DNA from: an uncultured Selenomonas sp.
Lineage (GTDB): Bacteria > Bacillota > Negativicutes > Selenomonadales > Selenomonadaceae
NCBI GenBank assembly: GCA_947167105.1
Contig: CAMVGU010000009.1
Span: 1 to 64,000 of the forward strand
Length of the DNA stretch: 64,000 nt
Reading direction: 5' to 3'
Shown here: positions 1 through 64,000 of the stretch, piece after piece
Layout: each line of letters starts with the position of its first letter
Numbering within the stretch: the first letter of the stretch is position 1
Notes under the pieces: model-generated
Told to the model about the DNA's origin: nothing
Databases searched by the model: none
The model's input: the letters and a program-made list of their open reading frames with translations, nothing else
Position numbers and translations under genes: made by a program

Positions 1-55
1 GGAAGTCCTGTGAGGGATGAAGCTAACCAATACTAATAGTTCGAGGGCTTAACTT
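1..55 (+). rRNA. rrl: 23S rRNA, 3' end only
   Basis: The first bases match the conserved 3' terminus of bacterial 23S rRNA: the AGCTAACC-ATACTAAT block followed by CGAGGGCTTAAC, which pairs with the 23S 5' end in helix 1. The rest of the gene and the 16S lie upstream of the window. The exact 3' end is an estimate from alignment in memory with E. coli and Bacillus ends. No tRNA is present between this and the 5S gene. Confidence 0.9.
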
Positions 56-119
56 GAGCTGAAATGTCCATACATAATTTCTTCTGTATAGTTTTGAGAG
101 AGCATAACTCTTTCTAATA

Positions 120-235
120 TCTGGTGACGATGCCTGCATGGTTCCACCTGTTCCCATTCCGAACACAGCAGTTAAGCATGCAGAGGCCGAAAGTACTTGT
201 CTGGAGACGGGCTGGGAGGATAGGAAGTTGCCAGT
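120..235 (+). rRNA. rrf: 5S ribosomal RNA
   Basis: About 116 nt with the hallmark loop C segment CCGAACACAGCAGTTAAGC. The 5' CTGGTGAC and the 3' GTTGCCAG pair to form helix I. Order and spacing after the 23S end (about 64 nt) are those of a normal rrn operon. The ends are defined by the helix I pairing, so may shift by a base or two. Confidence 0.93.
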
Positions 236-243
236 TAAGCACG

Positions 244-270
244 GGAGCGTCTGCAAGGGCGCTCCTTTTT
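244..270 (+). terminator. rrn operon terminator
   Basis: A 6-bp GGAGCG/CGCTCC stem with a 10-nt loop is followed by TTTTT, 9 nt after the 5S gene. It should end the rRNA transcript before lgt. Confidence 0.75.
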
Positions 271-306
271 GCATATTTATTTTATTCCTTGGAGGGGGTG
301 CTGCCC

Positions 307-1146
307 ATGCATCAATATCTTTTTTGGCTTGGAGATTTTCCTATACGCAGCTATGGAATTGTCATATCCCTGGCGATTGTCCTGGCGACTGGTGTGGGTT
401 ATTTTCTGGTAAAAAAAGAAGGGCGCGGCTACGAGAAGCATATCGCGGATATGGGGATATACTGCGGTGTGGCGGGGCTCCTCGGTGCACGGCTTTGGGA
501 TGTTTTTTTCTTTGACTGGGATTATTACTCACAGCATTTGACGGAACTCATGAATGTCTGGCAGGGAGGCATGGCCGTCCAGGGGGGGATTGTGCTGGGT
601 GTCTTGACTGGGGTAATCTATTGCAAGAAGCATAAGCTGGATACAATCTTCATGATGGATGTGCTGGCACCTGCAATTATCCTGGGTCAGGCCCTGGGGC
701 GCTGCGCAAATCTACTAAACGGTGATGCCTTCGGTGCGCCCACCGGAGGAGCCTTTGGCCTGCTCTATCCGTCCACGACGCTGGCCTATCACACATACGG
801 GCCTCAGCCTTTGTGGCCCGCAGAGGTCTGGGAAGGCCAGTTGGATTTTGTGATTTTCGCTTTACTCTTGATTTTCCGCTCCTTTGACCATGCACGCGGG
901 CAATGCTTTGCCTTGTATGTGTTCCTGTACAGTGCAGCGCGTTTCGGGCTGGAATATTTTCGGGGCGATTATACGGAAAAGGTGCTGGCAGGATTCACCA
1001 GTGCCCAAATGACCAGCGTAGTGGCTATGACACTGGCGGCTCTTGCTTTTTTGGCAGCGGGAGCCTACGCCCACAGGAAAAAGCAGGAAAAGCCCTTGCC
1101 GCCAATTATTGAAGCTACGTCCAGAAAGAAGAAGGCAGAACGCTAA
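307..1146 (+). CDS. lgt: Prolipoprotein diacylglyceryl transferase
   Basis: Integral membrane enzyme that moves diacylglycerol from phosphatidylglycerol to the lipobox cysteine of prolipoproteins, the first step of lipoprotein maturation. The 279-aa product has the usual Lgt length, about seven hydrophobic segments, the N-terminal FPIRSYGI block, and the Lgt signature region GRCANLLNGDAFG near residues 131-143, then a FRGDY motif near the C-terminus. The canonical GRxxNFxNxExxG appears here with Leu for Phe and Asp for Glu. ATG at 307 is chosen because GGAGGGGG ends 8 nt upstream; the frame stays open further upstream but runs into the 5S gene. It stands directly behind the rrn terminator. 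Confidence 0.95.
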   Translation: MHQYLFWLGDFPIRSYGIVISLAIVLATGVGYFLVKKEGRGYEKHIADMGIYCGVAGLLGARLWDVFFFDWDYYSQHLTELMNVWQGGMAVQGGIVLGVLTGVIYCKKHKLDTIFMMDVLAPAIILGQALGRCANLLNGDAFGAPTGGAFGLLYPSTTLAYHTYGPQPLWPAEVWEGQLDFVIFALLLIFRSFDHARGQCFALYVFLYSAARFGLEYFRGDYTEKVLAGFTSAQMTSVVAMTLAALAFLAAGAYAHRKKQEKPLPPIIEATSRKKKAER

Positions 1147-1290
1147 TCGGAATGATTTTGCCTTGCGAAATCTTGAATCCCTTTTAGGGACTAGCTTTCG
1201 CGTCGTAATGGCGTTATATCGGGACAAGCCCGATGAAACGCTAATCTGAGTGATTTCGCCTTGCGAAATCCTGAACAATGGCGTTATAAT
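1139..1290. repeat. Two tandem imperfect palindromic repeats
   Basis: Copy 1 (1139-1215) and copy 2 (1237-1286) both begin AACGCTAATC, carry a GATTT-GC-CTT-GCGAAATC hairpin (8-bp stem, perfect in copy 2) and end AATGGCGTT, so each is bounded by AACGC/GCGTT inverted ends. Copy 1 has an extra central TCCCTTTTAGGGA palindrome and a TTTCGCGTCGT arm. A further small hairpin ATCGGG/CCCGAT sits between them (1218-1234). The last 19 bases (1272-1290) are identical to one arm of the palindrome at 59606-59646. This marks a dispersed palindromic repeat, perhaps REP- or MITE-like. Confidence 0.75.
1261..1290 (+). promoter_or_regulatory. Putative promoter for the AdoMetDC-like gene and ileS
   Basis: TTGCGA, an 18-bp spacer and a perfect TATAAT box formed by the right end of the palindromic repeat. 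It lies 34 nt upstream of the next start codon. Function is inferred from motif match only. Confidence 0.5.
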
Positions 1291-1323
1291 GATTTATATT
1301 ATTTTTATTTAGGAGGAGATTGG

Positions 1324-1779
1324 GTGAAACTCATAGCCAGGCACCTGACAGTTGACCTGTATAATTGCAAGAACAGTAAACTGCTGGACATGGATGCCAT
1401 CAAACATACTGTGCGCGAAGCCCTTGCGGATATTGGCTTCGGGCTGATGGATCTCAACAGTGAGCAGGTCGATGATAGCCATTATGTGCTGCTGGCCATC
1501 TTGCGGGAGGGACATCTGGCCATGCACGTCTATACAAGCTTGAAATACGTCGCTCTCGATATTTTCCTGTGCAAGGAGAATGCACAGCCAGAGGCGCTGT
1601 CCAAGGCACTCCGCAGTTTCTTCAAGCCGGATAAGACCAAGACCACATTTTTGAAAAGGGGAGATTTCAATTCTCCCAAGGATGTGCGCCCAAAGGTCAA
1701 GACCAGGGTTGCGCCGTTGCGCAAGATACATAATACCGGTGCCAAGGTCATTCGCATCCTGGCACGCAGATCAAACTGA
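1324..1779 (+). CDS. S-adenosylmethionine decarboxylase-like protein lacking the cleavage serine
   Basis: A 151-aa homologue of the small bacterial AdoMet decarboxylase proenzyme (SpeH/SpeD class 1B). The family self-cleaves at Glu62-Ser63 to make the pyruvoyl cofactor, with His68 and Cys83 assisting (Thermotoga numbering). Here the block reads REGHLAMH: Glu62, Gly63, His64 and His68 are in register and Cys83 is kept, but Ser63 is Gly. It also has a basic C-terminal tail of about 40 residues (TFLKRGDF to ARRSN). As read it should not process and so is unlikely to be an active decarboxylase; a regulatory or other ligand-binding role is possible. GTG start chosen from AGGAGG 7 nt upstream. No speE is nearby. 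It precedes ileS by 38 nt, probably co-transcribed. Confidence 0.75.
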   Translation: MKLIARHLTVDLYNCKNSKLLDMDAIKHTVREALADIGFGLMDLNSEQVDDSHYVLLAILREGHLAMHVYTSLKYVALDIFLCKENAQPEALSKALRSFFKPDKTKTTFLKRGDFNSPKDVRPKVKTRVAPLRKIHNTGAKVIRILARRSN

Positions 1780-1817
1780 ATAAATTTGAGTTCTAGGCCG
1801 ATTAGGGGGCAAAAGTT

Positions 1818-4800
1818 TTGTATAGCAAGGTAGACACTAATCTGAATTTCGTCGAGCGCGAGCAGGAAGTTGCGCAGTTCTGGAAGGATAATGATATTGC
1901 TTTGCAGGCGGTGGAGCAGCGCCGGGGCAATGATACTTTTACGTTCTATGATGGCCCGCCGACGGCCAACGGCAAGCCGCATATTGGCCATGTACTGACG
2001 CGTGTCATCAAGGATATGCTGCCGCGCTACCAGTCCATGAAGGGCAAGAACGTGCTGCGCAAGGCTGGCTGGGATACTCACGGCCTGCCGGTAGAGCTGG
2101 AAGTGGAAAAGGCCGTAGGTATCAACGGCAAGGAACAGATTGAGGAATACGGCATCGAGCCCTTCATCAAGAAATGCCGTGAATCCGTCTGGAAGTACAA
2201 AGGCATGTGGGAGGAGTTCTCTGAGGTGGTGGGCTTTTGGGCCGATATGGATCACCCCTACATCACCTATGAGAACGACTTTATTGAGTCCGAGTGGTGG
2301 GCACTGAAGCAAATCTGGGACAAGGGCCTGCTCTACAAGGGCTATAAGGTGGTCCCCTATTGCCCCCGCTGCGGTACGCCCCTGTCCTCTCATGAGGTCG
2401 CTCAGGGCTATAAGGATGTGAAAGAGCGTTCCGCCATGGTGAAATTCAAGGCCAGGGATGAGGAGGCATATTTCCTTGCCTGGACGACTACACCCTGGAC
2501 ACTGCCTTCCAATCTCGGTCTGTGCGTGAACCCGGAAGTTGACTATGTTAAGGTCAAGGTCGCGGGTACAGTCTATTATATGGCTGAGGCACTGGTGGAG
2601 ACGGTCTTTGCAGATACGGAGGGCGAGCGCGAGATACTTGGCCGCTGTAAGGGCAGGGAACTTGAGTACCGTGAGTATGAGCCGCTCTACCCCTATGCGG
2701 TTGGCAAGCTGAAGAAAAAAGCCTTCTTTGTTGTCTGCGATGATTATGTGACGACTTCCGACGGTACAGGTATCGTGCATATTGCTCCCGCCTTCGGTGA
2801 AGATGATAACCGCGTGTGCATGAAGTACGATATGCCCTTTGTGCAGTATGTGGACAGCAAGGGTGAGATGACCGCTGACACGGACTGGCCGGGGGTGTTC
2901 GTGAAGGACGCGGATCCGCTGATCCTGGAGGATCTCAAGAAAAAGGGCAAGCTCTTTAAGGCTCCGAAGTTTGAGCACAGCTATCCCCACTGCTGGCGCT
3001 GCGATACGCCCCTCATTTACTATGCCCGCGAGTCCTGGTTTATCAAAATGACCGCCGTGCAGGAGGAGCTTATCGCGAACAACAAGACGGTGAACTGGAT
3101 TCCAAAGACCATCGGTGAGGGGCGCTTCGGCGACTGGCTGGAGCATTTGCAGGACTGGGGCATCAGCCGCAACCGCTACTGGGGCACGCCGCTGCCGGTC
3201 TGGGAGTGCAAGTGCGGACATCAGCACGCTATCGGCTCTATCGCCGAGCTGAAGGAAATGAGTGATAACTGCCCGGAGGAGATTGAGCTCCACCGTCCAT
3301 ACATTGACAAGGTGACTCTTAAGTGTCCGGAATGCGGGGGCGAAATGCACCGGGTGCCGGAGGTCATTGACTGCTGGTTTGATTCCGGCTCCATGCCCTT
3401 CGCCCAGTGGCACTATCCCTTTGAAAACAAGGAAATCTTTGAGAGCCGCTTCCCGGCAGATTTCATCTCGGAGGCTGTCGACCAGACCCGCGGCTGGTTC
3501 TACTCCCTGATTGCGATTTCGACGCTGCTCTTTCATAAAGCCCCCTACAAGAATGTCATTGTGCTTGGCCATGTTCAGGACGAGAACGGGCAAAAAATGT
3601 CAAAGTCCAAGGGCAATGCTGTTGATCCGATGGAGGCCCTCAGAAAGCATGGTGCAGACGCTATCCGCTGGTATTTCTATGAGAACAGCGCCCCCTGGCT
3701 GCCTAACCGCTTCCATGATGCGGCGGTGCAGGAAGGCCAGCGCAAGTTTATGGGCACTCTCTGGAACACCTACGCTTTCTTTGTGCTTTATGCAGATATT
3801 GATGAATTTGATGCCACCAAGCATGTCCTGGACTATGGGCAGCTTTCTGTGATGGATAAGTGGTGCCTGTCAAGGCTCAATACTATGGTGAGGGAAGTAG
3901 ATGACAATCTCTCGAACTACCGTGTAACCGAGGCAGCCAAGGCATTGCAGGATTTTGTGGACGAGCTTTCCAACTGGTACGTGCGCCGCAGCCGCAGCCG
4001 TTTCTGGGCGAAGGGTATGGAGCAGGACAAGATCAATGCCTACATGACCCTCTATACGGCTTTGGTGACGACAGCAAAGGCCGCTGCGCCGCTGATACCC
4101 TTTATGACGGAGAGCATCTATCGCAACCTTGTGTGCAGCATTGACAAGGCTGCGCCGATTTCCGTGCATCTGTGCGATTATCCTGAGGTGCATGAGGAGC
4201 AGATTGACACTGCCCTCGAGCAGCACATGGAACTGGTGCTGGATATTGTGGTTCTGGGGCGTGCTGCGCGCAACGAGGCGAATATCAAGAACCGCCAGCC
4301 CATTGGCCGTATGTTTGTGCAGGCGCCGTATGCGTTGCCGGACTTCTTCCGGGAGATTGTGGAAGACGAGCTGAACGTGAAGGAAGTTATCTTCAAGGAA
4401 AGCATGGAGGACTTCACGAAATATACCTTCAAGCCCCAGTTCCGCGTATTGGGCCCGAAGGTCGGCAAGGATATGGGCGCTGTGAAGCAGGCTCTCCTGA
4501 ACTTGCCGGGGGCCCAGGCCAAGGCAGAACTGGACAAAACAGGCACCCTGAAGGTCACGCTGGCAGATGGCAAGGAATATGCGTTGACGGCAGAGGATGT
4601 AGAAATCCAGACGGAGCAGACCGAGGGCTTCAACTGCCAGCATTACGGCGAGGTCAGTATCGCGCTGGAAACAACCCTGTCCGAAGAACTTCTGGAGGAA
4701 GGCTTTGTGCGTGAAATCATCAGCAAGGTGCAGACCATGCGCAAGGAGAACGGCTATGAGGTCACTGACCACATTACCGTTTCTCTCAGCGGCAATGACA

Positions 4801-4946
4801 AGCTTATTGCCATCGTGCATAAGCCGGAGAACGAGACCATGCTGAAGAACGTGACGCTGGCAGATACAGTCAAATACGGCAGCGCCGAAGGACACGCCAA
4901 GGAATGGAATATCAACGGTGAACAGATTACTCTGGCCGTGAGGTAG
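1818..4946 (+). CDS. ileS: Isoleucyl-tRNA synthetase, long (type 2-like) form
   Basis: Cytoplasmic enzyme charging tRNA-Ile. The 1042-aa protein shows class I motifs HIGH (residues 55-58) and KMSKS (about 594-598), the CP1 editing domain with WTTTPWTLPSN, zinc-like CxxC pairs (CPRCG, CWRC, CPECG), and a long C-terminal anticodon-binding and extension region. Length and sequence style match the eukaryote-like IleS2 group rather than the 930-aa IleS1 type, which ends in a zinc finger; IleS2 enzymes are known for mupirocin resistance, so that trait can be inferred but not shown. TTG start with an AGGGGG ribosome site. The 38-nt upstream gap has no room for a T-box. Confidence 0.96.
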   Translation: MYSKVDTNLNFVEREQEVAQFWKDNDIALQAVEQRRGNDTFTFYDGPPTANGKPHIGHVLTRVIKDMLPRYQSMKGKNVLRKAGWDTHGLPVELEVEKAVGINGKEQIEEYGIEPFIKKCRESVWKYKGMWEEFSEVVGFWADMDHPYITYENDFIESEWWALKQIWDKGLLYKGYKVVPYCPRCGTPLSSHEVAQGYKDVKERSAMVKFKARDEEAYFLAWTTTPWTLPSNLGLCVNPEVDYVKVKVAGTVYYMAEALVETVFADTEGEREILGRCKGRELEYREYEPLYPYAVGKLKKKAFFVVCDDYVTTSDGTGIVHIAPAFGEDDNRVCMKYDMPFVQYVDSKGEMTADTDWPGVFVKDADPLILEDLKKKGKLFKAPKFEHSYPHCWRCDTPLIYYARESWFIKMTAVQEELIANNKTVNWIPKTIGEGRFGDWLEHLQDWGISRNRYWGTPLPVWECKCGHQHAIGSIAELKEMSDNCPEEIELHRPYIDKVTLKCPECGGEMHRVPEVIDCWFDSGSMPFAQWHYPFENKEIFESRFPADFISEAVDQTRGWFYSLIAISTLLFHKAPYKNVIVLGHVQDENGQKMSKSKGNAVDPMEALRKHGADAIRWYFYENSAPWLPNRFHDAAVQEGQRKFMGTLWNTYAFFVLYADIDEFDATKHVLDYGQLSVMDKWCLSRLNTMVREVDDNLSNYRVTEAAKALQDFVDELSNWYVRRSRSRFWAKGMEQDKINAYMTLYTALVTTAKAAAPLIPFMTESIYRNLVCSIDKAAPISVHLCDYPEVHEEQIDTALEQHMELVLDIVVLGRAARNEANIKNRQPIGRMFVQAPYALPDFFREIVEDELNVKEVIFKESMEDFTKYTFKPQFRVLGPKVGKDMGAVKQALLNLPGAQAKAELDKTGTLKVTLADGKEYALTAEDVEIQTEQTEGFNCQHYGEVSIALETTLSEELLEEGFVREIISKVQTMRKENGYEVTDHITVSLSGNDKLIAIVHKPENETMLKNVTLADTVKYGSAEGHAKEWNINGEQITLAVR

Positions 4947-4950
4947 TTGA

Positions 4951-5304
4951 ATGCAGCAGACAGAAGCAACGGGAATACAGGAGCATACGCATGTATTAGC
5001 GGATGGCAGGGTCATCACTCACGGAGCTCATGGACATGTGCATAACCATACCCAGACCAAGGCAGTGCTGAACCGCATGTCACGCCTCATCGGGCATCTG
5101 GAATCTGTGAAGCGGATGGTGGAGGAAGGGCGTGACTGCCCTGAAATCCTGATACAGCTTTCGGCTGTGGACAGTGCCATCAAGGGCGTGAGCCGCATCA
5201 TCCTGAAGGATCATCTGGAGCATTGCGTGGTTGATGCTGTGCAGCATGATGACAAGGAGGCCCTGGCGCAGCTTAATAAGGCCATAGATCAATTCTTGAA
5301 GTGA
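4951..5304 (+). CDS. CsoR/RcnR-family metal-sensing repressor with His-rich N-terminus
   Basis: A 117-aa all-helical DUF156 repressor. The core ligands are Cys63 (in the RDCPEIL block), His88 and Cys92, the Cys-His-Cys set of Cu(I) sensors such as CsoR. The family usually binds DNA as a tetramer and lets go when metal binds. The first 33 residues are unusual, with seven histidines (12, 14, 24, 27, 29, 31, 33), which suggests nickel, cobalt or zinc binding or metal storage in addition. It starts 5 nt after ileS with a weak ribosome site, so translation may be coupled. No copper or nickel exporter is nearby, so the target is unknown. Confidence 0.85.
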   Translation: MQQTEATGIQEHTHVLADGRVITHGAHGHVHNHTQTKAVLNRMSRLIGHLESVKRMVEEGRDCPEILIQLSAVDSAIKGVSRIILKDHLEHCVVDAVQHDDKEALAQLNKAIDQFLK

Positions 5305-5333
5305 GAGCGTGGCAGCAGGAAGGTAGGTTCTCC

Positions 5334-5678
5334 ATGAGCGAACAATATCCGGTGGTGGACTATGAGCAGGGCTTGGCAAGATTCCTGGGGAATGATAATC
5401 TCTACAGGAAATTCCTGAACAAATTCCTAAATGATGGCTCAGAAGCAGCTTTTCAGGACGCGTTGAAGGCAGGGGATCTGAAACAGGCGGAAAAGGACGT
5501 GCATACCTTGAAAGGCACGGCTGGCAATCTCAGCCTGCTCAGGCTCTTTCATGCAGCGGATGCAGCCGTGCAGGCTTTGCGCAGCGGCTGCAGCGGAGAG
5601 GAGCTTGCAAGGCTTGCCGCCAGGGTGGCGGAGGAGAAGGCCCTGACTTGCAGGAAGATACAGGAGCTTCTGAGCTGA
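5334..5678 (+). CDS. Stand-alone histidine phosphotransfer (Hpt) domain protein
   Basis: A 114-aa helical protein with the Hpt phosphorylation motif HTLKGTAGNLS; His57 is the predicted phospho-acceptor. Such proteins relay phosphate between hybrid sensor kinases and response regulators. No kinase or regulator is in the window, so its partners are encoded elsewhere. ATG at 5334 is taken because an AGGAAGG site precedes it; an in-frame GTG 33 nt upstream is less likely. It follows the CsoR gene by 29 nt and probably belongs to the ileS transcript. Confidence 0.85.
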   Translation: MSEQYPVVDYEQGLARFLGNDNLYRKFLNKFLNDGSEAAFQDALKAGDLKQAEKDVHTLKGTAGNLSLLRLFHAADAAVQALRSGCSGEELARLAARVAEEKALTCRKIQELLS

Positions 5679-5709
5679 TAGGTTCGGTTTACAGCTTTCC
5701 AAGGGGAGC

Positions 5710-5738
5710 TTGCAAAAAACTGTTCAATATGTTATGGT
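5710..5738 (+). promoter_or_regulatory. Putative leuA promoter
   Basis: TTGCAA, 17-bp spacer, TATGGT, giving a start near 5745 and a roughly 95-nt leader. The leader can pair GGACGA (5754-5759) with TCGTCC (5799-5804) around an internal 5-bp TGCTC/GAGCA hairpin. No T-box consensus or leucine-codon run is seen, so the leader's role is open. Confidence 0.5.
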
Positions 5739-5841
5739 AGTAAACAATATGAAGGACGATGCTCGCACCGAGAGCAGCTAACGGACAGGAATGGCCTTTC
5801 GTCCATGAGGGCGGGAGGCTTTTCTGATGGAGGGAAGCACG

Positions 5842-7509
5842 ATGATGAACTATCAGAAATATAGCAAGGGATATTTCATGCCACCGGAAATAAATCTTGA
5901 CTGGCTGAAGAAGGATGCCCCGGAGAAAGCGCCTATCTGGTGCAGCGTGGATCTGCGCGACGGCAACCAGTCGCTGATGATCCCCATGAGCCTTGATGAA
6001 AAACTGGAATTCTACAAGATGCTGCTGAAGGTGGGCTTCAAGGAAATCGAGGTGGGGTTCCCGGCAGCCTCGGAGACGGAGTACGCATTTTTGCGCCGCT
6101 TGGTGGAGGATAATCTGATTCCTGATGACGTGACCATCCAGGTGCTGACCCAGGCCCGCGAGCACATCATCAGGAAGACCTTTGAGTCTTTGGATGGGGT
6201 GAAGAATGCCATTGTCCATGTCTATAACTCCACCTCTGTGGCACAGCGCGAGCAGGTATTCAAGAAGAACAAGCCGGAAGTCAAGGAAATAGCCATTGAG
6301 GGCGCACAGATGCTCAAGGAACTGACCGAGCAGGCCGGTGCCGGCTATCGCTTTGAATATTCGCCGGAGAGCTTTACCGGCACGGAGCCTGAGTATGCGC
6401 TGGAAGTCTGCAACGCAGTGCTGGATGTCTGGCAGCCGACAGCAGACCGCAAGGCCATCATCAACCTGCCGGTTACGGTAGAAATGTCCATGCCCCATGT
6501 CTATGGCATGCAGGTTGCTTATGTGGATAAGTATTTGAAGCATCGTGAAAATGTCGTCCTTTCCCTGCATCCCCATAACGATCGAGGCTGTGGCGTGGCT
6601 GATACGGAAATGGGGCTCCTGGCTGGCGCAGACCGCGTGGAAGGAACTCTCTTTGGCAATGGGGAGCGCACAGGCAATGTGGATATCGTGACCGTTGCGA
6701 TGAATATGTTTGCCCTTGGCGTTGACCCGAAACTGGATTTTTCCAATATGCCTGAGCTGGTCGATATCTATGAGCGGGTGACGCGCATGCAGGTAAATCC
6801 GCGTCAGCCCTACTCCGGCAAGTTCGTGTTTGCGGCCTTCTCCGGCTCCCATCAGGATGCTATCGCGAAGGGCATGAAGTGGAAAGAGGAGAAGAATCCT
6901 GACAAGTGGACACTGCCCTATCTGTATATCGACCCGAAGGATGTGGGCCGGGAGTACGACGGTGATGTCATCCGCATCAACAGCCAGTCCGGCAAGGGCG
7001 GCGTAGGCTTCATCATGGAGCAGAAGTACGGTATCGAAATGCCGAAGAAGATGCGGGAGGATTTCGGTTACTTCGTGAAGAATGTTTCCGATCACAAGCA
7101 CAAGGAACTCATGCCGGATGAAATCTATCAGATTTTCATGGACGAGTATGTGAATGTCACAAGTCCCTATCAGTTGGTTGATTTCCTGCTGAGGAAGGAA
7201 CCGGACGGTACCCGCAAGGGCACGTTAGACCTGCTGGTGGATGGCGTGCAGGAGACTTTCATTGCCAGGGGCAACGGACGCCTGGATGCCATCTCGAATG
7301 CCATGCAGAAAAACCTGGATATAAGCTACAAGGATCTAACCTACAGTGAGCACGCCCTGGAAATCGGCCAGAGTTCCCGCGCCATGGCCTATATCGGCAT
7401 AGTTGGCAATTCCCATATCACCTGGGGGGCAGGAATGGATACCGATATTATCACGGCCTCGATCCAGGCGCTGTTCTCCGCCATCAACCGCATGAAGGCA
7501 GGCAAGTAA
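5842..7509 (+). CDS. leuA: 2-isopropylmalate synthase (LeuA2 type)
   Basis: Condenses acetyl-CoA with 2-ketoisovalerate, the committed step of leucine synthesis. The 555-aa protein has the DLRDGNQ motif (about residues 37-43) of the HMGL-like TIM barrel, the metal-binding HPHNDRG motif, the LFGNGERTGN loop and a C-terminal LeuA allosteric domain with the leucine-feedback fold. Length and sequence fit the longer type 2 family seen in actinobacteria and yeasts. ATG at 5842 follows GGAGGG by 7 nt; an in-frame ATG at 5827 also has a GGGAGG site and cannot be excluded. Other leu genes are not adjacent. Confidence 0.94.
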   Translation: MMNYQKYSKGYFMPPEINLDWLKKDAPEKAPIWCSVDLRDGNQSLMIPMSLDEKLEFYKMLLKVGFKEIEVGFPAASETEYAFLRRLVEDNLIPDDVTIQVLTQAREHIIRKTFESLDGVKNAIVHVYNSTSVAQREQVFKKNKPEVKEIAIEGAQMLKELTEQAGAGYRFEYSPESFTGTEPEYALEVCNAVLDVWQPTADRKAIINLPVTVEMSMPHVYGMQVAYVDKYLKHRENVVLSLHPHNDRGCGVADTEMGLLAGADRVEGTLFGNGERTGNVDIVTVAMNMFALGVDPKLDFSNMPELVDIYERVTRMQVNPRQPYSGKFVFAAFSGSHQDAIAKGMKWKEEKNPDKWTLPYLYIDPKDVGREYDGDVIRINSQSGKGGVGFIMEQKYGIEMPKKMREDFGYFVKNVSDHKHKELMPDEIYQIFMDEYVNVTSPYQLVDFLLRKEPDGTRKGTLDLLVDGVQETFIARGNGRLDAISNAMQKNLDISYKDLTYSEHALEIGQSSRAMAYIGIVGNSHITWGAGMDTDIITASIQALFSAINRMKAGK

Positions 7510-7574
7510 TTGCAGTCTTTCCCGGTTCGCCCCGATTATGGATGGATTGGATTCGATGAGGAGGATGTTTTTAG

Positions 7575-9221
7575 ATGAAGAGCACGAAACCAATTTACAC
7601 GATAGGACATCGGAACCCTGATACGGATTCCATCTGCTCAGCCATCGGCTATGCACACTTGAAGCAGGCGCTGGGTGAGAATGTGGTTGCTGCACGGGCA
7701 GGCAAGGTCAATGCAGAGACGAAATATGCACTGGAGCATTTCCGTGTGGAGCAGCCCCTGCTCTTGACGGATCTTTATCCGCGGGTGAAGGATATTACGT
7801 TGGACTGCCAGATTGTGGTCAAGCAGCACGATACCCTGCGTCATCTGGGTGAGGTCATGCGGGAGCATAATCTGAAGTCTGTGCCGGTAACGGACAGCAA
7901 GGGCGTACTGGTGGGCATCGTGACGGTCAGTGACCTGGCAGATCGTTACTTCCAGGAGCTGGGCATGCAGAACCTTGCCAATATGCGCGTGCGTTACCGT
8001 GATATTATCCAGGCCACGGACAGCAAGGTGCTGGTCTCCGGCGAAGAGGGCGAATTCATCAAGGGCAATGTACGCATAGCAGCGGGCAGCCTCAAGACCA
8101 TCAAGAGCATCATCAAGGACAATGATATCGTGCTTATCGGTGACCGTCACGATGAGACCATCATTGATTGCGTGAATCTGGGCATAGCCTGCCTGGTGGT
8201 GACGGGCAATGGTCGCGTGTCGGCGGATGTCATTGAGGCAGCCGAGGAAATGCATGTGTTTGTGCTTTCCACGCCCTATGATACATACACTGTAGCACGC
8301 CTTATCAATCAGTGCGTGCCCATTCGCCGCATCATGCACGACAATCCGGTTTGCTTCAAGCCCCTGGACTTGCTGTCTGATATCAAGGGCACCATGGAGG
8401 AGACGAACTTCCGCAATTACCCGGTGGTAGAGAATGGGCATATCGTGGGCCTGGTGAGCCGCGATCAGTTGATGGTGCCGGAGCGCGAGAGGGTCATCAT
8501 GGTAGACCATAACGAGCGCGGCCAGGCTGTTGAGGGCATCGAGGAAGCTACAATCCTGGAAATCATCGATCATCATCGTCTCGGAGGTATCCAGACCAGC
8601 GAGCCCATACGCACGTATGTGGAGCCTGTGGGTTGCACAGCCACCATTGTAGCGAACATGCACTGGCAGCGTGATGTGGATATTCCGGCCTCGGTTGCGG
8701 GCCTCCTGCTGTCTGCCATCATTTCCGACACGGTACTGTTCAAGAGCCCGACTTGCACGGATTATGACCGCAAGACTGCACAGCGTCTGGCAGAGATTGC
8801 AGATGTGGATCTTCACGAATACGGGCTGGCAATGTTGAAGGCCGGCTCCGGCATCGGTGATATGACGCCGTCGGAAATCGCCAAGAACGATTTGAAGGAG
8901 TTCCGTATCGGCGACTATCGCATTATCGTCAGCCAGATTTCCGTGATGGACGAAAAGGAAGTCATGGAGCTGGAACCGCAGTTGATTGAGGCTATGAGCC
9001 ATATCTGCGACAAGGAAGGCTTTGATATGAGCCTGGTGATGGTAACGAATATACTGGAGGAGGCAACGACGCTTCTTTACAGCGGTTCGCCCAAGACGCT
9101 GATCGGCGAAGCCTTCCATAAGGATGCCAGCGGTACCCACATTTATCTGCCGGGGGTCATGAGCCGCAAGAAGCAGATTATTCCGCCCCTGTCCGAGGCA
9201 GTGAAGCGCATCAAGCAATAA
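7575..9221 (+). CDS. ppaC: Manganese-dependent inorganic pyrophosphatase with CBS and DRTGG domains
   Basis: Hydrolyses pyrophosphate to two phosphates, pulling biosynthetic reactions forward. The 548-aa protein is a family II (DHH) enzyme: N-terminal GHRNPDTDS metal motif, a large insert of two CBS motifs flanking a DRTGG domain (about residues 75-310), then DHN and IDHHRLGG motifs and a C-terminal DHHA2 domain. CBS-containing family II enzymes are regulated by AMP/ADP and, with DRTGG, diadenosine polyphosphates; this control is inferred for this protein. Strong GAGGAGGA ribosome site before ATG. It ends in a clear terminator. Confidence 0.95.
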   Translation: MKSTKPIYTIGHRNPDTDSICSAIGYAHLKQALGENVVAARAGKVNAETKYALEHFRVEQPLLLTDLYPRVKDITLDCQIVVKQHDTLRHLGEVMREHNLKSVPVTDSKGVLVGIVTVSDLADRYFQELGMQNLANMRVRYRDIIQATDSKVLVSGEEGEFIKGNVRIAAGSLKTIKSIIKDNDIVLIGDRHDETIIDCVNLGIACLVVTGNGRVSADVIEAAEEMHVFVLSTPYDTYTVARLINQCVPIRRIMHDNPVCFKPLDLLSDIKGTMEETNFRNYPVVENGHIVGLVSRDQLMVPERERVIMVDHNERGQAVEGIEEATILEIIDHHRLGGIQTSEPIRTYVEPVGCTATIVANMHWQRDVDIPASVAGLLLSAIISDTVLFKSPTCTDYDRKTAQRLAEIADVDLHEYGLAMLKAGSGIGDMTPSEIAKNDLKEFRIGDYRIIVSQISVMDEKEVMELEPQLIEAMSHICDKEGFDMSLVMVTNILEEATTLLYSGSPKTLIGEAFHKDASGTHIYLPGVMSRKKQIIPPLSEAVKRIKQ

Positions 9222-9246
9222 GCAATAGGGATATTTTTGAGAACTA

Positions 9247-9288
9247 TCGGCTCATCCTTTGGGGAAGGGATGAGCCGAAAACTTTTTT
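9247..9288 (+). terminator. Terminator after ppaC
   Basis: An 11-bp stem TCGGCTCATCC/GGATGAGCCGA with a T-tract (TTTTTT) four bases after it. It separates ppaC from pcrA. Confidence 0.85.
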
Positions 9289-9309
9289 GATTGATTATGG
9301 AGGTTGCAT

Positions 9310-13652
<4,343 letters not shown>

Positions 13653-13700
13653 TTCGGGCAGGAAAAAGCTCGTAAGGAAATCACAAGGGATATGAGGTAA

Positions 13701-14963
13701 ATGCAGAATCAAAAGGGGCAGGAGGAAGCCTTGTTCCGGCTGGCCATCAGCCAGGCCCTGCATGAGGCCAGGCAGGGAGGGCCGGGGCAGGCTGGCGGGG
13801 AGGCGGCTTTGGTACGTCTGGTGGATCGGCTGCTGGAACGAGCCGTTGCCTGCCGGGCAAGTGATTTGCACATAGAGCCTGGGGAGCAGGGAGTGCGTCT
13901 CAGGTATCGCTGCGACGGCCTCTTGCGCGAGGATATGCAGCGCCTGCCGGCAGAGCTGGCACCGCTGATTGCTTCACGGCTGAAGGTCATGGCGGGTATG
14001 GATATCGCAAAACGGCAGTTGCCCCAGGACGGGCATATCCGCTATGAGAGCGGCACGCGCAGGATTGATATGCGCGTGTCCTCCCTGCCTGCAGCCGATG
14101 GTGAAGTGTTGGTGCTGCGGCTGATGAATTTGGAGGAGAAGCCCTTGGAGCTTGATGAGCTGGGCTTCACTGCGGAAAATCTGGAGCTGTTCCACAGCTT
14201 TATACGTCGACCTTCGGGCTTGCTGCTGCTGTGTGGCCCCATGAACTCCGGCAAGACGACGACCCTCTATGCGGCGCTGTCGGAGCTGAATGCGCCGGAG
14301 ACCAGCCTGGTAAGCCTGGAAGACCCTATTGAGCGTCGCTTGCCTGGAGTCAGCCAGGTGCAGGTGAATGAGAAGACGGGACTGACCTATGTGTCCGGCC
14401 TCAGAGCCATCCTCAGGCAGGATGCCCAAAAGGTGCTGCTGGGTGAAATCCGTGATGAGGAGACAGCCCAGATGGCCGTGCGCATTGCGCTGACCGGGCA
14501 TCTGGTAATGACTACGTTGCACACGGAGGATGCGACGGCAGCAGTTTTCCGCTTGCTGGAAATGGGAGTGCCCTCCTATTTGCTGGCGGCGACCTTGACC
14601 GGGGTGGTGGCACAGCGACTTGTGCGGCGGATCTGCCCGGCCTGTGCTGCAGAGCATGAAGTAAAGGCAGGTTCAGGGGAGGCAGCACTGCTGGGAGAGT
14701 CATGGCAGCCGGGCATTAGGCTTAAGCATGGCTGCGGCTGTGAGCTTTGCGGAAATACGGGCTATCAGGGGCGCCTGGCACTGCATGAAGTTCTGGGGCT
14801 GACTCCTGCCTTGCGGGAGGCAATCCTGGCACATGCAGACAGGGCCTCCCTGAGGCGGCAGGCAGAAGCCGATGGTCTGCGCTCCCTGTGGCAGGATGGG
14901 CTGGAGAAAGTCATGGCGGGGGAAACCACGCTGTCAGAAATCAGGAGAGTTATTTATGGCTAA
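13701..14963 (+). CDS. GspE/PilB-like secretion or pilus ATPase, short orphan form
   Basis: A 420-aa AAA+-like ATPase of the type II secretion/type IV pilus class. It has the RASDLHIEP start of the N2E-type domain, Walker A GPMNSGKTTT (about residues 179-188), the Asp box, a Walker B reading KVLLGEIRDEET, the His box TGHLVMTTLHTEDA, and a four-Cys zinc site (CPAC ... CELC). The N-terminal MshEN/N1E region of full-length PilB/GspE (about 560 aa) is missing; the first 35 residues look like a low-complexity linker. No pilin, PilC or PilT gene is near. Role could be competence, pilus or protein export. ATG 46 nt after ligA, possibly on the same transcript. Confidence 0.85.
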   Translation: MQNQKGQEEALFRLAISQALHEARQGGPGQAGGEAALVRLVDRLLERAVACRASDLHIEPGEQGVRLRYRCDGLLREDMQRLPAELAPLIASRLKVMAGMDIAKRQLPQDGHIRYESGTRRIDMRVSSLPAADGEVLVLRLMNLEEKPLELDELGFTAENLELFHSFIRRPSGLLLLCGPMNSGKTTTLYAALSELNAPETSLVSLEDPIERRLPGVSQVQVNEKTGLTYVSGLRAILRQDAQKVLLGEIRDEETAQMAVRIALTGHLVMTTLHTEDATAAVFRLLEMGVPSYLLAATLTGVVAQRLVRRICPACAAEHEVKAGSGEAALLGESWQPGIRLKHGCGCELCGNTGYQGRLALHEVLGLTPALREAILAHADRASLRRQAEADGLRSLWQDGLEKVMAGETTLSEIRRVIYG

Positions 14964-14981
14964 AGGATGGCAAGTAGCTGT

Positions 14982-15986
14982 TCAGGTCTGTCCTGCTTTT
15001 TTCAAGGTGATGCTGTCTATTTCCAGGCCGCTGACAGTGAGACAGGTGACGGTCAGCTCCTTGGGGCGGGCGGTGAGAATGAGATAGTTCGGCTCGGTGG
15101 GCTGGGGAGCGGCAGCCAGATCCAGCGGGTCGGAAGGGACGGTGTAGCACTGGTTACCGGCGGGGCCTGACATCAGGCAGAGGGGGCCTTTTTTGCCCGT
15201 GCTCCATCCTTCCAGCGGGCCGCGGCGGCGGTAGGTGTGCATATGGCCTGTCAGGATGAGATCAACGCCGAGTTTCTGCAAGGTCGGCAGAAAGGCACGG
15301 CCCGTATCGGAAAAACTGCCGCTGCTGCCGGAGCCTGGCTGGTATTCATCGTAGGCGAGTATATCCTTGTGCATCAGTACGACTGTCCAGGGCTGCCTCT
15401 TTTGGCGCAGCAAGCGCTTCAGCCAGAGTAGCTGGGCATTCAGCAGCTTGCCTTGCCCAAAAAACTCGTCCAGCTCCAGCATCTGGGTATTAAGCGCGAC
15501 GAATTGCACCGGGGGCTGCTCGAAAGCATAAAAATAACCGTGGAACTGCACGGTGCCATTTTCCGGGAAATTGAAACTGGCCAGATATTTTTTCGGCAGG
15601 CAGTTTTTCCAGTCCTGGCCATAACATTCATGGTTGCCCATTACCGGGCGGAAGGGATGGGCGTCTGCAAAAGGACGGAGCACATTCAGGAATTGCTCCC
15701 ATTGCCAGTCATCCTCGCCATTGTCCGCCAGATCCCCTATGTCAGTGAAGAAGGAGGCCTGGGGGAAGCGCTCCCAGGCAGATGCCAGTGTGTCATGCCA
15801 GGTGCTATAGCTCCCGCCGCATTGGGAGTCGCAGAAGACAAGGGCCTGGAAACCATCTGCAGGCGGCAGGGCAGGCCGGGGACGCGCGGCAGCGAGAGCC
15901 TGCTGCCAGGAGGCTGGCAGATATTGCGTGATGCCAAGCCCCAGCATCAGTTGGACTGTACGCTGCAAGAAGGTTCTGCGGGTCAT
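14982..15986 (-). CDS. Tat-exported metallophosphoesterase
   Basis: A 334-aa calcineurin-like phosphoesterase. Residues 2-8 (TRRTFLQ) match the twin-arginine signal and a hydrophobic stretch ends at about residue 33, so the folded protein is probably exported by Tat. The catalytic blocks are in order: Asp53, GDLAD (84-88), GNHE (117-120), a His in LMHKD and GHMHTYRR. The fold resembles purple acid phosphatases and alkaline phosphatase D-like enzymes; the substrate cannot be told. It is transcribed toward the GspE-like gene with 18 nt between the stops. The MITE sits directly upstream of its start, 38 bp away, and may affect its expression. Confidence 0.85.
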   Translation of the reverse strand: MTRRTFLQRTVQLMLGLGITQYLPASWQQALAAARPRPALPPADGFQALVFCDSQCGGSYSTWHDTLASAWERFPQASFFTDIGDLADNGEDDWQWEQFLNVLRPFADAHPFRPVMGNHECYGQDWKNCLPKKYLASFNFPENGTVQFHGYFYAFEQPPVQFVALNTQMLELDEFFGQGKLLNAQLLWLKRLLRQKRQPWTVVLMHKDILAYDEYQPGSGSSGSFSDTGRAFLPTLQKLGVDLILTGHMHTYRRRGPLEGWSTGKKGPLCLMSGPAGNQCYTVPSDPLDLAAAPQPTEPNYLILTARPKELTVTCLTVSGLEIDSITLKKAGQT

Positions 15987-16023
15987 GGTGATATCCCTTT
16001 CCGAAGTTTATAAGTCTGCTTAG

Positions 16024-16182
16024 GGTGTGTTGATTAATTCACTCAGCCCATCTTCATGGGTCTTGACTGCCCCTGCTGCGTTGACAAATCCTCAGCATAG
16101 CACCACTATGCCTGCGGTTTGTCGCCTTGCATGGACAGCCAATCCCCACAAATCTGGACTAAGCTCATTTAATCAACACGCC
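16024..16182. mobile_element. 159-bp MITE with terminal inverted repeats
   Basis: Ends are GGTGTGTTGATTAA and TTAATCAACACGCC, which are inverted copies with one mismatch. They are flanked by TTAG on the left and CTAG on the right, a near-match to the YTAR target duplications of some IS5-family elements. Inside is a second imperfect inverted repeat (GACAAATCCTCAGCATAG with CTATGCCTGCGGTTTGTC) that would make a long hairpin. It has no coding capacity, so needs a transposase in trans. The right target CTAG contains the TAG stop of the TVP38-like gene. Confidence 0.82.
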
Positions 16183-16923
16183 CTAGCCTTGGGCTGAGTT
16201 GGTATTATCCGGCAAATTTTCGGCGGCTTTGGCCGCCTTTTTTTCGTAGTACCAGGCCCCGGCGATAAGGATGATTGCAACTATGATGACGATGATCATA
16301 CGGGTCGGATCTTCCTGCTGGGTGATGGCATCATGGCCGATGATGGCCTCGATGCCTGTGGAGGGGAATTTGCCGATGAATGAGGCAAGCACATAGTCCG
16401 TCAGCGAAATGGCAGAGAGGGCACCAATGGCGTTCAGGAGGCCCGAGGGGAAATAGGGCACCATGCGAGCAATGAGCATTACAACGAAGCCGCGCTTGCC
16501 GCTGTATTTGTCGAGATTGGAGAGTGTTTTGTTCTTGCGGATGATCTTTTCGGCAGCTTCACGGAAGAAGAAGCGCAGCAGCAGGAAACTGATGGTCACG
16601 CCGACAGTCTCTGCCACGCAGGACAGCACGATGCCGGGTATGATGCCGAAAATCAGCGTGTTTGCCGTGGAAAAGATGATGGCGGGAGGAAAGCCGATGG
16701 CGTTTACGCAGAGTGTCAGCCAAAAACTGAAAAAGATGGCCCAGGAGCCGAAGGACTGGATATAGGCCGCAGTTTCCTGGATGTCTCCGTGGGAAAGCAT
16801 GGCCAGAAGCCGGGGCAGGAAGGTGGGGTCAGCGAGGTGGATGATGGCGAACTGCAGCAGGATAGCCGCTAATGCACCGGCCTTGACCCAGGCCAGGGAA
16901 AATTTTTTACCAGGTGTTTGCAA
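16183..16923 (-). CDS. TVP38/TMEM64 (DedA-like) membrane protein
   Basis: A 246-aa inner-membrane protein with five or six hydrophobic segments and the VTT/SNARE-associated domain, including the FxxARxxPxxPxGLxN-like segment IARMVPYFPSGLLNAIG. Relatives take part in lipid scrambling and envelope maintenance; the exact activity is not known here. TTG at 16923 on the minus strand is chosen because GGGGAGGAG lies 4-5 nt before it; reading on to an ATG nine codons upstream would put the ribosome site inside the gene. The stop codon TAG lies in the target site of the adjacent MITE, so the natural C-terminus might once have been different. Confidence 0.82.
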   Translation of the reverse strand: MQTPGKKFSLAWVKAGALAAILLQFAIIHLADPTFLPRLLAMLSHGDIQETAAYIQSFGSWAIFFSFWLTLCVNAIGFPPAIIFSTANTLIFGIIPGIVLSCVAETVGVTISFLLLRFFFREAAEKIIRKNKTLSNLDKYSGKRGFVVMLIARMVPYFPSGLLNAIGALSAISLTDYVLASFIGKFPSTGIEAIIGHDAITQQEDPTRMIIVIIVAIILIAGAWYYEKKAAKAAENLPDNTNSAQG

Positions 16924-17066
16924 ATTATCTCCTCCCCATATGTATGTCAATTATTCGGATTTTAGCATTTTTCTTTGAGTTTGGGCTGAAAAACTCATGG
17001 GAAGCTGTAAAAAAATCATAGTCTGTGGTAAAATGAGTGAGTGTGTATTCCAAAAGGGTGAGGCAA

Positions 17067-18374
17067 ATGGGCGAGGGAGGCCGTAGGCTGGCAGAAAAGA
17101 TAAGGGGTAAGTGGCCCGGCAGGGCGGAAGTCGCAGCCGGTCTTACATTAGCCCTGACCCTGTCTGCAACTTTGGTAATGGTGCCCCAGTTGCTGTTTCA
17201 GGCAGGAATGGACTTTACGGCAGCCTATACGGCTTGCGTGCTGCTTTCTGTCCTTGGTACAGCCTGGCTGGCATATCGGGGCTTGCCCTTCATAGCGGTT
17301 CCTTCCGTGTCGATTGCTGCCTGGCTCGTATATCTGGTGATTATTTCCAGAGGTTTTGCCTGGCAGCAGGTGCTCGGCCTGGCGGCTTGTGTATCCCTGT
17401 CGGGGGCAGTCCTCTTTGCTTCTCCCTGGGGCGGGCGGTTGCTTGCAGCTTTACCGCAGCCGGTGCGCTGGGCGCTGGTGCCTGCCCTGGGATTGATGCT
17501 GATTTTGCTGGGACTCACCCAGGGACGCATTATCGTGGCCTCACCCTGGTCGGTGACCATGCTGGGGGATTTCCAGGACCCGCTGGCGTATTTTAGTCTG
17601 TCAGGAATCCTGCTGGGGGCACTGCTTTTGGCAATGCGAGTGCGCGGCGCCCTGGCCTGGAGCTGCTTCCTTACGGCGGCTCTGGCGTTCCTTGAAGGCT
17701 TCTGGGTAATACCCCCCGCACCGGTGCTGCTGCCTGAAGGCTTGTGGAAGACGGCGGGGCAGCTTATGCTCATGGGGGCGGCGGTAGAGCTGAAGCCTGC
17801 GGAGTACATAGGTACCGGACTTGCCCTGCTCCTGGCGGCAAGTTCACAGTCGGCAGCGGTGCTGACCGGCATGCAGGCAGGGGCGGAGCAGCGAGTCTTG
17901 CGAAATCTGTCCGCTCTGAGCCTGGGCGGGGCCTTGCTGGGCTGTCTGCCCTTGACGGTTTCGCCTGTGTCTGCTGCCATGCCTGCCCTGGGCGGGCGCA
18001 GGGGGCAGGTGGCTGCAGTGGTTGCTGCTGTATTAGCCGTGCTGCTGTTTTTTGAACCTGTTGTGAAGGAGCTGGCAACATTTCCCGCTTTGGCCGTGCC
18101 TGTGCTGGTGCTGGCGGGGGTGCAACTTCTGAAAGACGGTCTGGCAGGTCTGCCCTGGCGTGACCTGCGGGCAGTGCCGGCCGAGGAGTTCCTGCCGGCC
18201 ACTTGCGTGCTTGTGCTCCTGCCGCTGTCGTGGAATATAACAGCGGGATTGGGCGCCGGTGTGGTTGCCTGGAGTCTTTTGATGGCGGCAGCGGGGCGCG
18301 GGGCAGAGGTTCCCCATTTGACGCGGCTGTTAGCACTGTTTTTTATTGCGTATTTTCTCTTAGGAGATATTTAA
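17067..18374 (+). CDS. Putative NCS2-like nucleobase/xanthine permease
   Basis: A 435-aa membrane protein with about 12 hydrophobic segments, arranged like the uracil/xanthine/uric acid (NCS2) or SulP-type transporters: an early VPQLLFQAG segment, a TM8-like ELKPAEYIG block where NCS2 proteins have a conserved Glu, and a following TVSPVSAA stretch. Similarity is distant and the substrate is not certain. ATG at 17067 is preferred: GGGTGAGG precedes it, while an in-frame GTG at 17037 overlaps a likely -10 box (TAAAAT, 17029-17034). It is divergent from the TVP38-like gene. Codon use is very GC-rich. Confidence 0.6.
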   Translation: MGEGGRRLAEKIRGKWPGRAEVAAGLTLALTLSATLVMVPQLLFQAGMDFTAAYTACVLLSVLGTAWLAYRGLPFIAVPSVSIAAWLVYLVIISRGFAWQQVLGLAACVSLSGAVLFASPWGGRLLAALPQPVRWALVPALGLMLILLGLTQGRIIVASPWSVTMLGDFQDPLAYFSLSGILLGALLLAMRVRGALAWSCFLTAALAFLEGFWVIPPAPVLLPEGLWKTAGQLMLMGAAVELKPAEYIGTGLALLLAASSQSAAVLTGMQAGAEQRVLRNLSALSLGGALLGCLPLTVSPVSAAMPALGGRRGQVAAVVAAVLAVLLFFEPVVKELATFPALAVPVLVLAGVQLLKDGLAGLPWRDLRAVPAEEFLPATCVLVLLPLSWNITAGLGAGVVAWSLLMAAAGRGAEVPHLTRLLALFFIAYFLLGDI

Positions 18375-18419
18375 TTTTATATTCTGAAGTTTATTGGGTG
18401 TTTGTTAGGGAGTGTTTTT

Positions 18420-19226
18420 GTGAGTTTAAGGTTTGATTCAAGGAAAATTGTCGCTTGTGCCGCTCTTGGTGCAGTATTCTTCTCCCTGCCGCTGGCAGGT
18501 GAGGCGCGTCGCATGCATGATCCTCAGATTTCTGCGCGTGTGGAATCGCAGCAGACCCTGCAGGAAGGGCATACCCGTAATTTGACCCGTGAAGCTGCAA
18601 GCCAGCGCAAGCAGGCATCCGCTAAGGGTTCGCTTCAGGAGCGCATCCAGGCGATTCTGCATGAGCAGCCGGCCAAGCCCAAGGAATCGGCCATCGAAGT
18701 GCGGCAGACCCTTTCTGCCGATGATAAAAATATCCTGGGAACGCCGCTGGCCAGCCAGCAGCAGTGCCTGAACTATCTCTTGAGCGTGAATCCGCGCCCC
18801 AATATTACGGTCACGCCGGAGCAGTTGATTTCGTATTACTACGAGGAAGGCGGCCGCGAGGGAGTGCGCCCGGATGTGGCTTTCGCCCAGGCTTTGAAGG
18901 AGACGGGATTCTTCCGTTACGGCGGCGATGTGGTGCCGGAGCAGAATAATTACTGCGGTCTTGGCACCACGGGCGGCGGCGTGAAGGGCGCTTATTTTGC
19001 CTCATCCCAGCAGGGCGTGCGGGCGCATATCCAGCACCTGCTGGCCTATGCTTCAACCAGGAAGCCGGTGGAGCCGGTGGTTGATCCCCGTTATGCCTTG
19101 GTGCGTTCCTCATACGGGAAACGCACGCTGGATACCTGGGAAGATCTGAATGGCCGCTGGGCCGTGCCGGGCTATACCTATGGCCAGAGCATCATGTCGA
19201 TGTTCAAGGATATGCTGCGCTACTGA
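18420..19226 (+). CDS. Secreted glucosaminidase (peptidoglycan hydrolase)
   Basis: A 268-aa protein with an N-terminal signal peptide (basic start, hydrophobic VACAALGAVFF, cleavage near LAGEA), a polar linker of about 100 residues rich in Gln, Glu and Lys, then a glucosaminidase domain (PF01832 type). The domain has the catalytic Glu in FAQALKETGFFRYGG and the QNNYCGLG motif. It should cleave the glycan backbone of peptidoglycan at the cell surface. GTG at 18420 is chosen since AGGGAG lies 7 nt before; a TTG six codons upstream is in frame. No LysM or SH3 wall-binding repeat is visible. Confidence 0.85.
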   Translation: MSLRFDSRKIVACAALGAVFFSLPLAGEARRMHDPQISARVESQQTLQEGHTRNLTREAASQRKQASAKGSLQERIQAILHEQPAKPKESAIEVRQTLSADDKNILGTPLASQQQCLNYLLSVNPRPNITVTPEQLISYYYEEGGREGVRPDVAFAQALKETGFFRYGGDVVPEQNNYCGLGTTGGGVKGAYFASSQQGVRAHIQHLLAYASTRKPVEPVVDPRYALVRSSYGKRTLDTWEDLNGRWAVPGYTYGQSIMSMFKDMLRY

Positions 19227-19256
19227 GATTAAACAGAAAAGGATGAAAAGCCACCT

Positions 19257-20882
19257 ATGATTACTACTAATAACCTGAGCCTGCAGTTCGGCAAGCGTGT
19301 GCTGTATAAGGATGTCAATCTCAAGTTCACGCCGGGCAACTGCTATGGCATTATCGGCGCGAACGGCGCAGGCAAATCGACTTTCCTGAAGCTGCTTTCC
19401 GGCGAGATTGAGCCGACCGGCGGCGTGGTCGAAGTAACGCCGGGTGAACGTCTGTCCGTCCTGCAGCAGGATCATTATGCCTTCGATGAATATGAAGTGT
19501 TGCGCACGGTCATCATGGGCAACAAGCGCCTGGTGGAAATCATGGATGAGAAGGATGCGCTGTATGCAAAGCCTGATTTCTCCGATGAGGATGGCATGAA
19601 AGCCTCCGAGCTGGAAGCCGAGTTTGCGGAGATGAACGGCTGGGACGCTGAGTCTGAGGCTGCGCGCCTGCTCAATGGCCTGGGCATCCCCGAGGAAGAG
19701 CATACCATGCAGATGTCGGAGCTTACGCCCAATGAGAAGGTGCGTGTGCTGCTGGCTCAGGCGCTGTTCGGCAATCCTGACATTCTGCTGCTGGATGAGC
19801 CCACCAACCATTTGGATGTGGAGTCCATCAACTGGCTGGAGGAATTTCTCGGCAATTTTGAGAACACGGTAATTGTGGTTTCCCATGACCGCCATTTCCT
19901 GAACCAGGTCTGCACCTATATCTGTGATGTGGATTTCGGCGAAATCCGCCTGTATGCGGGCAATTATGATTTCTGGTATGAGTCCAGCCAGTTGGCTTTG
20001 CAGATGGCGAAGGATGCGAACAAGAAAAAGGAAGAGAAGATCAAGGAACTGCAGGCATTTATCCAGCGTTTTGCTGCGAATGCGGCCAAGTCCAAGCAGG
20101 CCACTTCCCGCAAAAAGATGCTGGACAAGATCACCCTTGATGATATCAAGCCATCTTCCCGCCGCTATCCGTATATTGCCTTCACCCCTGACCGCGAGGC
20201 GGGGGATCAGCTATTGACTGTCGATGGCATTTCCAAGATGGTGGATGGGGAGCAGGTGCTGAAGAATGTCTCCTTTACCTTGAAGCGCGGCGATAAGGTG
20301 GCTTTTGTCGGGCCGAATTCCCTGGGCAAGACCATGCTGATGAAGATCCTTATGGGCGAGGAGGAGGCTGATGAAGGCACCTTCAAGTGGGGCGTGACTA
20401 CGACCCAGTCTTACCTGCCCTCCGATAACTCCGAGTATTTCGATGAGATTGACCTGAATCTGGTGGACTGGCTGCGCCAGTACAGCAAGGACCCGGATGA
20501 GACTTTCGTGCGCGGCTTTCTGGGACGCATGCTTTTCTCCGGAGAGGAAAGCCAGAAAAAGGCCTCTGTGCTGTCCGGCGGCGAACGCGTGCGTTGCATG
20601 CTTTCCCGCATGATGCTCTCCGGTGCCAATGTGCTGCTCTTAGACGAGCCCACCAACCATCTGGATCTGGAATCCATTACGGCGCTGAATAACGGGCTGA
20701 TAGACTTCAAGGGCACCATGCTTTTTGTGTCCCATGACCATCAGTTCGTGCAGACCATTGCGAACCGTATCATCGACCTCACGCCCAATGGTGTCATTGA
20801 CCGTGTGGCCACTTATGACGAGTTCCTCGCCAACGAGACGGTTAAGGCTCAGATTGCTGAGAAATACGGCAAGAAGAAATGA
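19257..20882 (+). CDS. ABC-F ATPase, YbiT-like
   Basis: A 541-aa soluble protein with two ATP-binding domains and a charged linker (KKKEEKIKELQAFIQRF), no membrane segments; ABC-F proteins act on the ribosome E site. Linker and flanks closely resemble E. coli YbiT (SANASKSRQATSR-like FAANAAKSKQATSR). Walker A1 is GANGAGKS (residues 34-41). Two substitutions stand out: the first signature is LTPNE (about 159-163) instead of LSGGE, and the second Walker A is GPNSLGKT (about 352-359) with Ser for Gly. The second signature LSGGE is intact and both Walker B motifs LLLDEPTNHLD are present. Role in translation is inferred from family; resistance is not indicated. Confidence 0.93.
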   Translation: MITTNNLSLQFGKRVLYKDVNLKFTPGNCYGIIGANGAGKSTFLKLLSGEIEPTGGVVEVTPGERLSVLQQDHYAFDEYEVLRTVIMGNKRLVEIMDEKDALYAKPDFSDEDGMKASELEAEFAEMNGWDAESEAARLLNGLGIPEEEHTMQMSELTPNEKVRVLLAQALFGNPDILLLDEPTNHLDVESINWLEEFLGNFENTVIVVSHDRHFLNQVCTYICDVDFGEIRLYAGNYDFWYESSQLALQMAKDANKKKEEKIKELQAFIQRFAANAAKSKQATSRKKMLDKITLDDIKPSSRRYPYIAFTPDREAGDQLLTVDGISKMVDGEQVLKNVSFTLKRGDKVAFVGPNSLGKTMLMKILMGEEEADEGTFKWGVTTTQSYLPSDNSEYFDEIDLNLVDWLRQYSKDPDETFVRGFLGRMLFSGEESQKKASVLSGGERVRCMLSRMMLSGANVLLLDEPTNHLDLESITALNNGLIDFKGTMLFVSHDHQFVQTIANRIIDLTPNGVIDRVATYDEFLANETVKAQIAEKYGKKK

Positions 20883-20921
20883 AATTTATTTATGGACAGT
20901 TCCTTGTAATGGGGTGCTCTG

Positions 20922-22529
20922 ATGCTCAAGCGTTTTTTTCAAGGAAAAATTGAAGATGCGAGCACTACGGCGCGCCTCAGGGAAATGGTGGGGGTGCTGC
21001 GCAAGCATGAGGTGATGCGCGGCATGACCCCGGAGAAGGTCAGGGCAATACTTGAGGATCTGGGGCCGACTTTTGTGAAGCTGGGCCAGGTTATGAGCAT
21101 GCGCCCTGATTTTTTGCCGCCTGAGTACTGCGAGGAGCTGATGAAGCTTCAGACCGAGGCTCTGCCCTTGCCCTTTGAAACGGTCATACACGTTATTGAG
21201 GAAGAATATAAAAGGCGCTGGCAGCAGGTTTTCGACTACATAGATGAGCAGGCTCTGGGCTCGGCCAGCATTGCCCAGGTGCATAAAGCTGTGCTGACCA
21301 CAGGTGAGAAGGTCGTTGTGAAGGTGCAGCGTCCCGGCATCTATGAAATCATGAGCCAGGATATTGTGCTGCTGAAGCGGGCGGCGGCTTTGGTGAAAGT
21401 GGTGGGCGGTTCCCAGGATGTGGTTGATTTCGGCCAGGTACTGGACGAGATGTGGCAGGTTGCCAAGCAGGAAATGGACTTCATGATGGAAGCCGATCAT
21501 ATTGATGAGTTCATGCACCTGAACCATGATGTGGAGACTGTGGGCTGTCCCAAGGTCTACCGCCAGCTTTCGACCCAGCATATACTGGTGATGGAGTTTG
21601 TTGATGGCATCCGCATGGATGATCTGGACGGTCTGCGGGCGCATGGCTACGATGCTACGAGCATAGGGCGCAAGCTGGGCGAAAACTATGTAAAACAAAT
21701 CATAGAGGACGGTTACTTCCATGCAGACCCCCATCCGGGCAATATCTGGATACGCAACGGTCGCATCATCTGGCTGGATTTGGGCATGATGGGGCGCCTG
21801 TCCACCAAGGACAGGCTGGCTATCCGTAAGGCTGTGATAGCTTTGGCGCACCATGATACCTTCGAGATGAAGTCGGCAGTCCTGCAACTGGGGGTACCAC
21901 GCGGGCGTATCAACCATACCCAGCTCTATCAGGATGTTGACGCGCTGATGGCCCAGTACAGCAGCCTGGATTTCAGCTCCTTGCAGATGGGTGTGCTGAC
22001 CCGGCAAATCCTGAACATTCTGAGGGTGCATCATATCGCCTGTCCCCAGGGACTGACCATGTTTGCCAGGGGCGTGCTGACCATAGAGGGAGTGATGCGC
22101 CTCTGCTGCCCCAAGGTCAGCTTTGTGGAGATTTTTGCCAAGAGCCTGTCCGTGGATTTCCGCAGGAATTTTGATTTCCATGAAGAGATGGAAAAGGTGA
22201 AGCGCGAGGGATTGCAGCTAATCAGGAAATCTGCCCAGTTGCCGGAGCAGCTTTCTGATATACTGAAAATGACGATGAGCGGCCAGACCAAGGTAAATCT
22301 TGACCTGACCGGCTCGGAGGAGCCCCTGCGCCGTTTGGATCAGATGATCAATAAGCTCATTCTGGCGGTGCTGTGCGCGGCCATTCTGCTGGGCTCCAGC
22401 ACTATCTGCACGACGGATATGAGGCCGAAGATATTTGAGATACCCTTGCTGGGTTTTTTTGGGTATTTCGTTGCCTTCATCCTGAGTCTCAGGCTCATCT
22501 GGGATATCCATAAGGGGCACAAACTCTAG
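20922..22529 (+). CDS. ubiB: UbiB/ABC1-family (AarF) atypical kinase
   Basis: A 535-aa protein of the protein-kinase-like UbiB family, linked to quinone synthesis and lipid homeostasis. It has the family KxGQ motif (FVKLGQVMSMRPDFLP, from about residue 51), the Ala-rich loop replaced by LGSASIAQVH, VKVQRPG with the catalytic Lys, the HADPHPGN catalytic loop, the LDLGMMG metal motif and two C-terminal membrane segments. Whether the organism makes ubiquinone is doubtful (Negativicutes use menaquinone or none), so the ubi name reflects family only. ATG start 39 nt after the ABC-F gene; aroH follows 11 nt later, suggesting one transcript. Confidence 0.88.
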   Translation: MLKRFFQGKIEDASTTARLREMVGVLRKHEVMRGMTPEKVRAILEDLGPTFVKLGQVMSMRPDFLPPEYCEELMKLQTEALPLPFETVIHVIEEEYKRRWQQVFDYIDEQALGSASIAQVHKAVLTTGEKVVVKVQRPGIYEIMSQDIVLLKRAAALVKVVGGSQDVVDFGQVLDEMWQVAKQEMDFMMEADHIDEFMHLNHDVETVGCPKVYRQLSTQHILVMEFVDGIRMDDLDGLRAHGYDATSIGRKLGENYVKQIIEDGYFHADPHPGNIWIRNGRIIWLDLGMMGRLSTKDRLAIRKAVIALAHHDTFEMKSAVLQLGVPRGRINHTQLYQDVDALMAQYSSLDFSSLQMGVLTRQILNILRVHHIACPQGLTMFARGVLTIEGVMRLCCPKVSFVEIFAKSLSVDFRRNFDFHEEMEKVKREGLQLIRKSAQLPEQLSDILKMTMSGQTKVNLDLTGSEEPLRRLDQMINKLILAVLCAAILLGSSTICTTDMRPKIFEIPLLGFFGYFVAFILSLRLIWDIHKGHKL

Positions 22530-22540
22530 GGGGGATTTTT

Positions 22541-22912
22541 ATGCCAATGCGTGGCATACGCGGTGCCATTACGGTGGAGCATGACAGCAAACAGGAAATC
22601 TGGCAAGCGGGGCAGGAACTTGTGCCTGCAATGTTGGAGGCCAACGGCCTCGTGCCGGAGGATATCGGCGCAGTCATATGCACGATGACAGAGGACTTGA
22701 ATGCAGCCTTTCCCACAACCGGCATTCGCCAGTTGCCGGGCTACCAGTTCGTGCCCCTGTTTGACGCCAGGCAGTGCGCCGTGGAGGGGACTTTGCCGCG
22801 CTGCATACGGGTGCTGCTGCTGGCAGAGACAGAGCGCTCCCAGAAGGATATCAGGCATATCTATCTGGGAGAGGCTGAAAGGCTTCGCCCGGACCTGGCT
22901 CGAAGTAAATGA
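22541..22912 (+). CDS. aroH: Chorismate mutase, AroH type
   Basis: Cytoplasmic enzyme turning chorismate into prephenate for phenylalanine and tyrosine. The 123-aa product is the usual size of the trimeric pseudo-alpha/beta-barrel AroH class (Bacillus type). Visible family blocks are MRGIRGAITVEHDS at the start, with the active-site Arg, then FTxTxDLxxxFPA-like CTMTEDLNAAFPTTGIR, and the C-terminal IRHIYLGEAERLRPDL. GGGGGG ribosome site before ATG. It closes a likely ubiB-aroH transcript. Confidence 0.93.
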   Translation: MPMRGIRGAITVEHDSKQEIWQAGQELVPAMLEANGLVPEDIGAVICTMTEDLNAAFPTTGIRQLPGYQFVPLFDARQCAVEGTLPRCIRVLLLAETERSQKDIRHIYLGEAERLRPDLARSK

Positions 22913-22926
22913 ATAGCTTGTAAGGT

Positions 22927-22970
22927 CTTGAAGGACATATGCGGTTGCAAATTTGTTCTTCAAGTTTTTT
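22927..22970 (+). terminator. Terminator after aroH
   Basis: CTTGAAGGACA pairs with TGTTCTTCAAG (one G-U) and is followed by TTTTTT. The loop is long (about 15 nt). Confidence 0.7.
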
Positions 22971-22971
22971 A

Positions 22972-23074
22972 TATGAGCAAATATATGAGCATAAGTTGTT
23001 TAAATTTTGCAGAATCCCTGCTTTACGCTTTAATATACGATTGAATTTGCAATATGAGCATAAAACAATTTAAA
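22972..23074 (+). repeat. ATATGAGCA direct repeats upstream of tkt
   Basis: TATGAGCA occurs three times in an AT-rich 250-bp gap: at 22972, 22984 and 23053. The second and third copies also share a downstream TTTAAA at equal distance (TATGAGCATAA-n5-TTTAAA). Spacing and position suggest binding sites for an unknown regulator of tkt, but no function is shown. Confidence 0.5.
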
Positions 23075-23092
23075 GAAAATACGTAAAACAGC

Positions 23093-23121
23093 TATACAAT
23101 TTCTTCTGGCTGCGTTAAAAT
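23093..23121 (+). promoter_or_regulatory. Possible tkt promoter
   Basis: TATACA, 17-bp spacer, TAAAAT, followed by a 44-nt leader to the TTG start. The -35 is a weak match. Confidence 0.35.
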
Positions 23122-23164
23122 GTATACAGTTGAATTGTGGTTACTGTGTAGGGAGGAGATTCTT

Positions 23165-25162
23165 TTGAGCAATATTGACACGACTTGCGTAAATGCTATC
23201 CGTGTGCTGGCTGCTGATGCGGTGCAGAGGGCGAACTCCGGCCATCCGGGTCTGCCCCTGGGGGCAGCTCCAATGGCTTATGAACTCTGGGCAAACCATA
23301 TGAAGCATAATGCCAGGAATCCGAAATGGGCCAATCGTGACCGTTTCGTGCTTTCCGGCGGCCATGGCTCGACGCTGCTCTATTCATTGCTGCATTTCTT
23401 CGGATACGGGCTGACGCTGGATGATATGAGGAATTTCCGCCAGGATGGTTCTCTTACTCCCGGTCATCCTGAGTACGGTCACACGGTTGGCGTCGAGGCC
23501 ACAACAGGCCCGCTGGGTGCCGGCATGGGCATGGCAGTGGGTATGGCCATGGCGGAGGCCCATCTTGCTGCCGAGTTCAACCGCCCGGATTTCCCGATTG
23601 TGGATCATTACACCTTCGTGCTCGGCGGTGACGGCTGCATGATGGAGGGCATTTCCTCCGAAGCTTTCTCCCTGGCAGGCACTCTCGGCCTCGCAAAGCT
23701 CATTGTGCTTTATGACAGCAATTCTATCTCCATTGAAGGCTCCACGGATATCGCCTTCACCGAAAACGTCCAGCAGCGCATGCAGGCTTTCGGCTTCCAG
23801 ACGCTGACGGTTGAAGACGGCACGGATCTTGAGGCCATCGGCAAGGCCATCGAGGAGGCCAAGGCTGATAAGGTGCATCCGTCCTTCATTACGGTGAAGA
23901 CCCAGATCGGCTATGGCTGCCCGGCTAAGCAGGGCAAGGCCAGTGCTCACGGCGAGCCCTTGGGTGACGAGAATGTGAAGGCCCTGAAGGAGAATCTGGG
24001 CTGGCCGGAGCCGGACAAGACCTTCAATATCCCGTCGGAGGTTTACAGCCATTACGGTGAGCTTGCCAGGAAGGGCGAAGTTGCGGAGGCCGAGTGGCAG
24101 AAGCTGTTTGATGCATACTGCGCCAAGTTCCCGGAAGAGAAGGCGCGCTGGGAGAAATTCCATGCGCCGGTCAATGCTGCTGCCCTCCTTGCCGATAAGG
24201 ATTTCTGGGCATATGAGGACAAGCCCCAGGCTACGCGCGCTCTGTCCGGCATTATGATCAACCGCCTGAAGGACAGGCTTCCGCAGCTGTTCGGCGGCAG
24301 TGCAGACCTGGCTCCCTCCAACAAGACGAATATGAAGGATGCCGGTGATTTCAGCAAGGCTGATTACAAGGGCCGCAATCTGCATTTCGGTGTGCGTGAA
24401 CTGGCCATGTCGGCGATTGCCAACGGCATTACGCTGCACGGCGGGCTGCGTACCTACATAGGTACCTTCTTTGTGTTCAGCGATTACACGAAGCCAATGC
24501 TTCGCCTGGCAGCGTTGATGGAGCTTCCTGTGACCTATGTATTCACCCATGACAGCATAGGCGTGGGGGAGGATGGCCCCACCCATGAGCCCATTGAGCA
24601 GCTTGCCATGCTGCGTGCTACCCCGAATGTCAATGTATTCCGTCCGGCTGATGCCACGGAAACGGCTGTGGCCTGGTGCTCTGCTGTAACGGCTGAGAAT
24701 ACTCCGACTGCCCTGGTGCTGACACGCCAGAATCTCCCGCAGTTGCCGGGTTCCAGCAAGGATGCCCTGCGGGGAGGCTATGTGGTGTCCGAGGCGAAGG
24801 ATGCCAGCAAGATGGATGGTATCTTCATTGCTTCCGGCTCCGAGGTCAGCCTGGCCATCGAAGCCCAGGCAGAGCTTGCCAAGGAGGGCATTGATGTGCG
24901 CGTGGTCTCCATGCCCTGCATGGATCTCTTCGAGCAGCAGACACCCAATTATAAGGACGAGGTCTTGCCGAAGAATGTCCGTGCCCGTGTCGCGGTTGAG
25001 GCCCTGTCTGACTTTGGCTGGGGCAAGTACGTCGGTCTTGACGGTGCCACGGTCTGCATGAAGGGCTTCGGTGCTTCCGCACCGGCGGCTACTCTCTTCG
25101 AGAAGTTCGGCTTCACGAAGGAACATGTGGTTGAGGTTATGAAGTCTGTCCTCAAGAAATAA
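23165..25162 (+). CDS. tkt: Transketolase
   Basis: Thiamine-diphosphate enzyme that moves two-carbon units between sugar phosphates in the non-oxidative pentose phosphate pathway. The 665-aa protein is full length, with RANSGHPGLPLGAAP, GHGSTLLYSLLH, the ThDP-binding GGDGCMMEGISSEA motif, the central catalytic GVRELAMSAIANG block and THDSIGVGEDGPTHEPIEQ. TTG at 23165 is chosen because GGGAGGAGA sits 5 nt upstream. It stands alone between two terminators with its own AT-rich upstream region. Confidence 0.97.
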   Translation: MSNIDTTCVNAIRVLAADAVQRANSGHPGLPLGAAPMAYELWANHMKHNARNPKWANRDRFVLSGGHGSTLLYSLLHFFGYGLTLDDMRNFRQDGSLTPGHPEYGHTVGVEATTGPLGAGMGMAVGMAMAEAHLAAEFNRPDFPIVDHYTFVLGGDGCMMEGISSEAFSLAGTLGLAKLIVLYDSNSISIEGSTDIAFTENVQQRMQAFGFQTLTVEDGTDLEAIGKAIEEAKADKVHPSFITVKTQIGYGCPAKQGKASAHGEPLGDENVKALKENLGWPEPDKTFNIPSEVYSHYGELARKGEVAEAEWQKLFDAYCAKFPEEKARWEKFHAPVNAAALLADKDFWAYEDKPQATRALSGIMINRLKDRLPQLFGGSADLAPSNKTNMKDAGDFSKADYKGRNLHFGVRELAMSAIANGITLHGGLRTYIGTFFVFSDYTKPMLRLAALMELPVTYVFTHDSIGVGEDGPTHEPIEQLAMLRATPNVNVFRPADATETAVAWCSAVTAENTPTALVLTRQNLPQLPGSSKDALRGGYVVSEAKDASKMDGIFIASGSEVSLAIEAQAELAKEGIDVRVVSMPCMDLFEQQTPNYKDEVLPKNVRARVAVEALSDFGWGKYVGLDGATVCMKGFGASAPAATLFEKFGFTKEHVVEVMKSVLKK

Positions 25163-25173
25163 AAAATTCCCGG

Positions 25174-25208
25174 CGGCTGGCGCAAAAATGATGTGCCAGC
25201 CGTTTTTT
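25174..25208 (+). terminator. Terminator after tkt
   Basis: CGGCTGGC/GCCAGCCG stem of 8 bp, 13-nt loop, then TTTTTT, 11 nt past the stop. Confidence 0.88.
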
Positions 25209-25313
25209 GACTTGTTCCGGCTTAAAATATCCTTTCATGAGGGACTTTTTGGTCGGATTTTTCGTGAATGACACGCAAGGGTGCGTGTACGCAGAAACAT
25301 TGAAAAATAAGTG

Positions 25314-25342
25314 TTGACAGGGATTTTAGGGGGTGCTATCAT
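25314..25342 (+). promoter_or_regulatory. Strong promoter of the str operon
   Basis: TTGACA, 17-bp spacer, TATCAT. It lies 51 nt before the L7Ae-like gene and is likely the main start for L7Ae-rpsL-rpsG-fusA-tuf. A 6-bp ACACGC/GCGTGT hairpin sits just upstream (25271-25288). Confidence 0.8.
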
Positions 25343-25393
25343 ATAGAAGTGTCGCAAAGCGGCATGGATATTGCAGGCAGGGGAGTGCAGGCG

Positions 25394-25639
25394 ATGAATC
25401 TGGAAGCATTGCAGGTCGCAAGGCATGTTATTGGCGTCAAGCAAGTCACGAAAGCCTTGAAACGCGGCAGCGCAGCCTGTGTCTTTATTGCCGGGGATGC
25501 CGAGCAGGCTATAGTCGCTTCCATCGTGGAGATGGCTGAGGCAGGAGGCGTGGAGCTGCAAACGGTTGCTTCGATGAAGGAACTGGGCACAGCCTGCGGC
25601 ATAGAGGTGGGGGCAGCGGCTGCTGCAGCCCTCAAATAA
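25394..25639 (+). CDS. L7Ae-family ribosomal protein (YbxF/RplGB-like)
   Basis: An 81-aa RNA-binding protein of the L7Ae/L30e/S12e family that recognises kink-turns. It shows the family core of alternating strand and helix: VIGVKQVTKALKRGSAACVFIAGDA and the later LGTACGIEVGAAAAA. In Firmicutes the homologue (YbxF) sits between rpoC and rpsL; here rpoBC are absent and it starts the operon under its own promoter. ATG at 25394 is preferred for its GGGGAG site and for matching YbxF length; an in-frame ATG farther upstream would leave almost no leader. Confidence 0.88.
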   Translation: MNLEALQVARHVIGVKQVTKALKRGSAACVFIAGDAEQAIVASIVEMAEAGGVELQTVASMKELGTACGIEVGAAAAAALK

Positions 25640-25712
25640 CTTGTCAATAAGGAGTGCTCAGCGCTTCTTATCATAAATAATGAATCTTGATTTGAAGGAA
25701 GGAGGTGCATGT

Positions 25713-26090
25713 ATGCCAACAATCAACCAGCTCGTTCGCAAGAGCAGGAAGAGCATGCAGGAGAAGTCCAAAGCACCAGCATTGAAGAATTCCCCGCAGA
25801 AGCGCGGTGTGTGCACGCGTGTTTACACGTCTACGCCGAAGAAACCTAATTCTGCTTTGCGTAAGGTGGCTCGTGTTCGCTTGACGAACAGCATCGAGGT
25901 TACCGCATACATCCCAGGCATTGGTCATAATCTTCAGGAGCACAGTGTTGTCCTGATTCGCGGTGGTCGTGTCAAGGATCTGCCGGGCGTGCGTTACCAC
26001 ATTATCCGTGGTTCGCTCGATACGGCAGGTGTCCAGGATCGCGGCCAGGCCCGTTCCAAGTACGGTGCCAAGAAGGCGAAGAAGAAGTAA
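25713..26090 (+). CDS. rpsL: 30S ribosomal protein S12
   Basis: Decoding-centre protein of 125 aa. The conserved loops [11 protein letters not shown] and [13 protein letters not shown] are present; the streptomycin-sensitive residues Lys43 and Lys88 (counting Met) are wild type. GGAAGGAGG ribosome site before ATG. The 73-nt gap behind the L7Ae gene can form an imperfect hairpin (ATAAGGAGTGC with GCGCTTCTTAT). Confidence 0.97.
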
Positions 26091-26126
26091 GAAACTGCGC
26101 TTAAAAGATTATGATAAGGAGGTTAA

Positions 26127-26600
<474 letters not shown>

Positions 26601-26641
26601 GCTATAGGGCTGTATCTTATATAGAGGAGAGAAATAAAACA

Positions 26642-28723
26642 GTGGCAACAAGAGAGTTTTCCCTTGAAAAAACTCGTAATATCGGTATCATGGCTCACAT
26701 TGATGCCGGTAAGACGACCACTACTGAGCGTATCCTCTTCTACACCGGTATTACCCACAAGATTGGTGAGGTTCATGATGGCGCTGCCACCATGGACTGG
26801 ATGGTTCAGGAGCAGGAGCGCGGCATTACGATTACGTCCGCTGCTACGACCTGCCATTGGAAGGATCATCGTATCAACATCATTGATACGCCGGGTCACG
26901 TGGACTTTACGGTGGAAGTTGAGCGCTCCCTGCGCGTCCTTGACGGCGCTGTTGCAGTCCTGACTGCCCGCGGCGGCGTCGAGCCCCAGACCGAGACGGT
27001 CTGGCGCCAGGCTGAGAAGTACAATGTTCCGCGCATGGCTTATGTCAACAAGATGGACATAACCGGTGCAGACTTTTTCAACGTCGTCAAGATGATGCAC
27101 GAGCGTCTGCAGGCCAATGCAGTACCCATCCAGCTGCCCATTGGTGCAGAGGATAGCTTCGAGGGCATCGTTGACCTTATAAAGATGGAAGCCATCGTCT
27201 ATGAGGACGATCTTGGCAAGGTGGCCGATGAGGTCGCCATCCCGGACGACCTGAAGGATATTGCGGATGAATACCATGAAAAGCTGCTGGAGGCATGCTC
27301 CGAGCAGGATGACGATTTCATGGAGAAATACCTCGGCGGTGAGGAAATCACCGAAGAGGATATCAAGAAGGTTATCCGCAAGGCTACTGTAGCCTGCAAG
27401 ATGGTTCCGGTGGTCTGCGGTACTTCCTACCGCAACAAGGGCGTGCAGCCACTACTTGACGCTGTGGTTGATTACATGCCGGCTCCGACGGATATCCCGC
27501 CCATCAAGGGTGTCAATCCGGAAACCGGAGAGGAAGACAATCGCCCGGCCAGTGACAGCGAGCCCTTCTCGGCGTTGGCTTTCAAGATTATGACTGACCC
27601 GTATGTGGGTAAGCTGGCCTTCTTCCGCGTGTACTCCGGTGTGCTCAATTCCGGCTCTTATGTGTATAACTCCACGAAGGGCAAGAAAGAGCGTATCGGC
27701 CGCATATTGCAGATGCACGCCAATAACCGCAAGGAAATCACGGAGGTCTTCAGCGGTGATATCGCTGCTGCAGTTGGCCTGAAGGATACCACCACGGGCG
27801 ACACGCTTTGCGATGAGAATCACGCCATCATCCTGGAGTCCATGGAATTCCCTGATCCTGTTATCTCCGTTGCCGTTGAGCCGGCTACGAAGAATGACCA
27901 GGAAAAGATGGGCGTTGCGCTCCAGAAGCTGGCGGAGGAAGACCCGACTTTCCGCGTCCATACGGATCAGGAAACTGGTCAGACCATTATCTCCGGCATG
28001 GGCGAGCTTCATCTGCAGATTATCGTGGATCGCATGTTGCGTGAGTTCAAGGTAGACTGCAAGGTCGGCGAGCCCCAGGTCGCTTATCGCGAGACCATCC
28101 GCAAGTCGGTGGAGGCAGAAGGCAAGTTCGTCCGCCAGTCCGGCGGTCATGGTCAGTACGGCCACTGCTGGCTCAAGATCGAGCCGCAGGAGCCGGGCGA
28201 AGGCTTCTGCTTCGAGAACAAGGTTGTCGGCGGTGCGATTCCCAAGGAATTCATCAAGCCCATCGAGGAAGGCGTCAAGCAGGCTATGGAGTCTGGTGTT
28301 ATTGCCGGCTATCCGGTAGTGGATGTCAAGGCTACGGTCTACGATGGTTCTTTCCACGAGGTTGACTCTTCCGAAGCAGCGTTCAAGATTGCCGGTTCCA
28401 TGGCATTCAAGAATGGTGCAGAGAAGGCCAATCCGGTTCTTCTGGAGCCGGTGGTGAAGGTCGAGGTCATTGTTCCCGAGGATTACATGGGCGATGTCAT
28501 CGGCGATTTGAACTCCCGCCGTGGCCGCATCGAGGGCATGGAGCCGCGCAACGGCGCCCAGGTCATCAATGCATTTGTGCCGCTGTCTGAGATGTTCGGT
28601 TATTCCACGGATCTGCGTTCCAAGACCCAGGGCAGAGGGAACTACTCCATGGAGGTTTCCCACTATGAAGAAGTTCCTAAGAATATAGCTGATGCCGTTG
28701 TTTCCAAGAACAAGGGCGAATAA
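26642..28723 (+). CDS. fusA: Elongation factor G
   Basis: GTPase that drives translocation of tRNA and mRNA on the ribosome. The 693-aa protein has G1 [10 protein letters not shown] (about residues 17-26), the G2 [12 protein letters not shown]3 [17 protein letters not shown] and G4 NKMD motifs, and domains II to V with the C-terminal [10 protein letters not shown] block. GTG start with GAGGAGAG upstream. It follows rpsG by 41 nt and precedes tuf by 15 nt. Confidence 0.98.
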
Positions 28724-28738
28724 GGAGGAAAATTACTA

Positions 28739-29926
<1,188 letters not shown>

Positions 29927-29946
29927 TCAATCTATGTAGTCACTGG

Positions 29947-29972
29947 TAAGAGCGGCGCTCGCGTCGCTCTTA
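29947..29972 (+). terminator. Stem-loop after tuf, possible terminator or attenuator
   Basis: An 8-bp TAAGAGCG/CGCTCTTA stem 20 nt past the stop. Only a short T-run follows (TTTC), so readthrough into the S10 leader is likely. No good promoter was found between it and rpsJ. Confidence 0.45.
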
Positions 29973-30000
29973 TTTCAGGGCTAAAAACTTTTTCACAGGC

Positions 30001-30175
30001 ACCCCCACGCGATGACGTGGCAGATGGCTTGGCGCTCCCCGCGTTCAAGGGAACTGCTACGGAGAAATGTTCGGGCCGGGGCTGCCCTGTGCATGTACGG
30101 CGCAAATACAAAGAGGCGCCGCAGATGCGCGGGGCAGGCCCGCAAGAGAGCCCGGACGATAAGGAGGAAAATACA
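30001..30175 (+). promoter_or_regulatory. Structured leader of the S10 operon
   Basis: A GC-rich, non-coding leader of about 175 nt. Its core (30073-30141) folds as a long hairpin: GGGCC pairs with GGCCC, then TGCCCTGTGC with GCGCGGGGCA (5-nt bulge on the 5' side), and an apical CGGCGC/GCGCCG stem with a 12-nt loop. The AAGGAGG site of rpsJ follows 20 nt later. This position and form suggest autogenous control by a ribosomal protein, as L4 does in E. coli, but the structure is not the E. coli one. Confidence 0.5.
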
Positions 30176-30487
30176 TTGTCTAAGCAACAGAAAATCAGAA
30201 TCCGCTTGAAGGCTTATGATCACAAGGCACTTGATCAGAGCGCCGTCAAGATTGTGGATACTGCCAAGAAGACCGGCGCCATGGTGTCCGGCCCGATTCC
30301 CCTCCCGACGGAGAAGAATGTCTACACGATTTTGCGTTCCCCGCATGTCAATAAGGACTCCCGTGAGCAGTTCGAGATGCGCACCCACAAGCGTCTCATT
30401 GACATCCTGCAGCCGACAAACAAGACCGTTGATGCGCTGATGCGCCTCGACCTGCCGGCTGGCGTGGACATCGAAATCAAGCTTTGA
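30176..30487 (+). CDS. rpsJ: 30S ribosomal protein S10
   Basis: The 103-aa S10 (also NusE in antitermination) begins with [18 protein letters not shown] and contains the [20 protein letters not shown] block. TTG start is set by AAGGAGG 6 nt before it; the frame is open through the structured leader upstream but that part has no S10 homology. First gene of the S10-spc cluster. Confidence 0.97.
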
Positions 30488-30505
30488 TCCGAGGAGGTGG
30501 CATGA

Positions 30506-31159
30506 ATGTCTAAAGCAATTTTAGGTAGAAAACTGGGCATGACCCAGATCTTCACGGAAGAAGGCAAGGTTGTTCCCGTCACGGTTGTCGAGTCCGGCAA
30601 CAACATCGTCATTATGAACAAGACGGTGGAGAGCGACGGCTACAACGCTATTCAGCTTGGCTTCGGTGAAGTCAAAGAGAACAAGGTGAACAAGCCCCTG
30701 AAAGGCCACTTCGCAAAGGCAGGCGTTGCACCTGTGAAATTCATTCGCGAGGCGCGTCTTTCCGATCCCTCTGAATATAAAGTCGGTGACAGCATCGGCG
30801 TTGACATATTCGCAGCTGGTGAATTGGTGGATGTAACGGGTACCTCCAAGGGCAAGGGCTTTGCCGGCGGCATCAAGCGCCATAATTTCGCCCGTGGCCC
30901 CATGGGTCATGGTTCCAAGTCCCATCGTGAACCGGGCTCCACTGGTGCTATGATATCAGGTCCTGGCGGACGCGTGCTGAAAGGCAAGAAGCTCCCCGGC
31001 CGTATGGGCGGCGAGCGCGTGACCGTGCAGCGCCTGACGGTTGTCCGCGTGGACACTGACCGCAACCTGATCCTCATCAAGGGTGCCATTCCGGGCCCGA
31101 AGAAGGGGTTTGTTGTGATTAAGGATACCGTGAAGCCGGGTAAGCAGGCTAAAAACTGA
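30506..31159 (+). CDS. rplC: 50S ribosomal protein L3
   Basis: The 217-aa L3 helps to initiate 50S assembly. It opens with [12 protein letters not shown] and carries the [16 protein letters not shown] loop that reaches the peptidyl transferase centre. GAGGAGG site before ATG. It lies 18 nt after rpsJ. Confidence 0.97.
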
Positions 31160-31182
31160 TTGGAAGGAGGAACCCGTAAATT

Positions 31183-31806
31183 ATGGCTAATGTAGCAATT
31201 TATGATATCGCCAACAATAAGGTCGGCGATATGGAGCTGAATGACAGCATCTTCGGCGTTGAGATGAATGCAGGCCTCCTGCACCAGGCAGTCGTGATGC
31301 AGCTTGCAGCCCAGCGTCTCGGCACCCATGCCACTAAGACGCGCAGCATGGTGCGCGGCGGCGGCCGCAAGCCCTGGAGACAGAAGGGCACCGGCCGTGC
31401 CCGCAGCGGTTCGACCCGCTCTCCGCTGTGGGTTGGCGGCGGTACGGTCTTCGGGCCGCATCCGCGCAAGTACGCTTTCACTATGCCGCGCAAGCAGCGC
31501 CGTCTTGCCATCAAGTGCGCTCTTTCCGATAAGGTGAAGAGCGGCGATTTCATCGTCCTCGACCAGCTTAACTTTGAGGCTCCGAAGACGAAGCAGATGG
31601 TGGAACTCCTCGGCAAGTTCGACACTCCGAAAAAGGCTCTCTTCATCACGGCCAGCGAAGCCGAGACTGTTGAGAAGTCCGCACGCAACATTCCGGGTGT
31701 GAAGGCAATCACGACGATGGGCCTGAATGTCTATGATATCCTTAATCATGGCAAACTGTTCATTACTAAGGATGCCATCGCCCGCATCGAGGAGGTATTG
31801 GCATAA
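31183..31806 (+). CDS. rplD: 50S ribosomal protein L4
   Basis: The 207-aa L4 lines the exit tunnel; the extended loop [24 protein letters not shown] is present, followed by [18 protein letters not shown]. In E. coli it also represses the S10 operon. Its stop overlaps the rplW start by one base. Confidence 0.97.
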
Positions 31807-32087
31807 TGGAAGCACGTGATATCCTGATCCGTCCGCTCATCACCGAGCGCACGACCCAGCTCATGGCTGAGGGCAAATACGTCTTCGTTGTGGCGAAGGC
31901 CGCCAACAAGATTGAGATTGCCAAGGCTGTGGCTGAAATTTTCAAAGTCAAGGTCGAGAAGGTCAATACCGTGAATGTCCTTGGCAAGACGAAGCGCATG
32001 GGTCGCACCAGCGGCAAGCGCCCGGACTATAAGAAAGCAATCGTGAAGCTCGCCGCTGGCGAGTCCATCGAATTCTTCGGTGAGTGA
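31806..32087 (+). CDS. rplW: 50S ribosomal protein L23
   Basis: The 93-aa L23 sits at the tunnel exit and is the docking point for trigger factor and SRP. Conserved RPLITERTT start and the loop [18 protein letters not shown] are visible. Translationally coupled to rplD through TAATG. Confidence 0.96.
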
Positions 32088-32107
32088 GGAAGGAGGCACA
32101 CTGAACT

Positions 32108-32938
32108 ATGGCAGTAAAGTCTTTTAAACCGTATTCCGCTGGCCGTCGTTTCATGACCGTCGCTTCCTTCGACGAGATCACGACCGATAAGCCGGAAAAA
32201 TCCCTTACGGAGCGCCTGAAGAAGCACGGCGGCCGTAACCAGCAGGGCAGGCTGACTGTCCGCCATCAGGGCGGCGGTCACAAGCGCCTGTACCGCATTA
32301 TTGATTTCAAGCGCACGAAGGACGGTATCCCCGCCCGTGTCGCTACCATCGAGTATGACCCGAACCGCAGCGCCCGCATTGCCCTTCTGAACTACGCAGA
32401 CGGCGAGAAGCGCTACATCCTTGCACCGGACGGACTGAAAGTCGGCGACAAGGTAGAGTCCGGCGCAGAAGCTGATATTAAGGTCGGCAATGCCCTGCCG
32501 CTGAAAAACATTCCGGTAGGTACTACTGTGCACAATGTTGAGCTCAAGATCGGCAAGGGTGCGCAGATGGTTCGTTCAGCCGGTGCTTCCGCACAGTTGA
32601 TGGCTAAGGAGGGTGATTATGCCCTGCTCCGCCTGCCTTCCGGTGAGCTCCGCAAGGTGCATGTAAACTGCCGTGCGACTGTCGGTGTCGTCGGCAATCT
32701 TGAGCATGAGAATATTACCCTGGGCAAGGCCGGTCGCAGCCGCTGGCTTGGCATCCGCCCGGAGAACCGCGGTGTCGCCATGAACCCGAACGACCATCCG
32801 CATGGCGGTGGTGAGGGCCGCAGCCCTGTGGGCCGCAAGAACCCTGTCACGAAGTGGGGTAAATGCGCTATGGGCACTAAGACCCGCCGCAAGAAGAAGG
32901 CTTCTGAAAAGCTGATAGTCAAGCATCGCACGAAGTAA
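32108..32938 (+). CDS. rplB: 50S ribosomal protein L2
   Basis: The 276-aa L2 is needed for subunit joining and peptidyl transfer. N-terminal [34 protein letters not shown] and the C-terminal [20 protein letters not shown] with the key histidine of the family are all present. Confidence 0.98.
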
Positions 32939-32954
32939 GGGAGGAGGAGATACT

Positions 32955-33236
32955 TTGTCAAGATCCATCAAGAAGGGGCCTTTCGTTGCAGAAAGCCTCA
33001 TGAAGAAAATCACGGCACTGAACGAGGCCAATGATAAGAAGGTTGTCAAGACCTGGTCGAGAAGCTCCACGATCTTCCCTGATTTCGTTGGCCATACTAT
33101 CGCTGTCCATGACGGCCGCAAGCATGTGCCTGTTTATGTCACTGAGGACATGGTGGGCCATAAGCTCGGTGAGTTTGCACCGACGCGCACGTTCAAGGGA
33201 CATGCAGGTGAAGAGCGCAAGACCTCGCTGAAGTAA
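32955..33236 (+). CDS. rpsS: 30S ribosomal protein S19
   Basis: The 93-aa S19 of the 30S head: [10 protein letters not shown] start, [23 protein letters not shown] and [17 protein letters not shown] start follows GGAGGAGA by 5 nt. Confidence 0.97.
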
Positions 33237-33241
33237 TTTGC

Positions 33242-33274
33242 ACGACGCAAAACTAGTCCCTTTTAGGGAAGGAG
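33242..33274 (+). repeat. Half-palindrome related to the 1139-1215 repeat, over the rplV ribosome site
   Basis: ACGACGCAAAACTAG, then the palindrome TCCCTTTTAGGGA (33257-33269). The same 13-mer is at 1178-1190, and the inverse of the flank (CTAG-TTT-GCGTCGT) follows it there at 1191-1206 with two differences. In this copy the right arm runs straight into AGGGAAGGAG, the ribosome site of rplV, so the small hairpin could partly mask it. Confidence 0.6.
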
Positions 33275-33281
33275 AATCATT

Positions 33282-33617
33282 GTGGAATCAAAAGCAGTAG
33301 CTAAATACATTCGCATTGCTCCGCGCAAGGTTCGCGTCGTCATGGATCTCATCCGTGGCAAGGACGTCGCCGAGGCATTTGCGATTCTGAAGTTCACGCC
33401 GAAAGTCGGTGCCGAGGCCGTGGAAAAAGTCCTCCGCTCGGCTGTCGCCAACGCAGAGAACAACTTCAACATGAATGTTGATGACCTTTACGTTTCCACC
33501 TGTTTCGTCGATCAGGGCCCGACGCTTAAGCGCATCCACCCGCGTTCCCGCGGGCAGGCGTTCAAGATCTTGAAGCGCACGAGCCATATTACTGTCGTAG
33601 TCGACGAGAAGAATTGA
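33282..33617 (+). CDS. rplV: 50S ribosomal protein L22
   Basis: The 111-aa L22 lines the exit tunnel. [21 protein letters not shown] and the macrolide-loop region [20 protein letters not shown] are typical. GTG start after GGAAGGAG; the 45-nt gap before it is longer than in its neighbours because of the repeat. Confidence 0.97.
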
Positions 33618-33633
33618 GAAGGAGGGAAACGGA

Positions 33634-34302
33634 TTGGGTCAGAAAGTTAATCCGCATGGTATTCGTCTTGGCATTGTCAAGCAGTGGGATGCCAAGTGGT
33701 ATGCAGACAAGGATTTCGCAGATAATCTGCATGAGGATATCAAGATACGCGATTACCTGAAGAAGAGTCTCCAGGCAGCCGGGATTTCCCGCGTTGAGAC
33801 GGAGCGTACGAAAAATCGCCTGAAGATTACCATCCATACGGCGAAGCCGGGCATGGTCATCGGACGCGGCGGCTCCGGCATAGATCAGATTAAGGAAGGC
33901 CTGAAGGGCTACACCGACAAGAAGGTTGACATCAACATCGCTGAGATCAAGCAGCCGGATATGGATGCCGCTCTCGTGGCGGAGAACATTGCCGGTCAGC
34001 TTGAGCGCCGTATCGGCTTCCGCCGTGCGATGAAGCAGTCCGTGGGCCGCACCATGCGCCTGGGTGCCAAGGGCATCAAGATCACCTGCAGCGGCCGTCT
34101 CGGCGGTGCAGAGATTGCCCGCAAGGAAAGCTACCGCGAGGGCAGCATTCCCCTGCACACCCTGCGTGCCGATATAGATTATGCCACGGCTGAGGCTCAT
34201 ACGACCTATGGCCGTATCGGTATTAAGGTCTGGATCTTCAAGGGCGAGGTCCTTCCAGAGAAAAAGCAGCGCAAGGCTGCTGCTGAAGGGAGCGAAGCTT
34301 AA
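33634..34302 (+). CDS. rpsC: 30S ribosomal protein S3
   Basis: The 222-aa S3 forms part of the mRNA entry channel. It has [18 protein letters not shown], a KH domain with the [12 protein letters not shown] loop and the C-terminal [17 protein letters not shown] block. TTG start after AAGGAGGG. Stop and rplP start overlap by one base. Confidence 0.97.
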
Positions 34303-34751
34303 TGTTAATTCCGAAGAGAGTTAAATACCGCAAGCAGTTCCGTGGCCGCATGAAGGGCAAGGCCAATCGTGGCAATACCGTGAGCCATGGCCAGTACGGC
34401 CTTGTCGCTCTCGAGCCGGCTTGGATTACGAACCGCCAGATTGAGGCAGCCCGTATCGCTATGACCCGTTACATCAAGCGTGGCGGCCAGGTCTGGATCA
34501 AGATTTTCCCTGATAAGCCTGTCACGGCAAAGCCGGCCGAGACCCGCATGGGTTCCGGCAAGGGCTCGCCTGAGTACTGGGTGGCAGTCGTGAAGCCGGG
34601 TCGTGTCCTCTTCGAGATGGACGGCGTGTCCAAGGAAGTTGCCCGTGAGGCAATGCGCCTTGCAGGTCATAAGCTGCCGATCCGCACGAAGTTCGTGATG
34701 AAGGAAGATACAGACGCAAAAGCAGAGGGCGGTGAAGTAAATGAAGGTTAA
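34302..34751 (+). CDS. rplP: 50S ribosomal protein L16
   Basis: The 149-aa L16 contacts the A-site tRNA. It begins [17 protein letters not shown] and holds [29 protein letters not shown] split by normal loops. The last codons overlap the start of rpmC by 11 bases. Confidence 0.97.
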
Positions 34752-34935
34752 TGAGATCCGCGAGATGAACGCAGAGGAACTGAGCCAGAAACTTGCTTCG
34801 CTCAAAGAGGAACTGTTCGGCCTCCGTTTCCAGCTTGCCACCGGCCAGCTTGAGAACCCGATGCGCATCAAGGACGTCAAGAAGACGATTGCCCGTATCA
34901 AGACGATCCAGCGCGAGCAGGAGCTCAAGGCTTGA
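34741..34935 (+). CDS. rpmC: 50S ribosomal protein L29
   Basis: The 64-aa two-helix L29 near the tunnel exit: [32 protein letters not shown] and [14 protein letters not shown]. Starts inside the end of rplP, so translation is likely coupled. Confidence 0.96.
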
Positions 34936-34957
34936 TTTGAGCCCAGGCGAGTATAGA

Positions 34958-34979
34958 GGCCAGACGCGGGGCGTCGGCC
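34958..34979 (+). promoter_or_regulatory. Stable hairpin between rpmC and rpsQ
   Basis: GGCC-A-GACGC, loop GGG, GCGTC-GGCC: nine base pairs with a single bulged A in an otherwise tightly packed operon. No T-run follows, so it is not a terminator; it may affect mRNA processing or stability. Confidence 0.45.
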
Positions 34980-35001
34980 AGATAAGGAAGGAGGCTCATC
35001 C

Positions 35002-35259
35002 GTGAGCGAGAGAAACGTACGCAAGACCAAGATTGGCAAGGTCATTTCTGATAAGATGGACAAGACTGTTGTAGTCGCTGTTGAGGAACTCGAGCAGCAC
35101 AAGCTCTACAAGAAGCCTGTCAAGAGAACTGTGAAATTCCATGCGCATGACGAGAAGAATGATGCGCATGTCGGCGATAAGGTGTCCCTGATGGAGACCC
35201 GTCCGCTTTCCAAAACGAAGCGCTGGAGAGTTGTCGAGGTCATCGAGCGCGCTAAGTAA
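35002..35259 (+). CDS. rpsQ: 30S ribosomal protein S17
   Basis: The 85-aa OB-fold protein S17: [19 protein letters not shown] and [27 protein letters not shown], broken by normal variable loops. GTG start after GGAAGGAGG. The 66-nt gap before it holds a hairpin. Confidence 0.96.
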
Positions 35260-35288
35260 GCCAATTTTAAAGAAAGGGAGGTCTCATA

Positions 35289-35657
35289 ATGATTCAGCAG
35301 CAAACCATCCTGAATGTTGGCGATAATACTGGCGCGAAAGAGATCATGTGCATCCGCGTGCTGGGCGGCTCCTACCGCAAGTATGCCAACATCGGTGATA
35401 TCATCGTCGCTTCTGTCAAGTCTGCCCAGCCGGGCGGCCAGGTCAAGAAGGGCGATGTCGTGAAGGCAGTCGTCGTGCGCTCCGTAAAGGGCCTGCGCCG
35501 CCAGGACGGCTCTTACATTCGATTCGATGAGAACGCAGCCGTCCTCATCAAGGAGGACAAGACCCCGAGAGGCACGCGTATCTTTGGACCGGTGGCCCGC
35601 GAGCTCCGCGACAAGGATTTTATGAAGATCGTGTCTTTGGCTCCGGAAGTGCTTTGA
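35289..35657 (+). CDS. rplN: 50S ribosomal protein L14
   Basis: The 122-aa L14 at the subunit interface and ribosome silencing factor site: [40 protein letters not shown] and [26 protein letters not shown] site before ATG. Confidence 0.97.
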
Positions 35658-35673
35658 GCAAGGAGGTGCTATT

Positions 35674-36006
35674 TTGTCATTCGTTAAACTGAACGTGAAG
35701 AAGGGCGACACGGTTCTCGTGCTGTCCGGCAAGGATAAGGGCAAGCAGGGCAAAATTACTGCTGCCATGCCGAAGAAGGGCAAGGTTGTTGTGGAAGGCG
35801 TAAACAAGGTCAAGCGCCACACGAAGCCGAATGTCAAGGCTCCCCAGGGCGGTATCATTGTGAAGGAAATGCCGATGCCGGCATGCAAGGTCATGCTTGT
35901 GTGCCCGGCTTGCTCCAAGCCGACCCGGGTTGCCCATAAAGAGGTCAATGGCAAGATGGTCCGCGCCTGCAAGAAGTGCGGCGAGACAATCGACCAGACG
36001 AAATAA
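35674..36006 (+). CDS. rplX: 50S ribosomal protein L24
   Basis: The 110-aa L24 assembly initiator with a KOW motif ([19 protein letters not shown]) and a C-terminal CPAC ... CKKCG zinc-ribbon-like part, found in the longer forms of L24. TTG start after AAGGAGG. Confidence 0.96.
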
Positions 36007-36031
36007 ATCATGAAGGGAAGGAGGTAACCAA

Positions 36032-36571
36032 ATGGATAGACTGCAGGAAAAATACCAGAAGGAAGTTATGCCGGCTTTGACGGAGAAGTTCGGCTACAAG
36101 AATGTGATGCAGCTCCCTAAAGTGGAGAAAATCATCATCAACATGGGCGTCGGCGAAGCTGTCGGCAATCCCAAGGCTTTGGATTCTGCCGTGGCTGATC
36201 TGACGGCTATCGCCGGCCAGAAGCCGCTCCTTACCCGTGCCAAGAGGTCTCTTGCTGCCTGGAAGCTCCGCGAGGGCATGCCCATCGGCTGCAAGGTGAC
36301 ACTTAGGGGCACTCGTATGTATCAGTTCCTCGACAAGTTCATGAATGTCGCCCTGCCCCGCGTCCGTGACTTCCGCGGCGTGTCTGACAAGGCTTTCGAT
36401 GGCCGCGGCAACTACGCTGTGGGCCTGAAGGAGCAGCTCATTTTCCCGGAAATCGAGTACGACAAGATCGACAAGATCCGTGGCATGAACATTGTTATCG
36501 TTACGACGGCAAAGACGGATGAGGAAGCCAGGGAACTCCTGAAACTCATGGGTATGCCGTTCAAGGCGTAA
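36032..36571 (+). CDS. rplE: 50S ribosomal protein L5
   Basis: The 179-aa L5 binds 5S rRNA and the P-site tRNA. It has [40 protein letters not shown] and [27 protein letters not shown] before ATG. Confidence 0.97.
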
Positions 36572-36589
36572 GAAGGAGGAAAGAGTTCC

Positions 36590-36784
36590 ATGGCAAAGAC
36601 TTCTATGAAGCAAAAGTGGGAGAGGGATCAGGTGAACCCGAAGTTCTCGACCCGCCAGCACAACCGCTGCAAGATTTGCGGCCGCCCCCATGGCTACCTG
36701 CGCAAGTTTGAGATGTGCCGTATCTGCTTCCGCGAGCAGAGCTATGCCGGTGCAATTCCCGGTGTTACCAAGGCAAGCTGGTAA
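36590..36784 (+). CDS. rpsN: 30S ribosomal protein S14, zinc-binding type
   Basis: A 64-aa S14 of the C+ class with CKIC and CRIC pairs that bind one zinc. It is encoded between rplE and rpsH as in other Firmicutes. Starts [14 protein letters not shown], a few residues longer than the 61-aa Bacillus protein. Confidence 0.96.
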
Positions 36785-36816
36785 GCCGTTAGATTGAAAG
36801 GAGGATATCGGTTACT

Positions 36817-37215
36817 ATGTCAATGACTGATCCTATTGCAGATATGCTTACTCGTTTGCGCAATGCAAACTCTGTATTCCATGAGACGGTGGATGTCCCT
36901 GGCTCCAAGGTGAAGCAGGCTATTGCTGAGGTCTTGAAGAACGAGGGCTTCATCAAGGACTACACTTTCAGCGAAGATGGCAAGCAGGGCATGATTACCA
37001 TTTCCCTGAAGTACGGCCCGAGCCGTGAAAAGGTCATCTCCGGCATCAAGCGCATCTCGAAGCCGGGTCTCAGGCAGTATGCGAAGCATGATGAGCTTCC
37101 TCGCGTACTGGGTGGGCTGGGCGTTGCCATCATCTCCACTTCCAAGGGGATCATGAGCGACCGTGATGCACGCAAGGCCGGTCTGGGCGGCGAAGTCATC
37201 GCTTACGTCTGGTAA
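36817..37215 (+). CDS. rpsH: 30S ribosomal protein S8
   Basis: The 132-aa S8 16S-binding protein: [16 protein letters not shown], the middle [11 protein letters not shown] and the conserved [20 protein letters not shown] with GEVIAYVW at the end. AAAGGAGG ribosome site. In E. coli S8 regulates the spc operon. Confidence 0.97.
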
Positions 37216-37242
37216 TTGAATTTGTAGTCAGGAGGTGTACAG

Positions 37243-37794
37243 ATGTCAAGAATTGGTAATGCGCCGATTACGATCCCGGCGGGCGTGACTGTCACGGTCG
37301 ACGAGACCAATCTGGTCAAGGTCAAGGGCCCGAAAGGCGAACTTTCCCGCCAGATCAATCAGGATATGAAAGTAACCGTCGAAGGCGCGACCGTCAAGGT
37401 CGAGCGCCCGTCCGACGATAAACAGCACAGGTCCCTGCACGGACTTTCCCGTACGCTCATCAACAATATGGTGGTCGGCGTGACGGAGGGCTATACAAAG
37501 AACCTGGAAATTGCGGGCGTCGGCTATCGCGCCCAGAAACAGGGCAAGAATCTGAACCTCTCCCTGGGTTTCTCCCACCCGGTCATCGTCGAACCGCCTG
37601 CGGGCATTACGTTCGATGTGCCGAGTGCTACGGCTATCACGGTTTCCGGTATCGACAAGGAAGTTGTCGGTCAGATTGCCGCTGAGATCCGCAGCTTCCG
37701 TGAGCCGGAGCCTTATAAGGGCAAGGGCATCCACTATGTCGGTGAGCATATCCGTCGCAAGGAAGGCAAGGCCGGCGCTAAGGGCAAGAAATAA
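37243..37794 (+). CDS. rplF: 50S ribosomal protein L6
   Basis: The 183-aa L6 has two related domains and the C-terminal [23 protein letters not shown] tail, split by no gap. It begins [25 protein letters not shown] before ATG. Confidence 0.97.
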
Positions 37795-37816
37795 TTAACG
37801 GAAGGAGTGAAGCTCA

Positions 37817-38176
37817 GTGCTTAATAAGGCAGATAAGAACAAGGCCAGGAAAATCCGCCATCTGCGTGTCCGCAACCATATCTCTGGCACGGCGGAGCGT
37901 CCGCGTCTCAACGTTTACCGTAGCCTGGCGAACATCTACGCACAGGTCATCGATGATGAAAAGGGCGTAACGCTCGTTTCTGCAAGCTCCAAGGATAAGG
38001 GCTTTGAACAGTACGGCGGCAATATCGAGGCTGCCAAGGCTGTTGGTGCCGAGATTGCGAAACGTACACTTGAGAAGGGCATCAAGGAGGTCGTTTTCGA
38101 CCGTGGCGGTTATGTGTATCATGGCCGTGTAGCTGCCCTCGCTGAGGCTGCCCGTGAAGCAGGCCTCAAGTTCTGA
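37817..38176 (+). CDS. rplR: 50S ribosomal protein L18
   Basis: The 119-aa L18 binds 5S r[40 protein letters not shown] and the C-terminal [23 protein letters not shown] start after GGAAGGAG. Confidence 0.97.
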
Positions 38177-38193
38177 GATAGGGAGGTAAATGC

Positions 38194-38718
38194 ATGGCTA
38201 GGAATTTTGACCGCAATTCGGACCGCCGCGAGGAGAATCCGGAGTTCGAAGAAAAGGTCGTCTATATTAACCGTGTTGCGAAGGTCGTCAAGGGCGGCCG
38301 TCGCTTCTCGTTCAGCGCTCTCGTTGTCGTTGGCAACAAGAAGGGCAAGGTCGGCGTCGGTCTCGGCAAGGCTGCCGAGGTGCCGGAGGCTATTCGCAAG
38401 GGCGTTGAGGACGCAAAGAAGAACCTTGTCGAAGTTGCCCTGAAGGACAACCGCACGATTCCCCATGAGATGCTGGGCATCTTTGGTGCCGGTCAGGTAA
38501 TGCTGAAGCCGGCTGCCAAAGGTACTGGTGTTATCGCCGGCGGCCCGGTGCGTGCAGTGCTGGAGCTTGCAGGCGTCCATGATATTTTGACGAAGTCCCT
38601 GGGTTCTTCCAATCCGAACAACATGGTGCGTGCTGCCATGGAAGGCCTGAAGGCGCTGAAGCGTCCGGAGGTCGTGGCACAGCTCCGTGGCAAGACTGTC
38701 GAAGAGATTATGGGCTGA
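38194..38718 (+). CDS. rpsE: 30S ribosomal protein S5
   Basis: The 174-aa S5 acts in fidelity and the mRNA entry helicase. [40 protein letters not shown] and [20 protein letters not shown] blocks are present. GGGAGGT before ATG. Confidence 0.97.
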
Positions 38719-38731
38719 GGAGGGGATGTTC

Positions 38732-38917
38732 ATGGCAAAAGTTAAGGTTACGCTGAAGAAGAGCCTTATAGGACACCCTGATACGCAGCGCCGTACCGTG
38801 CGCTCCTTGGGCCTTCGCAAGATCAATTCGGTCGCCATCCTGCCGGATACCCCGGCTGTGCGTGGCCAGCTCCATAAGGTTGAGCATCTGATCTCCGTGG
38901 AAGAGATCGCAGAATAA
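38732..38917 (+). CDS. rpmD: 50S ribosomal protein L30
   Basis: The 61-aa L30: [20 protein letters not shown], then [12 protein letters not shown] and [19 protein letters not shown] at 38732 lies 6 nt after GGAGGGG; an ATG two codons upstream is possible but poorly spaced. Confidence 0.95.
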
Positions 38918-38944
38918 TAATTTCACAGGACAGGAGGTGCAGCA

Positions 38945-39394
38945 ATGCAGTTACATGAATTAAAGCCGGCAGAGGGTGCGCGCAAAGTGCGTAACCGTGT
39001 TGGCCGCGGCCTTGGCTCCGGCAACGGCAAGACCTCTGGCCGCGGCATGAAGGGCCAGAAGTCCCGCAGCGGCGCCAGCATCCGTACCGGTTTTGAAGGC
39101 GGTCAGATGCCCCTTTACCGCCGTCTCCCGAAGCGCGGCTTCAACAATATCTGGGCTAAGGCTTATGCCGAGGTCAATGTTGAAAGCCTGAATCGTTTCG
39201 AGGATGGCACTGTCGTGGACCCTGTGGCTCTCGTGGAGAGCGGCCTCGTAAAGAATGTCCGCGACGGCATCCGCATCCTGGGCAAGGGCGATATCACCAA
39301 GAAGCTTACGGTTCGTGCCAACGGCTTTACCAAATCGGCTGAGGAGAAGATTGCCGCAGCAGGCGGCACTGCCGAAAAAATCGAGGTGAGGTGA
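38945..39394 (+). CDS. rplO: 50S ribosomal protein L15
   Basis: The 149-aa L15 late-assembly protein: [40 protein letters not shown] and [25 protein letters not shown] before ATG. secY begins one base after its stop. Confidence 0.97.
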
Positions 39395-39395
39395 G

Positions 39396-40652
39396 TTGCT
39401 CTCAGCCCTTGGCAACATCTTCAAGATTCCCGAGCTGAGACAGAAGATTGTCTTCACTCTGATTATGTTCGCGATTTTCCGCATGGGGACGCATATTCCC
39501 GTGCCCGGCGTCGATCCGACGGCGATTGAGCAGCTCTTCGCGAACGGCAACCTTTTCGGGCTTCTGGATTTGTTTTCCGGTGGCGCTTTCTCCAAGTTCT
39601 CCATCTTTGCGATGAGCATTACCCCGTACATCAACGCGGCAATCATCATACAGTTGCTGAATGTCGTCATACCGACCCTGGAACAGTGGTCGAAAGAAGG
39701 GGCGGAGGGCCACAAGAAAACGACCCAGGTGACACGCTATCTTACGGTAGTCCTGGCTTTTCTCCAGGCCATCGGGATGTCCATCGGCCTGAAGGCAGCT
39801 ATTTTGAACCCGAACCCCGTGAACATCCTGATTATAGCGATTACCCTCACGGCGGGAACGGTCTTCCTGATGTGGCTGGGTGAGCAGATCACGGCCCAGG
39901 GTGTTGGCAACGGCATCTCGCTTATTATATTCGCCGGCATCGTAGCGGCCTTGCCAAAGAATATCGGGACTATTTACCATTATGTCCAGGCCGGTACAAT
40001 CAGCTATCTCTCTGTGTTCCTGTTTGCGGTCATTGCGATTGCGATGGTTGTCTTTGTCATACACATTGAGACAGGCTTTAGGCGCATACCCATTTCCTAC
40101 GCGAAAAGAGTGGTGGGGCAACGTGCCTTTGGCGGACATTCCAGCCATATACCGCTCAAAGTCAACCAGGCTGGTGTCATTCCGATTATTTTTGCATCGT
40201 CTGTACTGATGTTTCCGGTGACTGTTGTCCAGTTTATTGATGTACCCTGGGTAAAGACAGTGGCCGCTTATCTGGAGTGGGGAACGCCTTTGCAGACCAC
40301 CCTTTATGTGCTGCTCATTATTTTCTTCACCTACTTCTATACTGCTGTAACTGTCAAGATACCGGATATGGCAGACAACTTGAAGAAATACGGCGGCTTT
40401 ATTCCGGGTATACGTCCTGGTCAGCCGACTGCTGATTATCTCGACCATGTGCTGACGCGTATCACTCTTGCCGGCTCCGTCTTTCTCGCCTTCATTGCGG
40501 TCCTGCCGAACATGATTGCCGGCCTGACCCATATCGAGGGCGTGTACTTCGGCGGCACGGCTCTGCTGATCGTTGTGGGCGTTGCCCTGCAGACCATGAA
40601 GCAGATTGAGTCCATGGTAGTCATGCGCCACTATGAGGGGTTCATGAAGTAA
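39396..40652 (+). CDS. secY: Preprotein translocase subunit SecY
   Basis: The 418-aa channel subunit of SecYEG, ten membrane segments. Family blocks are FRMGTHIPVPGVDP, the plug region NLFGLLDLFSGGAFSKFSIFAM (shown here in part), GNGISLIIFAGIV, and the RIPISYAKRVVGQ cytoplasmic loop; the C-terminus ends MRHYEGFMK. TTG start directly after the rplO stop, within AGGTGAGG context, so the two are coupled. Confidence 0.97.
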   Translation: MLSALGNIFKIPELRQKIVFTLIMFAIFRMGTHIPVPGVDPTAIEQLFANGNLFGLLDLFSGGAFSKFSIFAMSITPYINAAIIIQLLNVVIPTLEQWSKEGAEGHKKTTQVTRYLTVVLAFLQAIGMSIGLKAAILNPNPVNILIIAITLTAGTVFLMWLGEQITAQGVGNGISLIIFAGIVAALPKNIGTIYHYVQAGTISYLSVFLFAVIAIAMVVFVIHIETGFRRIPISYAKRVVGQRAFGGHSSHIPLKVNQAGVIPIIFASSVLMFPVTVVQFIDVPWVKTVAAYLEWGTPLQTTLYVLLIIFFTYFYTAVTVKIPDMADNLKKYGGFIPGIRPGQPTADYLDHVLTRITLAGSVFLAFIAVLPNMIAGLTHIEGVYFGGTALLIVVGVALQTMKQIESMVVMRHYEGFMK

Positions 40653-40670
40653 GGAAGGAAGGTTTTTCCT

Positions 40671-41315
40671 ATGCATCTTTTGTTAATGGGTCCTCCGGGC
40701 GCTGGCAAAGGCACGCAGGCCGCTGAGCTGGTCAAGGAATTTTCCATTCCGCATATCTCTACCGGCGATATGTTCCGCGCCGCCATCAAGGAAGGCACGG
40801 AAATGGGCAAGCAGGCGAAGGCTTTCATCGATGCCGGCAATCTGGTGCCGGATGAAGTCACTATCGGCATCGTCCGTGAGCGTCTGGCGAAGGATGACTG
40901 CAAGCAGGGCTTTATCCTCGACGGCTTTCCGCGTACTGTTGCCCAGGCCGATGCCCTTAAGGGCATCCTGGATGAGCTGGGACTTGAGCTGACCCGTGTG
41001 CTGAATATCAGCGTACCGAGCGAAGACCTCATTGCCCGTGCCGTTGGCCGCCGCATCTGCAAGAAGTGCGGTGCAACCTATCACGTGGAATTCAACCCGC
41101 CGAAGGCGGAAGGCACTTGCGATGAGTGCGGCGGTGAGCTTTACCAGCGAGCAGATGATACGCCTGAGACCATGGGCAACCGCCTGCAGAAATATGAGGA
41201 GTCCACGAAGCCGCTGATTGATTATTACAAGAAGGCCGGGCTCTACACCGAAATTGATGGCCGTCAGGCTATTGGCAAGGTGACTAAGGATCTCATTGCC
41301 TCGCTGAAAGGCTGA
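40671..41315 (+). CDS. adk: Adenylate kinase, zinc-containing
   Basis: Makes 2 ADP from ATP and AMP. The 214-aa long form has GPPGAGKGT (residues 7-15), the AMP-binding STGDMFR and DGFPRT motifs, and a lid with four cysteines (CKKC ... CDEC) that bind structural zinc as in Gram-positive Adk. GGAAGGAAGG site upstream. It follows secY by 18 nt. The map gene that commonly follows adk is absent. Confidence 0.97.
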
Positions 41316-41333
41316 ATGCGGATTCAATTACAG

Positions 41334-41362
41334 CAAGGCGGCCTTAAGTGGCCGCTTTGTTT
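41334..41362 (+). terminator. Stem-loop between adk and infA, possible attenuator
   Basis: CAAGGCGGCC/GGCCGCTTTG (10 pairs with one G-U), loop TTAAGT, followed by TTTGT. The T-run is interrupted, so partial termination is likely. A second CCAGG/CCTGG hairpin (41371-41400) lies between it and infA. Confidence 0.5.
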
Positions 41363-41423
41363 GTAAGAAGACCAGGTTCTGAGTCAGGCAAGGCGCCTGG
41401 AAGGGTTGACAGAAGGGGAATAT

Positions 41424-41642
41424 ATGTCAAAGCAAGACGTTATCGAAGTAGAAGGCAAGGTCCTGGAAGCGCTGCCTAACGCAATGTTCCAGGTCGAGCT
41501 TGAAAACGGGCACGTAGTGCTCGCACATGTGTCCGGCAAGATCCGCATGAATTTCATCCGCATCCTGCCCGGCGACAAGGTGACAATAGAGCTGACGCCC
41601 TATGACCTGACGCGCGGACGCATCACCTACCGTTTCAAATAA
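41424..41642 (+). CDS. infA: Translation initiation factor IF-1
   Basis: The 72-aa OB-fold IF-1 blocks the A site during initiation: [38 protein letters not shown]-like [12 protein letters not shown] and [15 protein letters not shown] at the end. ATG at 41424 follows AGAAGGGGA by 5 nt and fits the strict family length; an in-frame codon 18 nt upstream lies before the ribosome site. It ends the cluster, with no rpmJ behind it. Confidence 0.97.
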
Positions 41643-41655
41643 TGATTAATAGAGA

Positions 41656-41690
41656 AGAGGGCAGTCCTGCTGAGTGGGACTGCCCTTTTG
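41656..41690 (+). terminator. Terminator of the ribosomal cluster after infA
   Basis: GGGCAGTCC/GGACTGCCC stem of 9 bp, extended by AAGA/TTTT pairing, with TTTTGATTTTT after it. It lies 17 nt past the infA stop and closes the S10-spc operon. Confidence 0.9.
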
Positions 41691-41743
41691 ATTTTTCTGG
41701 TTTGCTTCCTTAACATTGCCCTGAATAGGAGCGATGCGCGTCC

Positions 41744-41772
41744 TTGACAGGAATACAGAAAAATATTAGAAT
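41744..41772 (+). promoter_or_regulatory. Promoter of rny
   Basis: TTGACA, 17-bp spacer, TAGAAT. It lies about 75 nt before the rny start and after the infA terminator, so rny is an independent unit. Confidence 0.8.
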
Positions 41773-41849
41773 ATAACGGTATGGGTATAACATTTATACA
41801 CCAGCAGTTGGAGGATAATATATCTTAAAAGCAGAAAAAAGAGAGGGGG

Positions 41850-43394
41850 GTGAGTATTATCGTTACAGTGATAATCGTGGCAGTAATCGCTGTGGCCATA
41901 GGCGTAGGCATAGGCTACATGATGCGCAAGCAGACGGCTGAGGCTCAGATTGGCTCGGCGGAGCAGGAAGCGTTGCGCATTATCTCGGAAGCCGAGCAGA
42001 AGGGCGAGAATCGCAAAAAGGAAGCCCTGCTGGAAGCCAAGGAGGAAATTCATCGCCAGCGTCAGGAACTGGATCGCGATACGAAGGAGCGCCGCAGCGA
42101 AATCCAGCGGCAGGAACGCCGCATGGTGCAGAAAGAGGAAAACCTCGACCGCAAGCTGGAGTCGCTGGAAAAGAAGGAAACGGCGATTGCCCGCAAGGAA
42201 GAACGCCTGGACAGATCCCAGGCTGCTGTAGACGAAATGCACGCCAGGCAGCAGGCTGAGTTGGAACGCATTTCCGGACTGAGTGCGGAGGAAGCGCGTA
42301 CTCTGATCATGGCTGAGACGGAGGAAGGCCTCAAGCATGAGAAGGCCATGAAGATCAAGGAGTACGAGCAGCAGACGAAGGACGAGGCGGATAAGAAGGC
42401 ACGTGAGATTCTCTCCACTGCCATACAGCGCTGTGCTGCGGATCATGTGGCAGAAACTACGGTGTCGGTGGTCGCTCTGCCCAACGATGAGATGAAGGGC
42501 CGTATCATCGGACGTGAGGGGCGCAATATCCGGACGCTGGAAACCATGACGGGCATCGATCTCATCATTGACGATACCCCGGAAGCGGTCATACTGTCCG
42601 GCTTCGATCCAGTGCGTCGCGAGATCGCGCGTATCGCTCTGGAAAAGCTGATTCAGGATGGGCGCATTCATCCGGCCCGTATCGAGGAAATGGTGGAGAA
42701 GGCGCGCCGTGAAGTAGAGCAGCGCATCAAGGAAGCCGGTGAGCAGGCTACATTTGACACGGGCGTACACGGCATCCACCCGGAGCTGGTCAAGCTCCTG
42801 GGGCGCCTGCGCTACCGCACGAGTTACGGCCAGAACGTGCTGAATCATTCCGTCGAGGTCGCTCATCTGGCAGGCGTGATGGCGGCCGAGCTGGGCTGCG
42901 ATGTGATGCTGGCCAAGCGTGGCGGCCTGTTGCATGACATCGGCAAGTCCATCGACCACGAGGTGGAGGGTTCCCACACTGCTATCGGTGCGGATATTGC
43001 CCGCAAATACCGTGAATCCAAGGATGTCATCAACGCGATTGCGTCCCATCATGGGGACTGTGAGCCGACTTCCGTGGAGTCGGTGCTGGTGGCGGCAGCA
43101 GATGCTGTGTCGGCAGCCCGTCCGGGTGCCCGCCGCGAGAGCCTGGAGTCTTACCTGAAACGCCTGAAGAGCCTGGAAGAGATTGCAGAATCCTTTGAAG
43201 GCGTTGAGCGTTGCTTTGCTATCCAGGCCGGCCGCGAAATCCGCGTCATGGTGAAGCCGGACAAGGTGGACGACGTGGAGGCAGTGGCTTTGGCACATGA
43301 CATTGTGAAGCGTATCGAGGATGAGCTGGAATATCCGGGTCAGATCAAGGCCACGGTCATCCGCGAAACGCGGGTCGTGGATTACGCCAAATGA
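41850..43394 (+). CDS. rny: Ribonuclease Y
   Basis: Membrane-anchored endoribonuclease that starts mRNA decay. The 514-aa protein has one N-terminal membrane segment (about residues 4-22), a long coiled coil of Glu/Lys/Arg/Gln-rich heptads to about residue 200, a KH domain ([15 protein letters not shown]) and an HD domain with the [10 protein letters not shown] motif. GTG start after GAGGGGGG. ymdB lies two genes downstream, which is the usual rny neighbourhood. Confidence 0.97.
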
Positions 43395-43411
43395 TATTCT
43401 GATTGACTGCT

Positions 43412-43450
43412 GAGGAGGGTGCAGGGATTAAGCCTGTTCCCTCCTTTTCT
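43412..43450 (+). terminator. Terminator after rny
   Basis: GGAGGG-n2-CAGG pairs with CCTG-n2-CCCTCC, followed by TTTTCT. It lies 17 nt past the stop. Confidence 0.78.
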
Positions 43451-43541
43451 GGCAGTTAGGAGCTGTAGACTTATAAACTAAACATCTTGTTTGTCTGGTT
43501 TATTACGCTACAGTTTCTTAGAGCTGCCGAAGGAGGCAGAT

Positions 43542-44102
43542 ATGTTTGGGTTAAGGAAATTTTTAGGCTCTTTGGGCAGGGGCGCCAGGGGCAAGGAGCC
43601 CCTGGGCAAAGCAGGGGTGCAGCTCTTAGGTGCCATGCTTGTATGCTATCCCGAAATCTCAACCGTAGCCTTTGAGCCAGGGGACGGTCAGTTAGTGCTG
43701 GGCTTTGTAGTGCGTGCTCCCCTGCCAGCACGTCCTGACCTGGAAAAGTTTGCGGCCTTCCTCAATGATAGCGTGCAGGCTTACCATGAGCTGGAGGAGT
43801 CCCGGTTCGTGTGTACGGCCATTGAGGCCGAGGCCCAGAATAACACGCTGATACTGCGGGTCAGGCGTGCACTGACTGACTTCATGCGCGGGGAACTGGA
43901 ATTGATTGTGACACTGATGCGCGACCGTTTCGGTGAGCAACTGGTGGTGGACAGGCACTCTCCGGATAATCTGGAGCCGGATTTTGCGGACTTGCAGAGT
44001 GAGATTCTTGACCAGATGCTGGAACATGTGCAGGAAATTCCCATCGGGGAGCACATCGTCGGCGTCAGGGAGAACGACCGCGTAGTCATTTATAATTGCT
44101 GA
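43542..44102 (+). CDS. Conserved-looking hypothetical protein between rny and ymdB
   Basis: I do not recognise this 186-aa protein. It has no signal peptide or membrane segment. The first 25 residues are basic (LRKFLGSLGRGARGK), the middle alternates short hydrophobic strands (QLVLGFVVRA, ESRFVCTAIEAE, NTLILRVRRAL) with acidic helices, and it ends VVIYNC. Two helical segments, DFMRGELELIVTLMRDRFG and SEILDQMLEHVQEIP, suggest a compact alpha/beta fold. ATG at 43542 is chosen because GGAGG lies about 8 nt before. A TTGTTT/TACAGT pair upstream could be a promoter. Being 18 nt before ymdB it is likely in its operon. Confidence 0.7.
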   Translation: MFGLRKFLGSLGRGARGKEPLGKAGVQLLGAMLVCYPEISTVAFEPGDGQLVLGFVVRAPLPARPDLEKFAAFLNDSVQAYHELEESRFVCTAIEAEAQNNTLILRVRRALTDFMRGELELIVTLMRDRFGEQLVVDRHSPDNLEPDFADLQSEILDQMLEHVQEIPIGEHIVGVRENDRVVIYNC

Positions 44103-44120
44103 TCTTTGAAGGAGAAAAAT

Positions 44121-44897
44121 ATGCGGGTCATGCTGACAGGGGATGTGGTTGGCCGTCCGGGCCGTCGCGCATTCCGGGAATATACGCCAAAGCTCCGTAA
44201 GGAGAAGGGCATCGATCTGGTCATTGTGAATGGCGAGAACTCAGCGGGGGGCAGGGGCATCACGCGCAGCGCCCTGAATGAGTTGTACAGCGGCGGCGCA
44301 GATGTGGTGACATCGGGCAACCACATCTGGGACAAGAAGGAAGTGCTGGAGTTCATCGACACTGAGCCTTTCCTCCTGCGCCCTGCCAATTACCCGGAGG
44401 ACACGCCGGGCAGAGGTGCCTGCGTCTATCCCTTCAAGGCCAAGAACATCGGCGTGATGAATTTGTCCGGCCGGGCCTTTATGCAGTCACTGGACTGTCC
44501 TTTTCGGAAAGCCGATCTGCTGCTCAGGGAGCTGGCGCGGGAGTGCGACATCATATTCCTTGATTTCCATGCGGAGACCACTTCAGAAAAAATGGCGATG
44601 GGCTGGTATCTTGATGGCCGCGTGAATGGCGTGGTTGGCACCCATACCCATATACAGACCGCAGATGCGCGCATCCTGCCCCAAGGCACGGCGTATATTA
44701 CGGATCTGGGCATGGTGGGCCCCTGGAACTCTGTGCTGGGAGTGGAAACGGATAAGATCCTGGAGAAGTTCCTGACGGGCATGCCGGCGCGCTTTGACCT
44801 GGCAAGCGGGCCAAATGCCTATTCGGCAGTGCTAATAGAGATAGATGACAGGACAAATAAAACTTTAGGCATCGAGAGAATCCTTTTGACCGATTAA
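44121..44897 (+). CDS. ymdB: YmdB-type metallophosphoesterase
   Basis: A 258-aa di-iron phosphoesterase (TIGR00282 family). In Bacillus YmdB hydrolyses 2',3'-cyclic nucleotides and affects biofilm and motility. Metal motifs are MLTGDVVGRPGR, NGENSAGGRGI, TSGNHIWDKKE, LDFHAETTSEK and GTHTHIQTAD, all intact. ATG at 44121 follows GAAGGAG by 6 nt. The combination of rny and ymdB is conserved, which supports a role in RNA turnover or signalling. Confidence 0.95.
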   Translation: MRVMLTGDVVGRPGRRAFREYTPKLRKEKGIDLVIVNGENSAGGRGITRSALNELYSGGADVVTSGNHIWDKKEVLEFIDTEPFLLRPANYPEDTPGRGACVYPFKAKNIGVMNLSGRAFMQSLDCPFRKADLLLRELARECDIIFLDFHAETTSEKMAMGWYLDGRVNGVVGTHTHIQTADARILPQGTAYITDLGMVGPWNSVLGVETDKILEKFLTGMPARFDLASGPNAYSAVLIEIDDRTNKTLGIERILLTD

Positions 44898-45017
44898 GAA
44901 ACTAAAAGCAGGAATTTCTGCGCGCATGCCGAATACACTCTCTAGCAGCAGTAAGAAATGTAAAATCAAGCACCAATTCTATCTACAGGCTAATTGACAA
45001 GAGAGGACGGCTTAGAC

Positions 45018-45278
45018 ATGGAAATTTTGAAAGTATCTGCCAAATCAAATCCGAATTCTGTTGCCGGGGCACTGGCGGGGGTTTTGAGGGAGAACGGCAG
45101 CGCAGAGATGCAGGCCATTGGTGCAGGCGCACTGAACCAGGCAGTCAAGGCAGTGGCCATTGCGCGGGGATTCGTGGCACCTCATGGTGTAGATCTCATC
45201 TGCATTCCAGCTTTCACGGATATCAAGATCGAGGGGGAGGAGCGCACCGCAATCAAGCTGATTGTGGAGCCGCGCTGA
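45018..45278 (+). CDS. spoVS: SpoVS-type (Alba-fold) protein
   Basis: An 86-aa protein matching stage V sporulation protein S almost throughout: MEILKVSAKSNPNSVAGALA, GAGALNQAVKAVAIARGFVA and LICIPAFTDIKIEGEERTAI. The Alba-like fold suggests nucleic-acid binding. It is kept in many non-sporulating bacteria, so its presence does not prove sporulation. ATG at 45018 fits the family length, with an AGAGAGGA site upstream. The 120-nt gap before it holds an imperfect GCAGGAATTTCTGC palindrome and possible own promoter. Confidence 0.95.
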   Translation: MEILKVSAKSNPNSVAGALAGVLRENGSAEMQAIGAGALNQAVKAVAIARGFVAPHGVDLICIPAFTDIKIEGEERTAIKLIVEPR

Positions 45279-45311
45279 GCTTCCGGGGGATAGAGAATAG
45301 GAGAATGCAGG

Positions 45312-46139
45312 ATGCCAAGCGATTTGCATACGCATACGGTGTACTCTGACGGCAAGTATACGCCGGAGGAACTCGTGGCGGCAGCCAAGGCAGCAGGTCT
45401 CTCGTATCTGGCCATCACAGACCATGATACAGTTGAGGGCATAGGCCATCTCTATGAGAATGGCCTGTACCCCGTAAAGGGATTGCATATTATCCCCGGC
45501 ATAGAGTTCAGTGCACACCATCCGATGCACGAAGTTCATATACTGGGCTACAATATCGACATATACTACAGGGAACTTGTTGATAAGCTGAATGATGTGA
45601 CGGAAGCCCGCTGGACGCGCTTCAGCGAGATGGTGGAGAAGCTCTGCGGGCTGGGGTACCATATCAGCGAGACAGAGGTGCTGACCCTGGCCGGCGAGAG
45701 TAAGTCCATCAGTCGTTCGCATATTGCGCGGATTCTGGTAAAAAAGGGATATTTTGAGTCCATCAGGGATGCTTTTGCTGAATTGCTGCAAAAGGGGAAG
45801 CCTGCTTATGTGCCCCACTATCGCATGGAGACGGCGGAAATCATTGCGCTGATCAAAGCGGCAGGCGGCACACCTGTATTGGCGCATCCCAAGCTTGTCG
45901 GCGATGATGAGCTGGTAGAACAGCTCTGTCAAAGCGGCATAGAAGGACTGGAGGTCTATTATCCGGCGCATGAGGCGGCTGATACACAGCGCTATATCGA
46001 AATGGCGAAGAAGTACGGCCTGCTCCTTTCCGGAGGGTCTGACTTTCACGGTTATGCAACCCGCTTCCCGCAGGAAATGGGCATCTTTACCATTGATGAT
46101 GAGGTGGCGGAGCAATTTTTCCGCTCCGAGCATATTTGA
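45312..46139 (+). CDS. PHP-domain phosphoesterase (RNase AM/TrpH-like)
   Basis: A 275-aa metal-dependent phosphoesterase. PHP motifs are in order: DLHTHTVYSDG, ITDHDT, PGIEFSAHH, HILGYNID, LAHPKL and GGSDFHG, giving a full metal site. E. coli relatives (YciV/RNase AM) degrade 3'-5' nucleoside bisphosphates and trim 5' ends of RNA; such a role here is inferred. AATAGGAG site before ATG. It follows spoVS by 33 nt and precedes the NTPase-Asp23 gene by 24 nt, likely one operon. Confidence 0.9.
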   Translation: MPSDLHTHTVYSDGKYTPEELVAAAKAAGLSYLAITDHDTVEGIGHLYENGLYPVKGLHIIPGIEFSAHHPMHEVHILGYNIDIYYRELVDKLNDVTEARWTRFSEMVEKLCGLGYHISETEVLTLAGESKSISRSHIARILVKKGYFESIRDAFAELLQKGKPAYVPHYRMETAEIIALIKAAGGTPVLAHPKLVGDDELVEQLCQSGIEGLEVYYPAHEAADTQRYIEMAKKYGLLLSGGSDFHGYATRFPQEMGIFTIDDEVAEQFFRSEHI

Positions 46140-46163
46140 GTCTGGCGTAGGGAGAGAGCTGCA

Positions 46164-46994
46164 ATGGACGTAATCGCTTTGGTGGGCCCCAGCGGCACAG
46201 GCAAAAGCCATCGTGCGCTTATCGTTGCGCATAAGCATCAGGCGGATGCTATCATTGATGATGGCATCCTGATCAAGGATGGCAAGATAGTGGGGGGACA
46301 CTCCGCTAAGCAGGAAAAAAGCCGCATTATGGCCGTGCGACGGGCCATCTTCGTGTTGCCGGGGCATGCCCAGGAAGTGCGCGAGGCCATTGCCAGGGTG
46401 CAGCCCCATCGCATATTGGTGCTGGGGACTTCCGAAAATATGGTGCAGAAGATTGCAAAGGCATTGAAACTGCCTCCGATTGCCCATATCATTCACATTG
46501 AGGATATCGCAACCAGGCAGGACATTGAAAAAGCGCAATTCTACCGTCTGAAACAGGGCAAGCATATCATTCCGGTGCCCACCATCGAGCTGAAGCCGCA
46601 TTTTTCCGGCTACCTGGTAGACCCCTTGCAGACCTTCTTCAAGCGTTCGTCCACTAAGCGGCGTCGCTTGGGGGAGAAATCCATTGTGCGCCCTGTCTTC
46701 AGCTACTATGGCAAGCTCAGCATTGATGACTCGGCCATCGAGTCCATTGTGGGCAGGATTGTGCGGGAAAAAGGCGCAACCAAAGTCAAGCATATTCGTG
46801 TGCGCCACTTAATGAAGGGCGATGAGGATATGGGGCTGACTATCGCCTGCGATGTGGAGCTGACTTACGGCAACCATATTCCAACCCTGATTGCCGGGCA
46901 GCAGCAGGCAGTGCGCCGGGCAGTTGAATTCATGACTGGTATGATCGTGCATGAGGTGAATATCCGGGTCAGGGCGCTCTATGTAGAGGCTTAA
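46164..46994 (+). CDS. P-loop NTPase fused to an Asp23-like domain
   Basis: A 276-aa protein of two parts. Residues 1-150 form a P-loop fold with Walker A GPSGTGKS (8-15) and a hydrophobic strand before ILVLGTSENM; a clear Walker B is not seen. Residues about 170-276 (SIDDSAIESIVGRIVREKGA, then ELTYGNHIPTLIAG and VNIRVRALYVEA) resemble the Asp23/Gls24 alkaline-shock domain, which in YloU-type proteins binds the cell envelope machinery. The function of the fusion is unknown to me. GGGAGAG site before ATG. Last gene before a bidirectional terminator. Confidence 0.75.
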   Translation: MDVIALVGPSGTGKSHRALIVAHKHQADAIIDDGILIKDGKIVGGHSAKQEKSRIMAVRRAIFVLPGHAQEVREAIARVQPHRILVLGTSENMVQKIAKALKLPPIAHIIHIEDIATRQDIEKAQFYRLKQGKHIIPVPTIELKPHFSGYLVDPLQTFFKRSSTKRRRLGEKSIVRPVFSYYGKLSIDDSAIESIVGRIVREKGATKVKHIRVRHLMKGDEDMGLTIACDVELTYGNHIPTLIAGQQQAVRRAVEFMTGMIVHEVNIRVRALYVEA

Positions 46995-47017
46995 ATCTCA
47001 GACTTTCCTTTAAAATT

Positions 47018-47061
47018 AAAAGGCATAGCATCGCAGAATTTTTTCTGGTGCTATGCCTTTT
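47018..47061. terminator. Bidirectional terminator between the NTPase gene and htpG
   Basis: AAAAGGCATAGC/GCTATGCCTTTT, a 12-bp perfect stem with A and T tracts on both sides. It serves the plus-strand operon and the minus-strand htpG, whose stops face each other. Confidence 0.88.
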
Positions 47062-47099
47062 CGATTACAAGGAAAGATTGATACGTCAGCTATTGATAA

Positions 47100-49064
47100 T
47101 TATTTTGCCATCAGCTTGGCCAGCTTGCTTGCGAACTCCACCGGGTTTTCCGGCAGGATGCCTTCGATGAGCAGGGCCTGCGAGTACAGGAGATCGCAGT
47201 AATCCTTGAACTCCGGCGTGTCCTTGCCCGCGCCGTGGAGGCTCTGCAAGCGGGTGAAGAGTTCATGGTGCGGGTTGATTTCCAGGATACGTTTTGCCTT
47301 GAAAAGAGGATTCTCCATTTCCTTGAAGGTCTGCTCCATAGAGAGGGAGGGGCCCGCCTCGTCGGCAACCAGGCAGACGGCGCTGGACTTCAGGCGGGTG
47401 GAGACTTTGACTTCAGCCACCTTGTCGCCGAGAACTTCCTTGATGTCTTTCATCAGGTCATCATTGCTCTTGGCGATTTCCTCGGTTTCCTTCTTGACTT
47501 CCTCGGACTCAGCATCATCCAGCCCCAGGTCGCCGCGGCTGATGGAGTGGAAGTCCTTGCTGTCGTATTGGCGGATAGCCTCGATGGCGAATTCGTCCAC
47601 CGGGTCTAGCAGGTAGAGGACTTCGATGCCTTTGTCCCGCAGCAGTTCCATCTGGGGCAGATGCTCGATGGTTTCCTTGTCCCTGGCTGTGGCATAGTAA
47701 ATCTTCTTCTGGCTCTCTGGCATGCGGGAGACATATTCCTTCAGCGTTACCAGCTTGCCCTCCTTGGAGCTCATGAAGAGCAGCAGATCCTTCAGCTTGT
47801 CGATGGTCTCGGTGCCGCCGTAAATGGAATTGTAGATGCCGATTTTCAGGGACTTGCCGTATTCATTCCAGAATTTCTCGTAGTCCTCCCGGTGCTTGTC
47901 CAGCTTCTTGGCGAGATTTTTCAGGATGTTTTTCTCCAGGGCCTTGCCGATGCTCTTGAGCTCACGGCTCTGCTGCAAGAGTTCCCTGGAGATGTTCAGG
48001 GAGAGATCAGGGGAGTCCACCAGGCCCTTCATGAAGCGCAAATAATCCGGCAGCAGATCCTTGCACTTGTCCATGATGAACACATGGCGGGAGTAGAGCT
48101 GCAGGCCCGGCTCATAGTCCGTGTGGTAGAGGTTGAAAGGAGCCTTGGCCGGGATGCAGAGCAGGGCTGTGTATTCCAGAGTGCCCTCAGCCTGGGTGTG
48201 GAAGACCTCCATGGGCTTTTCCCACTCGTGGAACTGGTTCTGGAAGAACTTCTCATATTCTTCGTCCGTGATCTCGGCCTTGGCCTTGGTCCACAGGGGC
48301 TTCATGGAGTTCAGGGTGCGAACCTCGGTCTTTTTGATGGGCTCTGCGTCCTTGATAGGCTCGCCCTTATCATCCTTCGGAGTTTCTGTGACTTCAAAGT
48401 TCATCTTGATGGGGTAGCGCACATAGTCGGAATACTTCTTTACAAGGCTCTGCAGTTTATATTCTTCGGTGAAATCATCTTCGGCTTCATCACCGTAATA
48501 ATCCTTTTTCAAGGTGATGGTGATGTTCGTGCCCCGTTGCTCCTTTTCCGCTTCTTCCAGGGTATAGGAGCCCTCGCCGTCCGACTCCCAGCGCCAGGCC
48601 TGCTGCTCCCCGGCCTTGCGGGTGACGATGGTGATTTTCTCCGCTACCATAAAGGCAGAGTAAAAGCCCACGCCGAACTGGCCAATCAGTTCCTTGTCAC
48701 TGAGCTCGCTGCTTTCCCCTTGGGCTTCCTTTGCCTTCTGGATCTGCTCCAGGAAGGCTTTCGTACCGGACTGGGCGATGGTGCCGATATTCTCGACGAT
48801 TTCATCGTGGTTCATGCCCAGGCCCGTATCGGCAATGGTCAGGGTATGGCTCTCCTTGTCCGGGATCAGGAAAATCTCATAATCCTCGTTGCCCTCCAGC
48901 ATTTCGCGGTTCGTGAGGCTTTCGTAATGCAGCTTGTCCAGCGCATCCGAAGCGTTGGAGATGAGCTCACGCAGGAAAATCTCGTGGTTCGTGTAAATGG
49001 AATTGATCATCAAATCAAGGAGTTTTTTGGTTTCTGCTTGAAATTCATGTGTCTCTTTAGCCAT
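47100..49064 (-). CDS. htpG: Chaperone protein HtpG (Hsp90)
   Basis: The 654-aa bacterial Hsp90. N-terminal GHKL ATPase: NHEIFLRELISNASDALDK, the DTGLGMNHDEIVENIGTIAQSGT lid region (motifs I and II), GQFGVGFYSAFMVA, then the middle domain with the conserved SREL-LQ-R arginine loop and the C-terminal dimer domain. AAGGAAGG site before ATG. A CIRCE operator and a strong promoter lie upstream, so HrcA control is predicted, unlike the HrcA-independent htpG of Bacillus subtilis. Confidence 0.97.
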   Translation of the reverse strand: MAKETHEFQAETKKLLDLMINSIYTNHEIFLRELISNASDALDKLHYESLTNREMLEGNEDYEIFLIPDKESHTLTIADTGLGMNHDEIVENIGTIAQSGTKAFLEQIQKAKEAQGESSELSDKELIGQFGVGFYSAFMVAEKITIVTRKAGEQQAWRWESDGEGSYTLEEAEKEQRGTNITITLKKDYYGDEAEDDFTEEYKLQSLVKKYSDYVRYPIKMNFEVTETPKDDKGEPIKDAEPIKKTEVRTLNSMKPLWTKAKAEITDEEYEKFFQNQFHEWEKPMEVFHTQAEGTLEYTALLCIPAKAPFNLYHTDYEPGLQLYSRHVFIMDKCKDLLPDYLRFMKGLVDSPDLSLNISRELLQQSRELKSIGKALEKNILKNLAKKLDKHREDYEKFWNEYGKSLKIGIYNSIYGGTETIDKLKDLLLFMSSKEGKLVTLKEYVSRMPESQKKIYYATARDKETIEHLPQMELLRDKGIEVLYLLDPVDEFAIEAIRQYDSKDFHSISRGDLGLDDAESEEVKKETEEIAKSNDDLMKDIKEVLGDKVAEVKVSTRLKSSAVCLVADEAGPSLSMEQTFKEMENPLFKAKRILEINPHHELFTRLQSLHGAGKDTPEFKDYCDLLYSQALLIEGILPENPVEFASKLAKLMAK

Positions 49065-49097
49065 CTTGATATTACCTTCCTTAAATTTTATAGTCTG

Positions 49098-49124
49098 TTA
49101 GCACTCTTATGGGGAGAGTGCCAA
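49098..49124 (-). promoter_or_regulatory. CIRCE operator (HrcA site) of htpG
   Basis: TTAGCACTC, 9 bp, GAGTGCCAA, which matches the CIRCE consensus TTAGCACTC-N9-GAGTGCTAA with one mismatch. It lies in the 5' leader between the -10 box and the ribosome site of htpG, the normal place for HrcA repression. Confidence 0.9.
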
Positions 49125-49136
49125 ATCACAAGCAAT

Positions 49137-49165
49137 AATATACTGCATAAAAGGCAAAAAGTCAA
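49137..49165 (-). promoter_or_regulatory. htpG promoter
   Basis: On the minus strand TTGACT, 17-bp spacer, TATATT, directly upstream of CIRCE. Confidence 0.85.
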
Positions 49166-49177
49166 GAATGAGACATG

Positions 49178-49207
49178 AAAAACGCCTGGGAAAACTGTCC
49201 CAGGCGT
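49178..49207 (-). terminator. Terminator of the AI-2E transporter gene
   Basis: ACGCCTGGG/CCCAGGCGT stem of 9 bp, followed on the minus strand by TTTTT. It isolates this gene from the htpG promoter. Confidence 0.85.
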
Positions 49208-49213
49208 ATGTAT

Positions 49214-50269
49214 TCAGGAATCTTTTCGCTCATGGACGAGCCAGCGGGAGAGAGCCAGGCATTCATTCTGCTTCAGGCGGTTGGCGTAGATATCCTCTAT
49301 GACCAGTTTGCAGATGACGATGAAGGGGACGGCCAGGAACATGCCTGCCGGCCCCAGTAATTCACCGCCGAGCACAATGCCCAGGATAATGGAGATGGGA
49401 TGCAGGTTAAGTGATTTGCCTATGAGGGTAGGGTACACCACATTATGGTTAATCTGCGTCAGTATCAGGTAAAAACCGGCTGTCTGGGCGGTCAGGCCGA
49501 GGCCGTTGGTGGCGGTCAACAGCGTGCCGAAGCAGGAAGCCACCGTGGGCCCCAGTACCGGCACAAATTCCGCTATGCCGGAAACCATGGCGAAGACAGG
49601 GCCGTAGGGCAGGCCGCGCAATGTGAAGTACAGTAAAACGACGGTGGCGGTCAGGCAGCAGATGATAAGCTGGCTGCAGATGTAGGTGCGCAGCGCCGAA
49701 AGAATCCGGTCAAAGAGTGCCAGCACCCGGCCGTAATCCCGGTGGGGAAACAGGCCCGCCAAATAATTTTTGATGCTGTTGCCGTCTTTCAGCAGGTAGA
49801 AGGTGACGAAGAAGATAATCACCAGGTCGATGATGCTGCCAAACAGGGAAAACAGCATGCTCACGGAGGATTTCAGGGCTGTCAGGGCGGCGCTCTTGAC
49901 TTCATCCAAAAGGCCGTCTGCCTCATCGTTTAAATATGACGATACGTCATGCATTGCAATATTTTGCTGCAGGCCCTCCATCAGCACAGGAAAGTCCCTG
50001 GTGAATTTGGTGAGGTTCGGTATTACGCTGCGTGAAACCAGCACGAAGACCAGGACTGACAGCAGGATAAAGGCTAAGATTACCAAGCCCGCAGCCAGGC
50101 CACGGGGCATTTTCTGCGAAAGCCTGTCCACCAGTGGATGCAGCAAGAGCTGCAGCAGCAGCGACAGAAAAACAATGAAGGCAAGCTGCTGCAAGTACCA
50201 GAAGGTGGAGAGCAGCACAGTGAATGTAACAGCTATGATGATGGAAGTGCGGTAATTGCGTAGATTCAT
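49214..50269 (-). CDS. AI-2E family transporter (PerM/YdiK-like)
   Basis: A 351-aa membrane protein with about seven or eight hydrophobic helices and the typical long extracytoplasmic/cytosolic amphipathic segment after the third helix. The family signature regions DLVIIFFVTFYLLKD, GLPYGPVFAMVSGIAEFVPVLG and GKSLNLHPISIILGIVLGGELLG are clear (each in one block). Family members export autoinducer-2 or act as sodium/lithium-proton antiporters; substrate here is not known. The start is an ATG just before an A/T-rich gap shared with the divergent kinase gene. Confidence 0.88.
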   Translation of the reverse strand: MNLRNYRTSIIIAVTFTVLLSTFWYLQQLAFIVFLSLLLQLLLHPLVDRLSQKMPRGLAAGLVILAFILLSVLVFVLVSRSVIPNLTKFTRDFPVLMEGLQQNIAMHDVSSYLNDEADGLLDEVKSAALTALKSSVSMLFSLFGSIIDLVIIFFVTFYLLKDGNSIKNYLAGLFPHRDYGRVLALFDRILSALRTYICSQLIICCLTATVVLLYFTLRGLPYGPVFAMVSGIAEFVPVLGPTVASCFGTLLTATNGLGLTAQTAGFYLILTQINHNVVYPTLIGKSLNLHPISIILGIVLGGELLGPAGMFLAVPFIVICKLVIEDIYANRLKQNECLALSRWLVHERKDS

Positions 50270-50354
50270 GAATTCTGCTCCTTAGCATGGGAATGACCCG
50301 GCAGATTTACCTACATACATGATAACGCAATAGATGCCTGTGAGCAAGTTGTTG

Positions 50355-50383
50355 TTGAAGATAATCAGCCTATATGTTAGGAT
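50355..50383 (+). promoter_or_regulatory. Promoter of the P-loop kinase gene
   Basis: TTGAAG, 17-bp spacer, TAGGAT, 38 nt before the ATG and divergent from the AI-2E transporter gene. Confidence 0.6.
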
Positions 50384-50421
50384 AAATACAGAATCTTTCA
50401 AAGAGCAAGGAGGCAGGCAGC

Positions 50422-51459
50422 ATGACGGACAAGCAATGGCGCAGTTGTCGTTTCATGGTCAGCGGTCTTGCGCGCAAAGTCCAGTTCAACCAGGCTACTA
50501 TAGACAAGCTGTTCGTGCCTTTCCTGCAGCGCATGACCCGCCGCCAGCACGCCATGGGCCATCGCATGATTGTGTTTTTGGCAGCGCCGCCGGGCACAGG
50601 CAAATCCACCCTGTCCATGCTGTTTGAAAACCTGTCCCAGACGGCGAGGGGCATTGGCCCCATCCAGGCCCTGGGCATCAACGGTTTTTACTATCGCAGT
50701 GAATACCTGCGCAGGAACAGCATCGAGCGTGAGGGGCAGAAAGTCATGCTGTCCTCCATCAAAGGTGCTCCTGAAACCTATGATCTGGAGCGTCTGCTCA
50801 GCAAGCTGATTCTGCTCAGGCAGGAGGATTTGCGCTGGCCCATCTATGACCGTGTCAGCCATGATATCGTCGAGGATGTAGTGACCGTCAAGAAACGGAT
50901 TATCATAATTGAGGGCAACTGGCTGCTGCTGGGTGACAGCGGCTGGCAGCAACTGAGACAATATGCAGATTATACTCTGTTCATCAGGGCCAAGACAGCA
51001 GACCTGAAAGAGCGCCTGATCCAGCACAGGATGCGGGGCGGTAAGTCCCGCACCGAGGCAGAGCGTGTGTACGAGATGAATGACCGCCTGAATGTGCTGC
51101 GCGTGCTGACGGATTCCTGGCCTGCAGATGAAACCTGGCAGATGCTGCCGGACGGGGATTATGTGCTGAAGAAGCAGTTGCAGAAAGTGCAACTGGTGAA
51201 CAGGGAAGCGTTGTGGCAGCAGCCGGAAGTGCTGCTGGGGGACTCGCCCCTGCTGAGCAGCCTGAGCCGTCGCATGGCCTCCCGCTCCCCGGAAGAAAAG
51301 GCCGCCGGCAAGGGCGCCTATGAAAAGGGCTATATGGAAGGCCTTTTGGCAGCCCGGGGGGAGATTATCAGGAAACTATATGGCAGTGGCATGAGCAAAG
51401 AGCATTTGCTGCAATCCTTCCAGCTTTCTGAGCGGGAGTTGGAGCAGATTTTGCGCTGA
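50422..51459 (+). CDS. Nucleoside/nucleotide-kinase-like P-loop protein with an extra C-terminal helical tail
   Basis: A 345-aa protein. Residues 1-240 resemble the uridine kinase/pantothenate kinase-like group: Walker A APPGTGKST (55-63), GINGFYYRSEYLRR with substrate-binding residues, KGAPETYDLERL, IYDRVSHDIVEDVV and IIIIEGNWLLL as the Walker B strand. Phosphorylation of a sugar, nucleoside or vitamin is inferred; the substrate is not known. Residues about 290-345 (KGAYEKGYMEGLLAARGEII, then GMSKEHLLQSFQLSERELEQI) look like a C-terminal tail seen in Rpn/PD-(D/E)XK-type proteins. AGGAGGC site before ATG. Confidence 0.72.
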   Translation: MTDKQWRSCRFMVSGLARKVQFNQATIDKLFVPFLQRMTRRQHAMGHRMIVFLAAPPGTGKSTLSMLFENLSQTARGIGPIQALGINGFYYRSEYLRRNSIEREGQKVMLSSIKGAPETYDLERLLSKLILLRQEDLRWPIYDRVSHDIVEDVVTVKKRIIIIEGNWLLLGDSGWQQLRQYADYTLFIRAKTADLKERLIQHRMRGGKSRTEAERVYEMNDRLNVLRVLTDSWPADETWQMLPDGDYVLKKQLQKVQLVNREALWQQPEVLLGDSPLLSSLSRRMASRSPEEKAAGKGAYEKGYMEGLLAARGEIIRKLYGSGMSKEHLLQSFQLSERELEQILR

Positions 51460-51466
51460 GTGTATT

Positions 51467-51757
51467 TTATTTGGCCTTGCTGGCAAAGAGATAGACCAGC
51501 ACGGTCAGCACCAGCCCTAAGCAGCCGTACAGCATGCCGTTTTCTATGAAGGCGTAGATGGTGGCGGCCAGGCAGAACAGCACGGAGATGATGGTCATTT
51601 TCGCATTTTCCTTGCGATAGGCAAAGGTCTGGTAATCCACGCCGGTGGCTTTCTTGAAACATTCGGGGCAGATGATGTGCTTATTGCCTTCATTGTCCGT
51701 GTGTACCAGGGCTTCTTTTTCATCAAGGTTGCGGCTGCAGTCTTCACATTTAAGCAT
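51467..51757 (-). CDS. Zinc-ribbon membrane protein, hypothetical
   Basis: A 96-aa protein with an N-terminal zinc ribbon (CEDC at residues 4-7 and CPEC at about 30-33), then two membrane segments (TIISVLFCLAATIYAFI and LYGCLGLVLTVLVYLFA) and a basic end. No known function. A good GGAGG site precedes ATG on the minus strand. It converges on the kinase gene with 7 bp between the stops. Confidence 0.7.
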   Translation of the reverse strand: MLKCEDCSRNLDEKEALVHTDNEGNKHIICPECFKKATGVDYQTFAYRKENAKMTIISVLFCLAATIYAFIENGMLYGCLGLVLTVLVYLFASKAK

Positions 51758-51871
51758 GGTTGTATTCCTCCAGGTCTGATGTTAATAATTGCAATATATA
51801 AAAAAACAAACACCATTGTACCGCAAAATCGCTGTGCTGACTACTGTTGCCAGCGGTTTTTGTCTTTTCAC

Positions 51872-51900
51872 TTGTCAATGAATACAAACTCTGCTAAAAT
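51872..51900 (+). promoter_or_regulatory. Promoter of ahbA
   Basis: TTGTCA, 17-bp spacer, TAAAAT, about 60 nt before ahbA. It likely drives ahbA-ahbB-miaB. A hairpin (AAAATCGCTG/CAGCGGTTTT, 51825-51860) lies just upstream. Confidence 0.7.
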
Positions 51901-51962
51901 GAGGTTAAGAAAAAAGTGAATACGGTTCATTTATCAGGGAAAATATGGGGAGCGGGGAGCAG

Positions 51963-52421
51963 ATGGCAGAATTGGGAAATTTCGACAAAAAATTACTGAA
52001 TCTTTTGCAAGGACATCTGCCCGTTTGCAGCCGGCCTTTCGCCAGGCTGGCGGAGGAATTGGGCAGTGATGAGGAGACTGTGCTGCAGCACGTGCAGGAT
52101 TTGAAGTCCAGTGGCTACTTGCGGCGTATCGGCACATTCTTTGACTCGAATCGCCTGGGTTACGTGGGGACGCTGATTGCTCTCAGGGTGGAGCCGGACA
52201 GGGTGGCTGCGGTGGCCGAGGCCATCAACCGCTACCCAGGGGCGACCCACAATTATGAGCGGGAGGGCAAGTATAATCTGTGGTTCACTCTGCTGACGCC
52301 GGGGAAGGCTCAGGAGCAGAAGATACTTGCGGAAGTTGAGACACTGCCGGGGGTCGAGGATATGCTGAATCTGAAAGCGAACAAGAAGTACAAGGTAAAT
52401 GTGCAGTTCAAGCTGCAGTGA
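51963..52421 (+). CDS. ahbA: Siroheme decarboxylase subunit AhbA
   Basis: A 152-aa Lrp/AsnC-fold protein of the alternative haem pathway. AhbA with AhbB decarboxylates siroheme to didecarboxysiroheme. It has an N-terminal winged helix (DKKLLNLLQGHLPVCSRPF) and the family block RRIGTFFDSNRLGYVGTL, then RYPGATHNYEREGKYNLWF, whose His and Tyr are typical of siroheme decarboxylases rather than Lrp regulators. ATG at 51963 is chosen with GGGGAG just before; an in-frame ATG six codons upstream is an alternative. AhbC and AhbD are not in the window. Confidence 0.88.
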   Translation: MAELGNFDKKLLNLLQGHLPVCSRPFARLAEELGSDEETVLQHVQDLKSSGYLRRIGTFFDSNRLGYVGTLIALRVEPDRVAAVAEAINRYPGATHNYEREGKYNLWFTLLTPGKAQEQKILAEVETLPGVEDMLNLKANKKYKVNVQFKLQ

Positions 52422-52447
52422 GATAAAGATGGGGGCTGGGTGTAGGC

Positions 52448-52933
52448 GTGGCAGAAGATACGTCATTAAGCGAGCTGGACAAGAAAATAGTGCAGGCCCT
52501 CCAGGGAGATTTCCCCCTTGTGGCGGAGCCCTATAAGGTACTTGCTGAAAGCATCGGCATTTCGGAGGAGCTTTTCCTGGAACGTGTGCGTGCGATGGAA
52601 GCCGAAAAAAAAATCCGCAAGATGGGTGCGGTGCTGCGTCATCGTGAAGTCGGCTTTCAGGCGAATGTGCTGGTGGTCTGGCGAGTGCCGGAGGACAGGC
52701 TGGACGAGATTGCACAGCAAATGGCTGCCTGCCCTGCGGTTTCCCACTGCTACGACCGCAATACCGCGCCGGGCTGGCCCTACAATCTCTATACGATGGT
52801 GCATGGGCGCAGCCGCGAGGAGTGTGAGCAACTGGCGGCTGAGCTGGGCAGGCAGTGCGGTGTCAGCGAGCGGATGATGCTCTACAGCAAGCATGAGTGG
52901 AAGAAGACCAGCATGAAATATTTTTGCGAGTGA
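52448..52933 (+). CDS. ahbB: Siroheme decarboxylase subunit AhbB
   Basis: The 161-aa partner of AhbA with the same two-domain fold. Family marks are KIRKMGAVLRHREVGFQANV, VSHCYDRNTAPGWPYNLYTM (His and Trp-Pro-Tyr-Asn-Leu-Tyr) and the C-terminal YSKHEWKKTSMKYF. GTG start, 26 nt after ahbA, so the pair is co-transcribed. An Lrp-type regulator is the other reading but the decarboxylase motifs favour AhbB. Confidence 0.88.
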   Translation: MAEDTSLSELDKKIVQALQGDFPLVAEPYKVLAESIGISEELFLERVRAMEAEKKIRKMGAVLRHREVGFQANVLVVWRVPEDRLDEIAQQMAACPAVSHCYDRNTAPGWPYNLYTMVHGRSREECEQLAAELGRQCGVSERMMLYSKHEWKKTSMKYFCE

Positions 52934-52976
52934 TAGCCGCGGCTGAATAGGAGCCATGGCTTGGGAGTAGCTTAGT

Positions 52977-54293
52977 ATGAAAGCTGTATTTATAGAATCT
53001 TATGGCTGTCAGGCCAATCAGGCTGACGCAGAACGCATGGAAGGGCAGTTGCGCGTGATTGGCTACGCGCGCACAGGGAATATGAAAGAGGCAGACTTAA
53101 TCCTGCTGAATACCTGCTGCGTGCGGGAGACGGCCGAGGACAAGGTCTATGGCAAGATTGGCGAGATCAAGAGCCTGAAGCGCGAGCGGCCTGAGCTGAT
53201 TTTCGGCATTGCCGGCTGTATGGCCCAGAAGGAAGGCGAAGCCCTGCTGAGACGGGCACCCCATATTGATTTCGTGCTGGGCACGAATAAAGTGCATAGG
53301 CTGTCCCAGGTGGTGCGGAAACTGGAAATCCGGCGTGAACACATTGTCGATGTAGCCCTGGGTGAGACTGAACTGCCGGATGAAAGCGAAGCACCGGCGG
53401 TGCGCCGGAGTGCGATTTCGGCCTGGGTGCCCATCATGTACGGCTGCAATAATTTCTGTACCTACTGCATCGTGCCCTATGTGCGAGGCCGCGAGCGCAG
53501 CCGTTTGCCGGAGGATGTCCTGCGTGAGGTGGAGCAGGTCGTGGCGGATGGCTACAAGGAGGTCACACTGCTGGGGCAGAATGTCAACTCCTACGGCAAG
53601 GATCACAAGCAGGCAACTTTTGCACAGCTCCTGCGGCAGGTGGATGCAGTGCCGGGTATCAGGCGCGTGCGCTTTATGACCTCCCACCCGAAGGATTTGT
53701 CCGATGAGGTCATTGGGGCTATCCGTGAGGGAAAGCATATCTGTGAGCACATCCACTTGCCCGTGCAGTACGGCGCTGATAAATTGCTGAAAGCCATGAA
53801 CCGGGTGTATACTGTGGAGGCGTACAAGGCACTGGTGGCGCGCATACGCCGGGCGTTGCCGGAGGTGAGCCTGACCACGGATCTTATTGTGGGCTTTCCC
53901 GGCGAGACGGATGAGGATTTTCGGGAGATGCTGGACTTTCTCAGGGAAATTCGCTATGATGCAGCCTATACCTTCAAATATTCGCCCCGCTCAGGCACTC
54001 CGGCGGCTACCTTGCCGGAGCAGGTGCCGGAGGAGCTCAAGAAGGAGCGTCTGCAGCAGCTGATGGATGTGCAGAATGAAATCAGCCTGGCCATAAATCA
54101 GGAGCTTTTGGGCAGGGTCATGGAGGTCATGGTCGAGGGCCCCAGCAAAAATGATGGGCAGGTCTGGATGGGACGCACGCGCACGGACAAGATTGTCCTG
54201 TTCCCCCATGGACAGGAGCAGCCCGGCGACTTCATGCAGGTGAAGATTACCCAACCCCAGACCTGGGTGCTCAAGGGAGAGAGCGTTGAATGA
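52977..54293 (+). CDS. miaB: tRNA-2-methylthio-N6-dimethylallyladenosine synthase MiaB
   Basis: Radical SAM methylthiotransferase modifying A37 of tRNAs. The 438-aa protein has the N-terminal UPF0004 domain with three cluster cysteines (11, 47, 81), the radical SAM motif CNNFCTYC (157, 161, 164), VTLLGQNVNSYG, HLPVQYGADKLLKAMNR and a C-terminal TRAM domain. Residues in the C-terminal part fit MiaB rather than MtaB or RimO. It lies 43 nt after ahbB. It contains the TRAM tail to the stop. Confidence 0.94.
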   Translation: MKAVFIESYGCQANQADAERMEGQLRVIGYARTGNMKEADLILLNTCCVRETAEDKVYGKIGEIKSLKRERPELIFGIAGCMAQKEGEALLRRAPHIDFVLGTNKVHRLSQVVRKLEIRREHIVDVALGETELPDESEAPAVRRSAISAWVPIMYGCNNFCTYCIVPYVRGRERSRLPEDVLREVEQVVADGYKEVTLLGQNVNSYGKDHKQATFAQLLRQVDAVPGIRRVRFMTSHPKDLSDEVIGAIREGKHICEHIHLPVQYGADKLLKAMNRVYTVEAYKALVARIRRALPEVSLTTDLIVGFPGETDEDFREMLDFLREIRYDAAYTFKYSPRSGTPAATLPEQVPEELKKERLQQLMDVQNEISLAINQELLGRVMEVMVEGPSKNDGQVWMGRTRTDKIVLFPHGQEQPGDFMQVKITQPQTWVLKGESVE

Positions 54294-54297
54294 CGAA

Positions 54298-54320
54298 GGC
54301 GGCAGGTTCTGCCGTCTTTT
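54298..54320 (+). terminator. Small terminator between miaB and mutS
   Basis: GGCGGCA/TGCCGTC (7 pairs, one G-U), loop GGTTC, followed by TTTT, 4 nt past the miaB stop. Partial termination is plausible. Confidence 0.6.
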
Positions 54321-54343
54321 CATGTTACAGGGAGAAAGTGTGT

Positions 54344-56932
54344 ATGGAACTAACGCCGATGATGCAGCAATACCTGTCTGCGAAGGAACAGAATCCTGAT
54401 GCAATCCTGTTTTTTCGGGCAGGGGATTTCTATGAAATGTTCTTTGACGATGCCAAGCTGGTCGCCAAGGAATTGGGGCTGACCCTGACCAGTCGCAGCG
54501 GGGATAAGGACAAGGCACCGATGAGCGGCGTTCCTTACCACGCAGTGGAGCAGTATGTGAACAAACTAATCGCGAAGGGCTACAAGGTCGCGATTGCAGA
54601 GCAAATCGGTGATCCGAAAGCCAAGGGACTGACGAAGCGGGAAGTCGTCAAGGTGGTGACACCGGGCACAGTCCTGTCAGAATCGGTGCTGCAGGATGCC
54701 AGCAATAACTACATCGCGCTCTTGCATGAACGGGCCGAGGAAATCGTGCTGGCCGGGGCGGATATCTCCACAGGGGAATGTTTCTATGGCTGCTATAAAG
54801 GCGCGAACCGTCTGCAGATGGTTCTGGATGAACTCTATCGCCTGATGCTGCCGGAGCTGCTGCTGGTGGGCGTGCCGAGCTTTGCGGATAATTTACAGGA
54901 ATTCTTGGATTTGCGCCTGCCCAACTGCCTGGTAACGCATTTGGAGACTGTCTCGGGGGCTATTAATGACCGCCTGGTGCAGCATTTCGCGGCAGACCAG
55001 CGTCCGACAGAGCCTCTGGTGCGCGAGGCTGTGGCAACCCTGCTTGACTATCTTCATGATACGGTGCGTACCGACCTGAGCCAGCTTTCCCATCTTTCGG
55101 TGCTGGACGCTTCCGAGAATCTGGTCATTGATACCTACACCCTCCGCAATCTGGAAATTACCCGCAATCTGCGTGATGGCAGCAAAAAGGACACCCTGCT
55201 GGACGTGCTGGACTTCACCGAAACTGCTATGGGCAGCCGCCTGCTGAAAAAATGGCTGGAATACCCGTTGCTGAGCATTACGCAGATAGACGCGCGTCTG
55301 GACGCAGTGGAGGAACTGGTGCAGTCTATGAGCATGCGGCGGGATTTACGCCAGTCTTGCAAGGAAATCCATGACTTTGAGCGCTTGCTGACCCGCATTG
55401 AGGTAGGCTCTGCCAATGCCAGGGACATGATTGCCCTGAAGGTGTCCCTGTCCTGTCTGCCTCCTCTGCGACGTGGGCTGGAGACGGCGAAATCGCGTTT
55501 GCTGAAAGCCGGACATGAAAATATCAGGGAATTCGGTGAGTTGGTAGACCTGCTGACACGGGCCATTGTGGACGAGCCAGGTACTTCCCTGCGTGAAGGC
55601 GGAATCATCAAGGACGGCTATAACAAGGAACTGGATGAATACCGCCGTCTTGCCACGGACAGCAAGGCCATGCTGCAGGAAATAGAGGAGCGGGAAAAGG
55701 CCGAGACAGGCATCAGGACGTTGAAAATCGGCTATAACAAGGTGTTCGGCTATTATATCGAAGTGCGTCACAGCGGCACCGATATGGTGCCGGAGCGTTA
55801 TATCCGCAAGCAGACGCTGGCGAATGCTGAGCGCTATATTACCGAGGAACTGAAAGAATTCGAGACGAAAATCCTTGGCGCACAGGAAAAGATTGTCAAT
55901 ATCGAGTACAATCTGTTCACGGAAGTGCGTGAGCGCATCAAGGAACAACTGATTTCCATTCAGCAGACCGCACATGAAATCGCAGTCATAGATGTTCTGG
56001 CAGGGCTGGCAGAGTCGGCTGTTTCTTACAATTACGTGCGTCCGCGCCTGCGTACTGACGGCGAGATTGACATTAAAGACGGCAGGCATCCCCTGGTGGA
56101 GCGCATCCTGACCAGGGATCTCTTTGTGCCGAATGATGCGGCCCTCAATCATCGTGATTGTGAAATCATGCTGATTACCGGGCCGAATATGGCGGGCAAG
56201 TCCACCTACATGCGCCAGGTGGCCCTTTTGACCCTGATGGCCCAGACAGGCTCCTTCATTCCTGCCAGGGAGGCATCAATCTCGCCGGTGGACCGCATTT
56301 TTACCCGTATCGGCGCCAGCGATGACCTGGTCAGCGGTCAGAGTACCTTTATGGTAGAAATGAATGAGGTGGCGCAGATATTGAAATACGCCACCAAAGA
56401 CAGTCTGGTTATTCTGGATGAAATCGGACGGGGCACCAGCACCTTTGACGGTATGAGCATAGCCAGAGCGGTTATCGAGCATATCGAGAAGAAAGTGCAT
56501 GCCAAGACACTCTTTGCCACCCATTACCATGAACTGACGGATTTGGAAGACGATAAAATCAAGAACTTCTGTGTGGCGGTAAAGGAGCGGGGCACCAAGG
56601 TGGCGTTTCTCCGGCGCATCACCAAGGGGGCGGCGGACAAGTCCTACGGTATCCATGTGGCAAGGCTTGCCGGTCTGCCCAAGGCCGTGACCGAGCGGGC
56701 GGAGGCTATTCTCTCTGAACTGGAAGCAGGGCACGGGGAGAGTGGCTCCGGTGCAGGGCAGAAGCAGCCGGCAGCTAAGGCAACACAGGAGCCAGGCATG
56801 GCCTCCCTGTTCGCCTCCGGACTTAGCGACAGCCTGCTGGCTTTGGATGTGATGACAATGACGCCCCTGGAAGCGATGAATGAGCTGTATAAATTGCAAG
56901 AGCAAGCGAAGAAGGAGGCAGGGCTGCTATGA
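54344..56932 (+). CDS. mutS: DNA mismatch repair protein MutS
   Basis: The 862-aa mismatch sensor. It has the N-terminal mismatch-recognition FRAGDFYEMFFDDA motif (Phe-x-Glu as FYE), lever and clamp domains, Walker A TGPNMAGKST (about residues 612-621), the DELGRGTSTFDG-type Walker B EIGRGTSTFDGMSIA and the C-terminal helix-turn-helix. ATG at 54344 is preferred because AGGGAG precedes it; a longer in-frame start overlaps the miaB end. Stop overlaps mutL by 4 bases (ATGA), so both are made together. Confidence 0.97.
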   Translation: MELTPMMQQYLSAKEQNPDAILFFRAGDFYEMFFDDAKLVAKELGLTLTSRSGDKDKAPMSGVPYHAVEQYVNKLIAKGYKVAIAEQIGDPKAKGLTKREVVKVVTPGTVLSESVLQDASNNYIALLHERAEEIVLAGADISTGECFYGCYKGANRLQMVLDELYRLMLPELLLVGVPSFADNLQEFLDLRLPNCLVTHLETVSGAINDRLVQHFAADQRPTEPLVREAVATLLDYLHDTVRTDLSQLSHLSVLDASENLVIDTYTLRNLEITRNLRDGSKKDTLLDVLDFTETAMGSRLLKKWLEYPLLSITQIDARLDAVEELVQSMSMRRDLRQSCKEIHDFERLLTRIEVGSANARDMIALKVSLSCLPPLRRGLETAKSRLLKAGHENIREFGELVDLLTRAIVDEPGTSLREGGIIKDGYNKELDEYRRLATDSKAMLQEIEEREKAETGIRTLKIGYNKVFGYYIEVRHSGTDMVPERYIRKQTLANAERYITEELKEFETKILGAQEKIVNIEYNLFTEVRERIKEQLISIQQTAHEIAVIDVLAGLAESAVSYNYVRPRLRTDGEIDIKDGRHPLVERILTRDLFVPNDAALNHRDCEIMLITGPNMAGKSTYMRQVALLTLMAQTGSFIPAREASISPVDRIFTRIGASDDLVSGQSTFMVEMNEVAQILKYATKDSLVILDEIGRGTSTFDGMSIARAVIEHIEKKVHAKTLFATHYHELTDLEDDKIKNFCVAVKERGTKVAFLRRITKGAADKSYGIHVARLAGLPKAVTERAEAILSELEAGHGESGSGAGQKQPAAKATQEPGMASLFASGLSDSLLALDVMTMTPLEAMNELYKLQEQAKKEAGLL

Positions 56933-58788
56933 GGGAAAGTGCAATCCACGTGCTGGATGATTCTACCATCAACAAGATTGCGGCAGGTGAAGTCGTGGAG
57001 CGCCCCGCCTCGGTGATAAAGGAACTGGTGGAGAACTCCATGGATGCAGGTGCAAGCCGCATCGAGATAGAAATAGTCGGCGGCGGCACGGAACTGATGC
57101 GGGTAACTGATAATGGCAAGGGCATGAGTGAGGCCGATGCGCGTCTGGCCATCCTGCGCCATGCCACCAGCAAGATACGGGAAGTTTCCGATTTACAGAA
57201 TATCAGCACCCTGGGGTTTAGGGGCGAGGCGCTGCCTACCATTGCCTCTGTTTCCCGCTTTTCCCTGCTGACCCGCGAGGCAGGGGCAGACCTTGGTACA
57301 AGGGTGGAGATTGCAGGTGGGCAGGAGCCGGAGATTTTGGAGGCGGGCTGTGCCCTGGGCACCACCATCAAGGTGGAGGATTTGTTTTTCAATACCCCCG
57401 CCCGCAAGAAATTCCTGAAGACAAACCACACGGAGGCTGCCCATATCAATGATTTTGTGGTGAAACTGGCTCTGGCGCGCCCGGATATTGAATTTCATTT
57501 TATGAACAATAACAAGAGGGCTGTGGAGACACCGGGCAATGGCAATCTGTTTGATGCCATCTCGGCGCTCTACGGGGGACAGGCAGCGGATTCCCTGCTG
57601 GCAGTGTCCTTTGAGGGGGAGGATGTGAAGATCCACGGCTATATCACAAAGCCTGCCTTCCTCAAGAGCAGCCGTGCCTGGCAGACCTGCATTGTGAATG
57701 GGCGCGTTATCCAGAATCGCGCCGTGGCAAAGGCTATAGACAACGCCTATAAGTCCCTGATACCCAAAAGCGGTTTCCCGCTGGCAGTGCTCAATATCGA
57801 GGTGCCGCAGCGTACAGTTGATGTAAACGTACACCCGCAGAAGGCAGAATTGAAGTTTGAAGATGAGAGCCGCATCTTTAAGGCTGTCTACAAGTCGGTG
57901 TTGGATGCCATCCGTCCCGCAGAGGGGGAACGCAGCCTGGGGCAGTTCGCGGCAGTGGTGGAAAAGCCCCGTGCCCATTTCGCGCCCCAGCAGGAACAGA
58001 TGCACTTCGTACCGGCTTCAAAGCCTGCGTCTGCCTCCTTCAATTCCACTGGCAGTGCTTCTGCCTGGAGCAGCCAGGAGCAGCCGGAGGTAAGCTTCCG
58101 TGATGCTCAAAGGGCCATCCGGCAGGAACGCAGCAGCTATATACCGGAGGAGCCGCAGCCTGTGCAGGTGGCTGAGCCGCTGCCGGGGGAGGCAGTCAGC
58201 ACTTTGGCGAGGGGTCTGCTGCCCATAGGCCAGGTGGCGCTTACTTATATAGTTGCCCAGAATGAGGAGGAGCTTTATATCATCGATCAGCATGCTGCCC
58301 ATGAGCGCATCTTGTTCGATCGCCTCTCGGCAGCCGCGGACAGGATTCCTGCCCAGCAGTTGCTGGTACATCTGATTCTCCCCTTCGACGAAAAGGAATG
58401 GGAACTCGTTATGAGGCATCAGGAATTGTTCATGGAGCTGGGCTTTCAACTGGAGCCGATAGGCAAGCGTGAATTTCGTTTGATGGAAGTGCCGGCTGAT
58501 ATACCGGTTTCCGAGGCGGAAGATCTGATTCGCGAAATTCTGGCGGGTCTGCGGGACATGCACGCGGCTTCCGCCAGGGATATCCGCGAGCATGTGCTGG
58601 CTACTACCGCCTGCCGTGCGGCTATCAAGGCAGGTGAGGTGCTGAACCTGAAGCAGATGGGCATGCTGCTGGATGAGCTCATAAACACATCCTTCCCCTA
58701 TACCTGTCCCCATGGCCGTCCCACCATCCTGAAATTCAGCAGTGATGATCTGGCAAAAATGTTCAAGCGCACCGGTTTTGGTTTATAA
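56929..58788 (+). CDS. mutL: DNA mismatch repair protein MutL, endonuclease type
   Basis: The 619-aa partner of MutS. N-terminal GHKL ATPase: NKIAAGEVVERPASVIKELV, DNGKGM and TLGFRGEALPTIASVS. Linker about residues 340-430. The C-terminal endonuclease has DQHAAHE, ACRAAIKAG and CPHGRPT motifs; the consensus DQHA-x2-E-x4-E ends here in Asp (FDRL) instead of Glu, a conservative change. Since MutH is absent from such bacteria, nicking by MutL is expected. Coupled to mutS. Confidence 0.96.
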   Translation: MRESAIHVLDDSTINKIAAGEVVERPASVIKELVENSMDAGASRIEIEIVGGGTELMRVTDNGKGMSEADARLAILRHATSKIREVSDLQNISTLGFRGEALPTIASVSRFSLLTREAGADLGTRVEIAGGQEPEILEAGCALGTTIKVEDLFFNTPARKKFLKTNHTEAAHINDFVVKLALARPDIEFHFMNNNKRAVETPGNGNLFDAISALYGGQAADSLLAVSFEGEDVKIHGYITKPAFLKSSRAWQTCIVNGRVIQNRAVAKAIDNAYKSLIPKSGFPLAVLNIEVPQRTVDVNVHPQKAELKFEDESRIFKAVYKSVLDAIRPAEGERSLGQFAAVVEKPRAHFAPQQEQMHFVPASKPASASFNSTGSASAWSSQEQPEVSFRDAQRAIRQERSSYIPEEPQPVQVAEPLPGEAVSTLARGLLPIGQVALTYIVAQNEEELYIIDQHAAHERILFDRLSAAADRIPAQQLLVHLILPFDEKEWELVMRHQELFMELGFQLEPIGKREFRLMEVPADIPVSEAEDLIREILAGLRDMHAASARDIREHVLATTACRAAIKAGEVLNLKQMGMLLDELINTSFPYTCPHGRPTILKFSSDDLAKMFKRTGFGL

Positions 58789-58820
58789 CTTATAAATCAA
58801 GATACTGTCGCTACTTTGAT

Positions 58821-59567
58821 TTATTCCAATAGGTTTTCTGCCAGGCTAAGAAATTTCTGGCTGATAGGCAGCGCCGGGTCGGCTTCGATTGTGGTGCGCC
58901 CCTCCTCCTCGCAGCGGTTGATGTCTGTGCTGCGGGGCAGGTCTGCGACGATTTCCAGTTCGCGCTTCCTGGCGAAAGCCCGGACTTTTTGCTCTTCATC
59001 GGGCACGTTGCGCCGGTTCAGCACAATTCCGCGCAATTTAGCATAGCCGCGGTCAGCGAAGTTGTCCACGGCAGTTGCAATATTCTCAGCGGCGTAGAGG
59101 GACATTTTCTCGCCGGAAGTCACAATCAGTACCTCCTCGGCGTAACCCTCGCGGATGGGGGCGGCGAAGCCGCCGCAGACCACATCACCAAGCACATCAT
59201 AGAGCACGATATCGGGCTGGAAGACTTTAAAAAGCTGCAGCTCCTCCAGCAGGGTAAAGGTGGCGATGATGCCCCGCCCTGCACAGCCCAGCCCCGGCGT
59301 AGGGCCGCCTGTTTCTATGCAGAGCACGCCGCCGAAGCCCTGGCGGGAGATTTCCTCCAGGCTGGTTGGCTCCTGATCGTGCTCGCGCAGATAGCTCATT
59401 ACGGGCAGCAGGGGTCTGCCGCCCAGGAGATTCAGCGTAGAGTCTGCCTTGGGATCGCAGCCGATCTGGATAACGCGCAGACCCTTGAGGGCGAAGGCAG
59501 CGGCAAGGTGGCTGGTGAGGGTGGACTTACCAATGCCGCCCTTGCCATAGATGGCGATTTTTTTCAT
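58821..59567 (-). CDS. NifH-like iron-sulfur ATPase, orphan
   Basis: A 248-aa member of the nitrogenase-reductase superfamily. It has the P-loop GKGGIGKS (8-15), GCDPKADST, the [4Fe-4S] cysteines Cys95 (GLGCAGRGI) and Cys131 (DVVCGGFAAPIRE) and the switch region DVLGDVV. A homodimer with one cluster and ATP-driven electron transfer is expected. No NifDK, BchLNB, Cfb or related catalytic subunit is in the window, so the partner and function are unknown. ATG at 59567 follows AGGAG by 8 nt. Divergent from pncB over a 41-bp palindrome. Confidence 0.87.
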   Translation of the reverse strand: MKKIAIYGKGGIGKSTLTSHLAAAFALKGLRVIQIGCDPKADSTLNLLGGRPLLPVMSYLREHDQEPTSLEEISRQGFGGVLCIETGGPTPGLGCAGRGIIATFTLLEELQLFKVFQPDIVLYDVLGDVVCGGFAAPIREGYAEEVLIVTSGEKMSLYAAENIATAVDNFADRGYAKLRGIVLNRRNVPDEEQKVRAFARKRELEIVADLPRSTDINRCEEEGRTTIEADPALPISQKFLSLAENLLE

Positions 59568-59605
59568 ATACAAGTCTCCTATTTGTCTGTATTATTTTTT
59601 ATTGT

Positions 59606-59646
59606 ATTATAACGCCATTGTTCAATCTGAACAACAGCGTTATAAT
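59606..59646. promoter_or_regulatory. 41-bp palindrome with two face-to-face promoters
   Basis: Arms ATTATAACGCCATTGTTCA and TGAACAACAGCGTTATAAT (19 bp, two mismatches) separated by ATC. Each arm ends in TATAAT: plus strand TTGTTC-17-TATAAT for pncB, and minus strand TTGTTC-17-TATAAT for the NifH-like gene. The left arm is identical, inverted, to 1272-1290. It is both a likely promoter pair and a member of a repeat family; a repressor could bind the palindrome. Confidence 0.72.
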
Positions 59647-59698
59647 ATTGGCAGTTAATTTTGCTTTTCCAGTCCAGTCAGGAGAGAGGGAATCCGCT

Positions 59699-61156
59699 AT
59701 GACCCAGTTTGATAAGCGCAATATCACGATGATGATGGATTTTTATGAGATGACGATGGCGAATGGCTATTTTGCCGACCATGACACGGAGACAAAGGTT
59801 GTTTTCGATGTATTCTACCGACAGAACCCGGATGAGGGCGGCTTCGCTATCTTCGCTGGGCTGGAGCAGGTTATAGAATATGTGGAGAATATGCGTTTTT
59901 CAGACGCAGATGTGGAGTATTTCCGGGAGCAGAATCTCTTTTCGGAGGAGTTTCTGGCTTATTTGAAGGACTTCCGCTTCCATGGGGATATCTACGCCAT
60001 GCCGGAAGGTACTATCATGTACCCCAATGAGCCAATCCTGACCGTGGTGGGCTCTTTGATTGACGCGCAACTGGTGGAGACGGCCATTCTGGCCCAGATC
60101 AATCATCAATCACTTATTGCTACGAAGGCACGCCGCATCGTGAGGGCGGCAGCCGGCCGGGCGGTGTCTGATTTCGGTGCCCGTCGCGCCCATAATATGG
60201 ATGCGGCGACTTATGGCGCGCGGGCGGCATATCTCGGCGGCGTGGCGGGTACGGCCACGGTATCTGCGGGCCAGGCTTTTGGTATCCCCGTCAGTGGTAC
60301 CATGGCTCATAGCTGGGTGATGTTCTACGGCGACGAATATGAAGCCTTCAAGCATTACGCGGAAAACTATCCCGATGCAACGGTCTTGCTTGTTGATACT
60401 TATGATGTTATCCACTCCGGCATCCCGAATGCTATTCGTGTCGCCAGGGAAGTGCTGGAGCCCATGGGCAAGCGCTTGAAAGGCATTCGTATTGATTCCG
60501 GCGACCTGGCCTACCTTTCTAAGCGGGTGCGTAAGATGCTGGATGCGGAGGGGCTTCAGGACTGTAAGATTGTCGTGTCGAATTCCCTCGACGAATTCAC
60601 GATTGCTTCCCTCCTGAACCAGGGGGCTTGCATTGACAGCTTCGGCGTAGGTGAGCGCCTGATTACCGCCAAGTCCGAGCCGGTTTTTGGCGCGGTCTAC
60701 AAGCTGGCGGCTGTTGGTGAGCACGATAGATTTTCCCCGCGCATCAAGGTATCGGAAAATGTGGAGAAAATCACGAATCCCGGCTTAAAGGATCTGTATC
60801 GCATCTATGACAGCTCCGGCCACGCAGTGGCGGATATGCTGGCTATTTGCGGCGAGGAAGTTGATTTTTCCAAGCCCTTCCGTTATGTGGACCCCCGCAA
60901 GCCATGGAAGAATCGGCAATTTGAAGGCTTTACGGCAAAAAATATCCGCAGGCTTTATGTGCAGGACGGCAAAAGGACGGAAGAACTGCCTACGCTGTCG
61001 GAGTTGCGGGATTATGTGAAGCATCAGTTGGAGCATGAAATCTGGGAAGAGGAGCAGCGTTTCGAGAATCCTCACCGCCATTATTTGGATATGACGCCTG
61101 ACTATTATGAGATGAAGATGGATCTCCTGTCGGAGACACGCAAGCAGCATGGCTGA
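59699..61156 (+). CDS. pncB: Nicotinate phosphoribosyltransferase
   Basis: Makes nicotinate mononucleotide from nicotinate and PRPP in NAD salvage. The 485-aa protein has MMMDFYEMTMANGYF near the start, the NMDAATYGARAAYLGGVAGT block, SGTMAHSWV with the active-site His, and DTYDVIHSGIPNAI and RIDSGDLAYLS loops of the type II PRTase fold. ATG at 59699 follows GAGAGAGGGA; a longer frame overlaps the palindromic promoter. aroE overlaps its end. Confidence 0.95.
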   Translation: MTQFDKRNITMMMDFYEMTMANGYFADHDTETKVVFDVFYRQNPDEGGFAIFAGLEQVIEYVENMRFSDADVEYFREQNLFSEEFLAYLKDFRFHGDIYAMPEGTIMYPNEPILTVVGSLIDAQLVETAILAQINHQSLIATKARRIVRAAAGRAVSDFGARRAHNMDAATYGARAAYLGGVAGTATVSAGQAFGIPVSGTMAHSWVMFYGDEYEAFKHYAENYPDATVLLVDTYDVIHSGIPNAIRVAREVLEPMGKRLKGIRIDSGDLAYLSKRVRKMLDAEGLQDCKIVVSNSLDEFTIASLLNQGACIDSFGVGERLITAKSEPVFGAVYKLAAVGEHDRFSPRIKVSENVEKITNPGLKDLYRIYDSSGHAVADMLAICGEEVDFSKPFRYVDPRKPWKNRQFEGFTAKNIRRLYVQDGKRTEELPTLSELRDYVKHQLEHEIWEEEQRFENPHRHYLDMTPDYYEMKMDLLSETRKQHG

Positions 61157-61166
61157 GGTGATGGGT

Positions 61167-62021
61167 ATGATAACCGGCAAGACAAAAAATCTGGGGGTGA
61201 TGGGCTGGCCCATAGCCCATTCCCTTTCGCCAGGGATGCAACAGGCGGCCATTGCCGCAGCAGGTGCAGATTACAGTTACATCGCCATGCCTGTCCGGCC
61301 GGAGCGGCTGGCAGAAGCTGTCGCAGGATTGCGGGCCGTAGAGTTTTGCGGCTGGAACGTGACCATTCCCCATAAGCAGGCCATCATGGCCTTGCTGGAT
61401 GAAATTGATGGGGATGCCCAGGCCATCGGCGCGGTGAATACTGTGGTGAATGAAGACGGACATTTAAAAGGCTACAATACGGATGTAACTGGCTTCCTGC
61501 TGCCGCTGAAAGAGCGAGGCTTGGAACTTGCGGGGCGGGAGGCTGCCGTGCTCGGGGCGGGAGGAGCCGCGCGGGCGGTGCTTTACGGCCTGCTGAAGTC
61601 GGGCATGAGGAAAATCCATGTAGGCGTGCGCAATCCTGCCAAGGCGCAGGCTTTAGCTGACAGCCTGGCGGCCTATGGCAAGATACTGGTCTATGAGTGG
61701 AACAGTGAGGACTTTAAGGCAGTAATCCCTGGGGTATCCCTGCTGGTAAATACGACACCTCTGGGCATGGCTCCCAAGGTGGAGGAGGCTCCTCCAGTGG
61801 ACTGGGGACGAGTCAGGCAGGGAATTTTTGTCTACGATATCATATATACGCCTGCAGAGACGCGTTTTTTGGCAGAGGCACGGGCGCATGGCTGCCTCAC
61901 CCAGAACGGCGAGCGCATGTTAGCCGGGCAGGGCGCTGAGGCATTTCGCCTCTGGACGGGTATCAAGGCGGATGTGGGCTGCATGTGCGAGGCGCTGCGC
62001 ATGGCATTGACGAAGGGATGA
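61167..62021 (+). CDS. aroE: Shikimate dehydrogenase
   Basis: NADPH enzyme that reduces 3-dehydroshikimate in the aromatic pathway. The 284-aa protein has VMGWPIAHSLSPGMQQAA, the catalytic GWNVTIPHKQA motif (Lys and Asp), GYNTDVTGF and the Rossmann VLGAGGAARAV loop; the product ends LRMALTKG. ATG at 61167 is preferred with GAGGTGAT before it; an in-frame ATG at 61149 would overlap pncB by 8 bases, so coupling is possible. Second aromatic gene in the window after aroH. Confidence 0.93.
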   Translation: MITGKTKNLGVMGWPIAHSLSPGMQQAAIAAAGADYSYIAMPVRPERLAEAVAGLRAVEFCGWNVTIPHKQAIMALLDEIDGDAQAIGAVNTVVNEDGHLKGYNTDVTGFLLPLKERGLELAGREAAVLGAGGAARAVLYGLLKSGMRKIHVGVRNPAKAQALADSLAAYGKILVYEWNSEDFKAVIPGVSLLVNTTPLGMAPKVEEAPPVDWGRVRQGIFVYDIIYTPAETRFLAEARAHGCLTQNGERMLAGQGAEAFRLWTGIKADVGCMCEALRMALTKG

Positions 62022-62033
62022 GGCTGGTTTTCT

Positions 62034-62918
62034 ATGTATCGTAGTTTAGATGAGGCCATTAAGGATATTTGGGGACAGGATGCCGCAATCCAAAGCAGGG
62101 AATCTGTCTCCGGCGGCGATATTAACGATTCTTATCATCTGCTGTTGTCAAGTGGGGATGATGCCTTTCTAAAGGTCAATACCAAGGCAACAGATGCTTT
62201 TTTCACGGCAGAGGCACATGGTCTCAGGGCAATGGGAGAAGCGGGAGCCAGTGTGCCAAGGGTACTTGCCTGCGGCACACTGGCAGATGGCGCAAAATTC
62301 CTGCTGCTTAGCTACGAAAAAAGCAATCATCCATCGGCAGATTATGGGACTTTACTCGGGCAAATGCTGGCTAATATGCATCGCGCAAATACGGAACATT
62401 TGACCAAAGGCGGAGCCTTTGGTTTTTTCGAGAATAATTTTATCGGAGCCACTTGCCAGGTCAATACGCCTGAATCATGCTGGGTAGATTTTTTTCGAGA
62501 CAAGCGACTTCTTGTGCAGATGAAACTGGCGGAGCCTTATTTTGACAAGGAGGATAGGCGGCTCTGCCAGAAACTTTTGGACAGGCTGTCCGACTTCCTG
62601 CTCGAGCCGGACTTTCCCTCGTTGCTCCATGGTGATTTATGGGGCGGAAATGTAATGCCGGACATGTACGGCAAACCGATGCTGATTGATCCTGCGACTT
62701 ACATAGGTCACCACGAAGCAGACCTCGCCATGACCGAACTTTTCGGAGGGTTTGCACCAAGGTTTTACGATGTATATCACGAGATAATTCCCAAGGAATC
62801 TGGATACAGCGACAGACGGGATATTTACAATCTGTACCATTTGCTCAATCATCTCAATCTTTTTGGCGGCTCCTATCTGTCCTCGGTAAGAAGGATTTTG
62901 AAACATTATGTAGGGTGA
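62034..62918 (+). CDS. Fructosamine kinase-family protein
   Basis: A 294-aa kinase of the fructosamine/ketosamine-3-kinase family, choline-kinase-like fold. ATP site marks: VSGGDINDSYHL and the LKVN lysine; catalytic loop LLHGDLWGGNV and metal DPATYIGHHEADLAM, then TELFGGF. Such enzymes phosphorylate sugars bound to protein lysines (deglycation). The convergent phosphatase gene is 1 nt away; in some bacteria these enzymes are paired. Ribulosamine or erythrulosamine may be the substrate; not proven. Confidence 0.9.
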   Translation: MYRSLDEAIKDIWGQDAAIQSRESVSGGDINDSYHLLLSSGDDAFLKVNTKATDAFFTAEAHGLRAMGEAGASVPRVLACGTLADGAKFLLLSYEKSNHPSADYGTLLGQMLANMHRANTEHLTKGGAFGFFENNFIGATCQVNTPESCWVDFFRDKRLLVQMKLAEPYFDKEDRRLCQKLLDRLSDFLLEPDFPSLLHGDLWGGNVMPDMYGKPMLIDPATYIGHHEADLAMTELFGGFAPRFYDVYHEIIPKESGYSDRRDIYNLYHLLNHLNLFGGSYLSSVRRILKHYVG

Positions 62919-62919
62919 G

Positions 62920-63375
62920 TTAATCTTTTCTCAGCTTATTCAGCAGTGCTGTGCAGCCTTTTTCAATATCACGGTAGGTAGCGTCAAAATCGTCTGTATA
63001 CCACGGATCGGCAACCTCTCTGTTTTCGCCTGCAATCTCCATCAGCAGATGTACCTTGCCGTGGGGATCGCCCTTGGTCAAGCGTTCCAAATCGCGCATA
63101 TTTTCCCTGTCCATGCCGATGATGAGGTCATAACTTTCATAATCGGCATAGGTGATTTGCCTGGCCTTTCTTGGAGTGAAGGGTATACCCACTTCCCGCA
63201 GTTTGTTTTTGGTTCCGTAGTAAGTGTCGGAGCCTAGTTCATCCCTGCGGCAAGCCTTCGAGTCTACTGTAATTGCATTTTCTAAACCGGCACGATGTAC
63301 CATGTCCTTCATAACAAATTCGGCCATAGGTGAACGGCAAATATTGCCGTGGCAAACGAAAAGTATCTTAGTCAT
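62920..63375 (-). CDS. Low-molecular-weight protein tyrosine phosphatase
   Basis: A 151-aa phosphatase with the CxxxxxRS P-loop CHGNICRS (Cys8, Arg14) at the N-terminus, a Ser-Lys-Ala segment and the general-acid Asp in DPWYTDDF. The fold is that of LMW-PTP. Substrates may be tyrosine-phosphorylated proteins or sugar-phosphate-amine adducts made by the neighbouring kinase. AAGGAGAAT site before ATG on the minus strand. Stops of the two genes are one base apart. Confidence 0.93.
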   Translation of the reverse strand: MTKILFVCHGNICRSPMAEFVMKDMVHRAGLENAITVDSKACRRDELGSDTYYGTKNKLREVGIPFTPRKARQITYADYESYDLIIGMDRENMRDLERLTKGDPHGKVHLLMEIAGENREVADPWYTDDFDATYRDIEKGCTALLNKLRKD

Positions 63376-63782
63376 AGCGATTCTCCTTCCAGATATGCTC
63401 CGATACGCCGTGAAATGCCGCGTTATGTCGACCTCGCCAGAGGCATATCTGAATTGTCGGAAAGTGTAGAAGTGGCATAATAGGGCAAATCAGGGCATAT
63501 TAAGTCCCTCAAAAGTAGTAAAAACGTAGTAGGAATGGGGGTGTTTTACTACTCTCGCAAGCCCCTGAAAATGTCGGCGGCAAACGTACACTTTCCTTAT
63601 CATAGCATGGGAGGACGGGAAACTCAACATTATGGACGGGATACCGAAAGCAAAAGAGGAAACAGCCTACCATGCGGCGAATTGTACATGGGGAAAAGTT
63701 TCGTTCGGAATCACAAATGCGTTATCCGTCATCCTGGAGTTAAGCATTGACTCAATGACGGCTGTGAAAGCGGGGCTAGGGC
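63376..63782. other. 407-bp intergenic region with nested inverted repeats
   Basis: No convincing gene. It holds a 9-bp inverted repeat CAGATATGC (63390-63398) and GCATATCTG (63443-63451), a 10-bp pair GGAAAGTGTA (63459-63468) and TACACTTTCC (63587-63596), and between the latter a hairpin AGTAGTAAAAAC/GTTTTACTACT (63515-63553, one bulge). A small open frame from 63632 to beyond 63783 overlaps the next gene in another frame. This may be the edge of an accessory island: a recombination site or a regulatory zone. Confidence 0.5.
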
Positions 63783-64000
63783 GTGAGGTCATACGAAGAA
63801 TTGCAACAGGAAATTCAACGGCTTTCTGCCGAAAATCTTCGACTGAAAGGTTTACTCACGGCCCATGGCATATCATGGCAATCGGAATGCGCGTCGCTCC
63901 CGCCTGTGGACATTGCCATGGAGAAGGAACGTCGCGTTGCGCTGTTCATGAGGCTGTTCTGCGCCAGGAAGGATTTCTATGCCGAAAGATGGGAGGGCAG
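63783..64000 (+). CDS. TOTE conflict-system primase-domain protein, N-terminus only (cut by window)
   Basis: The first 72 codons read VRSYEELQQEIQRLSAEN, then LRLKGLLTAHGI, a linker, and EKERRVALFMRLFCARKD followed by FYAERWEG. The Glu/Leu-rich coiled start and the (K)ALFxxLFxxRxDxYAxRWE block match the entry of TOTE conflict-system proteins, which carry an archaeo-eukaryotic primase (AEP) domain and often a DEAD/DEAH helicase and nuclease parts further on. Those parts, if present, are outside the window. GTG at 63783 is the first start after an in-frame TAG; the ribosome site is weak (AGGG). Function inferred from the family: defence or element-to-element conflict. Confidence 0.72.
   Translation, partial: MRSYEELQQEIQRLSAENLRLKGLLTAHGISWQSECASLPPVDIAMEKERRVALFMRLFCARKDFYAERWEG

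Follow-up and report, generated by a model that had tools for sequence, protein, structure and literature searches.

The window, a stretch of 64,000 nucleotides, carries near its beginning a gene for an AdoMet decarboxylase (AdoMetDC) homologue in which glycine occupies the place of the pyruvoyl-forming serine. The protein belongs to a family that is almost universal in the sampled Negativicutes and that combines an AdoMetDC domain with a basic C-terminal tail, the best-conserved part of the Gly63 proteins and a feature overlooked in the original prediction. We regard it as reasonably probable, if far from certain, that this family is a class-wide, non-catalytic and tail-driven pseudoenzyme derived from AdoMetDC.

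Gene, domain and catalytic register

The gene is intact and preceded by the ribosome-binding site AGGAGGAG, as the original prediction had it, and its translation comprises 151 residues from a GTG codon, including LLAILREGHLAMHVYTSLKYVALDIFLC (Table 1). An alternative start at the TTG at position 1261, which would yield 172 residues, is disfavoured, since alignments of homologues begin at the GTG. The promoter that had also been proposed is present as a sequence, yet the numbers obtained with shuffled sequences make it weak evidence. A 39-nucleotide direct repeat (90% identical) lies upstream of the gene at 1139-1177 and 1237-1275, the second copy of which overlaps the promoter-like site, and AATGGCGTTATA is found at 1207 and again at 1277. 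A search of window positions 1-6000 against Rfam at gathering thresholds revealed no leader riboswitch; its only match was a 5S rRNA, located at 120-236 just upstream of lgt and the tailed gene.

The position before ileS, which starts at 1818, was correctly noted for the window but is not conserved. Among 95 family loci, ileS follows immediately downstream on the same strand in the window locus alone, lgt is found directly upstream in 25, and the neighbours differ among nine more family loci that were inspected by eye. A functional tie to ileS or translation based on gene order was rejected on these grounds. Five of 20 named loci (L103, L108, L109, L116 and L136) have a 5S or 23S rRNA close to the gene, which is too few for a claim.

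Table 1. Features of the tailed gene in the window (all positions refer to the window)
Feature	Position	Strand	Remarks
Promoter-like TTGCGA-18-TATAAT	1261..1290	+	weak: 2 such sites versus a shuffle mean of 1.1
Ribosome-binding site AGGAGGAG	1311..1318	+	read off the sequence
Gene, tailed AdoMetDC-like putative pseudoenzyme	1324..1779	+	151 aa, GTG start, stop 1777-1779
Codon 63, GGA (Gly) replacing the pyruvoyl-forming Ser	1510..1512	+	
His64 codon	1513..1515	+	His in 92/95 members
His68 codon	1525..1527	+	His in 86/95 members
Cys83 codon	1570..1572	+	Cys in 80/95 members
RGDF motif, residues 112-115, end of the AdoMetDC domain	1657..1668	+	R112 in 95/95, G113 in 94/95
Family-specific basic tail, residues 116-151	1669..1776	+	DVRPK 120-124, predicted strand 124-129 and helix 138-150

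The assignment to the AdoMetDC fold rests on profiles as well as on a structural model. Residues 7-113 match the entire Pfam profile AdoMet_dc (PF02675; positions 1-107 of 107) with 84.6 bits against a cut-off of 25, and the equivalog cut-off of TIGR03330, which denotes bona fide class 1b AdoMetDC, is narrowly missed (74.7 versus 75.65 bits); the Ser63 required there for pyruvoyl formation is Gly63 in the window protein. An AlphaFold2 model adopts the AdoMetDC fold (mean pLDDT 86.4), and this predicted structure superimposes on 1vr7 with a Z score of 17.3 and an rmsd of 2.1 over 117 residues in a comparison that covered model residues 1-131 only. The structure matches listed also include the prozyme complex, the C-terminal half of AdoMetDC from eukaryotes and the domain of spermine synthase that resembles AdoMetDC, as examples of the fold being used without catalysis.

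In a family-profile alignment, residues 1-116 of the window protein pair with residues 1-116 of the Thermotoga maritima enzyme (1tlu). Therefore, Glu62, Gly63, His64, His68 and Cys83 are in register, with Gly63 between Glu62 and His64 at the place of the pyruvoyl-forming Ser63, and the exact correspondence with SpeH on which the original prediction was built is confirmed. According to its deposited title, 1tmi is the S63A form of the T. maritima enzyme, a non-processing mutant. A Gly63 protein cannot form a pyruvoyl group from residue 63 and should remain one unprocessed chain.

Catalytic decay and a conserved tail across the Negativicutes

A profile search detected the family in 246 of 252 Negativicutes genomes, or 228 of 234 among the better genomes, and from this class-wide set the sequences of 95 and 24 more members were read. 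Among the genomes of relatives, 96 of 100 gave a match at E<=0.001, most matches reaching residue 147-151; 95 of these were aligned, and G040 was left out because its copy (L287, L288) is frameshifted between core and tail, owing either to a true break or to an assembly error. In a search of 398 phylum-wide genomes, all 14 matches from the class of the window (window included) scored at least 76.8 bits, and the listed matches from other classes did not exceed 55.1 bits, most of them ending near residue 113-128. The class was recognised as Negativicutes by the titles of 63 loci in public genomes, which name Anaerovibrio, Schwartzia, Megamonas, Pectinatus, Propionispira, Sporomusa, Pelosinus, Lucifera and Selenomonadales, and in a few cases only a Bacillota bacterium; these loci were collected with one N-terminal pattern, which is no proof of absence elsewhere, and one of them (L163) is a fragment. 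Of the 63, 50 (49 and the window) are in A2 and 38 plus the window in A3. Since some of these loci apparently share their contigs with members of the genome set, the two sets were never pooled in one count. The window duplicate L001 and the ordinary SpeH proteins L098 and L099 were not counted in the family, and L098 served as an outgroup.

Residue 63 is Gly in 72 of the 95 aligned members, Ser in 17, Thr and Ala in two each, and Cys and His in one each. The 24 further members, which stem from other families of the class, have Ser (9), Gly (8), Cys (3), Phe (2), Ala (1) or Thr (1) at this position, and only six of them retain Cys83. Ser63, His68 and Cys83 are found together in 13 of the 95 and 2 of the 24, i.e., in 15 of 119 tailed members. 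All controls keep the serine, namely 21 of 21 ordinary SpeH (20 from other classes and one from within the class) and 78 of 78 viral AdoMetDC homologues; thus, its loss is a trait of the tailed family and not of AdoMetDC relatives in general, and chance is excluded as a cause of Gly63. Whether a clade shares this glycine had been proposed as a check, and a large one does. As 72 of 95 homologues, each read in a different genome and with that of the window among them, have Gly63, a sequencing error at the codon is excluded as well. A functional preference for glycine is doubtful, because each of the 17 Ser63 codons is AGC or AGT and lies one transition away from GGC or GGT (65 of the 72 Gly rows were read, seven being mis-registered owing to insertions); the prevalence of Gly may be mutational rather than functionally favoured.

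Other residues of the site have fared unequally. Among the 72 Gly63 members, His64 is present in 70, His68 in 64, Asp79 in all 72 and Cys83 in 66, and 58 possess His64, His68 and Cys83 together. The residues around the active site that Ser63 members have in common with SpeH (Phe49, Pro51, Gly53, Glu72, Thr82 and Gly84) occur in most Ser63 members and are missing from most Gly63 members. In the Sporomusa loci L136, L138 and L146, another route to a dead site is seen: the DFG of RGDFG is deleted and Cys83 is replaced by Tyr, with Ser63 retained. The long-branch member L077 has Ser63 within the Gly63 clade and has lost Cys83.

The tail extends for about 36 residues beyond RGDF and follows the family pattern RGDFG-x3-DMKPKxK, succeeded by a predicted strand and helix, and it is rich in Lys and Arg. 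Within its D[MV][KR]PK motif, Pro123 is invariant (95/95), and the median net charge over 88 proteins is +9 for the tail versus -1 for the core. None of the 21 ordinary SpeH and 78 viral homologues examined carries the tail, and used alone as a query of the window's genome it hits one place, the tailed gene itself. AlphaFold2 predicts the tail with its strand and helix at low confidence (pLDDT about 50-60 for the helix), and the same elements appear in the model of a Ser63 homologue. Compared with solved structures, the tail alone gave nothing credible (best E 0.65); a weak early match to ribosomal protein eL18 (E 0.11) did not recur with a profile and was dropped.

Six changes are required for Gly63 and seven for Ser63 on a tree built from 95 full-length members. 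When the tree is rooted with 21 SpeH, the outgroup falls on one side (support 94/78), and Ser versus non-Ser requires seven changes, two of which are forced by the starred branches alone; short alignments limit the resolution, and six long-branch rows (L089, L092-L096) were kept out of the rooted tree. With Ser in all outgroup rows, these sequences are most simply explained by an ancestral Ser that was lost several times, and Gly63 was probably reached several times.

The two groups differ in where they are conserved. The mean column entropy of Ser63 members is 0.47 bits for residues 55-84 versus 1.15 bits for residues 123-146, and the corresponding values of Gly63 members are 1.72 and 1.09 bits. 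To allow for the greater size and diversity of the Gly63 group, pairs were compared that are equally similar in the rest of the protein. Where identity in that rest is 50-65%, 14 pairs with Ser63 and Cys83 share 0.91 of the active segment and 0.58 of the tail, whereas 49 Gly63 pairs share 0.61 and 0.86, respectively. When disjoint pairs are used, 6 of 6 pairs of catalytically complete members agree better in the active segment than in the tail, and 19 of 22 Gly63 pairs agree better in the tail (Fisher p = 0.0002 for the contrast). This is strong evidence, though not fully independent as the complete members cluster in one part of the tree, and it suggests that constraint has moved from the active site to the tail in Gly63 proteins. 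The tailed family is under purifying selection: whole-gene dN/dS ranges from 0.009 to 0.17 in 13 of 14 close pairs, with dS saturated in the remaining pair, and is lower for residues 102-151 than for residues 1-101 in 14 of 14 pairs, dS being high in several.

Functional readings of the tailed protein

The genome of the window (3.15 Mb, 66 contigs, 99.7% complete) holds a second AdoMetDC, an E. coli-type speD with the serine in place (KSHVTVH) on contig C27, and a spermidine synthase gene (speE) within about 2 kb of it. Both genes that the original prediction suggested looking for are thus present side by side, and the cell has a normal spermidine route without the tailed gene. In 14 other genomes, selected for a completeness of 90% or more and a contamination of 5% or less, the tailed protein is the only AdoMet_dc protein, and its residue 63 is Gly in every case (G001, G003, G004, G007, G013, G015, G018, G020, G029, G045, G046, G060, G089 and G098). 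The SpeD of the window's genome found no match in these 14 when used as a query, and in five of them (G007, G015, G018, G029 and G045) no spermidine synthase was matched at E<=1e-10 either. By contrast, each of the 17 genomes carrying a Ser63 copy has two or more AdoMet_dc matches, along with a match to spermidine synthase. A SpeE homologue without any AdoMetDC other than the tailed Gly63 protein was observed in G001-G005, G013, G020, G041, G046, G060, G089 and G098, and G074 has SpeE and no AdoMet_dc match. In G062 and G082, an ordinary SpeH (L098 and L099, respectively) coexists with a tailed Ser63 copy, which makes even the catalytically complete tailed copy supernumerary in these genomes.

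The original suggestion of a pseudoenzyme gains support from the clade-wide Gly63, the genuine speD and speE elsewhere in the genome and the low dN/dS. As a plausible course of events, a second, tail-bearing gene of the SpeH type would have arisen at or near the base of the Negativicutes beside an ordinary speD. The catalytic site would then have been lost repeatedly, through exchange of Ser63 for Gly, Ala, Cys, Thr, Phe or His, or of Cys83 for Phe, Tyr or Asn, and the RGDFG-x3-DMKPKxK pattern with its basic strand-helix tail would have been retained, becoming the most constrained part of the Gly63 proteins. The unprocessed protein presumably acts without catalysis; it may dimerise like SpeH, contact an acidic partner through its positively charged tail and possibly be tuned by a polyamine or another small molecule in the remaining pocket. 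That the tail is the working end is suggested by its conservation. RNA or the ribosome is favoured as the partner by the charge of the tail, which is a guess that we hold tentatively. A single-copy, class-wide protein in which a polyamine enzyme has turned into a nucleic-acid- or ribosome-binding regulator, with the former active site as a scaffold or polyamine-responsive pocket and the newly gained basic tail as the working part, is conceivable on the same footing and would leave catalysis free to be lost again and again. Some observations speak against this view: the retention of His64, His68 and Cys83 in so many Gly63 members is more than a purely tail-driven protein would need, and the tail has a low-confidence model and no credible counterpart of solved structure. 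The ancestral role may have been enzymatic, since 13 of 95 members still look catalytically complete.

The retained residues are what a small-molecule sensor would call for, in which the old active site binds AdoMet, decarboxylated AdoMet or a polyamine and the tail provides the output. Such a class-wide polyamine sensor would have a use, as Negativicutes attach cadaverine or putrescine to peptidoglycan (PMC10628300). We nonetheless consider a sensor rather unlikely, because the other six residues around the site are lost in most Gly63 members and conservation of the former active segment falls short of that of the tail. The loss of these six residues leaves the AdoMet sensing of the original prediction without support; a ligand other than AdoMet is conceivable given the 58 of 72 Gly63 members that keep the two histidines and the cysteine. 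Conservation of these residues would also suit an enzyme with a different chemistry, working either with a cofactor made from some other residue or by cofactor-free cleavage of AdoMet, and a weak match to phage SAM lyase (6zm9, Z 7.0) points the same way, at a level that possibly reflects just a common arrangement. However, no conserved Ser, Thr or Cys stands in for residue 63, and many members have lost Cys83 and His68 and kept the tail, so that this explanation is very improbable.

A partner role is improbable as well, if less remote. Here, the dead paralogue would bind the live SpeD, or SpeE, and regulate it in the manner of the trypanosome prozyme and its AdoMetDC. The live speD and speE in the window's genome are in line with it, as are the use of the fold as a non-catalytic domain in spermine synthase and the precedent of dead AdoMetDC paralogues that activate a live enzyme (PMC5201418). 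Yet, as the 14 good genomes contain no other AdoMetDC and five of them no SpeE either, the tailed protein cannot be a partner of SpeD or SpeE only. Finally, the many different losses of catalytic residues and the one frameshifted copy (G040) might indicate a decaying relic without function, but the presence in 246 of 252 genomes of the class, dN/dS values well below 1 and a tail that is nearly unchanged between distant members bring this idea close to refutation.

Significance and relation to known systems

We found no description of the tailed family in the PMC literature searched, nor essentiality data for Veillonella, and PMC10407285 mentions neither Negativicutes, Firmicutes nor a pseudoenzyme. 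The name of an enzyme in genome annotation probably hides a different job here. Because the protein is near-universal in the sampled class and the NCBI AdoMet decarboxylase model matches 50 of 50 relatives scanned (E<=1e-5), name-based polyamine pathways in gut, rumen and oral Negativicutes can be wrong, and some of these genomes have no other AdoMetDC. Moreover, the family constitutes a natural series of one gene: its copies range from catalytically complete through partly decayed to dead, all with the same conserved tail, so that a move of constraint away from an active site and onto a new element is directly testable.

Dead AdoMetDC paralogues (the prozyme, PMC5201418) and degraded domains in fusions (PMC10407285) are known already. 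Among the closest systems is the class 1b enzyme SpeH of T. maritima (TM0655; 1tlu, 1vr7 and 1tmi), with which the window protein shares fold and register as well as His64, His68, Asp79 and Cys83. It differs from TM0655 in having Gly63 for Ser63 and in not keeping Phe49, Pro51, Gly53, Glu72, Thr82 and Gly84, and from the 21 SpeH examined in about 36 extra basic C-terminal residues.

The SpeD-derived arginine and ornithine decarboxylases resemble the tailed protein in being a second SpeD homologue in the genome with a presumably new role; in PMC10407285, Ser63, His68 and Cys83 are expected to be conserved in these enzymes. Two SpeD homologues are likewise found in the window's genome, but the processing serine is replaced by Gly63. 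The same source describes a degenerate SpeD domain in the SpeD-SpeD fusions of Lentisphaerota (V. vadensis), which is fused to a live SpeD, unlike the stand-alone, class-wide and tailed gene. The N-terminal domain of human spermine synthase (3c6k) has the AdoMetDC fold (Z 11.2 over 99 residues) and is associated with dimerisation (PMC11203672); it belongs to an aminopropyltransferase, whereas the window protein is separate. The AdoMetDC prozyme of T. brucei (5tvm, 6bm7) is likewise a dead AdoMetDC paralogue, and in the window's genome, too, a dead residue is accompanied by a live paralogue, the SpeD on C27. The prozyme, however, is eukaryotic, has two domains and functions in a complex with its live partner (PMC5201418), whereas the tailed protein is a single domain with a tail of its own and also occurs where a live partner is missing, in the 14 genomes without any other AdoMetDC.

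Follow-up and report, generated by a model that had tools for sequence, protein, structure and literature searches.

What protein is encoded by the gene that starts at the right edge of this DNA, and is it part of a conflict system? The window, the whole 64,000-nucleotide stretch analyzed here, corresponds to positions 1 to 64000 of C9, a contig of 97,287 bp from a draft genome totaling 3.15 Mb, whose nearest named relative is Selenomonas ruminantium. An open reading frame with a GTG start (63783..64000, plus strand) is still open where the window ends and reads MRSYEELQQEIQRLSAENLRLKGLLTAHGISWQSECASLPPVDIAMEKERRVALFMRLFCARKDFYAERWEG. A preliminary description had taken it for the N terminus of an AEP primase/helicase protein from a TOTE conflict system, carried on an inserted island beyond a run of inverted repeats. 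The frame is real and does not close early; it runs past the window to C9:66656 plus a stop codon and encodes 958 amino acids (aa), the first 72 codons of which lie in the window. The gene for this protein, here called the primase-helicase, has a low-molecular-weight protein-tyrosine-phosphatase gene (LMW-PTP) on one side and a converging endonuclease IV gene, the next gene, on the other.

Calling an AEP-TOTE domain from 72 residues was good but fragile, because the Pfam match there lies below the curated cut-off (E = 0.0025; 17.9 bits against a cut-off of 27). The full protein matches AEP-TOTE (PF22548) at 3e-82 and 276.1 bits over residues 51 to 290 (C9:63933-64652, with 63933..64000 on the plus strand of the window), and an SF2 helicase follows, with ResIII matched at 8e-22 over residues 435 to 591. 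Helicase_C (7e-5, residues 665 to 768) and PLDc_2 (0.0013, 19 of 27 bits, residues 832 to 950) are matched below their cut-offs, and PLDc_2 is above cut-off in several relatives, up to 5.6e-14. Further, the PADLOC PrimPol profile, which represents CRISPR-associated PrimPol, matches at 7e-77, and NCBIfam CAPP A1 matches at 5e-20, yet below its own cut-off. Matches of the window piece to Herpes_BLRF2, Vsr, and RBD-FIP were rejected, being below cut-off and unsupported by the whole protein.

An AlphaFold2 model built with 25 relatives as input (mean pLDDT, 84) resolves the short coiled coil noticed earlier as one helix at residues 2 to 27 (63786..63863, plus strand; EELQQEIQRLSAENLRLKGLL). Residues 46 to 299 resemble the primase-polymerase domain of the Marinitoga CRISPR-associated PrimPol (CAPP; Z 24.4, 2.7 Å over 209 residues). 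The fold is accompanied by the AEP catalytic motifs (DxD, SxH-type, and a third Asp), as seen in AEP primase-polymerases: D150, D152, and H191 are invariant in 85/85 relatives and D265 is present in 80/85. In a PDB sequence profile (7nqd), D150 and D152 fall on the two paired Asp residues of Marinitoga CAPP; that enzyme is a proven DNA polymerase, and the double mutant of the pair loses polymerase activity (PMC8211822). The SF2 motifs K463, D561-E562-x-H564, R765, and R768 are invariant across the same 85 relatives, as is a four-Cys motif (C83, C91, C101, and C104). In both the PDB sequence profile and the structure comparison, the best helicase matches are XPB/TFIIH, XPB-Bax1 complexes among them. 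Residues about 332 to 800 superimpose on XPB with Z 25.8 over 382 residues at 8.1 Å overall, and the helicase region fits the XPB-Bax1-DNA complex at 3.9 Å over 388 residues.

A nuclease domain had also been expected, and the fold is indeed there. Modeled alone, the tail (pLDDT 90.5) matches the PLD domain of SauUSI (Z 15.1, 2.4 Å over 139 residues), its closest structure, and Salmonella Nuc (Z 14.1). In place of the catalytic motif HxK(x4)D, however, it reads NCHFAVMD, in which the canonical His/Lys pair is replaced by N908 and H910 and the Asp is kept as D915. A tree of close relatives only, built without the PLD columns, gives two clades; the pair is found in 0/34 members of the clade containing the primase-helicase versus 33/51 of the sister clade, and five changes account for this distribution. 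Of the 32 rows of the former clade that span the Lys position, 23 have a His there. Since the pair is replaced throughout the clade, we infer from these alignments that its PLD tail is no ordinary nuclease and may be inactive or have a variant active site.

Does the locus encode a TOTE system? The acronym stands for TPR, OB, TBP, and Effector (Aravind et al. 2022, cited through PMC12458937). Like such systems, the locus has a primase-helicase with the AEP domain that Pfam named after them. Unlike them, it has no adjacent TPR-OB gene, the flanks being LMW-PTP and endonuclease IV, and no TBP was found in the genome with Pfam PF00352, a profile that a divergent TBP could escape. The locus therefore falls outside the definition of a TOTE system despite its TOTE-named domain, and this part of the preliminary description is not supported. 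A profile search for PF00352 was likewise negative in 37/37 bacterial genomes carrying a relative. The sole archaeal carrier does have a TBP; archaea have one as a rule, and the control is positive in archaea only. The protein could still act as effector in a true TOTE system, with TPR-OB and TBP partners that lie elsewhere or have diverged too far to be recognized, as the 3e-82 match and the effector role implied by the domain name would have it. With no PF00352 protein in this genome or the 37 bacterial carriers (where a divergent TBP could be missed), no neighboring TPR-OB gene, and no conserved partner among relatives, we consider this very improbable. A search for the phrase "TOTE conflict system" returned no paper in the literature available.

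The name CAPP_A-helicase, in a stand-alone and non-CRISPR form, suits the protein better. PADLOC, the structure match, and the Pfam helicase concur on a CAPP-type PrimPol domain fused to a helicase, and cas1 was found neither in the genome nor beside the gene, so CRISPR-cas linkage is not seen. Passages of Zabrady et al. 2021 (PMC8211822) describe CAPP_A-helicase as the commonest architecture among relatives without a CRISPR link (example, RHW43474). The primase-helicase shares with that type an AEP fold (Marinitoga CAPP, Z 24) joined to a helicase and differs in its PLD tail, none being described in those passages; it also lacks the N-terminal TPR of Marinitoga CAPP. SauUSI, an ATP-dependent type IV restriction endonuclease (PDB 7clg), likewise combines an SF2 helicase, matched in sequence at 1e-10, with a PLD fold in one chain, but its domain order is reversed, it has no primase, and its PLD His/Lys pair is the one replaced in our protein. 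Archaeal XPB with the Bax1 nuclease, the closest helicase fold, pairs a motor with a nuclease, whereas here the motor is fused to a primase-polymerase and a PLD fold. The family is widespread, already named, and barely characterized, and the primase-helicase is not a new kind of system. A literature search combining AEP, PLD, helicase, and defense retrieved unrelated virus papers only.

Just upstream of the gene is the first copy of a direct repeat (63345..63646, no strand assigned), a candidate island boundary made up of the LMW-PTP 5' end and the region upstream of it; the second copy is at C9:92869-93170. The repeat is 303 bp long and 93% identical between copies, with about 190 bp at the right end identical. 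Both copies start with the LMW-PTP 5' end, and together they enclose 29.5 kb. A candidate attachment core, CAAAAGTAGTAAAAACGTAGTAGGAAT (63510..63536, no strand assigned), is identical in copy 2, and a Tn916-type integrase is encoded at C9:88233-89414. The LMW-PTP gene itself (62920..63375, minus strand; CHGNICRS signature), which provides the integration site at its 5' end, is conserved in 6/6 genomes of the genus. In a sister species, a 24-kb island lies at the corresponding position upstream of LMW-PTP; its ends are marked by a perfect 25-bp repeat, CAAAAGTTGTAAAAAAGTTGTAAAT, the equivalent of CAAAAGTAGTAAAAACGTAGTAGGAAT, plus a 48-bp repeat of the LMW-PTP start (L174 2131-2289 and 26462-26596, the latter in L175). 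Its integrase, directly beside the phosphatase, is 52% identical to the one here. In another sister species (G003), the core occurs only once beside LMW-PTP, which represents an empty site. These observations mark the LMW-PTP 5' end as a hotspot where islands with Tn916-type integrases insert in the genus. The cargo at the hotspot differs between species, and we infer that the island can be excised from this site. The att-like site at LMW-PTP can serve as a marker for islands in related genomes.

Other boundaries were considered and rejected. The run of inverted repeats reported earlier is not borne out, as the repeat finder gave no notable inverted repeats upstream of the gene and the only pair visible is 9 bp long (GTAGTAAAA at 63515-63523 and TTTTACTAC at 63544-63552). 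Inverted repeats as island ends were discarded accordingly, the pairs being weak and the significant repeat direct. A solitary island holding the primase-helicase alone is at odds with repeats that enclose 29.5 kb, many genes, and differing GC. An empty site could not be defined gene by gene, as LMW-PTP followed by a nucleoside-deoxyribosyltransferase-like gene, since the latter has no full-length match in other genomes of the genus. A second sfsA gene, frameshifted, lies on contig C66; taken as an empty-site allele, it is only 89% identical over 282 bp and represents a different locus.

The DNA enclosed by the direct repeats is composite. GC is 0.529 in the primase-helicase gene and 0.547 in endonuclease IV, the only copy of that gene found in the genome, compared with 0.547 for the host and 0.445 for a DISARM/Dpd-like block. 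This AT-rich block, outside the window, is a large operon with DISARM-like (DrmA and a separate DrmB) and Dpd-like (DpdE, DpdF, and DpdH) genes (C9:69076-85736; L005:5777 to L006:2437), which also encodes three smaller proteins without a family (148, 272, and 224 aa). It looks like one of the uncharacterized DISARM-like/Dpd-like classes mentioned in passages of PMC12458937. The operon is followed by a UvrD/GajB-like helicase gene (C9:85766-87904; L006:2467-4605), and the N-terminal 90 residues of that helicase resemble by eye a RelE-type domain like the one in ARMADA type II. At the edge of the block are a truncated sfsA (first 99 residues; C9:67610-67921; L005:4311-4622) and then a 35-bp inverted repeat.

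In two sister species, the primase-helicase gene occupies a different, conserved place, with sfsA upstream and an EamA-like gene downstream; this locus shows 81% DNA identity over 4.1 kb, and a third species lacks the stretch. The nearest relatives of the protein in the tree are those of other selenomonads. It groups in one clade with the full-length copies of selenomonads, which come from two genera including its own. Near-host GC, selenomonad relatives, and a separate conserved site in two species make a recent insertion with the island doubtful. The gene looks inherited, a lineage-resident accessory gene now at the island edge rather than plainly the cargo of a recent insertion. Of the inserted island proposed earlier, then, the boundary stands, given the direct repeats, the integrase, and the sister-species site, but in GC the gene resembles the host, and it has relatives elsewhere. 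A 64-bp stretch on another contig (G000:C26:420-483; L007) matches the coiled-coil start of the gene at 89% identity, has an in-frame stop, and sits just before the hairpin CTCCCGCTTCTAAAGCGGGAG; it is perhaps the remnant of a second copy.

Plasmids also carry relatives, the best of which lack the PLD tail. Those without the tail (matches H13-H24, e.g., NZ_CP139712.1:22821-25262) are about 800 aa long and lie on Rhodobacterales and other plasmids beside tyrosine recombinases; RefSeq names them DEAD/DEAH box helicase family protein. They support the idea that the primase-helicase serves the replication, recombination, or stabilization of mobile elements themselves rather than defense. Non-CRISPR CAPP relatives occur mainly in mobile elements according to passages of PMC8211822, and the gene is the first inside the candidate island boundary. 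Its near-host GC and its place outside the hotspot in two sister species, in the conserved sfsA/EamA-side neighborhood, speak against such a role; so do its immediate neighbors, among which we noticed no relaxase, replication initiator, or further replication gene. Nor is the whole protein covered by any phage record; a phage origin was rejected, with phage matches confined to the helicase half and no record covering 80% of the protein. We regard service to mobile elements as unlikely, though a serious rival.

The distribution of the primase-helicase is patchy, with 19/380 genomes of the class above cut-off, and hundreds of relatives are spread over Clostridia, Bacteroidota, Desulfobacterota-type bacteria, Chloroflexi, and at least one archaeon. 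No neighbor family recurs widely beside them. The commonest, a Schlafen-AlbA_2 protein, is found at 7/79 loci (raw count) and lies within about 110 bp of the gene in four genomes. There, a Schlafen-AlbA_2/HATPase/HTH-type gene adjoins the primase-helicase (L064 438-1799, L068 773-2107, L136 2-1486, and L043 10327-11739), with spacing from overlap to about 110 bp and a Pfam basis in L068 and L043 only; the two genes may form a unit in certain lineages. AbiEi/AbiEii, type I restriction subunit R, Fic, and YhcG-type nuclease genes lie near relatives in a few loci (raw counts). All of these, Schlafen-AlbA_2 included, are typical conflict genes.

Other neighbors, together with the XPB-like motor, would fit an enzyme of DNA repair or damage tolerance, in which an XPB-like helicase fused to a repriming PrimPol would work by analogy with XPB-Bax1, a helicase with a nuclease, in archaeal excision repair. 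XPB/TFIIH proteins are the best helicase matches, endonuclease IV converges on the gene here, and in another genus priA precedes the gene by 12 bp and a DNA-alkylation-repair-like gene (named by eye) follows it closely. Nevertheless, the patchy distribution does not favor a repair function, no repair neighbor is conserved over the 79 loci, and endonuclease IV is not adjacent in the sister species. A repair enzyme seems unlikely to us, but it too is a serious rival.

We favor, at about an even chance, a self-contained AEP-TOTE primase-polymerase/helicase that most likely acts as a stand-alone defense effector against phage or plasmid replication. This reading is supported by the domains and folds, the conserved catalytic residues, the polymerase activity of Marinitoga CAPP, the patchy distribution, the plasmid relatives, and the conflict-gene neighbors in other genomes. 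Against it, the PADLOC hit concerns a CRISPR-associated PrimPol, but the genome has no detectable cas1; the priA and DNA-alkylation-repair-like neighbors in relatives would suit repair as well; and no neighbor family exceeds 7/79 loci, with conflict-neighbor counts that are raw and have no background. The literature searched held no phage-defense test of this architecture.

As a defense effector, the primase-helicase would self-associate via its coiled coil, its PLD fold, or both. The XPB-like motor would open or remodel the DNA of the invading genome where it has a fork, an end, or a lesion, and the primase-polymerase would then make or extend DNA on the exposed strand. In its own clade, the PLD fold may serve mainly for DNA binding or dimerization, whereas in the sister clade the domain probably cuts. 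The net effect would be interference with phage or plasmid replication. With the PLD pair replaced clade-wide and the core polymerase and motor residues kept, it is conceivable, though on balance improbable, that the protein belongs to a distinct class of defense, acting by DNA synthesis and remodeling and not by cutting, or else that it is a PLD nuclease whose active site is variant.

With this locus, a primase-helicase family that has a name but little characterization gains a stand-alone branch without partners. The change in the PLD motif, alongside polymerase and helicase residues that are kept, raises a testable question: whether this branch works by making DNA rather than cutting it.
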